A stretch of DNA of 34,712 nucleotides from Bacteroidales bacterium. GTDB lineage: Bacteria; Bacteroidota; Bacteroidia; Bacteroidales; UBA932. Where the stretch lies: positions 1 through 34,712 of the forward strand of contig JAILQG010000072.1 in the NCBI GenBank assembly GCA_024699055.1, given 5' to 3'. Below the pieces are notes generated by a model that saw nothing but the letters and a program-made list of their open reading frames with translations, was not told where the DNA came from and searched no databases. A program made the position numbers and the translations under genes. Within the stretch, counting starts at the first letter, position 1. Each line of letters opens with the position of its first letter. Shown piece by piece: positions 1-34,712 of this stretch.

Positions 1-530
1 TCATGGGTGTCCCCCACCGCCTCGACCGCCCCGTAAGCGGACTGGTCGTCTTTGCCAAGACAAGCAAGGCCCTGGAGAGGCTCACCGAAATGTTCCGCAA
101 GGGCGAAGTGCACAAGACTTATCTCGCGCTCTGCTGCGGCAAACCCGAAGTGCCGGAAGGGTTGCTGGAAAACTGGATGGTGCGGAACGAGAAGCTGAAT
201 AAAAGCTTCATAGTTCCGGCTCCGGAGGGGGCTGCCGCAACATCCAACGCGAAACGCGCCCGTCTGAAATACCGCGGCATCCAGGACACCGACCGCTACC
301 ATCTGATTGAAGTCGAGCTGCTTACCGGCCGGCATCACCAGATCCGCTGCCAGCTGTCACACATGGGCTGCTGCATCAAAGGCGACCTCAAGTACGGCGC
401 CCCCCGTTCCAACCCGGACGGCAGTATCTGCCTGCATTCCTACAGAACCTCGTTCATCCATCCCGTCAAAAAGACGCCGCTGGAGTTAACTGCCCCTGTT
501 CCTTCAGGCTGGAAGGGGATTTCCCTTTAG
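1..530 (+). CDS. RluA-family pseudouridine synthase, 3' part (5' end outside window)
   Basis: This is the C-terminal part of an RNA pseudouridine synthase that isomerises uridine to pseudouridine in rRNA or tRNA. The frame is already open at the left edge, and the visible Met near base 3 sits just before the catalytic motif HRLDRPVSG, so the true start lies upstream of the window. In the family this motif carries the catalytic Asp; here it is HRLD at about residues 5-8 of the visible part. The later segment GRHHQIRCQLSHMG matches the conserved RluA-family GRxHQIR element, followed by GDLKYG. The 175 visible residues fit the second half of a small enzyme without clear evidence for or against an N-terminal S4 domain. 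Substrate specificity (RluA, RluC, RluD or TruC type) cannot be read from this fragment. The last 65 bases overlap the convergent AraC-family gene. Confidence 0.9.
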   Translation, partial: MGVPHRLDRPVSGLVVFAKTSKALERLTEMFRKGEVHKTYLALCCGKPEVPEGLLENWMVRNEKLNKSFIVPAPEGAAATSNAKRARLKYRGIQDTDRYHLIEVELLTGRHHQIRCQLSHMGCCIKGDLKYGAPRSNPDGSICLHSYRTSFIHPVKKTPLELTAPVPSGWKGISL

Positions 531-1500
531 CCGCAAGCATGCCGTAATAGGCCGAGGGCGTCATACTCGTGAAGAGCTTAAACGCCATATTGAAGGTGAC
601 CACCGAGTGAAAACCAGACATCATGGCCACCTCCACCACTTTGAGGCGGCGGTCTTTTTCCATCAGCGACCTGGCGTAATTGATACGGTAGTAGTTGATG
701 AACTGCCGGTAATTCCTTCCGGAAAAGTAATTGATGGTCTTCGATAGGTAGACTTTGTTGGTGAACACCGCATCGGCCATGTCCTCTATGGTGAAGCTTT
801 CCTGCAGATAAGGCTTTTTGGTTTCCATGTATTTGAGCACCCTGCCGTAAATGGTATTCATATGCTCATCGGGCTCTCCCGCTTCGGGAATGGTGCGGAG
901 GTTCCCCTTTATCATTTCTTTCAGAGCGCCCTCTTTGTCATGGCTCATCACGAAACTCCGGCCCAGGTACACGCGCACGTACATCGCCGAATAAAAGGAA
1001 AGCAGGACGAGCAGATGGATGACAAACAGCCAAGAAGGCCCTTCGAAACGGCAGGCGGTGAGGGCTGACACGGAAAGCATGCAGAGAACCAGCAGATAGA
1101 ACAGTCTCGAGTAATCCTCCACGGCACACCAGACGAAGTCGAGCCTGAAGAGCGTGCGCACGTTGTTGTATTTGTCGCGCGCCCGCGAGATGCAATAAGC
1201 CACCCAGACGGTCACCACTTCGAGCGTCATCAGGAAACACTCGTTTCCGGGAAAGACCGGACTGAAAACCGTAACGAGACTGAGGACAGAGAGCGCGATT
1301 GCGAAATAGAGCGATTTCGCAGATTCCTCATAACTGAGCGGATGCAGCATTAGGATGCCCGAAGCCGCAATGAGATTTCCACAGAGGAGACGGAGACCAG
1401 GTCCCGAGCTGCCCTGCAGCGTCTCGATCAGGCATAGAAGCAACAAAGTGACAAAGGACAGCACCCGGACCACAAGAGTTTTTACAATAAACTTTTTCAT
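466..1500 (-). CDS. Membrane-anchored AraC-family transcriptional regulator
   Basis: A 344-residue regulator with about six hydrophobic helices in the first ~190 residues and a cytoplasmic AraC-type DNA-binding domain at about residues 237-321. The two helix-turn-helix units are visible as TIEDMADAVFTNKVYLSKTI and, further on, KVVEVAMMSGFHSVVTFNMAFK, ending in the typical TPSAYYG. Such membrane AraC proteins are common in Bacteroidetes; their signals are mostly unknown. No kinase or periplasmic sensor domain is visible, so sensing, if any, must be by the membrane part. The ATG at 1500 is followed directly by a hydrophobic helix and is the natural start. The gene lies 88 bp downstream of a yitT gene, and an 11-bp inverted repeat sits in that gap. 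The last ~21 codons overlap the 3' end of the convergent pseudouridine synthase gene, which is unusual, but the overlapped tail follows the HTH domain and looks dispensable. Confidence 0.85.
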   Translation of the reverse strand: MKKFIVKTLVVRVLSFVTLLLLCLIETLQGSSGPGLRLLCGNLIAASGILMLHPLSYEESAKSLYFAIALSVLSLVTVFSPVFPGNECFLMTLEVVTVWVAYCISRARDKYNNVRTLFRLDFVWCAVEDYSRLFYLLVLCMLSVSALTACRFEGPSWLFVIHLLVLLSFYSAMYVRVYLGRSFVMSHDKEGALKEMIKGNLRTIPEAGEPDEHMNTIYGRVLKYMETKKPYLQESFTIEDMADAVFTNKVYLSKTINYFSGRNYRQFINYYRINYARSLMEKDRRLKVVEVAMMSGFHSVVTFNMAFKLFTSMTPSAYYGMLAAKGKSPSSLKEQGQLTPAASF

Positions 1501-1543
1501 TTTTACTGGATATCAATTTTAATCTTTCGGGTGCAAGATACTA

Positions 1544-1581
1544 TTTACCCCTGTCTTTCCGGGGGTAAAAACAGGGGTAAA
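1544..1581. repeat. 11-bp perfect inverted repeat between yitT and the AraC gene
   Basis: TTTACCCCTGT (1544-1554) is matched by ACAGGGGTAAA (1571-1581) around a 16-base spacer, which itself contains a partial third copy (GGGGGTAAAA, 1561-1570). It begins 7 bases past the yitT stop codon and lies 43 bases upstream of the AraC start codon. In the leftward direction of both genes no U-rich tract follows the hairpin, so it is not a standard intrinsic terminator. It could be an operator (for instance autoregulation by the AraC protein) or an RNA hairpin protecting the upstream mRNA. The repeat is seen directly; its role is inferred. Confidence 0.6.
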
Positions 1582-1588
1582 AGTCAAA

Positions 1589-2587
1589 TTATTTTTTTTG
1601 TCCGTCAGGTAAATTTTCGGAATTTTTACTCCCGTCTTTACCCCCTCCTCCATGGCCGGAGTGTCCCCTCAGCGGATCGAAGCCTTTGCCATAGACTCCT
1701 GACACGGACGAGACCGACACGAATGCGGCGCTGTCAATCTCCTTGATGCTGCGGAGCAGCTGGGCCAGATCGGTACGCCTGATGACGACCATCAGCACAT
1801 GGGACGTCTCCTGTGTGTACCAGCCCTTGCCGTCCAGGACCGTGACCCCGCGATGGAACACATGGGTGATTTCTTCCGCGATACGGCTGAATTCCCTGGA
1901 GAAGATGAAGAGCTGGACGCTCTGCTTCGCACCTGACAGGTAACGGTCGACGACCGTACTGCACACGAACACGAGCATGAAGCCGTACACGATCACCAGA
2001 ATCTTGTCACTGAATCCGAGAAGCGCTCCGTCGGGAGTGTAGGACGGCACGAACAGTGACGACAGGATAATCACCACGTCTATCCAGAGTATCACCTTTC
2101 CGGGGGAATAGCCGCGATATTTGTTGAGCAGCAGGGCGACGATGTCTGTTCCGCCGGTGCTGCCTCCCTGCGACATGGCTATTCCGATACCGAGACCTGA
2201 AATCATCCCGCCCATTATCACGCTTATCAGCTTACCGTTGTCGATGGCAAGCGACTGGATGAAAGACTGCGGAATGAGAACAGGTTCCAGCCTGAGGGCC
2301 AGCGATGCGAACACCACCGCAAACACGGTCTTCACGCCGAAACTCGGCCCGAGGGTGAATACCGATATGATCAGAAGTATCACGTTGATGGCGAAGTAGC
2401 TGTACGATACCGGGATGGCCCCATGGGTGGCATACTGGATTATGGAGGATATACCGGTCACGCCCCCGCCGACCAGGTTCTGCGGAATCAGGAACAGAGT
2501 CCAGCCCAGGGTATAGCATAGTATTCCGAAGGCAATGACGGTATATTCCTTGACCGCCGTCCATATTTTCTGTTTAGTCGCTGCCAT
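1589..2587 (-). CDS. YitT family membrane protein (second of a tandem pair)
   Basis: A 332-residue integral membrane protein of the YitT family. About five to six hydrophobic segments fill residues 15-215, with the signature GGSTGGTDI at 141-149. A soluble DUF2179-type domain follows at about 225-300 (segment beginning VQLFIFSREF, then RGVTVLDGKGWY and the VYGKGF end). A hydrophilic Gly/Lys-rich tail of about 30 residues, absent from the upstream paralogue, closes the protein. The transported substrate of the family is not established. It starts 3 bp after the stop of the upstream yitT gene, so the two are co-transcribed and probably arose by tandem duplication. The two proteins have clearly diverged outside the signature motifs. 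The stop codon is followed by the inverted repeat upstream of the AraC gene. Confidence 0.88.
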   Translation of the reverse strand: MAATKQKIWTAVKEYTVIAFGILCYTLGWTLFLIPQNLVGGGVTGISSIIQYATHGAIPVSYSYFAINVILLIISVFTLGPSFGVKTVFAVVFASLALRLEPVLIPQSFIQSLAIDNGKLISVIMGGMISGLGIGIAMSQGGSTGGTDIVALLLNKYRGYSPGKVILWIDVVIILSSLFVPSYTPDGALLGFSDKILVIVYGFMLVFVCSTVVDRYLSGAKQSVQLFIFSREFSRIAEEITHVFHRGVTVLDGKGWYTQETSHVLMVVIRRTDLAQLLRSIKEIDSAAFVSVSSVSGVYGKGFDPLRGHSGHGGGGKDGSKNSENLPDGQKK

Positions 2588-2590
2588 AAC

Positions 2591-3547
2591 TTATTTCTTT
2601 TTCTCGTGTTTCAGTTTAATTTTCGGGACGCCGACCTTGATTTCACTGAAACCTTCGCCGTATACTTCGCCTACGTTGTTCACGCTCATGAAAGCACGGT
2701 TGTCAATCCTGTTGATCTCTTTGCTCAGCGGCGACAGCTCGTTGCGGGTGAGGAGCACCAGAAGCACGTTCTTGTCTTTCTTGGTGAACCAGCCCTGGGC
2801 CTTCAGTACGGTGACTCCGCGTTCCATGGTTTTGCAGATGTAATCGGCAATCTGCTCGTATTTTTCCGAGAAGATGATCAGCTGCATCTTGTTCTTGTTG
2901 CCGATGGTGAAGTAGTCGATGGTGAGCGCGAAAGTGACGATTTCCAAAATACCGTATATCACGTCATTGAAGGTCTTGGGATCTCCGGTGTAGGAGCCGA
3001 ACCCAGGCCTGAGCAGCAGCTGTGCCGCCACTACTATGAAGTCACTGATGAAGAACACCTTGCTCAGTGAAACCGGCCAGTATTTGTTGATAATCAGGGC
3101 TATGATGTCCGTTCCGCCCGTACTGCCTCCGCATCTTATGGTGAGTCCCAGTCCCAGAGACTCGAAGAAGCCCGCGATGATGGGCACAAGGGGCTTGCTC
3201 TCCACATAGAAGAAATTGCCCGGAATCGCGTGCAGCCAGCTCCAGTCGTCCACCAGCCATAGGAACACCGACGACATGATGATACAGTAGATGGTCTTGA
3301 AACCGAATCCTATGCCGAAAACACTGACGGCCAGGAGTATCAGTATGGCGTTGATAATGAAGAATGAAACAGACGCCTTTACGAGGCCGCCGGTAGCGAA
3401 TTCGATGATGGTACAGATACCCATCATGCCGCCTGCGGACATGCCGTTCGGAATCATGAAGGCTTCCCACGACACAGTGAAGACGAATGTCGCAAATGTC
3501 ATTACGACATACTCCCAAATAACGCTCAGGGTTTTATTTTTCTTCAT
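2591..3547 (-). CDS. YitT family membrane protein (first of a tandem pair)
   Basis: A 318-residue paralogue of the following gene with the same architecture: hydrophobic segments up to about residue 220, the motif GGSTGGTDI at 140-148, then a DUF2179-like soluble domain ([10 protein letters not shown], then [12 protein letters not shown] and the VYGEGF end), and a short Lys-rich tail. Function of the family is unknown beyond being a polytopic membrane protein. Its ATG overlaps the leuS stop codon by the 4-base ATGA arrangement (3544-3547), which indicates translational coupling to leuS. Linkage to leuS may simply reflect operon compaction. Start and reading frame are secure because of the overlap and the immediate N-terminal hydrophobic helix. 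Confidence 0.88.
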
Positions 3548-6279
3548 TTCAGGACGATGTTTACTATTCTTCCCGGGACCACGATGACCTTTACTATCTG
3601 CTTGTCAGCGACGTATTTCGCAGTATCGGGGATAGCACGTACGGCTGCTTCGACCTCGGCAGGGGATGCGCTCTTGGGCAGCTCGGCCGTAAAGCGGGTC
3701 TTGCCGTTGAAGGAAACGGGGTACGTGACGCTGTCTTCGACGGTGAATGCCGGGTTATACTCGGGGAATACGGCTCCGGTGATACTGTCGGAATGACCCA
3801 GGTCGTGCCAGAGCTCCTCTGCCACGTGCGGGGCGAAGGGAGACAGGAGAATCAGGAGAGGTTCCAGGATTTCGCGCGAAGTCGTGCCCAGGTCGGTGAG
3901 CTCGTTGACGGCGATCATGAAGGCGCTGATGTTGGTGTTGTACGAGAAGCTTTCGATATCTTCCTGTTCCTTGCCTATGAGTGTATGGAGCGCCTTGAGT
4001 TCGGCGGCCGAGGGCTTGGTGTCGGTGACGAGCAGCCTGTCCTGGTTGTAATAGAGGCGCCAGAATTTCTTGAGGAAGCGGTGCACGCCGTCTATTCCCT
4101 TGGTATCCCATGGCTTGCTCTGTTCGACCGGCCCGAGGAACATCTCGTAAAGCCTCAGGGTGTCGGCCCCGTAGCTGTTGCAGATTTCGTCGGGATTGAC
4201 GACGTTGTACATGCTCTTGCTCATCTTTTCAATCGCCCAGCCGCAGATGTATTCACCGTTTTCGAGCACGAACTCCGCATCCTCGAATTCGGGACGCCAT
4301 TTCCGGAAAGCTTCGATGTCCAGCCTGTCGTTATGGACTATGTTGACGTCTACATGGATTTCGGTGGTTTCATACTTTTTGCGCAGACCTGCGGAAACGA
4401 AGCTGTTGGTGCCCACTATCCTGTAAACGAAGTTGCTCCTTCCCTGGATCATGCCCTGGTTCACGAGTTTCTTGAAAGGCTCTTCCTCGCACACGTAGCC
4501 GAGGTCGAACAGGAACTTGTTCCAGAAACGGGAGTAGATGAGATGGCCCACGGCATGCTCGGTGCCGCCCACGTAAAGGTCGACGTTCCGCCAGTAGCGG
4601 TCGGCATCGGCGCTCACCATCTCTTCGGAATTGTGGGGATCCATATAGCGGAGATAATAGGCGCTGGACCCGGCGAAGCCCGGCATGGTGCTGGTCTCGA
4701 GCGGGCAGCCGTCGTACGTCCAGTCCTTGGCCCGCGCAAGCGGAGCCTCACCGTTCGCCGAAGGCTTGAAGCTGTCGATTTCGGGGAGCGTGAGGGGCAG
4801 CGCGCTTTCGGGAAGCGGAGTGGCGATGCCGTCTTTGTAGCAGATGGGGAATGGTTCGCCCCAGTAGCGCTGGCGGCTGAAGATGGCGTCCCTCAGGCGG
4901 TAATTCACCTTGCGGCGGCCGAGCTTGTGCTCTTCGACATACACCTTCGCGGCCTCTATGGCCTCCTTGACCTCCATGCCGTTCAGGAAGCCGGAGTTGA
5001 CCATCCTGCCTTCCTTTGCGTCGAAGCTGCTCTCGCTGACGTCGGCACCCTCGATGAGCGGGATAATAGGCAGATTGAACTTCTTCGCGAATGCGTAGTC
5101 GCGGCTGTCGTGTGCCGGGACGCCCATGATGGCTCCGGTGCCGTAACCGGCCAGGACATATTCCGAAATCCAGATGGGAATCTGCTCGCCGGTAAGGGGA
5201 TTCACGCCATAAGAGCCTGTGAATACGCCGGTTACGTTCCTGGTTTCGGACTGACGCTCGCGCTCGGTCTTCTTTGCTGCATACTGCAGGTACTCTTCCA
5301 CCTCCTGTTTCATGGAAGCGGCGGTGAGCGTTTCCACCAGCTCGCTTTCGGGGGCCAGCACCATGAAGGTGACTCCGAAGACGGTGTCGGCGCGGGTGGT
5401 GAAGATGGTGACCGGCATGTGGCGGCCGTCGCAGATGGTGTCGAACACCATCTCGGTGCCTTCGCTCTTCCCTATCCAGTTGCGCTGCATGTCCTTGAGA
5501 GAATCGGTCCATTCGAGTTGGTCGAGGCCGGAAAGGAGCCTTTCGGCATAAGCCGAGACCCTGAGCTGCCACTGGCGCATCTTCTTCTGCACTACGGGGA
5601 AACCGCCGCGAACGCTCAGCCCGTCCTTGACCTCGTCGTTGGCCAGCACGGTGCCGAGGCCTTCACACCAGTTTACGCTGGTTTCACCGAGATAGGCTAT
5701 GCGGTAGCGCATGAGGATTTCGTCTTTTTCCTTGTCGGAGAAAGACTTCCACTGCTCGGGGGTAATGCCGTCATAACCTTCGGTCTCGAACCTGCTTACA
5801 AGTTCGGCCACAGGCCTGGCCTTGTCCTTTTCGGGATCGTACCAGCTCTTGAACATCTTCAGGAAAGCCCACTGGGTCCACTTGTAGTAGTCGGGGTCGC
5901 AGGTGCGGAACGACCGGTCCCAGTCGAAGGAGAAGCCGAGCCTGTCCAGCTGGCTGCGATAGCGGGCCACGTTCTCGTCGGTGGTCTTTTCGGGATGCTG
6001 CCCGGTCTGGATGGCATACTGCTCCGCCGGGAGCCCGAAGGCATCGTAACCCATGGGATGCAGCACGTTAAAGCCCTTGAGCCTTTTGTAACGGGCGTAG
6101 ATATCGCTGGCTATATAGCCCAGGGGATGCCCCACATGAAGCCCCGCACCCGAAGGATACGGAAACATGTCCAGAACGTAAAACTTCGGTTTCGAGGAAT
6201 CTTCCTCCACCTTGTAAGTCTTTTCCGCAGCCCAGTACGACTGCCACTTGGCTTCGATCTTCTTGAAATCGTAATCCAT
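3544..6279 (-). CDS. leuS: Leucyl-tRNA synthetase
   Basis: Class I aminoacyl-tRNA synthetase that charges tRNA-Leu with leucine in the cytoplasm. The HIGH motif is HVGH at residues 48-51 and the KMSKS loop is intact at 685-689. Between them lies the CP1 editing domain, seen from the Thr-rich segment [12 protein letters not shown] and from [12 protein letters not shown], which carries the conserved editing Asp. [14 protein letters not shown] and the C-terminal anticodon-binding and tail regions are also present. At 911 residues it is longer than the ~860-residue E. coli enzyme; extra segments before the editing domain and just before KMSKS look like lineage-typical insertions, not errors. It is separated by 43 bp from the upstream M28/TonB gene. 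In that gap CAATTATA (6303-6310, leftward TATAATTG) is one mismatch from the -7 consensus, so leuS could have its own weak promoter. It overlaps the downstream yitT by 4 bases. Confidence 0.98.
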
Positions 6280-6322
6280 CTGACTTCTTTCTCCTGTTAA
6301 TGCAATTATACTTTAATCTTCT

Positions 6323-7627
6323 TTACTTGCGCTTTTCGAGCCGGAATTCCACGTACAGCGACATCTCGCACTTCACCTTCTGGCCCCGGACACGGGCCGG
6401 TTTCCAGTCGGGCGAAGCCTCTATCACCTTCACGGCCTCGGCGTCCAGGCTGGGATGAACCCCCTTGAGCACCCGGACATCGGTGACCTTGCCCTTTTCG
6501 GTTATGATGAAATCCACGAGCACGCGTCCCTGGATGCCGTTGTCTATGGCATACTGGGGATATTTGAGATATACGTACACCCAACGGTTGAGGAAAACGT
6601 TGGGGTCGTAGTTGTTCATGAACGAAGGCTTGACATCACAGTCGTTCCACGCCACAGCTTCGGTATTCTGCCCTTCCGCGGCGACGTTCACTGGCCTGAA
6701 TTCCGGCTTCGGACCGTTCGCAAGGGCGACGGTGTAGTTGTAGATGTACTCCCCTTCCCGTTCGAGATAGTCGTATTCGACGATTCCGGGAAGGTCCCTT
6801 TCGGTATTGTATTCGGGATACATGCCGCTCGTGAACATCACCGATGGGATTTCCGCCGCATAAAAGGAGCGGTGGTCGGAGGGGCAGGGCTCGGCCGTGA
6901 CTATCCTGGGATGGACGGGCTGCAGGGTGGCGGCAAGATTGTTAACGATCTGTTCCATGTCGGAGTTCGATGCGCAGTATGCGTAGAATCCGTTGCTGCC
7001 GGTGCCCAGCATGTCCAGATTGATCATGGCGTCTATCTTGCCGGTCTCGCCGAAGGAACGGTTCAGGAAATACCATGACCCGGCGTTCTGCAGCTCTGAA
7101 GCGCCGAAAGCCGCGATGATGACGCTGCGTTTGAGCAGCACCTTGTTGGTATTGAGCATCTTGGCAAGATTGAGCAGCAGCGCCAGGCCGGAGCCATTTC
7201 CGTTTGCACCGGGATACACGCGCGTTTCTTCTTTGCCGTTGATTATGGTCGTGCGGGTGCCGAGATTGTCGAGGCGTGCGCCTATGACTATGTAATGTCC
7301 GCGCATTTCACGGTCGTAGCCTTCTATGAATCCTATGGCATTGTGCGTTGTAATGGTGTCGCCCGAAGCCGACTTGAGACCGAAACTGGAGTCGTCCTGG
7401 CTGTCAAGCACATCCACGCCCGCTTTCCTGAGCTGTTCGCGGAAATAATCAGCCGCGGCTTTCTCGTCTTCGGAACCTGCAGCCCTGCCGCCAAGGGAAG
7501 AGAAATACGCAACGTCAGCCCTCATGGCCGCGGCGGTTTCGCTTTCGTACAGTTCACGGTAGTACCCCTGCGCGGAGGCAGACATCGCTGCGGCGGCAAG
7601 TGCAAGTGAAATGAAGAGCCGTTTCAT
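6323..7627 (-). CDS. Secreted M28-peptidase-fold protein fused to a TonB C-terminal domain; active site degenerate
   Basis: A 434-residue exported protein. A signal peptide (residues 1-19, ending ASAQ) is followed by an M28 Zn-aminopeptidase-like fold at ~30-300 and a TonB C-terminal domain at ~346-432 (YPQYAIDNGIQGRVLVDFII, then HPSLDAEAVKVIEASPDWKP). Compared by eye with Vibrio/Streptomyces M28 aminopeptidases, the first His ligand (GAHxD) is Arg118 in GARLD, the bridging Asp (GADDxASG) is Asn142 in GANGNGSG, and the catalytic Glu (first E of EE) is Ser177 in GASE. The second Glu (178), Asp205 (NLDML) and His252 (SDHRSF) remain. Hydrolysis therefore looks lost or strongly altered; a binding or scaffold role is inferred. 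There is no N-terminal TM anchor of a classical TonB, so the TonB_C module is probably periplasmic and not energy transducing. It lies 4 bp after the SPOR lipoprotein gene. Confidence 0.85.
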   Translation of the reverse strand: MKRLFISLALAAAAMSASAQGYYRELYESETAAAMRADVAYFSSLGGRAAGSEDEKAAADYFREQLRKAGVDVLDSQDDSSFGLKSASGDTITTHNAIGFIEGYDREMRGHYIVIGARLDNLGTRTTIINGKEETRVYPGANGNGSGLALLLNLAKMLNTNKVLLKRSVIIAAFGASELQNAGSWYFLNRSFGETGKIDAMINLDMLGTGSNGFYAYCASNSDMEQIVNNLAATLQPVHPRIVTAEPCPSDHRSFYAAEIPSVMFTSGMYPEYNTERDLPGIVEYDYLEREGEYIYNYTVALANGPKPEFRPVNVAAEGQNTEAVAWNDCDVKPSFMNNYDPNVFLNRWVYVYLKYPQYAIDNGIQGRVLVDFIITEKGKVTDVRVLKGVHPSLDAEAVKVIEASPDWKPARVRGQKVKCEMSLYVEFRLEKRK

Positions 7628-7631
7628 CTTC

Positions 7632-8141
7632 CTACTCGTTTATCAGCATCCAGGCATCCTTGGGACAGAACGGTTCCTGTGACACCTTGTGGAGGGTTTC
7701 CCAGGCGTCGCGCAGGCGGTCGGTCCCGTTTATCCCAACTGCGGTGAATCCGTTGAAATAGGGTATCAGCGCAGCCGTATAGCCTTTCTCTCCCGCCTTC
7801 GAGGCCTGCTGTTTCGCATTGTCCGGACTGCTGAATGTGCCGACTATCACGTAATAGCGCCTGTCGAGTCCTGTCGCGCGAAGGCCCTTGACGGCCGACG
7901 ACCTCAGAACCATTACATTGGAAGATTTTATCTCATCGACAAGTGTAAGGGAATCGGCCTCTTCTTTCTGAACGCGCCGCAACGAGTCGAGGCGCGCCTG
8001 ATGCGCGGCTTCCTCCGCTTCTATCAGCTGTTTCTTGGCAGCTATGTCAGCGCTTGTGGGCCTTCCCGCCAGGCGACGGAAAGAATCGCACCCGCAGAGC
8101 AGGAGCGAAGCCAGGGCCAATGCGACGAGAGCCTTTTTCAT
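7632..8141 (-). CDS. SPOR-domain lipoprotein
   Basis: A 169-residue predicted lipoprotein. The N-terminus MKKALVALALASLLLCGC gives a hydrophobic signal ending in a lipobox-like LCGC, with Cys18 as the likely lipidated residue. A charged, coiled-coil-like stretch (about 35-70, rich in Ala, Glu, Lys and Arg) leads to a SPOR domain at about 95-168, starting YYVIVGTFSSPDNAKQQA. SPOR domains are known to bind peptidoglycan glycan strands stripped of stem peptides, usually at division sites; this is the likely role here. It is encoded 21 bp after phoH and 4 bp before the M28/TonB gene, so all three are probably co-expressed. The specific partner is unknown. Confidence 0.85.
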   Translation of the reverse strand: MKKALVALALASLLLCGCDSFRRLAGRPTSADIAAKKQLIEAEEAAHQARLDSLRRVQKEEADSLTLVDEIKSSNVMVLRSSAVKGLRATGLDRRYYVIVGTFSSPDNAKQQASKAGEKGYTAALIPYFNGFTAVGINGTDRLRDAWETLHKVSQEPFCPKDAWMLINE

Positions 8142-8162
8142 AATCTGCGAATTTACTAAAAA

Positions 8163-9095
8163 TTATTGATCCTTGAAGGCGTTGACAATTTTTGTGACAA
8201 GCGGATGCCGAACTATGTCGGATGCCGTGAAGTTTATCGTGGTGATGCCCTTGATATCCTGCAATATCTTCACACAGCGCAGCAGGCCGCTGTCCTCGCG
8301 GCGGGGAAGGTCCACCTGGGTGGCGTCGCCGGTGACGATGAACTTGGCGTTGCTGCCCATCCTGGTGAGGAACATCCTGAGCTGCCCCATGTTGGTGTTC
8401 TGGGCCTCATCGAGGATCACGCAGGCGCGGTCCAGGGTGCGTCCACGCATATACGCCAATGGGGCTATCTGGATGATGTCATCTTCTATGAAGCTCTGGA
8501 GGCGTTTGGTGGGAATCATGTCCTCGAGCGCATCGTAGAGGGGCTGGAGATAGGGATCCAGCTTGTCTTTCAGGTCTCCGGGAAGGAAACCCAGGCGCTC
8601 TCCCGCCTCTACCGCCGGTCTGGTTAGGATGATCCGTTTTATCTCCCTGTTCTTCAGGGCCCTGACGGCCAGCGCAATGGCTATGTAAGTCTTGCCGGTA
8701 CCCGCCGGGCCGAGGGCGAAGATGAGGTCGCTGTTGAAATATGCCTTGACCATCAGTTCCTGGTTAAGGTTGCGGGCGCGGATGGGCCTGCCGTCGGTGG
8801 TATGGGTGATGACGGCGTTGCCGTTCACGGCCAGATTGTCCCTGCTGATGCCGCTGAAGACGTCTTCCACGTCATATACGGTAAGGCTGGGCTTGTGATG
8901 GCGGAGCTCCACGAGCTTTTCGAATTTCTGCTCGAAATCCCTTACCTGCTCTTCAGGCCCTTCGAGATAGATCTCATTGCCCCTGTCTTTCACTGACAGT
9001 CCCGGAAAATACGAACAGAACTCGTCCAGGATGCGGTTGCCGGGGCCGAGGATCTCCACCGGACTGGATGTGTGCAAAGTGATGGTTTTCTTCAT
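8163..9095 (-). CDS. phoH: PhoH family ATPase
   Basis: A 310-residue P-loop ATPase of the PhoH (YbeZ) family, a cytoplasmic nucleotide-binding protein linked to RNA metabolism and ribosome maturation; its exact activity is not settled. Walker A is GPAGTGKT at 129-136 and Walker B is VILDEAQNT at 226-234. The N-terminal ~100 residues include a KH-like segment typical of the family. The open frame extends upstream to 9245, but the start at 9095 (MKKTITLHT) is preferred: it gives the usual family length, avoids a 150-base overlap and non-homologous Arg/His-rich leader, and forms a 4-base ATGA overlap with the capA-like stop codon at 9092-9094. Confidence 0.95.
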   Translation of the reverse strand: MKKTITLHTSSPVEILGPGNRILDEFCSYFPGLSVKDRGNEIYLEGPEEQVRDFEQKFEKLVELRHHKPSLTVYDVEDVFSGISRDNLAVNGNAVITHTTDGRPIRARNLNQELMVKAYFNSDLIFALGPAGTGKTYIAIALAVRALKNREIKRIILTRPAVEAGERLGFLPGDLKDKLDPYLQPLYDALEDMIPTKRLQSFIEDDIIQIAPLAYMRGRTLDRACVILDEAQNTNMGQLRMFLTRMGSNAKFIVTGDATQVDLPRREDSGLLRCVKILQDIKGITTINFTASDIVRHPLVTKIVNAFKDQ

Positions 9096-10186
9096 TCTAT
9101 GCCTGTTTGGGCTTTTACCCTCCCGAGGGTGGCGACCATGTCGTCCCAATCGGATGGGGTAAGCCACATGTTTCTCTTGTCGAGGTATTTGTCCACTTCT
9201 ATGGTGCAGTAAGTGCGCTTGAGTCTGCCCGGCAACGTGCACCACAGGAAGCGGAGTTCCGGCCGGAGCAACTCTTTTTTGCCGAAAGGCCGTTCATTGG
9301 TCATTCTGAGCACCACCGCGAGCTCGAGCCTCGTGTTCGGAGCGCTCATGTTGGAAACGGCGTTGCCCATGGAATATATGACCGGGACGCCCTTGATGAA
9401 CGTCGTGTCCTGAACCACGTGCGGATGGGCTCCGACGATGGCGTCCACGCCGCATTCCACCAGGAAATCAGCCCACCGGAGCTGCTCCCCGTCCGGGTTC
9501 AGCCTGTATTCGGTGCCCCAGTGCGGAAGTGCGATCACGAAGTCGGCGCCAGCCTTGCGGGCGCGTGCGATCTGGGCGCTTATCCTTTCCCTGTTCATGT
9601 AGTTTACCGCCGGCCACGCCGATGTGGCGGCCATATTCGTACCGTAGGTAAAGTTGACGAGGGCGATCCTCAGGCCTTTGCAGGAAAGGACAAGAGGATT
9701 GAGCGACTCGAATTCCCCGCCGTCGCGGCCCGAGCCGGTGAACGGCACGGGCAGGATATCCAGCGTACGCCTCATCCCGGCAGAGCCCTTGTCGAGGATA
9801 TGGTTGTTTGCGGTAAGCAGCACGTCCACACCGTGTTCGGTGACATTTGACGCGTAATCGTCGGGGGCGGAGAAGGCCGGATATCCGGTATACGGAGGCC
9901 CTGCCATGGTGAACTCGGCGTTGGCAACGGAAATGTCGGCTCCGGAGAGCAGCGGCCCGAGTTCCGCGAGGAAATCGGAGCTGTCGTAACGCAGCTGCCC
10001 CGAATGCATCATGACGTCCCCGATAAAGACCATAGTGACCGTATCGACCGTGGTTTCGGGAACCGGTACCGGCGGAATGGCCACCCGGTGTTCCTGCGAA
10101 AAGCAGGGTCGCGAGAATGCCAAAAAGGCCGCAGTGAGGACTGCGGCCTGAAAACATGCCCGGAACGGTCTACTGCCCGTTCGCAA
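9092..10186 (-). CDS. CapA-family (PGA_cap) metallophosphatase-like exported protein
   Basis: An exported member of the CapA/PgsA family (metallophosphoesterase-like fold), related to proteins needed for poly-gamma-glutamate capsule synthesis but widespread in bacteria that make no such capsule. Visible motifs are GDVMMH (56-61), NAEF (89-92), ANNHILDKG (126-134), PHWGTEY (221-227) and GAHPHV (252-257), the expected metal-site elements. A hydrophobic signal-like segment covers about residues 11-31, ending CFSQ. No ATG precedes this segment; the most upstream usable start is a TTG at 10186 that overlaps the TPR gene by 17 bases, so the exact start is uncertain. No other capsule genes (capB/capC type) are nearby, so capsule synthesis is unlikely. 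The 3' end overlaps phoH by 4 bases. Confidence 0.85.
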   Translation of the reverse strand: MRTGSRPFRACFQAAVLTAAFLAFSRPCFSQEHRVAIPPVPVPETTVDTVTMVFIGDVMMHSGQLRYDSSDFLAELGPLLSGADISVANAEFTMAGPPYTGYPAFSAPDDYASNVTEHGVDVLLTANNHILDKGSAGMRRTLDILPVPFTGSGRDGGEFESLNPLVLSCKGLRIALVNFTYGTNMAATSAWPAVNYMNRERISAQIARARKAGADFVIALPHWGTEYRLNPDGEQLRWADFLVECGVDAIVGAHPHVVQDTTFIKGVPVIYSMGNAVSNMSAPNTRLELAVVLRMTNERPFGKKELLRPELRFLWCTLPGRLKRTYCTIEVDKYLDKRNMWLTPSDWDDMVATLGRVKAQTGIE

Positions 10187-11516
10187 CGGCGTTGTATTTA
10201 TCGTATTTCGCCTGGTATTCGGGATCGGTGCGGAAGCGGAAGCAGGCGTTCTTGAGGAACTGTGCGATGCTGACTTTCACGTCGTCCGCCTTGGAAAGCT
10301 CGAAGGCCTTCTCAAAGGGCTCGATGCAACCCTTGAGGGCAGCCTCGAATTCTTCCATGATTGCCCGGTACTTGGCATCGTCCATTTCGTTGGATCCCTT
10401 TTCCTGGAGATCTACGGCCTTGTTGTAGAGGAGGATGCCGCGGCCCACGTAACCATATTCGTAGTTGGGGTTGATCTCGGCGCATTTGTCGTAAGCAGCA
10501 AGTGCGGCTGCCTCGTCGCCGAGGTCTTTGCGGATATTGCCCTCGACATAGTAAAGGGATGCATTGTTGGGCTCGTTGGCCTTTGCGAGGTCGAGGAGCT
10601 TGAAGATCTCATTGGGATCCTCACCGGCGTTCACATAGTAGTTGATGAGACCTACGATGATGCTCTGGCTGCCGGGGAATGCCGCAAAACCTTTCTGGAG
10701 ATACTCCTTGGAAAGGGCCTTGTCGCCGAGCTTGTCAGCGATATCGGCCAGTTTCGCGAAGACTTCGCCGTTCTCTCCCATGTAGTTGTTGTCGAGCGAC
10801 TTCTGGAAGAGCTTCTGTGCGCGCTGATACCAGGGAGCCGCCTCTTCCCCATGCTTGGAGCCTGCCAGCATCCATGCGGTGAGGCCTGCGTTGTAAAGGG
10901 AGTTGGTGTCGAGCTGGGCGAAAGGAGCCACGACCGATGCATCGGCGGCCTTTTCGAACAGTTCGGAAGCCTTCTCGAAATTGCCGAAGCGATAGGCGGT
11001 GACCGCCTCGTCCGAAAGCTTTTCGGCAATGGTCTTGATGCCGTTGGCGATATCCTCGGTCTTCTTGGCCTTTTCATCCATGGCATAAGCCTGCTTGAAG
11101 GCGTCGAGGGCGAGCCCAAGGCTGTTTTCCACTACGGGTTTGGTAACCTTGATGAAGGAGAGCACGCCGTTCTGGTCGAAGTAGTAGTCGGACGCCTCGT
11201 AGCTCTTCACGGTATAGGGTGCTCCCTGAACGGTCTCTTCCCTGACTCCGAGGACCTTGTCCTTCGACATCACGAGATTGAGTTCACCTTCGGACGCACC
11301 GATCCAGCCGTTGCCCTGAGGGGCGTTGAAGGCATCGATGTAAGCCTGGCCGAGTTTGATCCAGGTAGCGGCTTTCACGGCCTTCTTGGCATTCTGACTA
11401 GCCGCCAGGGCCGATTCGACAGCGCTTTTTGCAGCGCTCAGGGACTTGACCTGCTGCTGGGCTCCGGCAATCTGGACGCCTGCCAGGAGAGCCAATGCGA
11501 TGATGATCTTTTTCAT
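10170..11516 (-). CDS. Exported tetratricopeptide-repeat protein
   Basis: A 448-residue protein with a clear signal peptide (MKKIIIALALLAGVQIAGAQ). After an N-terminal part with a helical linker and a small beta-rich stretch (~70-125), alpha-helical TPR-like repeats run from about residue 150 to 400. The best units are AVTAYRFGNFEKASELFEKA near 175 and YYVEGNIRKDLGDEAAALAA near 325, each with the small-residue/Gly/Ala pattern of TPRs. TPR proteins in the periplasm usually act as scaffolds; no enzymatic motif is visible. It starts 15 bp after gyrA and overlaps the CapA-type gene, so it is probably read from the gyrA promoter. No function beyond protein binding can be given. Confidence 0.82.
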   Translation of the reverse strand: MKKIIIALALLAGVQIAGAQQQVKSLSAAKSAVESALAASQNAKKAVKAATWIKLGQAYIDAFNAPQGNGWIGASEGELNLVMSKDKVLGVREETVQGAPYTVKSYEASDYYFDQNGVLSFIKVTKPVVENSLGLALDAFKQAYAMDEKAKKTEDIANGIKTIAEKLSDEAVTAYRFGNFEKASELFEKAADASVVAPFAQLDTNSLYNAGLTAWMLAGSKHGEEAAPWYQRAQKLFQKSLDNNYMGENGEVFAKLADIADKLGDKALSKEYLQKGFAAFPGSQSIIVGLINYYVNAGEDPNEIFKLLDLAKANEPNNASLYYVEGNIRKDLGDEAAALAAYDKCAEINPNYEYGYVGRGILLYNKAVDLQEKGSNEMDDAKYRAIMEEFEAALKGCIEPFEKAFELSKADDVKVSIAQFLKNACFRFRTDPEYQAKYDKYNAVANGQ

Positions 11517-11531
11517 GGTAGTAATGAGTGG

Positions 11532-14084
11532 TTAATTATTGTCTGGTTCTGTGTTTACAGTATCGTTTGCACTTTCCGTGCCATTCTCGTTTTCAGCATC
11601 TTCACCGGAGGCTACGACGCTCACGGCGGCAATCCTGTCGCCTTCGTTGATATTGATGAGTTTCACGCCCTGGGTGGCCCTTCCGGCTACCCTTATGTCG
11701 CGGACAGCCATACGGATGGTGAGGCCCGCCTGGGTGATTATCATGAGGTCGTTGTTCTCGGTGACGTTTTTGATGGCCACGAGAGCGCCGGTCTTGTCGG
11801 TAATGCTGATGGTCTTGACACCCTTTCCGCCACGGTTGGTGAGGCGGTAGTCTTCGGGATCGGAGCGTTTGCCGAAGCCGTTCTGGCTCACCACCAGTAC
11901 GGTATGGGCGGCTGCGTCTTCGGCGGTGGCGTCGTAGGTGATGACACCCACCACTTCGTCGTCGCCGGAAAGGCTGATGCCCCGTACGCCGCTGGCGCCG
12001 CGGCCCATGGCGCGGAGCTGGTCTTCCCGGAAGCGGACGCAACGGCCTTCGCGGCAGGCGATCATGATGTTCTCGTTGCCGTTGGTAAGGATGGCGTCGA
12101 GGAGCTCATCGCCCTCGCGGATGGTGAGGGCCTTGATACCCTTGTTGCGGCTGCGCTTGTTGGAGTATTCGGTAAGGGTGGTCTTCTTGATGACGCCGTT
12201 CTTGCTGACCAGGGTGACGAAATGGTTGTCGGTGTATTCCTCATCCTCGATGTGGGCGGCGTTCAGATAGGTGCGGATGCTGTCGTCCTGCTCGATTGAC
12301 AGGAGGTTCTGCACGGCCCTGCCCTTGCTGGCGCGGATACCCTCGGGAAGCTCGTAGACCTTCAGGCGGTAGCACATGCCCTTCTGCGTGAAGAACAGCA
12401 TGGTGGAGTGCATGTTGGCCACATATATGTGCTCGATGAAGTCTTCTTCCCTGGTGCTGCCGCCCTTGACACCCTTGCCTCCGCGGTTCTGGGTGCGGAA
12501 TTCGGTGAGTGCGGTGCGCTTGATATAGCCGAGGTGGCTGATGGTGATGACCACGTCTTCGTCGGCATAGAAGTCTTCGGGATTGAAGTCCTCGGCGCTG
12601 AAGCTGATTTCGCTGCGGCGCGGATCGCCGTACTTTTCCTTCATCTCGCGGCATTCCTGCTTGACGATGTCGAGCTGGAGCTCGTCGCTGGCGAGAATCT
12701 CTTCGCAACGGGCGATGAACACCTCGAGCTCGTCGTACTCGGCCTGGAGCTTCTCCCTTTCGAGGCCGGTGAGCTGGCGGAGACGCATGTCCACGATGGC
12801 CTGTGCCTGGGGATCGGTGAAGCCGTACCTGGTCATGAGACCTTCCTTGGCCTCGTCGACGCTCTTGCTGGCACGGATGAGGGCGATGATTTCATCGATT
12901 ATGTCGATGGCCTTGAGCAGGCCTTCGAGGATATGGGCCCTCTTGCGGGCCTTTTCAAGGTCGAACTTAGTGCGGCGGACCACCACTTCATGCCTGAAAT
13001 CCACGAAGTTCTGGAGGATTTCCTTAAGGCTGAGGGTGCGCGGACGGCCGCCTACGAGCGCCACGTTGTTGATGGCGAAGCTGCTCTGGAGGGAGGAATA
13101 CTTAAAGAGGGTGTTGAGCACCACATTGGTGTTGGCCCCCTGCTTTACGCGGAAAATCACCCGGACACCCTCGCGGGAAGTTTCGTCGTTCATGTAGGTG
13201 ATGCCCTCTATCTTCTTGTCCTCCACCATCTGGGCGACGCGCTCGAGCATCTCCTTCTTGTTGACCATGTACGGGATTTCGGTGACCACGATGGTCTCCT
13301 GGCCGCGGTCGTTCACCTCGATGTCGGTCTTGGCACGGATGACCACCCTGCCGCGCCCGGTGGTATAGGCGTCGATTATTCCCTGGCGACCCATGATGAT
13401 GCCGCCGGTCGGGAAGTCGGGACCCTTTATGTACTGCATGAGGCCCTCCACGTCTATGTCGGGATTGTCTATTAGGGCGCAGATGCCGTCGCAGACCTCG
13501 CCGAGATTGTGCGGAGCCATGTTGGTGGCCATACCCACGGCGATGCCCGACGAGCCGTTGAGCAGCAGCAGCGGCAGCTTGGTGGGAAGCACGGTGGGCT
13601 CCTGGATGCTGTCGTCGAAGTTCCACGTCATGTCGACGGTGTCCTTTTCGAGATCGTCAAGGACATCTTCCGTCATTTTGGCAAGCTTGGCCTCGGTGTA
13701 TCGCATGGCCGCGACGGGGTCGCCGTCCATGGAACCGAAGTTACCCTGGCCCCACACCAGCGGATAACGCTGGTTCCAGGGCTGCGCGAGGCGGGCCATG
13801 GCGTCGTAGACGCTGCTGTCGCCGTGCGGGTGGAACTTACCGAGCACCTCGCCGACTATCCTCGCGGATTTCTTGGTCTGGCCGCCGTAGCTGAGCCCGA
13901 GCCCGTCCATACCGAAAAGGACTCGCCTCTGGACGGGCTTGAGACCGTCCCTCACGTCGGGCAGGGCCCTTGAAACTATCACCGACATGGAGTAGTCGAT
14001 GTAGGCGCTGCGCATCTCGTGATCTATCTCTACAGGCTCTATGAAGCCGTGCAAAATCTCATTGTTTTTCTCTTCTTCTGCCAT
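11532..14084 (-). CDS. gyrA: DNA gyrase subunit A
   Basis: The 850-residue breakage-reunion subunit of type II topoisomerase, working with GyrB to introduce negative supercoils. The catalytic Tyr is Tyr129 in [10 protein letters not shown]. The quinolone-resistance region reads [12 protein letters not shown]; the residues matching E. coli Ser83 and Asp87 are Ser90 and Asp94, both wild type. The C-terminal beta-pinwheel is complete, with a GyrA-box-like QNRGGKG and later repeats such as TNRGGKG and GRATQG, which favours GyrA over ParC. An acidic Glu/Asp/Asn tail ends the protein. A consensus -7 box (14112-14119) lies about 30 bp upstream and diverges from the Clp N-domain gene. It heads a leftward run that continues with the TPR, capA-type and phoH genes. 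Confidence 0.97.
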
Positions 14085-14111
14085 ATGAAAGCACTAATCT
14101 GTATAAACATA

Positions 14112-14119
14112 CAAATATA
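14112..14119 (-). promoter_or_regulatory. Bacteroidetes -7 box for gyrA
   Basis: Read leftward this is TATATTTG, an exact TAnnTTTG. It ends 27 bases before the gyrA ATG. A TTTG lies 15 bases further upstream (complement of 14135-14138), slightly short of the usual 17-23 spacing, so the -33 element is less certain. Confidence 0.65.
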
Positions 14120-14175
14120 GCAAAAATATTGTATCAAACAGCCTTAAATGAGGTCGGATTTGCAGCGTTTTTTTG

Positions 14176-14183
14176 TATTTTTG
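14176..14183 (+). promoter_or_regulatory. Bacteroidetes -7 box for the Clp N-domain gene
   Basis: TATTTTTG is an exact TAnnTTTG and ends only 9 bases before the ATG at 14193, implying a 5' leader of a few bases at most. A TTTG at 14159-14162 is only 13 bases upstream, shorter than normal. Confidence 0.55.
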
Positions 14184-14192
14184 CATTCAGTT

Positions 14193-14711
14193 ATGAGACT
14201 CACCGAGGAATTGCGTACCATACTCCTCTACGCCCGTGACGAAGCCATGCGCACGGGCTGTTACGGCATCGGTCCCGAGCATCTCCTGCTCGGTGTCCTG
14301 AGGCAGGGCGACAACCCGGCCGTGCAGGCCCTCGTGAAGTTCGGCCTCGAGCCCTCCGATGTCAAGCAGGCCCTCGACTCCCACGTCTTCCGCGAGCGGG
14401 CGATCCCCTACGAAGACGAGGAAAAGGTAAACTTCACCCGTGCGGCCCTCAACGTCACGAGCCTCACCATCATGGAGGCGATCCGCTGCAACCAGGACGT
14501 ATCGGCCATCCACCTCCTCGCGGCGCTTTGCGACAATCCCGGTGAATTCTGCTGCGAATACCTCCACAGTCACGGCGTCAGCCTGCAGGTCCTCCGCACC
14601 TACATAAGCAAAAGCAGCGAAGAACCCACAAAGAGTTCTTCACTGCCTGGAACCGAAGATATGAACAGGCTCCTGAGCGCCTTCTACCAGGAAAAGGAAA
14701 TATTCTCCTGA
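14193..14711 (+). CDS. Stand-alone Clp N-terminal-domain protein
   Basis: A 172-residue protein made of two Clp_N repeats (about 5-65 and 78-138), as found at the N-terminus of ClpA/ClpB/ClpC. GIGPEHLLLGVLRQGDNPA in repeat 1 is the diagnostic stretch; repeat 2 contains VSAIHLLAALCDNP. No Walker motif or AAA+ domain follows; the protein ends with a polar Ser/Glu/Lys-rich 34-residue tail. In full-length Clp ATPases this domain binds substrates and adaptors, so a free copy might act as an adaptor or substrate sink; alternatively it is what remains of a truncated clpC. The frame is open upstream to 14148, but the start at 14193 is chosen because repeat 1 begins there and the -7 box lies between the two candidates. 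Its stop codon directly abuts the stop of the convergent nucleoside phosphorylase. Confidence 0.82.
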   Translation: MRLTEELRTILLYARDEAMRTGCYGIGPEHLLLGVLRQGDNPAVQALVKFGLEPSDVKQALDSHVFRERAIPYEDEEKVNFTRAALNVTSLTIMEAIRCNQDVSAIHLLAALCDNPGEFCCEYLHSHGVSLQVLRTYISKSSEEPTKSSSLPGTEDMNRLLSAFYQEKEIFS

Positions 14712-15581
14712 TTACTCCGAAATCCTGTCCATCACTATTTTCACCAGCTCCCGCACACGGGCGTGGTAGTCGGTGTTTGCATCCTTGAGATAGCGGTGCG
14801 CGATTGCGCAGCAGATGGTAATGGCATCGTGGCCGAGAGAGGCCGCCATGGCCGCGAGGGCCGCGCCTTCCATTTCGAAATTGGTTACCTTGTAGCCCTT
14901 GTAGTTGAAAGATTCGAAATCTTCCAGCATGTTCGGCATGGCAAGCTTCTGGCGGACCACCCTGCCCTGCGGGCCATAGAAGCCGCCGGCAGAGATCGTC
15001 ATGCCCTTTACGGTGTAGGGTTCGAAGAGCTTGACGAGGCGTTCGGAGGCACGTACGAAATACGGGTCGGGAACGTGCTTCGCCCAGTGGCAATGCTCCT
15101 TGAAGGCCTTTTCGAAGTCCAGCAGGCAAACCTTGTCGCGGTTAGCATACCAGTTGAACATGGCGTCGCAGCCTACGCTGATGTGGCTGCTGATGAAGGA
15201 ACCCAGCGGAATCTCCGGCTGGATAGCGCCGCAGGTACCCACACGCACAAGAGTGAGGCGTTTGTGCCTGCTTTTTACCTCGCGGGTCTTGAAATTGACG
15301 TTCGCGAGGGCGTCCAGTTCGGTCATTACGATGTCGATGTTGTCCGGGCCGATTCCATGGGAAAGGGCGGTGATGCGCTTGCCGCGGTACCAGCCGGTAA
15401 CGAACGCGAATTCGCGGGACTGTCCCTGGCAGTCGATTTTCTCGAAGAGCGGGACGAACATCTGCACACGGCCGGGGTCCCCGACCAGCACAATGGTGTC
15501 GGCGAGCTGTCTCGGCTTGATGTGGATGTGGAAAACCGAGCCGTCTCCGTTGATAATCAATTCAGATTCTGCAATTCTCAT
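14712..15581 (-). CDS. Nucleoside phosphorylase (PNP/UDP family)
   Basis: A 289-residue cytoplasmic enzyme that splits nucleosides with phosphate into base and (deoxy)ribose-1-phosphate. Family motifs are GDPGR at 34-38 (phosphate binding), SHGIG at 74-78, VRVGTCGAI at 112-120 and FEMEGAAL at 235-242, the last contacting ribose. Phosphorylase activity is firm; whether it prefers uridine or purine nucleosides is not, since the base-contact residues cannot be assigned safely here. It is the last gene of the prfA operon, 11 bp after the DUF4293 gene, and ends with zero spacing against the convergent Clp N-domain gene. Confidence 0.9.
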   Translation of the reverse strand: MRIAESELIINGDGSVFHIHIKPRQLADTIVLVGDPGRVQMFVPLFEKIDCQGQSREFAFVTGWYRGKRITALSHGIGPDNIDIVMTELDALANVNFKTREVKSRHKRLTLVRVGTCGAIQPEIPLGSFISSHISVGCDAMFNWYANRDKVCLLDFEKAFKEHCHWAKHVPDPYFVRASERLVKLFEPYTVKGMTISAGGFYGPQGRVVRQKLAMPNMLEDFESFNYKGYKVTNFEMEGAALAAMAASLGHDAITICCAIAHRYLKDANTDYHARVRELVKIVMDRISE

Positions 15582-15592
15582 AGTATTGGGGA

Positions 15593-15973
15593 TTATTTGT
15601 GTCTTTTTCGGGGTGAGCGCAGGCGGCTGGCGCTGCGCACCAGAGACTCGTCGAAGAGGATGCCCCTGACGGCAAGCGCGTCAAGTATGGCGGCGACTGC
15701 CGGGAACACCATGGTGATGTTGAAGTCCGACTTGTCGTCCGAGATGAAATAGACCACCAGCATCCATATCTGCAGTCCGATTAGCAGCAGCGCCGCAATC
15801 ACGGTAGTGCGCATCTGGAAAATACGGTATTTATATGCTCCCAGGGCTATCAGTTCCATGAACGCAGCCACCCCTGCAAGGATGAGCCACCACATGTCGC
15901 CGGTAAACCAGAACATGGCCACTACCAGGCCGAGTGCAAGAAACAGATATAGGGTTTGGATTCTTTGCCACAT
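15593..15973 (-). CDS. DUF4293 family small membrane protein
   Basis: A 126-residue protein with four hydrophobic segments (about 7-23, 28-46, 57-76 and 87-103) and a basic C-terminal tail. The N-terminus MWQRIQTLYLFLA and the end AVRGILFDESLVRSASRLR match the pattern of DUF4293, a Bacteroidetes family of unknown function; the copy is a little shorter than usual, mainly in the loop after the first helix. It sits 4 bp after the LytTR gene and 11 bp before the nucleoside phosphorylase, in the prfA operon. No function is proposed. Confidence 0.8.
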   Translation of the reverse strand: MWQRIQTLYLFLALGLVVAMFWFTGDMWWLILAGVAAFMELIALGAYKYRIFQMRTTVIAALLLIGLQIWMLVVYFISDDKSDFNITMVFPAVAAILDALAVRGILFDESLVRSASRLRSPRKRHK

Positions 15974-15977
15974 AGGA

Positions 15978-16856
15978 TTAGCGGGAATTGAAACGGGAAA
16001 TCATTGTCTGTTCGTAAGTCTTGGAGATGGGGATGGGCTCACAGCCGGGAAGGTCCAGCTTCACGTAATAGCCGTCCTTCTCGCGCAGCAGCACCTCCAC
16101 CCTCATGAGATTCACGATGTATTTGCGGTGGCAGCGGACCAGCTGGCTGCCGGCGAAGCTTTCCTCCACGGTTTTGAGGCGGCAACGCAGCATATACTGC
16201 TTCGTTTCGCCGGAAATATCGGAATACCAGACTTTTATGTAGTTGTCATCGCTTTCGATGTAGTACAGGTTCTTGAGGTTGATGCTCATCTTGAGCAGCC
16301 CGTCGTCGCCGAACAGGGTAACCTTTTCAAGGTCCTGAGGCGCCGTCCTGGAGTCTGACACCACGTTTTCGTAGTTCATCAACCGGATGGTGTTATCCTT
16401 GTCTTCCATGGCATAGAAAAGCGTCGAGAAGAGATACGGGACATAGACTCCCATGAGCGAGATGAGCAGGGCCCTGCCGAAAACCAAGCTGTAGTTGTCC
16501 AGCGAAATGTCCAGCAGCCCTTTCCTGTCAAGGACAAATGTAAGCGCCGTGTAGAATACGGCAATCGCCACCGCTTCGGCCAGGTCCCATATGATGAGCT
16601 GGACCCACGACACTCCCCTGTTCCTGCCGATATTCAGGAAAACCCACTTGTTCAGCACGATGAACAGGATGGAAACCGCGAAGAATATGACCGTGTGGAC
16701 GAAAAGCGGGGAACGGCCCAGCGTGAACCACGAGAACGGGTCGAACGGCACGAACACAAGGAGGAATACGATGGAAAAGAGCACGGTGAATACCACAGCG
16801 GAGACTATGTGTTCCGCATCCACCAGATAGGTTGGTATCCGCCGCCTGAAATCCAT
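15978..16856 (-). CDS. Membrane-bound LytTR-domain transcriptional regulator
   Basis: A 292-residue protein with four predicted membrane helices (about 15-37, 50-72, 84-107 and 124-147) followed by a cytoplasmic LytTR DNA-binding domain (~176-285) carrying YYIESDDNYIKVWY, then VRCHRKYIVNL. There is no receiver domain and no adjacent histidine kinase, so it is a one-component membrane regulator; direct signal and targets are unknown. The frame is open to 16919, but the start at 16856 (MDFRRR) is preferred because it falls 2 bp after the prfA stop and avoids a 61-base overlap. Co-transcription with prfA is likely, so its level may follow translation-termination factor expression. Confidence 0.87.
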   Translation of the reverse strand: MDFRRRIPTYLVDAEHIVSAVVFTVLFSIVFLLVFVPFDPFSWFTLGRSPLFVHTVIFFAVSILFIVLNKWVFLNIGRNRGVSWVQLIIWDLAEAVAIAVFYTALTFVLDRKGLLDISLDNYSLVFGRALLISLMGVYVPYLFSTLFYAMEDKDNTIRLMNYENVVSDSRTAPQDLEKVTLFGDDGLLKMSINLKNLYYIESDDNYIKVWYSDISGETKQYMLRCRLKTVEESFAGSQLVRCHRKYIVNLMRVEVLLREKDGYYVKLDLPGCEPIPISKTYEQTMISRFNSR

Positions 16857-16858
16857 GG

Positions 16859-17950
16859 TCAGTCTCCGGCTTCCTTGAGCCTTTCGGCGTTTTCGGCAAT
16901 CTGCAGCTGGTCGATGCACTCCTGGATGTCTCCGTCCATGAATGCGGGCAGATTATACATGCTCCACCCTATGCGGTGGTCGGTGACACGCCCCTGAGGA
17001 TAATTGTAGGTGCGGATCTTCGCGCTGCGGTCGCCCGTGGACACCATGGTTTTGCGCTTGGCGGCGATACCGTCAAGATATTTCTGGTGCTCCATGTTGT
17101 ACAGACGGGTACGAAGTTCGGCCATAGCCCTTTCGGTATTCTTGATCTGGGAGCGTTCCTCCTGGCACTGCACCACGATTCCGGAAGGGATGTGGGTGAG
17201 ACGCACTGCGGAGTAAGTGGTGTTGACGCCCTGTCCGCCGGGGCCGGAAGCGCAGAAAAGGTCTTTGCGGATATCCGCCGGATTGAGCTCCACGTCGAAT
17301 TCGTCGGCCTCCGGGAAGACGGCGACCGATGCCGCGGAAGTCTGGATGCGGCCCTGGGTTTCGGTCTGCGGAACCCTCTGTACGCGGTGCACGCCGCTCT
17401 CGTATTTCATGGTGCCGTACACGCCGTCGGCGCTGGAAAGCTTGAACACCACCTGCTTGTAGCCTCCGGAAGTACCGTATGACTGGTCGGTGACCTCTAG
17501 TTTCCACCCCTTGATTTCGGCATAATGCTGGTACATGCGGAAAAGGTCTCCGGCGAAGATTGCCGCCTCGTCGCCCCCGGTGCCTCCGCGGATTTCCACA
17601 ATTGCGTTCTTGGAATCGTCGGGATCGGCAGGTATGAGGAGGAGCTTTATGTTCTGCTCCATGTCGGGAAGGGCGGCTTCGATTCCGGATATCTCCTCGC
17701 GGGCGAGGTCCTTCAGGTCGGGGTCGCTTTCATTCATGAGAACGTCTTTCGCGGATGCAAGGTTCTCGAGCATCTTCTTGTATTCGAGGCCGGCCTTGAT
17801 TATGGGTTCCAGCTCCTTGTAGTCCTTGTTCAGCTGGACGTATTTCTTCATGTCCGACATCACGCCGGGATCGGAGAGCTGGGCCTGCAGGGAATCGAAT
17901 TTGTCCTGCAGGGACAGCACTTTCGTCAGCAATGTATTATCGTTTGCCAT
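16859..17950 (-). CDS. prfA: Peptide chain release factor 1
   Basis: A 363-residue class I release factor that recognises UAA and UAG in the ribosomal A site and triggers peptidyl-tRNA hydrolysis. The GGQ motif is at 238-240 in [16 protein letters not shown]. The stop-codon recognition tripeptide is PQT at 194-196 in [10 protein letters not shown], the PxT form of RF1, not the SPF form of RF2, so the assignment is firm. The N-terminal helical domain and C-terminal region ([12 protein letters not shown]) are complete. It is the first gene of a four-gene leftward operon and has a consensus promoter at 17975-17982 placed in the short gap after tcdA. Confidence 0.97.
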
Positions 17951-17974
17951 ATTGTCTCGTAACGGAATAATTCA

Positions 17975-17982
17975 CAAATTTA
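17975..17982 (-). promoter_or_regulatory. Promoter of the prfA operon
   Basis: Leftward TAAATTTG, an exact TAnnTTTG, with a TTG element (complement of 18003-18005) 20 bases upstream, within the usual 17-23. The TTG falls in the last codons of tcdA. The box ends 24 bases before the prfA ATG. Confidence 0.75.
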
Positions 17983-17986
17983 CAAA

Positions 17987-18721
17987 TTAACGGGGACTTG
18001 TGCAACTGCCTGTCAGAATGCCTGTCGCCGCCTGGGCACAGACACAGCCGAAAACCGCCGGCAGATATGAAATGGTGCCGACGTTGCTGCGCTTGTTGCG
18101 CCCTTCCTCCGGTATCATGGCCTCTTCGACCGGTTTCTCCTCGGAATAGACGGCCAGGAACCCTTCGGTGATGCCAAGTCTGTGCAGACGCTTCCGCAAC
18201 TGGTGTGCCAGCGGGCACATCCTGGTTTTGGAGATGTCGGCGATGCGGACGGCGGTGGCGTCGAGCTTGGCTCCGGAGCCCATCGACGACACCAGCGGCA
18301 GTCCCTGCGAAAGGCAGAACTGGATCAGGGCTATTTTCGGCGACAGGGTGTCGATGGCATCCACCACGCAGTCGAAAACTCGGCCTCCGAGCAGCCTGGG
18401 GATGTTTTCCTCGCAAATGAAATCATCTATGACCTCCAGGTCGAGCGAAGGGTTTATATCTTTCAGCCGTTCCGAAAGCACCTCCGTCTTGGGACGCCCT
18501 ACGGTGGAATGGAGGGCCGGCAGCTGGCGGTTGATATTGCTCACTGACACTTTGTCGGAGTCGATGAGAGTCAGATGGCCCACTCCGGCGCGTACCAGCA
18601 TTTCCGCGGCGCACGCACCCACGCCCCCGGCTCCCACAACCAGCACGCGGGATGCGGTGAGTTTCCGGAGTCCTTCGGGCCCGAGGAGCAATTCGGTACG
18701 TTCCTGCCAGTTTTCAGCCAT
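17987..18721 (-). CDS. tcdA: tRNA threonylcarbamoyladenosine dehydratase (ThiF/E1-like)
   Basis: A 244-residue E1-like ATP-dependent enzyme that cyclises the t6A modification at position 37 of ANN-decoding tRNAs to ct6A. The Rossmann motif GAGGVG is at 30-35, followed by DSDKVSVSNINRQ (54-66) typical of the TcdA/CsdL branch. SSMGSGAKLDAT and VGTISYLPAVFGCVCA complete the family pattern. The related MoeB/ThiF proteins would usually sit near molybdopterin or thiamine genes, and none are here. It starts 1 bp after the mazG stop and is probably co-transcribed with it. Confidence 0.9.
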   Translation of the reverse strand: MAENWQERTELLLGPEGLRKLTASRVLVVGAGGVGACAAEMLVRAGVGHLTLIDSDKVSVSNINRQLPALHSTVGRPKTEVLSERLKDINPSLDLEVIDDFICEENIPRLLGGRVFDCVVDAIDTLSPKIALIQFCLSQGLPLVSSMGSGAKLDATAVRIADISKTRMCPLAHQLRKRLHRLGITEGFLAVYSEEKPVEEAMIPEEGRNKRSNVGTISYLPAVFGCVCAQAATGILTGSCTSPR

Positions 18722-18722
18722 G

Positions 18723-19553
18723 TCAGAGCCCTTTTGCCTTGCCTTCGTCCCAGATGGCGTCCATTTCGGCTAGTGTCATCTTTCCGAGATCCATCCCCCT
18801 TTCGGACACCTGGTTTTCCATGTATGTGAAACGGCGCAGGAATTTCGCGCATGCCCCGTCCAGCGCCACGGAAGGATCGACACCATATAGGCGCGATGCG
18901 TTCACCAGCGCGAAAAGCGCGTCGCCGAACTCCTCTTCGGCGTGCTCGCAGCTGACCACGGGCGCGCTCGAGCGTGCCGCGGTCTTACTGGCATCCAGGC
19001 CCACTGCCTCCTTCGCCTCTGCAACCTCTTCATAGACCTTAGGCCAGACGTCGGCCGGTTTTTCCCAGTCGAAGCCGACGGCGGACGCCTTGTCCTGCAG
19101 TATAAACGCTTTCCGCAGCGGCTCACAGCTCCTGGGAACGCCCTCCAGGATGGTGCGCTTTCCGCCCTTCTCCTTTTTCTTCCGAAGCTCCCAGGCTTTT
19201 GCTACGTCCTCGGCCGACATTTCCTTGCCGGATTCGGGTCCGAACACGTGAGGATGGCGGAAAATCATCTTCTCGCACATTCCGTCCAGCACGTCGGCGA
19301 TGTCATAGATGCCTTTCTCCTCCCCCACTTTGGCATAGAAGAGCACGTGCAGGGCCAGGTCACCCAGTTCTTTCTTGAGTTCCGAATCGTCCCCGTCCAG
19401 AACCGCGTCGCTCAGCTCATACACCTCTTCTATGGTGAGGGGCCTCAACGTTTCGTTGGTCTGGGCATGGTTCCAGGGACACTTCTCCCGGAGCCTGTCC
19501 ATCACGTCCAAAGCCCTTTCGAAAGCTAAAAGCTTCTCTTCTTTTGAATGCAT
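18723..19553 (-). CDS. mazG: Nucleoside triphosphate pyrophosphohydrolase MazG
   Basis: A 276-residue all-alpha NTP pyrophosphatase that hydrolyses (d)NTPs to monophosphates and PPi, thought to clean the nucleotide pool. The first MazG domain has CPWNHAQTNETL (usual CPWD form with Asn), EEVYE at 42-46 and KELGD at 61-65, giving the ExxE...ExxD Mg site. A second, weaker MazG repeat follows (EEFGDALFALVNASR), as in E. coli-type MazG. The frame is open to 19664, but 19553 (MHSKEEKLLAF) is preferred because the upstream part covers both divergent promoters and overlaps the next gene. No MazE/MazF toxin pair is nearby. Confidence 0.93.
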   Translation of the reverse strand: MHSKEEKLLAFERALDVMDRLREKCPWNHAQTNETLRPLTIEEVYELSDAVLDGDDSELKKELGDLALHVLFYAKVGEEKGIYDIADVLDGMCEKMIFRHPHVFGPESGKEMSAEDVAKAWELRKKKEKGGKRTILEGVPRSCEPLRKAFILQDKASAVGFDWEKPADVWPKVYEEVAEAKEAVGLDASKTAARSSAPVVSCEHAEEEFGDALFALVNASRLYGVDPSVALDGACAKFLRRFTYMENQVSERGMDLGKMTLAEMDAIWDEGKAKGL

Positions 19554-19565
19554 TGGAATAAATGT

Positions 19566-19573
19566 TAAATTTG
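19566..19573 (+). promoter_or_regulatory. Promoter of the CoA-transferase gene
   Basis: TAAATTTG, an exact -7 box, with TTTG at 19543-19546 exactly 19 bases upstream, inside the first codons of mazG. The box ends 22 bases before the ATG at 19596. This is the best-matching promoter in the window. Confidence 0.78.
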
Positions 19574-19577
19574 TGGG

Positions 19578-19585
19578 CAAATTTA
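19578..19585 (-). promoter_or_regulatory. -7 box for mazG-tcdA, facing the CoA-transferase promoter
   Basis: Leftward TAAATTTG, exact match, ending 24 bases before the mazG ATG. No good TTG is seen at the normal distance upstream. It lies only 4 bases from the opposing -7 box at 19566-19573. Confidence 0.6.
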
Positions 19586-19595
19586 CTAAAATTAC

Positions 19596-20894
19596 ATGAA
19601 ACCGATAACCTTTACAACCGCGGACGAAGCCGTCAGCCACATCCCTTCGGGCTCGCACATCCACCTTTCAAGCGTCGCAAGCGTTCCCCATTGTCTCATA
19701 CAGGCCCTTTGCAGAAGGGCTGATGCAGGCGATGTACGCGACCTGCATTTCCACCACTTCCACACCGAGGGTCCGGCCCCTTACAGCGAAGAGCGCTATC
19801 AGGGCATCTTCTTCGACCAGGGCTTCTTCGTCGGCCCCAACGTGCGCAAGAACGTCAACGGCGGGTGGGCCGATTATCTGCCAGTCCACCTCGGTGAAAG
19901 CCAGAAACTCTACCGCGAACGCATCGTCAAACTGGGCGCGGCCCTCGTGAACGTTTCGATGCCCGATGAGCAGGGGCGCGTAAGTCTCGGAACCTCAGTG
20001 GACTGCAGCGTCGCGGCCGTGGAAAGCGCCGACATCGTGATAGGAGTCTGCAACCCCAACGTTCCCTTTGCCTACGGCGACCTGCTGAGCGTGGACCAGT
20101 TCGATTACCTGGTCAGGGACGACACCCCGCTCGTAACCGCCGCCTTCGCCGAACCCACGCCCACCGAAGTCCTCATCGGCAAGAACGCCGCCGCCCTCGT
20201 GGAAGACGGCGACTGCATCCAGATGGGCATCGGCGCGCTGCCGAACGCCCTTGCCGCCCAGCTCGGAAACCACAAGCACCTCGGCCTGCATACTGAAATG
20301 TTCGCGGACGGCCTGCTCGGACTCATCAAGAAGGGTGTGATCGACGGAACCCGCAAGAAGATAGACACGGGCAAGGTTGTAGCATCCTTCCTGCTCGGTT
20401 CTCAAGACGTCTATTCCTTCATCGACAAGAACGAGAACGTCCTCATGAGGGACATCAAATATGTCAACGATCCCTATGTTATCCGTCAGAACCCCCACAT
20501 GAAGGCCATCAACTCGGCGGTGGAGGTAGACCTTACCGGCCAGATCTGTGCAGATTCCATCGGCACCCGCATCTGGAGCGGCACCGGCGGACAGCTTGAA
20601 TTCGTTAGGGGCGCCTCCATGAGCGAAGGGGGCAAGAGCATCACCGCTTTCGCCTCGCAGACCAAGTACGGCGGCAGCAAGATAGTGCCCGAGCTCCATG
20701 CCGGCGCCGGAGTCGTCACCCCGAGGGCGGACGCACACTGGGTAGTTACCGAATTCGGAGCCGTGGACCTCTATGGCAAGAGCCTGCAGGAAAGGGCCAG
20801 GCTGCTCATCAGCATAGCCCATCCCGACAACAGGGAAGAACTCGAGAAAGCGGCCTTCGATCGTTTCGGACCGCACTGGCACCTGGTCAGATAG
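19596..20894 (+). CDS. Acetyl-CoA hydrolase/CoA-transferase family protein (butyryl- or 4-hydroxybutyrate-CoA:acetate type)
   Basis: A 432-residue class I CoA-transferase with both halves of the acetyl-CoA hydrolase/transferase fold. Length and layout resemble 4-hydroxybutyrate CoA-transferase and butyryl-CoA:acetate CoA-transferase more than the longer (~500-residue) succinyl-CoA:acetate enzymes. Glu234 in GLHTEMFADG is the likely catalytic glutamate that forms the glutamyl-CoA intermediate; GTRIWSGTGGQLEFVRGA and the C-terminal GAVDLYGKSL are conserved family segments. The cytoplasmic enzyme would move CoA between acetyl-CoA and another short acyl acid. Exact substrates cannot be read from sequence. 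It is monocistronic, with its own consensus promoter, and its last 8 bases overlap the convergent cstA. Confidence 0.87.
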   Translation: MKPITFTTADEAVSHIPSGSHIHLSSVASVPHCLIQALCRRADAGDVRDLHFHHFHTEGPAPYSEERYQGIFFDQGFFVGPNVRKNVNGGWADYLPVHLGESQKLYRERIVKLGAALVNVSMPDEQGRVSLGTSVDCSVAAVESADIVIGVCNPNVPFAYGDLLSVDQFDYLVRDDTPLVTAAFAEPTPTEVLIGKNAAALVEDGDCIQMGIGALPNALAAQLGNHKHLGLHTEMFADGLLGLIKKGVIDGTRKKIDTGKVVASFLLGSQDVYSFIDKNENVLMRDIKYVNDPYVIRQNPHMKAINSAVEVDLTGQICADSIGTRIWSGTGGQLEFVRGASMSEGGKSITAFASQTKYGGSKIVPELHAGAGVVTPRADAHWVVTEFGAVDLYGKSLQERARLLISIAHPDNREELEKAAFDRFGPHWHLVR

Positions 20895-22341
20895 CTTTCT
20901 TCAGCTTTTTAGCGCGAAGCAGGTAATACAGGCAGATGGCCACCGAGAAAACTCCTACGGCGATGTACGGGGTCCATGCCTGCGGAAGATTGAAACCTAT
21001 CTTTTCGACACAGATATAAGTTAGACACACCGCCGTCATGAAGGCGGCAGGAAGAAGGGTCATGAGATACCATGCGCCCTTCTTTTCTGTTGTAAGATAA
21101 GCCGTTATCGCCCACAGGGTAAAGCAGGAAAGGGTCTGGTTCGACCATCCGAAATAGCGCCATACTATGTTGAATCCGTTCTCGTCGGCGATGTTGAACC
21201 AGAGCATCAGGGCTCCGGCGGCGAAGAGCGGAACCGCGATGAGGAGGCGCTTCGCATAATTGCTCTGCTCGAGATGAAGGGCGTCGGCTATCATGAGGCG
21301 GGCGCTGCGGAAAGCGGTATCGCCGCTGGTGATAGGTGCAGCCACAACACCGAGAAGGGCAAGGATGCCGCCCAGCACGCCCAGCCAGCTGCGGGATACG
21401 GCCGTAACTACTGCAGGAGCCTGTGCGCTCAGGTCGGAGCCCACCTCCGCCGCTCCCCCGGCATAGAAGAAATACGAACTAACCGCCGCCCAGATGAGCG
21501 CTATCGCACCCTCGGTTATCATGGCACCATAAAATATCGGACGCCCGAGCTTCTCGTTTTTGATGCAGCGTGCCATCATCGGGCTCTGGGTGGCATGGAA
21601 ACCGCTGATAGCGCCGCAGGCGACTGTGATGAAGAGGCACGGGAATATCGACTGGCCGCTGAGCAGGCCGCTGGACTTGCCCATGTTCCCGAGACCGTCC
21701 CAGAATTCAGGAATGGCCGGCCACTTTACCAGCAGGCAGACGGCGAGGGCCACCGCCATGAAAATCAACGCGAACGCGAATATGGGATAGAAGCGGCCGA
21801 TTATCTTGTCGATGGGGACCAGGGTGGCCAGAAGATAATACACGAAAACCACTGCGACCCATATCATCATGCCCCCTCCGGTCATTCCGCCCAGGATTAT
21901 TGCGGGGCTGTACACGAAAACGGCTCCCACCATCACCATGAGCAGGATGGAGAAGACCAGCATCACGGTACTGGTCCCCTTGCCCAGATACTTCCGGATG
22001 ATTTCGGGAAGACCGGCTCCCCCGTTGCGAACGGACAGCATGCCCGACATGTAATCGTGCACCGCTCCGGCGAAAATACATCCGAACACTATCCACAGAT
22101 AGCATGACGGGCCGAACTTGGCCCCCATGATGGCACCGAAAATGGGCCCCGTTCCCGCTATGTTGAGGAACTGGATCATGTAGACCTTCCATGACGGCAT
22201 CGGCACATAGTCCACGCCGTCCGCCTTGGAAACCGCAGGCGTGGCGCGCGAAGGATCGGGACCGAAGGCCCTCTCTACGAACCTACCGTAAAGGACATAG
22301 CCCAGAATCAGGGCCGCAAGGCTGATCAGGAATGAGAACAT
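20887..22341 (-). CDS. cstA: Carbon starvation protein A (CstA) family transporter
   Basis: A 484-residue polytopic inner-membrane protein with more than ten hydrophobic segments. CstA-family features include the N-terminal GYVLYGRFVERAFGPD, then GTGPIFGAIMGAKFGP and FAGAVHDYMSGMLSVRNGG, and FHATQSPMMARC in mid-protein. Family members import peptides and pyruvate; E. coli CstA and BtsT are ~700-residue long forms, whereas this is the short form without the extended C-terminal part. It lies 14 bp after rsmD and is the last gene of that operon. Its 3' end overlaps the CoA-transferase gene by 8 bases. A role in uptake of pyruvate feeding acyl-CoA metabolism is possible but inferred. Confidence 0.92.
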   Translation of the reverse strand: MFSFLISLAALILGYVLYGRFVERAFGPDPSRATPAVSKADGVDYVPMPSWKVYMIQFLNIAGTGPIFGAIMGAKFGPSCYLWIVFGCIFAGAVHDYMSGMLSVRNGGAGLPEIIRKYLGKGTSTVMLVFSILLMVMVGAVFVYSPAIILGGMTGGGMMIWVAVVFVYYLLATLVPIDKIIGRFYPIFAFALIFMAVALAVCLLVKWPAIPEFWDGLGNMGKSSGLLSGQSIFPCLFITVACGAISGFHATQSPMMARCIKNEKLGRPIFYGAMITEGAIALIWAAVSSYFFYAGGAAEVGSDLSAQAPAVVTAVSRSWLGVLGGILALLGVVAAPITSGDTAFRSARLMIADALHLEQSNYAKRLLIAVPLFAAGALMLWFNIADENGFNIVWRYFGWSNQTLSCFTLWAITAYLTTEKKGAWYLMTLLPAAFMTAVCLTYICVEKIGFNLPQAWTPYIAVGVFSVAICLYYLLRAKKLKKAI

Positions 22342-22355
22342 GGGGATTCAATTCA

Positions 22356-22892
22356 TCAAGCGGGTTCAAAAAAGCTGAAATGCACGCGTCCGTACACCTT
22401 TTCCTTCACGAAACACGGATGGCCGGTGAACGAGTGTTCATCTCCGTGCTCGAGGACGAGATAACGCTCCGGGTGAAGGATACCGGCTTCCAGAACCCGG
22501 TCGGGGATGGTCTCCAGCCCCTCGAGGGCATACGGCGGATCAGCGAAAACGATGTCGAACTTCTCTTTGCAGACAGGGAGGAAATCGAACACGTTGTCAT
22601 GCACGGCCGTGACGTTGTCGAGCCCGAGGCGGGCGGCTTCCTTTTTTATGAAGCGGGCATTGTCCCGGGACATCTCCACGCAGTAAACACGGCCTGCACC
22701 GCGCGACGCGAATTCAAAACTGACGGCGCCGGTACCCCCGAAGAGGTCGAGGACCTTGAGGGCGTCGAATTCGTATTCATTCCCCAGCACGTTGAAGAGC
22801 CCCTCCCTCGCGAAATCGGTGGTGGGGCGGGCGGAATAGCAGGGAGGAAGTTCGATAATCCGCCCCTTGAGCCTGCCGCCTATTATCCGCAT
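22356..22892 (-). CDS. rsmD: 16S rRNA (guanine(966)-N2)-methyltransferase RsmD
   Basis: A 178-residue SAM-dependent methyltransferase that modifies G966 in helix 31 of 16S rRNA. The N-terminus MRIIGGRLKGR and the following RPTTDFAREGLFNVL are the RsmD signature. The SAM-binding loop is LDLFGGTGAV (48-57) and the catalytic tetrad DPPY is at 118-121. Length is normal. Its start overlaps the end of the DUF3822-like gene by 10 bases, implying translational coupling. Confidence 0.95.
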   Translation of the reverse strand: MRIIGGRLKGRIIELPPCYSARPTTDFAREGLFNVLGNEYEFDALKVLDLFGGTGAVSFEFASRGAGRVYCVEMSRDNARFIKKEAARLGLDNVTAVHDNVFDFLPVCKEKFDIVFADPPYALEGLETIPDRVLEAGILHPERYLVLEHGDEHSFTGHPCFVKEKVYGRVHFSFFEPA

Positions 22893-23371
22893 AGCAGTTC
22901 GACGCTCCTGAAATAACGATAAAGGCTCATTTCGTCTTCGGACGAAATCTTATGGCGCCAGTAAATGGAGCTGACCTCGGGATTGAGCTGCAACTGATTG
23001 AGGGCAAGGAAGATATAATATTCGGCCGTGGTAAAGTCGGGAGCTTCGAAGCTGTTTGCCAGAAGCAAACCGTTACCCTGTGCGATGGCCAGATACAGGC
23101 GGCCTTCCTTCCAGCTTGCGAGGATCTTGTTGTAGTCCTGGATGCCGGGAAGGTCGCGGAGCACGTACCACAGCTCCGGCACGGCGCGGGTGTCTTCGGA
23201 AGGAGCCGCATAAACCAGCACGGAATCGTACTGGCGCACCTCGACTGCCTTTACCACATCACCCTCATCAAGAACAACGACTTCCCCAAGGATGTCCCTT
23301 GAGGAAGCCTGTTGGTAGAAATGCGCCGGCACCAGAGTGCACCTCGGCGTAAGGAGGCTGGTTTCTTCCAC
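22883..23371 (-). CDS. DUF3822-like protein, short form, GTG start
   Basis: A 162-residue soluble protein. The stretches CTLVPAHFYQQ near the start and LYLAIAQGNGLLLANSFEA, with TAEYYIFLALNQLQLNPE later, resemble DUF3822, a Bacteroidetes family of unknown function frequently next to rsmD. Family members are, from memory, about 260 residues, so this copy appears to lack the N-terminal third to half. The start codon is GTG at 23371, whose G is shared with the TAG stop of the upstream gene (TAGTG), so translation probably depends on re-initiation. The 3' end overlaps rsmD by 10 bases. The operon position supports the family call; function is unknown. Confidence 0.62.
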   Translation of the reverse strand: MEETSLLTPRCTLVPAHFYQQASSRDILGEVVVLDEGDVVKAVEVRQYDSVLVYAAPSEDTRAVPELWYVLRDLPGIQDYNKILASWKEGRLYLAIAQGNGLLLANSFEAPDFTTAEYYIFLALNQLQLNPEVSSIYWRHKISSEDEMSLYRYFRSVELLCG

Positions 23372-24066
23372 TACTCCCAGTTGCCCGCGTTGTTGTTAGG
23401 TGCGGAGATGGAACCTACCTGAAGGCCTTCGTAACGGTTCTTGTCGCGCTGGTCGGCATCGAGGTTGATACGAAGCTGGTTGTCCAGACCCTTGAGGAGA
23501 GCCTTGTAGGGCATCCTGGCCTCGAACAAAGGAACGGGAACGCCGGAAACCATCTTGGTGACAGCCTCCATCTGGACAGGCTCGCCGTCCGAGAACGGGA
23601 TGTACTTGAGATCGTCGAGGTTGAGGTCGGGACGGTCGTTGAAGAGAGTGTCCTTTACGGGAATCTTGCTCTCGATGGTGTAGACCAGGTTGTGGTCTCC
23701 CTTGAGGTAGAGGTCCTGAAGCATCTCGGGAGTAACCTTGCCGCGGATGCTCTTCTTGACAGCCTCGGTGTGGGCCACTGCCAGGGAGTCGTCCATGGAG
23801 CCGACCTGCATGATGATGGACATTTTGCCGTTGTTATAGAAATCCTTGAGGGAATCCACGGTGCTGGTGAACCTGCCGTTAACGGACTTGTAAGCCACCT
23901 GAAGAGTGCGGATGTCCTTGAGGCGCTGGATGGCGACGCTTTCGCGATAAGCCTTCTGCTTGTTGAAGTTGACCGGCTTGTTGATGCTCTTTACGATTGC
24001 GATTGCAAGGAATACGCATGCCACGGCCAGCAGGATTTCAAGAATGATCTGGAGTGATTTCTTCAT
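23371..24066 (-). CDS. Conserved Bacteroidales membrane-anchored protein with pilin-like layout, function unknown
   Basis: A 231-residue protein with one N-terminal hydrophobic helix (about 6-28) and a long extra-cytoplasmic domain. After the helix comes an amphipathic segment RLKDIRTLQVAYKSVNGRFT followed by DSLKDFYNNGKM, reminiscent of the layout of type II pseudopilins (hydrophobic helix, then a short globular head). The GFTLIE-type prepilin cleavage motif is absent, so true pilin processing is unlikely. The C-terminus (QLRINLDADQRDKNRYEGL, ending GNWE) is a pattern I associate with a widespread Bacteroidales family next to DUF3822 and rsmD. It is the first gene of a four-gene operon with a consensus promoter. 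No function can be assigned. Confidence 0.7.
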   Translation of the reverse strand: MKKSLQIILEILLAVACVFLAIAIVKSINKPVNFNKQKAYRESVAIQRLKDIRTLQVAYKSVNGRFTSTVDSLKDFYNNGKMSIIMQVGSMDDSLAVAHTEAVKKSIRGKVTPEMLQDLYLKGDHNLVYTIESKIPVKDTLFNDRPDLNLDDLKYIPFSDGEPVQMEAVTKMVSGVPVPLFEARMPYKALLKGLDNQLRINLDADQRDKNRYEGLQVGSISAPNNNAGNWE

Positions 24067-24103
24067 AACGTTATTTTGTTTTTCAATTGTCTCTAAAACC
24101 CTA

Positions 24104-24111
24104 CAAAGTTA
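24104..24111 (-). promoter_or_regulatory. Promoter of the rsmD-cstA operon
   Basis: Leftward TAACTTTG, an exact TAnnTTTG, with a TTG element (complement of 24132-24134) 20 bases upstream. The box ends 37 bases before the ATG at 24066, leaving an A-rich leader typical of this phylum. Confidence 0.7.
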
Positions 24112-24143
24112 GAAAAAGATTGCATCAAAAGCAATATTATTCG

Positions 24144-24151
24144 TAAATTTG
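24144..24151 (+). promoter_or_regulatory. Promoter of the DHH phosphoesterase operon
   Basis: TAAATTTG with TTG at 24120-24122, 21 bases upstream. The box ends 25 bases before the ATG at 24177. It diverges from the rsmD-operon promoter in a shared 110-bp region, and the -33 elements of the two promoters lie close to the other's -7 box. Confidence 0.72.
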
Positions 24152-24176
24152 CTCACTTTTATTTTCGGATACGGCT

Positions 24177-25217
24177 ATGCAGGCAGTCATCAGCAAAGAA
24201 AAGGCGGACAAACTCGACTCAATACTCCGGTGCAGCCGGAACGCGGCCGTCGTGGTGCACACGCGCCCCGACGGAGATGCGCTGGGCAGCGGAATCGCCA
24301 TGCGCCGCTATCTATCCGAAATAAGAGGATTGGATGCCACGCTGGTCATCCCCGACACCCTTCCCCAAACACTGCGCTTCCTCACGGACGGAGAACCCCT
24401 CGTGAACGCCGAAACGGACCCCGCCGGAGCCGAAAGGGCCATCCTCGGATGCGACCTCCTGATAGTCCTGGACATGAACGCCTTCCGCAGGGCCGGTTCC
24501 CTCGAAAAGGTCCTCGGCGAGTGCGCTGCAAGGGAAAAGGTCCTCATTGACCACCATCTCAATCCGCAGGTAGACCAGTTCACCCTCGTATTCTCCACGC
24601 CGGATGTCTCCTCCGCCAGCGAACTGCTGTACTGGGTGCTCACGGCCCTCGAAGGGGGTCCGGAAAAACTGCCATCCGAAAGCCTGTACGCCATCATGAC
24701 GGGCATGACCACCGACACCAACAATTTCGCCAACTCGGTGTATCCGAGCACCCTGGAAATGGCCGGGGAACTGCTCGCAGCGGGAGTTGACAGGAACGCC
24801 ATAGTCGCGCATCTGTATCAGGAATACAGCGAAACTCGCATCCGCGCATTCGCCGCCCTGCTCGGCTCGCATCTCACCATACTCCCCGGAGGCATAGCCT
24901 ACATAGTCGCCACCAGGCAGTTTCAGAAAGAGTACCCGCTCCGGGAGGGTGAAACCGAAGGTCTCGTGAACATCCCGCTCGGAATAGGCGCCGTGAACAT
25001 GAGCCTCTACCTCAAGGAAGAGAAAGACCATTTCCACGTGAGCATCCGCGCAAAGAAGGGCTGGAGCGCCAACAGGATGGCAATGGAGTATTTCAACGGC
25101 GGAGGCCACGAGCTCGCGGCCGGAGGAAATCTGTATTTCCCCCGTGACATAGCCTCTCCCGGGTTAATTTATGATTATCTCGCCGCAACCGCGGCACGAT
25201 TCGTGCAGAAAGACTGA
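24177..25217 (+). CDS. DHH/DHHA1 phosphoesterase (NrnA-like oligoribonuclease / pAp phosphatase)
   Basis: A 346-residue cytoplasmic Mn-dependent phosphoesterase. The N-terminal DHH domain shows HTRPDGDALGS (28-38) with metal ligands His28, Asp32 and Asp34, then Asp99 in IVLDM, the DHH motif at 125-127 and Asp180 in TTDTNNF. The C-terminal DHHA1 domain has FNGGGHELAAGG with GGGH at 308-311. All catalytic residues are present. NrnA-type enzymes degrade nano-RNA and 3'-phosphoadenosine 5'-phosphate; related members act on cyclic dinucleotides, but the extra PAS/GGDEF parts of GdpP are absent. It is the first gene of a five-gene rightward operon, 5 bp before the FKBP lipoprotein gene. Confidence 0.9.
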   Translation: MQAVISKEKADKLDSILRCSRNAAVVVHTRPDGDALGSGIAMRRYLSEIRGLDATLVIPDTLPQTLRFLTDGEPLVNAETDPAGAERAILGCDLLIVLDMNAFRRAGSLEKVLGECAAREKVLIDHHLNPQVDQFTLVFSTPDVSSASELLYWVLTALEGGPEKLPSESLYAIMTGMTTDTNNFANSVYPSTLEMAGELLAAGVDRNAIVAHLYQEYSETRIRAFAALLGSHLTILPGGIAYIVATRQFQKEYPLREGETEGLVNIPLGIGAVNMSLYLKEEKDHFHVSIRAKKGWSANRMAMEYFNGGGHELAAGGNLYFPRDIASPGLIYDYLAATAARFVQKD

Positions 25218-25222
25218 CCTAT

Positions 25223-26233
25223 ATGAAAAAGTACGCAAGCGTTTTTCTTCTGGCTGCCGCCATGGCTGCGTTTTCCTGTGCCAGGGAAGGCACCGAGGGG
25301 GCCAGCGACGCCGAAAAGATATATCTCGACGCCTTCATGAACGAGAACTACCCCGGAGCCAAGAAGACCGGGCTCGGCGTCTACATCCTGGAAGACACTC
25401 CCGGTGACGGCGCCTATGTCGGCGACGCCAAATACGTCCGCGTGGAATACACCACCCAGGACCTCCACGGCAACTACGGCAGCAGCACCTTCGCCCAGAT
25501 CAACCGCCAGCTGGGCACATACAAGGCCACCAACTACTACGGCCCGGCCATATGGTACCGCGGCGAAGAACAGGACAACCTCAGGGCCGGCATCGAGGAG
25601 GTCATCTCCACCATGAACATCGGCGGTACCCGCAAGGCCATCATTCCCGGCTGGCTGTTCACCACCGAGCGCTTCAGCACGCCGGAAGAATACGTAAAGA
25701 ATTGCAGCGGCACCACCACCATGTACACGATCAGGCTGGCCGAAGCCTTCGACGACGTTGAGAAGTGGGAGAAGGATTCGGTCCTCAACTATGTAAGCGC
25801 CAATCTTCCCGGCGCACAGACCGACACCGCCATGGCCGGCTGGTATTACAAGCGCACCGGCGAGCCCACCAGCCTGGAAAGCTTCACGGAAGATACCATC
25901 CTGTTCATCAATTACACCCTCTACAGGCTGGACGGAACGATGCTGGAAACGACCATCGAAAAAGTCGCGAAGGACAACGGCATCTATTCTGCATCAGGTA
26001 GTTACACCACCAAAAAGATAACCTGGCATTCCGACTGCACCCAGATTACCATGGGTTCGGACAGCAGTTCCGACGTCGTGGACGGTTTCGCGAATGCCTT
26101 CGTTCACATGCATCCGGGCGAAAAGGGCACCGTGGTGTTCTGGTCCGGAGAGGGTTATTCCACCTCCGGCTCCGGGAGCGCCATTCCGCCCTATTGCCCC
26201 CTGCGCTTCGACATAGAAATCACCGGCGACTAA
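25223..26233 (+). CDS. Lipoprotein with two FKBP-like domains
   Basis: A 336-residue predicted lipoprotein with signal and lipobox ending at Cys19 (AAFSC). Two FKBP-like units follow, at about 66-172 and 220-334. Both show the FKBP order: a YxxxLxDG-like strand-turn (VEYTTQDLHG; INYTLYRLDG), then a GI/GF helix with a Met/Gly turn (GIEEVISTMNIGG; GFANAFVHMHPGE), and a closing strand. The second ends with an IPP..PLRFDIEI segment very like FKBP12. Residues of the isomerase pocket are poorly kept: the Phe-Asp pair is replaced in both, and the pocket Trp is absent. It may be a periplasmic folding factor or a structural FKBP fold without activity. The MATE gene begins directly at its stop codon. 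Confidence 0.75.
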   Translation: MKKYASVFLLAAAMAAFSCAREGTEGASDAEKIYLDAFMNENYPGAKKTGLGVYILEDTPGDGAYVGDAKYVRVEYTTQDLHGNYGSSTFAQINRQLGTYKATNYYGPAIWYRGEEQDNLRAGIEEVISTMNIGGTRKAIIPGWLFTTERFSTPEEYVKNCSGTTTMYTIRLAEAFDDVEKWEKDSVLNYVSANLPGAQTDTAMAGWYYKRTGEPTSLESFTEDTILFINYTLYRLDGTMLETTIEKVAKDNGIYSASGSYTTKKITWHSDCTQITMGSDSSSDVVDGFANAFVHMHPGEKGTVVFWSGEGYSTSGSGSAIPPYCPLRFDIEITGD

Positions 26234-27634
26234 ATGGCAGGGACACTTTCCGGCGCACCTACTGAACTCGGCACCCGAAGCATAGGGACGCTGTTGAAGC
26301 AGTACGCCATACCCGGCATCATCGCGATGACGGCCACTTCGCTGTACAACATGGTTGACAGCATCTATATCGGCCACATCAAGGAAGTCGGCGCATTCGC
26401 CCTTTCAGCCGTAGGTGTGTGCTCCCCCATCATGAACCTGGGAGCGGCGCTCGGCACTCTGGTGGGCGTGGGAGCGTCCACCATCATATCCGTCCTCCTC
26501 GGACAGAAGAATTACGCCAACGCCCGGAAGGTGCTCAGTAACGAGATAACCCTGAACCTCATACTCGGAACGCTGTTTTCTGCCATCATACTCATCTGGG
26601 AGGAGCCCATCCTTTATTTTTTCGGAGCGAGCGAAAGGACTATGCCATTCGCCAAGGCATACATCACCTGGATCATGATAGGCAACGTGATTTCCCACCT
26701 GTATTTCGGCCTCAACGGCCTCATCCGTGCTACCGGGAGTCCGAAGACCGCCATGGGGCTCACGCTGTTCACCGTACTGATCAACGCCATCCTGGACCCG
26801 CTGTTCATCTTCGCGTTCGGCCTTGGCGTGAAAGGTGCGGCCATAGCCACGGTAATCAGCCAGCTGCTCGCCCTGTGCTTCACCTTCCGCTATTTCAGCG
26901 ACAAAAACAGGGTCGTCCACTTCGGGAACCGCATCCTTGAAATAGACTGGAAGATAGCGAAAAACTCCCTGGCCATAGGCCTCGGGCCGTTCCTGATGAA
27001 CAGCGCGGCCTGCATAGTGAACCTGTTCATCAACCAGCAGCTGCGCAGATACGGGAGCGACCTCGCCATCGGCGCCTACGGCATAGTGGCGCGCATCAGC
27101 TTCTTCTTCCTGATGATAGTCATGGGCTTCAACCAGGGCATGCAGCCCATCGCAGGCTACAACTACGGCGCCAGGCAATACTCCCGCGTGCGTCGGGTAT
27201 ACCTGCTGACCGCAGCGTGGGCGACGGGGGTATGCGTATTCGGCTTCATCATTTCCATGGCCTTCCCCCGCGCTGCAGTCAGCATCTTCACCAATCACGA
27301 AGACCTCCTTGAGCTCAGCGCCAAAGGCCTGAGAACCATGAACCTGGCCTTCTTCCTCGTGGGCATGCAGATGATCAGCACCAATTTCTTCCAGTGCCTG
27401 GGCATGGTAAGGAAAAGCATCTTCCTCTCCCTCACCAGGCAGCTCCTCTTCCTCGTGCCGCTCGTCTACCTGCTCCCCCTCCGGCTGGGCATAGAAGGCG
27501 TGTGGTACAGCTTCCCCGTTTCCGACGCCGTGTCGTTCGTGATAACGGGGATAATGATCCTTAACCTGATGCAGAAATTCCGCAAGCTGGGTGACGGGGA
27601 CGACCCCGCCATCCTGGGAAGCGCCATACAATGA
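26234..27634 (+). CDS. MATE family multidrug/Na+ antiporter
   Basis: A 466-residue inner-membrane transporter with about twelve hydrophobic helices in two halves of six. The first helix pair shows the MATE pattern (MTATSLYNMVDSIYIGHIKE, then VGVGASTIISVLLGQ), and the second half repeats it (GFNQGMQPIAGYNYGARQY). MATE proteins expel cationic drugs or metabolites in exchange for Na+ or H+; the coupling ion and substrate cannot be told from sequence. The ATG follows the FKBP stop codon with no gap, and the stop overlaps the kinase-like gene by 4 bases (ATGA), so all are strongly coupled. Confidence 0.93.
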   Translation: MAGTLSGAPTELGTRSIGTLLKQYAIPGIIAMTATSLYNMVDSIYIGHIKEVGAFALSAVGVCSPIMNLGAALGTLVGVGASTIISVLLGQKNYANARKVLSNEITLNLILGTLFSAIILIWEEPILYFFGASERTMPFAKAYITWIMIGNVISHLYFGLNGLIRATGSPKTAMGLTLFTVLINAILDPLFIFAFGLGVKGAAIATVISQLLALCFTFRYFSDKNRVVHFGNRILEIDWKIAKNSLAIGLGPFLMNSAACIVNLFINQQLRRYGSDLAIGAYGIVARISFFFLMIVMGFNQGMQPIAGYNYGARQYSRVRRVYLLTAAWATGVCVFGFIISMAFPRAAVSIFTNHEDLLELSAKGLRTMNLAFFLVGMQMISTNFFQCLGMVRKSIFLSLTRQLLFLVPLVYLLPLRLGIEGVWYSFPVSDAVSFVITGIMILNLMQKFRKLGDGDDPAILGSAIQ

Positions 27635-28251
27635 CACACATGGAAACCACTATCATCAACCTGGGACGCCAGTTCGGGGCGGGAGGCCTTCAGATAGCCA
27701 ATGCCATCGGAGCCTCGCTGGGAATCCCCGTATACGACAAGGAACTCATCAACAAAGCCGCGGAGCGCAGCGGTTTCAGCAGGGAGTTCTTCGAACGGAG
27801 GGACGAGAAAAAGGGCTTTCACCTGTTCCAGAACATACTCGGAATTGCCCGCACCACATCCCTCCCCCAGAATTTCATCAACGACGACGACCTGTTCAAG
27901 ATCCAGAGCGCGGTGATTTCCGAAATCGCAGAAAAGGAATCGGCGGTTTTCGTAGGCCGGGCCGCAAACTACATCCTGAGAGAAAGGAAGTGCCTCGACG
28001 TGTTCATCTGCGCGCCGAAGGAGGACAGGATAAAGAGGGTTTCCGAAAGGCTCGGGCTCGACCAGGAGGAAGCGGAAGCGATGATAGACAAGAAGGAGCG
28101 TGTCAGGGCCGACTTCTACAATTTCTTCACATTCGGTGAGTGGGGGAAGGCTTCGGACTACGACCTCTGCGTGAATTCCTCGCTGCTCGGCATCGAAGGC
28201 AGCGCACAGTTCATAATCGATTTCGGACGTTCAGCGGGACTCATCAAATGA
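27631..28251 (+). CDS. Cytidylate-kinase-like P-loop protein
   Basis: A 206-residue protein of the cytidylate-kinase-like family (the group distinct from housekeeping Cmk). The N-terminal P-loop reads GRQFGAGG at 12-19, then DKELI. A middle segment has AVFVGRAANYILRER, and a lid-like helix has DRIKRVSERLGL followed by KERVRADFYNFF. This layout is that of an AAK6-type kinase; the true substrate of the group is not firmly known. The start at 27631 overlaps the MATE stop (ATGA); an alternative ATG at 27640 gives METTIINLG and cannot be excluded. It overlaps the downstream serine-hydrolase gene by 4 bases. Confidence 0.82.
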   Translation: MTHMETTIINLGRQFGAGGLQIANAIGASLGIPVYDKELINKAAERSGFSREFFERRDEKKGFHLFQNILGIARTTSLPQNFINDDDLFKIQSAVISEIAEKESAVFVGRAANYILRERKCLDVFICAPKEDRIKRVSERLGLDQEEAEAMIDKKERVRADFYNFFTFGEWGKASDYDLCVNSSLLGIEGSAQFIIDFGRSAGLIK

Positions 28252-29501
28252 AAAAGGCATTCCTGATTGCAGCTATCGCCCTGAGCCTCGTCTCATGCGG
28301 ACGGCACAAGTCCCACAATACCCGCATAGAAGGCCTTAACGCGGTGATTACCAATGCCATGTCGGACAGCACCGGGCTTGAGAAACTCGACAGGGACATA
28401 AAAGTTTTCATGCAGCGCTGGTGGGTGAAGGGCCTGTCCCTTTCCGTAACCCGCGGCGATTCCCTGCTGTATGCTAAAGGCTACGGCTGGGCGGATGAAG
28501 AGAAGGGCGAGAAGATGGAGCCCGGCACGATCATGAGGGTTGCATCCGTATCGAAACTGCTTACCGCCACCGGAATCATGAAACTCCGCGAAGAGGGCCG
28601 TCTGGCCCTTTCTGACAAGGTCTTCGGCCCCGATGGCATCCTGTGCGACACCGCCTTCACCAAAGCCATCAAGGACAGGAACTACTACAAGATTACTGTA
28701 GGCCATCTGCTCAGGCACGAGAGCGGCCTTACCATCAGGCGCGGAGATCCGATGTTCACCACCCGCGACATCATGAACATCTACCACCTCGACGAGGCCC
28801 CCGACCACCACACCCTGGTAAAGCTCATGCTTTCGAGGCCCCTGGGTTTCGAGCCTGGGAAGAGTGAGGAGTATTCCAATTTCGGCTACCTGCTCCTGAG
28901 CATGATCATCGAAAAGGTCGGCGGCAAACCCTACGAGGAATGGATGCAGGAGAATATCCTGAAACCCGCCGGCTGCCTCGACATGCATCTGGCATACAAC
29001 TATTACGAGCAGAAATACCCCAACGAGGCCCGTTACTACATGCAGGACAACGATCCTCCCGTCGAAGAATACAACAACAGCAGGGACAGCGTGACGAGAT
29101 GCTACGGCGGAAACGACATCCGGGCACTCTCCGGGGCGGGCGCATGGGTGTGCAGCACACCCGAACTTGCACTGTTCGTGGCTTCGATAGACGGCGCCCC
29201 AGTAGTCGAGGACATCATCTCCTCCAGGAGCGTGAACGCAATGACCTCCCACAGCGACAATCACAAGTTCGCCATAGGCTGGAACTCCGTCAAGCCGGGG
29301 GAAGGATGGATACGCACCGGCTCCCTTTCAGGCACGAACGCCATCATATATCACTTCCCCGACGGCGAATGCTGGGTGCTCGTCACCAACACCCACAACT
29401 GGAAAGGGCCGCGCTTCTCGCGCACGCTGAAAGAATTCGTCGCGCAGAGCAAGAAGCGCTATTCCGATAAAATGCCCCGGAGGGACCTTTTCAATTACTG
29501 A
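28248..29501 (+). CDS. Beta-lactamase-fold serine hydrolase lipoprotein (class C / PBP4*-like)
   Basis: A 417-residue predicted lipoprotein (lipobox LVSC, Cys17) with a serine-hydrolase domain at about 45-400. The active-site SxxK is SVSK at 100-103, the second motif YSN is at 209-211, and a third TG-type motif is RTGSLSGT near residue 350-355. These suit a DD-peptidase, esterase or class C-like hydrolase; real beta-lactamase activity is not implied. The frame is open to 28140, but the start at 28248 is chosen because it opens directly on a lipoprotein signal and gives the ATGA overlap with the previous stop. The 3' end overlaps the convergent GH2 gene by 7 bases. Confidence 0.88.
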   Translation: MKKAFLIAAIALSLVSCGRHKSHNTRIEGLNAVITNAMSDSTGLEKLDRDIKVFMQRWWVKGLSLSVTRGDSLLYAKGYGWADEEKGEKMEPGTIMRVASVSKLLTATGIMKLREEGRLALSDKVFGPDGILCDTAFTKAIKDRNYYKITVGHLLRHESGLTIRRGDPMFTTRDIMNIYHLDEAPDHHTLVKLMLSRPLGFEPGKSEEYSNFGYLLLSMIIEKVGGKPYEEWMQENILKPAGCLDMHLAYNYYEQKYPNEARYYMQDNDPPVEEYNNSRDSVTRCYGGNDIRALSGAGAWVCSTPELALFVASIDGAPVVEDIISSRSVNAMTSHSDNHKFAIGWNSVKPGEGWIRTGSLSGTNAIIYHFPDGECWVLVTNTHNWKGPRFSRTLKEFVAQSKKRYSDKMPRRDLFNY

Positions 29502-31360
29502 TCCAGCAATTCTATGATGCGCCTGTTGGCAGCGGAGACCCTTGCGGGATCGAGCTTGTCGACGGCCCTGTCGTAGGTCATGAATCCGTTCAGTTCCCTT
29601 TCGACATCGGTGGTCTGGGTGTAGATGGCTGCGCTGCAGCCCTGCTTTACCAGTTCGGGCATCATGGCCGAAAACTCTTCATACTTGGCGGTAGCTTCGT
29701 CGCTGGTCGCGAACTCCACGTAACCCCAGTTGTTGTCCTGAATCCACATGTGGTCCTTCACAGGAAGGCCTATTCCGCCGTATTCGCCGAGCACATTCAC
29801 GAGCGCATCGTCCCAGATTCGCATCTGGGGATGGGGATAATAGTGCGAGTCAAGAATGTCGCCAACTCCCCCGGAGATCCAGTTGCCTCCGGAAGCCATG
29901 TTGATGAGACGGGAAGCGTCCAGACTGCGGGTGAATGCCACCACTTCAGCTGTCTTGAACTGCCCCCATGCCTCGTTGAACGGCACCCATACCACGATGC
30001 AGGGGAACTTGCGGTGCTGTCGGATGATCTCTTCCCACTCGGCGAGGAAATTGGCGCGGGCCTCCTCGCTCAGCTGGTCGTCGTTGCCGGCGTCATAGAC
30101 GTCTTCACCCTGCGCCCAGTCGGAACCGGACATGTGACATGCGGTGCTGGGCATATCCTGCCATACGAGGATGCCGTTCCTGTCGCAGTGGTAGTACCAG
30201 CGGGCGGGTTCGACTTTTATGTGCTTGCGTATGGCGTTGAAACCGAAGTCTTTGGTGCGTTTGACATCATACTCCAGGGCCTCGTCCGTAGGAGCCGTAT
30301 ACAGGCCGTCAGGCCACCAGCCCTGGTCGAGCGGACCGTACTGGAAAAGGATCCTGTCGTTGAGCGCAAGGCGCAGATGCCCCTCGGCGTCGGCCTTCTT
30401 GGAGATGCCCCTGTAAGCCGTATAACAATCCACCCTGTCAATGCTCCTGCCGTTTTTCAGGAGCGTGATGCGCAGGCCGTACAGATACGGGCTGTCGGGG
30501 CTCCAGAACTCGGGATTGTCGAGCTTGAGAGTGACGGCTTCGCCGGATTTGCCTTCGGCGGAGGCGAGAACCTTTCCGGAGGGAGCCTCCGTGGAATAGC
30601 CTATGCCGCCTTCAAGCAGCTCCACCTTTACGGCATCGCCGCCGACGGAATAAGGCGTGACCGCTATTGTGCCGGAGGAAAGGTCGGCCACAGCATCGTA
30701 ATCGCGAATATGGCCTTTCCTGCTGACAGCCTCGAACCACACGCTCTGCCATATGCCGGAAACAGCGGTATACCAGATTCCGCCGGGGCTGAGAACCTGT
30801 TTTCCGCGGGGCTGTAAGTTATTGTTGGTACCGTCAATAACCTTGAGTTCCAGGACCTGGCGGCCGGGCTTCAGATATTTCGTAACATCGAAGGAGAAGG
30901 CCGTATAGCCTCCCTTGTGCTCTCCGACCATCTGGCCGTTGAGCCATACCTCGCATTTCCAGTCCACGGCTTCGAAATGCAGGATCACTTCCTTCGTAAG
31001 TCTCCACCAGAACGGGACGCGGAAGCTGCGCCTGTACCAGAGTGCGTCTTCAGGAGTAAGCCTGCCCGCCACGCCGCTGAGGGATGATTCCAGGGCGAAG
31101 GGGACGAGTATTGCACCCGTGCTGTCCGGCATCGAAACGGCGTCTTTTCCGCTTACGGCATAATCCCAAAGACCGTTGAGGGAACGGTATCTGCCGCGTA
31201 CCATCTGGGGACGCGGATATTCCCTGTGGGCATTTTCGGGGGTTACTTCAGAGGCCCAGCCGGTGCGGATATGGTCGCCTGCGGGTTTCCATTCAGCGCG
31301 GACTGACAACGCCGACAAAAGAAGCACGGCGATTGATACGAACATGAGTTTTGTTTTCAT
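29495..31360 (-). CDS. Exported glycoside hydrolase family 2 protein
   Basis: A 621-residue secreted enzyme with signal peptide (about 1-22, ending SVRA). A GH2 sugar-binding jelly-roll domain comes first (LWYRRSFRVPF, then VWLNGQMVGEHKGGY), followed by an immunoglobulin-like domain (~215-315) and a TIM barrel (~325-600). The acid/base Glu463 lies in WVPFNEAWG and the nucleophile Glu526 in NVLGEYGG, both intact. Beta-galactosidase-type activity is the default expectation, but GH2 also includes glucuronidases and mannosidases, so substrate is open. A GTG at 31366 would add two residues; ATG at 31360 is preferred because the -7 box ends at 31366. No SusC/SusD pair is nearby, so it is not part of a polysaccharide utilisation locus inside this window. 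Confidence 0.9.
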   Translation of the reverse strand: MKTKLMFVSIAVLLLSALSVRAEWKPAGDHIRTGWASEVTPENAHREYPRPQMVRGRYRSLNGLWDYAVSGKDAVSMPDSTGAILVPFALESSLSGVAGRLTPEDALWYRRSFRVPFWWRLTKEVILHFEAVDWKCEVWLNGQMVGEHKGGYTAFSFDVTKYLKPGRQVLELKVIDGTNNNLQPRGKQVLSPGGIWYTAVSGIWQSVWFEAVSRKGHIRDYDAVADLSSGTIAVTPYSVGGDAVKVELLEGGIGYSTEAPSGKVLASAEGKSGEAVTLKLDNPEFWSPDSPYLYGLRITLLKNGRSIDRVDCYTAYRGISKKADAEGHLRLALNDRILFQYGPLDQGWWPDGLYTAPTDEALEYDVKRTKDFGFNAIRKHIKVEPARWYYHCDRNGILVWQDMPSTACHMSGSDWAQGEDVYDAGNDDQLSEEARANFLAEWEEIIRQHRKFPCIVVWVPFNEAWGQFKTAEVVAFTRSLDASRLINMASGGNWISGGVGDILDSHYYPHPQMRIWDDALVNVLGEYGGIGLPVKDHMWIQDNNWGYVEFATSDEATAKYEEFSAMMPELVKQGCSAAIYTQTTDVERELNGFMTYDRAVDKLDPARVSAANRRIIELLDQ

Positions 31361-31365
31361 ATCCA

Positions 31366-31373
31366 CAAATATA
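31366..31373 (-). promoter_or_regulatory. -7 box directly before the GH2 start codon
   Basis: Leftward TATATTTG, an exact TAnnTTTG, whose last base lies only 5 bases before the ATG at 31360. Transcription would begin at or next to the start codon, implying a leaderless mRNA. No clear TTG is found at the usual upstream distance. Confidence 0.5.
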
Positions 31374-31387
31374 AAGAATTATTTTGC

Positions 31388-31395
31388 TACTTTTG
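31388..31395 (+). promoter_or_regulatory. -7 box directly before the GHL10 start codon
   Basis: TACTTTTG, an exact TAnnTTTG, ending 4 bases before the ATG at 31400. As on the other strand, the transcript should be leaderless or nearly so. No clear -33 element is visible. Confidence 0.5.
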
Positions 31396-31399
31396 AAAG

Positions 31400-32515
31400 A
31401 TGAAACTCCACGGTATCCTTCTATTGAGCCTTCTCTGCCTTCCCCTGGCAGCACAGCCCGCTGAGGAAATGCGTGGCGCGTGGATAGCCACGGTAGGCGG
31501 GATCGACTGGCCGGCCCAGGAAGAAAACCGCTTCACCCAACGCGCAAACCTCATAGACATGATAAGGGATCTGGGCGACATGGGCTGCAACACTGTATTC
31601 TTCCAGGTTGTCAGCGAAATGGACGCCATGTACTCCTCCGAACTCCTCCCCTGGAGCCGCGAGCTTACCGGCACCGAGGGCGGCGAACCCGTTTTCGACC
31701 CGCTGTCGGTTGCCGTCATGGCAGCCCACGAGTATGGGATGAAGATTCATGCATGGATCAATCCGCTCCGTGTCAGCCGTAGCGATACCACAACCAGGGC
31801 CTCCGACAACATCAAGTTCGTCCATCCCGAGTGGGTACGGAACGTGGGCGGCAAGGAATATCTCGATCCCGGCTATCCCGAGGTTGTGGAATTCCTGTCC
31901 TGCATCGTCTTCGAAATCCTTACCAGATATGACGTCGACGGCATCCACATAGACGATTATTTTTATCCGGACGGCCTCCAGAAAGACGACAGTCTCTGGG
32001 ATGACAGCGCCCTTTACAAACTGTACGGAGATGGAAAAAGCCTGCAGGAATGGCGCTACGGCAACATCGACCGGGTAGTCCGCACTCTCTACGACACCGT
32101 GCACGCCATCAGGCCCGACGCCACCTTCGGAGTCTCCCCCTCCGGGCTCATCGCCAACACCTCCAGGCTCTATGCCGACCCGCGCCGCTGGGCCGCGGAA
32201 GGCTATCCCGACTACCTGATACCGCAGATCTACTGGAGCACCGACAGGGGCGACAGCGCAGCTTTCGGGCTTGCACTCAGCCAGTGGAAAGACCTCGGAA
32301 TTCCCCTGTATGTGGGGCTGGCGGCATACAAGCACGACACCGCGTATACCCGCCGGAAAAAAGACTCGGCATACAAGGACTTCGCAGAATTCGCGAAGGA
32401 GCTTGAAATCTGCCGCAACTGCGGATACGCAAACGGGCACGTATGGTTTCGTGCCCGTTACATCCTTCAGGAGGATTTCTTCAAATATATCTCGGAAACC
32501 CTCTACGCTGAGTAG
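31400..32515 (+). CDS. Exported GHL10 (DUF187) family glycosyl hydrolase-like protein
   Basis: A 371-residue secreted TIM-barrel protein of the GHL10 family (signal peptide about 1-18, ending LAAQP). The N-terminal RGAWIATVGGIDWP and the central DVDGIHIDDYFYP (178-190) with its acidic pair are family signatures; IHAWINPLR (116-124) and PQIYWS are further conserved barrel segments. The E. coli member DigH cleaves peptidoglycan glycan strands that lack stem peptides; other members are uncharacterised, so cell-wall glycan hydrolysis is the best guess. It diverges from the GH2 gene over a 39-bp gap. Its stop codon lies inside an 8-bp-stem hairpin shared with the convergent ptb gene. Confidence 0.88.
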   Translation: MKLHGILLLSLLCLPLAAQPAEEMRGAWIATVGGIDWPAQEENRFTQRANLIDMIRDLGDMGCNTVFFQVVSEMDAMYSSELLPWSRELTGTEGGEPVFDPLSVAVMAAHEYGMKIHAWINPLRVSRSDTTTRASDNIKFVHPEWVRNVGGKEYLDPGYPEVVEFLSCIVFEILTRYDVDGIHIDDYFYPDGLQKDDSLWDDSALYKLYGDGKSLQEWRYGNIDRVVRTLYDTVHAIRPDATFGVSPSGLIANTSRLYADPRRWAAEGYPDYLIPQIYWSTDRGDSAAFGLALSQWKDLGIPLYVGLAAYKHDTAYTRRKKDSAYKDFAEFAKELEICRNCGYANGHVWFRARYILQEDFFKYISETLYAE

Positions 32516-32519
32516 AGGG
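32499..32519. terminator. Hairpin between convergent GHL10 and ptb genes
   Basis: CCCTCTAC (32499-32506) pairs with GTAGAGGG (32512-32519) around a 5-base loop. The GHL10 stop codon lies in the right arm. Neither side has a strong U-run (only short T stretches), so it is a weak candidate for a shared terminator; stem and position between convergent ends are the support. Confidence 0.45.
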
Positions 32520-32536
32520 GTTCATTCAGCAAGCCG

Positions 32537-33448
32537 CTAAGCAATGCTCATCACCGCAGTGGCGATGCTGCAGAGCTTGGTGTCGGCGGTATCGGCACGG
32601 CTGGCGAGCACGCAGGGAGCGGTTACGCCCACGAGGATGCCGGCCTGGCGTATGCCCTCGCCGCAAAGCTTGGAGTTGCATTTCCAGAACACGTTCGCGC
32701 TCTCGATGTTCGGGAAGAGCATGCAGTCGGCGTCGCCGGCCACGGGGCTGACGAGTTTCTTGATGGCAACGCTCTCCTGATCGATGGCCACGTCGAGGGC
32801 CAGGGGGCCGTCGCCTATGCAACCCTTGATCTGGCCGCGGTCGCACATCTTGCTGAGCATGGCGGCTTCGATTGCGGAAGGAATGCTGTCAAGCATCTGT
32901 TCGGTAGCGGAAATGAAGGCCACCTTGGGCTTCGCGATTCCGAAGCTGTGAGCGATGTTGAGCATGAAATTGGTTTCCTTTACTTTCTGGCGGAAGTCCG
33001 GGGCGGGAATCACGGCCATGTCGGTAAGGAACAGAAGCTTGTGGTAGTTGGGATTCTCTATGACACCCACGTGGCTCAGGAGGCCCTTCTCGGGGAGGAG
33101 GCCGTTCTGCTTGTTGAGGATGGCACGCAGGAACTTGTCGGTGCTGCAGAGACCCTTCATGAGCACGTCGCCCTCATGGTCATGCACCATCTGAACAGCC
33201 TGTGCGACAGCCTTGAGTTCGACAGGATTGTTAACGATGTTGAACTTGCCGGCGTCCATGCCATGCTTGGCGCAGACATCCTTTATCATGGCTTCGTCAC
33301 CAACGAGGGTGGCCTCCACGAAACCGGCTTCCGCCGCCTTGTAGGCAGCTTCTATGGAGTGTTCATCGACGCCCCAGGCGACGACGAGTTTCTTGCAGAT
33401 TTTTTTAGCCTTGAGCTCTGCGAAAAGGTCGTTGAAATTAGCTATCAT
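32537..33448 (-). CDS. ptb: Phosphate butyryltransferase-type phosphotransacylase
   Basis: A 303-residue cytoplasmic enzyme that interconverts acyl-CoA plus phosphate with acyl-phosphate plus CoA. It matches clostridial Ptb along its length by eye: LFLTD at 139-143, AAMLSKMCDRGQIKGC from 195, DGPLALD at 213-219, and a late VLASRAD. Classical acetate Pta proteins are longer and differ in these blocks, so a C4 or mixed short-chain acyl preference is likely, though some of this clade use acetyl-CoA. The frame is open to 33478, but the start at 33448 (MIANFNDLF) matches the Ptb N-terminus and leaves a 19-bp gap after ackA, with which it is co-transcribed. Confidence 0.88.
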   Translation of the reverse strand: MIANFNDLFAELKAKKICKKLVVAWGVDEHSIEAAYKAAEAGFVEATLVGDEAMIKDVCAKHGMDAGKFNIVNNPVELKAVAQAVQMVHDHEGDVLMKGLCSTDKFLRAILNKQNGLLPEKGLLSHVGVIENPNYHKLLFLTDMAVIPAPDFRQKVKETNFMLNIAHSFGIAKPKVAFISATEQMLDSIPSAIEAAMLSKMCDRGQIKGCIGDGPLALDVAIDQESVAIKKLVSPVAGDADCMLFPNIESANVFWKCNSKLCGEGIRQAGILVGVTAPCVLASRADTADTKLCSIATAVMSIA

Positions 33449-33467
33449 AGTGTTATCCGATAAGTTT

Positions 33468-34682
33468 CTATTCGTCAAGTGCTGAAACGATGCGCATGGT
33501 GTCGCGGGCGATCATGAGCTCTTCCTCGGTGGGGATAAGGGCGACCTTAACCTTCGAATCGGGAGTGGAGATCATGGCTTCGGTGCCGGAGGCCATGTTG
33601 GCCTCATAGTCCACCTTGATGCCCAGGTAGGTTAGATTCTCGCACACGCGGCGGCGCAGGCGGCTGTTGTGCTCACCGATACCGGCGGTGAAGACCAGGA
33701 GGTCGATGCCGTCCATGGCTGCCACGTAGGAACCGATGAGCTTGACTATGTCGTAGGTGAGCTTCTTGAGCACGAGCTTGGCCCTGTAGTCGCCGGAATT
33801 GGCGAGTTCGTCCATCTCGCGGGCGTCGGAAGTCCTGCCGCTGAGGCCCATGAAGCCGCTCTTCTTGTTCATGAGGTCGGTCATCTCGTCGGGAGTAAGG
33901 TTCTCCTTCTTCATGACATAGGGAACGATGTTGGCGTCGATGCAGCCGCAGCGGGTGCCCATAATCATGCCCTCAAGCGGGGTAAAGCCCATGGAAGTGT
34001 CGATACACTTGCCGTTGAGCACGGCGCAGACCGAAGAGCCGCTGCCGATGTGGCAGGTGACTATCTTGGAATGATTGATGTCTATGCCGGCAAAACGCGC
34101 TCCTTCATGGGAGACGAAATCGTGGGAGGTTCCGTGCGCACCATAGCGGCGTATGTGGTATTTGGTGTAATACTCGTACGGGAGGGCATAAATATAGGCG
34201 TAGTCCGGCATGGTCTGGTGGAAAGCGGTGTCGAACACCACCACCTCGGGAACGTCGGGGAGCACGGCCTGACAGGCACGGATGCCGAGCAGATGGGCCC
34301 TGTTGTGCAGGGGCGCGAACTCGGCGCAGATTTCAATCTTCTTCAATACGTCATCGTTGACGAGGGCGCTGCCGGTGAAATAGTCGGCGCCCTGAACGAC
34401 GCGATGACCCACGGCCTCGATGTCGTCGAAGGTCTTGAGTACGCCGTGATCCTTGTCTACGAGGTCGTCGAGAATGAGTTTCATTCCAACCGTGTGGTTG
34501 GGGACGGGAAGATTAACTGTCCGGGACTCCTTGCCCGCGGGGCTGTAGGTGCTGATGCCTTCGGGAAGGCCGATCTTCTCTACAATACCCTTTGCCAGAA
34601 TGTCATACACGTCATCGCTCTTGATGTCCATGAGCCTGTACTTGATGGACGAGCTGCCGCAATTGATTACCAGTACTATCAT
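33468..34682 (-). CDS. ackA: Acetate kinase-family acyl kinase with altered substrate pocket
   Basis: A 404-residue ASKHA-fold kinase that makes ATP from acyl-phosphate and ADP. Conserved elements are NCGSSSIKY (7-15), HRVVQG (93-98), APLHN, Asp151 in FDTAFHQ, DTSMGFTPLEG, Arg244 and FTAGIGEHNS. It is clearly of the acetate kinase branch, not clostridial butyrate kinase. Unusual residues: GFHGTSH of typical enzymes is GAHGTSH, so the Phe that helps line the acetate methyl pocket (Phe179 of the Methanosarcina enzyme) is Ala182; GNG is GSG near residue 213-215; and TRSGD is TRCGC. With a Ptb-type partner this suggests a substrate larger than acetate. A consensus promoter lies just upstream, at the right edge of the window. 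Confidence 0.9.
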   Translation of the reverse strand: MIVLVINCGSSSIKYRLMDIKSDDVYDILAKGIVEKIGLPEGISTYSPAGKESRTVNLPVPNHTVGMKLILDDLVDKDHGVLKTFDDIEAVGHRVVQGADYFTGSALVNDDVLKKIEICAEFAPLHNRAHLLGIRACQAVLPDVPEVVVFDTAFHQTMPDYAYIYALPYEYYTKYHIRRYGAHGTSHDFVSHEGARFAGIDINHSKIVTCHIGSGSSVCAVLNGKCIDTSMGFTPLEGMIMGTRCGCIDANIVPYVMKKENLTPDEMTDLMNKKSGFMGLSGRTSDAREMDELANSGDYRAKLVLKKLTYDIVKLIGSYVAAMDGIDLLVFTAGIGEHNSRLRRRVCENLTYLGIKVDYEANMASGTEAMISTPDSKVKVALIPTEEELMIARDTMRIVSALDE

Positions 34683-34702
34683 ATCGTATTATTAATAACC
34701 CA

Positions 34703-34710
34703 CAAATTTA
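34703..34710 (-). promoter_or_regulatory. -7 box of the ackA-ptb operon
   Basis: Leftward TAAATTTG, an exact TAnnTTTG, ending 20 bases before the ackA ATG. The -33 region lies outside the window, so only half of the promoter can be judged. Confidence 0.62.
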
Positions 34711-34712
34711 AT

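Follow-up and report, generated by a model that had tools for sequence, protein, structure and literature searches.

The window, by which we mean the whole analysed stretch of 34,712 nucleotides from a Bacteroidales contig, carries a gene in which an M28 peptidase fold is joined to a TonB C-terminal domain (TonB_C). The gene lies between a SPOR-domain lipoprotein gene and leuS, and its parts and neighbours are as follows.

6323..7627, minus strand: fusion gene of a predicted M28 pseudo-peptidase and TonB_C, 434 aa (open reading frame, PF04389 and PF03544)
7571..7627, minus strand: predicted signal peptide, residues 1-19, with predicted cleavage before Gln20 (sequence reading)
6692..7543, minus strand: M28 fold, residues 29-312, of which residues 102-297 form the Pfam match (profile and predicted fold)
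6338..6571, minus strand: TonB_C domain, residues 353-430 (PF03544 profile)
7632..8141, minus strand: gene of a SPOR-domain lipoprotein, separated by 4 bases from the upstream side of the fusion gene (open reading frame, Pfam, conserved neighbour)
3544..6279, minus strand: leuS, conserved downstream neighbour that lies outside the proposed mechanism (named from its sequence)

A first-pass annotation, made from the letters of the sequence, had described a single polypeptide combining the two domains and lacking a TonB-type membrane anchor, and both observations were borne out. The open reading frame at 6323-7627 on the minus strand matched PF04389 with 84 bits and PF03544 with 67.7 bits, the latter against a cut-off of 24.6 and over profile positions 2-79 of 79. 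By its profile match and predicted fold the protein belongs to M28 as a fold family, and by the PF03544 profile to the TonB_C domain family. The VIA and Foldseek results concern the M28 part, and the TonB_C assignment comes from the profile and from BLASTP matches. In place of an anchor, the N-terminus reads as a signal peptide that ends in A-S-A before Gln20, a residue invariant in both of our alignments (A1 and A2), and that leads directly into the M28 fold. Confidence in the structural model was lower at the site, with pLDDT values of 74-76 for residues 121-150, 68-72 for residues 171-190 and 59 for residues 271-280. A scan for repeats around the gene gave no lead, and a scan for promoters and terminators yielded no surplus over shuffled sequence.

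The register of the catalytic site was taken from alignments to solved aminopeptidases, namely chains 3b3t and 2anp of the Vibrio proteolyticus enzyme (AAP) and 2ek8. The metal ligands of AAP are His97, Asp117, Glu152, Asp179 and His256. The corresponding positions in the window are listed below.

7274..7276, minus strand: Arg118, replacing the first metal His; pairs with AAP position 97 (His)
7199..7201, minus strand: Gly143, replacing the bridging Asp; pairs with AAP position 117 (Asp)
7097..7099, minus strand: Ser177, replacing the catalytic Glu; pairs with AAP Glu151 (His in the E151H chain 2anp)
7094..7096, minus strand: Glu178, the metal-Glu position, retained in the window; pairs with AAP position 152 (Glu)
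7013..7015, minus strand: Asp205, the metal-Asp position, retained; pairs with AAP position 179 (Asp)
6806..6808, minus strand: Asn274, replacing the last metal His; pairs with the His of the Y-H-T motif in 2ek8

Replacements affect four of the six site residues, namely the bridging Asp, the catalytic Glu and the first and last metal His, and peptidase activity is therefore predicted to be absent. The two-zinc ligand set His, Asp, Glu, Asp, His reads R118, G143, E178, D205, N274 in the window, and Ser177 occupies the Glu151 position where an active M28 peptidase has its catalytic Glu. The earlier assignments of Arg118, Ser177 and Asp205 stand, whereas those of the bridging Asp to Asn142 and of a surviving metal His to His252 were dropped, since the aminopeptidase alignments give positions 118, 143, 177, 178, 205 and 274. 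Asn144 pairs with AAP position 118 (Asn in the D118N chain 3b3t), and His252 sits in an S-D-H motif and is no metal ligand by alignment. Other positions than those first proposed are thus placed in the metal site, yet these two, 143 and 274, hold Gly and Asn.

We also examined the site in the closest protein relatives, defined as the best 120 of 3120 matched proteins. Arg118 and Gly143 were present in all 120 of these best matches, and Ser177 and Asp205 in 118 each. Position 274 was Asn in 107, Gly in 9, Glu in 2, Cys in 1 and Asp in 1, and His in none of the 120. One could argue from the near-invariance of Asp205 and from the Glu178 of the window that the protein is still active as a metallopeptidase whose site is unusual, but Glu178 recurs in just 3 of the same best 120 of 3120, and the window protein retains neither of the His ligands, nor the bridging Asp, nor the catalytic Glu, so we consider this reading scarcely credible.

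The fusion is widespread within one family. Of the 249 genomes in the window's family, 187 had matches at E <= 1e-40, and these cover 16 of 25 genera, some of the matches being partial. Among the matches listed for the window's own genus, the gene was full-length in 31 of 37 genomes, in pieces in 4 and neither in 2; one genome of the family estimated to be 96% complete (G680) had no match at E <= 1e-40, and two (G006 and G031) had no M28-spanning match among those listed. Outside the family, both domains occurred on one row in none of the matches listed from 24 genomes of the order, nor in those listed from 394 genomes of the phylum, with at most four candidates scored in each. The fusion may nevertheless exist elsewhere, beyond the family.

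For a comparison of orthologs we assembled 110 rows of the own-genus type, consisting of the window, 29 loci from the same genus and 80 loci from named records that were assigned by similarity; 104 of these are distinct. The phylum-wide M28 comparison set comprised 29 fetched proteins, for which the M28 part alone was matched, and one (L057) was dropped at the tblastn step. The complete six-residue set was present in every one of the 28 M28 proteins aligned from other parts of the phylum, in 24 of the 80 loci that came from 14 further genera of the family, and in 0 of the 110 own-genus-type rows. The 24 complete sets were distributed as 12 of 13 loci in g205, 9 of 18 in g198, 1 of 11 in g210 and 1 of 1 in both g207 and g212, with none in the other nine genera. 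The substitutions recur in homologues with the same fusion, being fixed across the window's genus.

The sister genus, g211, has an intermediate state, with the residues H-D-S-E-D-N in two of three loci and H-N-S-E-D-N in the third; the first His is kept, and the catalytic Glu and the last His are lost. A second altered clade of 13 rows from four genera (g196, g200, g206 and g213; support 99) has Asn118 and Tyr252 in 13 of 13 rows and Lys177 in 10 of 13. The loci with this signature, which is unlike that of the window, are L072, L075, L079, L080, L088, L220, L221 and L237-L242.

The order of the changes was examined on a tree of 107 rows, made up of 101 family members and 6 of the 28 outgroup rows, from which the site columns had been left out. 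The full six-residue set occurs in 24 of the 101 family orthologs on this tree. With changes allowed in both directions the smallest number was 7, and the well-supported branches force at least 6; a losses-only model, in which no residue is regained, required 14 losses, a number that single substitutions in draft genomes may inflate. The own genus formed a single clade with support values of 100 and 99 in two trees, and was joined to g211 with SH-aLRT values of 99 and 98. Because g211 keeps the first His together with Ser177 and Asn274, the tree suggests that the change of the catalytic Glu to Ser and the loss of the last His preceded the loss of the first His.

The altered site is not uniform throughout the genus. 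The window's nearest row on the tree (L103 of genome G009, 6170-7390) has an open fused frame that lacks approximately residues 121-142 and also Arg118, and its site reads P-G-A-S-F-A, that is, it is altered further. The rebuilt pocket described below is therefore not universal.

To quantify selection on the two domains, we estimated dN/dS for pairs of orthologs, retaining pairs with dS under 1.5; many of the pairs share rows. Between the window and its closest relative, L109, which are 92% identical, dN/dS was 0.049 in the M28 part and 0.035 in TonB_C. The median values for altered own-genus pairs were 0.125 for M28 (45 of 100 pairs usable) and 0.093 for TonB_C (52 usable), compared with 0.087 (7 of 16 usable) and 0.089 (9 usable) for intact pairs, and 0.077 (17 of 34 usable) and 0.075 (19 usable) for altered pairs from other genera. 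The M28 median of the altered own-genus pairs is thus somewhat above that of the intact pairs (0.125 versus 0.087). The M28 domain had a mean column entropy of 1.27 over the 104 rows of the altered genus and of 1.30 over the 24 rows of intact relatives, the two sets not being matched for size; for TonB_C in the altered genus the value was 1.08. Among the 104 distinct rows, Arg118 and Gly143 were each present in 103, and positions 118 and 143 fall within the most conserved tenth of the domain, while the metal-Glu position, 178, varies more than any other.

Ten positions of the protein switch from one fixed residue in the intact relatives to another in the genus (at least 85% in each group), and seven of these are in the M28 part. 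Three of the seven are catalytic, and the other four (121, 142, 270 and 272) are all within 5 residues of a catalytic one. The probability of such clustering was 0.00096 when calculated over 277 positions and 0.017 over the 83 positions conserved in the intact rows, values that are rough since the rows are related. The newly fixed pocket residues in the genus are Arg118, Asn121, Asn142, Gly143 and Ser177.

The M28 part might instead be a relict under relaxed selection that is kept only by its fusion to TonB_C. The variability of position 178, the deletion in the site of L103 and the absence of the gene from some genomes all fit such decay, but a dN/dS of 0.049 against L109, an entropy no higher than in the intact relatives (in sets of unequal size) and the retention of Arg118 and Gly143 in all but one of the 104 rows do not, and we regard this reading, already disfavoured, as very doubtful. 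Purifying selection together with the new fixed pocket residues means that the altered domain is, on sequence evidence, a conserved and not a decaying one, and we read the pattern as a loss of metal binding during which the pocket was rebuilt. The identification of the protein as a pseudo-peptidase consequently comes out stronger than first claimed, as the true bridging-Asp and last-His positions are also lost, and these losses are fixed genus-wide under purifying selection.

A rebuilt pocket could conceivably also be a new catalytic one, with Ser177, His252 and Asp205 forming a metal-free hydrolase site in place of the old. Arg118, Ser177, Asp205 and His252 occur together in 82 of the 104 distinct rows. 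Asp205 and His252 both vary, however, being present in 95 and 93 rows and hence replaced in 9 and 11, respectively, and new catalysis of this kind appears very improbable.

The chromosomal surroundings were read in 40 loci, 20 from other genera and 20 from the same genus. Homologues of leuS were found near the fusion gene in 38 of the 40 and SPOR homologues in 37. The SPOR and fusion genes adjoin in all 20 own-genus loci, with no gcvT between them. In the other genera, 18 of the 20 loci (L069-L088) have a gcvT gene on the upstream side of the fusion (confirmed by Pfam in L069 and identified by eye in the rest), and it separates the fusion from the SPOR gene in all 17 in which the latter was found. 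The first-pass annotation had taken the adjacent SPOR lipoprotein gene as a hint of partnership; the steadiness of the neighbour was confirmed, but its adjacency is weak evidence for a functional link, given the intervening gcvT and the equally steady leuS. A cell-wall factor acting with the SPOR lipoprotein at the peptidoglycan or the septum would agree with the presence of the SPOR gene in most loci and with the distance of 4 bases in the window, but gcvT stands between the two genes in every informative locus of the other genera and the cluster may be mere old gene order, which makes this role improbable. Downstream of leuS, the window contains two tandem genes for YitT/DUF2179 membrane proteins (1589-3547, minus strand), homologues of which occur near leuS in most loci. 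Positions 9092-10186 (minus strand) encode a PGA_cap family protein, which also matched the NCBIfam model for the lasso peptide Trp epimerase MslH with 56.4 bits against a cut-off of 700.

Possible transport partners, as well as cutting capacity, exist in the genome apart from the fusion protein, since a profile search identified 16 matches to the plug of TonB-dependent transporters (TBDTs), three to ExbD and four further matches to M28, two of them weak and one, of 513 aa, with the usual motifs by eye. PF03544 matches no protein of this draft genome (95% complete) other than the window protein, and the anchored TonB of sister genomes was not found in it. One contig (C57) encodes exbB, exbD and then a TonB/TolA-like protein of 261 aa whose N-terminus contains one hydrophobic stretch and which matches no Pfam family. 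Of 14 other genomes of the genus, 13 have an additional TonB_C match, located in an open frame of about 230-285 aa, and the one that was read (G512) is anchored. The idea that the fusion is the sole TonB of the genome was rejected on account of the exbB/exbD genes with their 261-aa neighbour and of the extra TonB_C frames in the 13 relatives.

A TonB_C domain without an anchor could compete with TonB by occupying TonB boxes and damping TonB-driven uptake, the M28 domain serving only as a stabiliser or spacer. The lower entropy of TonB_C (1.08 versus 1.27 for M28), the lack of an anchor by sequence reading, the 98-residue alignment to an anchored TonB with 47% identity and the 16 TBDT plug matches all fit a competitor. 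Such a role leaves the fixed new residues of the M28 pocket and the low dN/dS of the M28 part (0.049) unexplained, however, and we judge it unlikely.

The reading that we prefer, at somewhat less than an even chance, is that the protein has no peptidase activity and acts as a non-catalytic periplasmic adaptor. After cleavage of the signal peptide the protein would be free in the periplasm. Its TonB_C domain might then pair with a strand that resembles a TonB box in an outer-membrane transporter, or with another strand donor, by extrapolation from E. coli TonB. The rebuilt M28 pocket would hold a ligand, for which a peptide end or a partner protein is the most likely candidate, and the adaptor could tether or report this ligand at the transporter without cutting it. 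The E. coli fragment TonB(33-239), from which the membrane helix is missing, forms such pairs with the TonB boxes of both FhuA and BtuB (PMC11658791). The role originally suggested, a sensor, scaffold or TonB-box/peptide binder, would be compatible with these data. A more specific version, in which periplasmic peptidases turned into receptors, is speculative and rather unlikely; the genus would have built its pocket from Arg118, Asn121, Asn142, Gly143 and Ser177 and the second clade from Asn118 and Tyr252, and the anchorless TonB_C would dock this pocket on TonB-dependent transporters as a soluble sensor.

The family would provide a natural experiment on the role of a peptidase that has ceased to cut. 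One gene, mostly in one conserved chromosomal place and within one family, ranges from an intact M28 set through forms that have lost the catalytic Glu and kept the first His to forms whose site is mostly gone, and the intact groups are under purifying selection just as the altered ones are. Comparison of these orthologs may reveal what the fusion did apart from cutting, and the purpose of a TonB_C domain without an anchor. The label 'TonB family protein', which was the source name of 5 of the best 120 of 3120 matches, and the label 'M28 peptidase' are both misleading here.

Compared with the M28 aminopeptidases, such as AAP (1amp), BSAP from Bacillus (6hc7) and the Aneurinibacillus enzyme (2ek8), the window protein has four of the six metal and catalytic residues replaced and a TonB_C domain added. 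In glutaminyl cyclases a single zinc site made up of Asp, Glu and His is retained. The window protein may differ in this respect from the cyclases of Bacteroidota (PgQC, 6qql/7cjg; BtQC, 7d1d), as it has Gly143 and Asn274 at the Asp and His positions of the aminopeptidases. The TonB energy transducers share with the fusion a TonB_C domain preceded by a K-P-S-F stretch, and 46 of 98 residues are identical to an anchored TonB from the same genus (L260). Unlike them, however, the fusion has no membrane anchor or proline-rich linker but an M28 fold in their place, and its gene is not beside exbB and exbD but between the SPOR gene and leuS, the exbB-exbD pair being located on contig C57. The position of tonB beside exbB/exbD is common, although not universal.

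A fusion of M28 with TonB_C was not described in the portions of the open-licence literature that were available, and a term search in the text of the review PMC11266112 returned neither 'M28' nor 'TonB'. M28-fold proteins that are not peptidases have precedents in transferrin receptor 1 and nicalin, which are eukaryotic, membrane-anchored and equipped with other extra domains, and which differ from the window protein in lacking TonB_C. The fold and the lost site of such M28-fold pseudoenzymes are both present in the window protein, for which action by binding would be the further trait. It is a predicted pseudoenzyme of an already known type, here joined to TonB_C.
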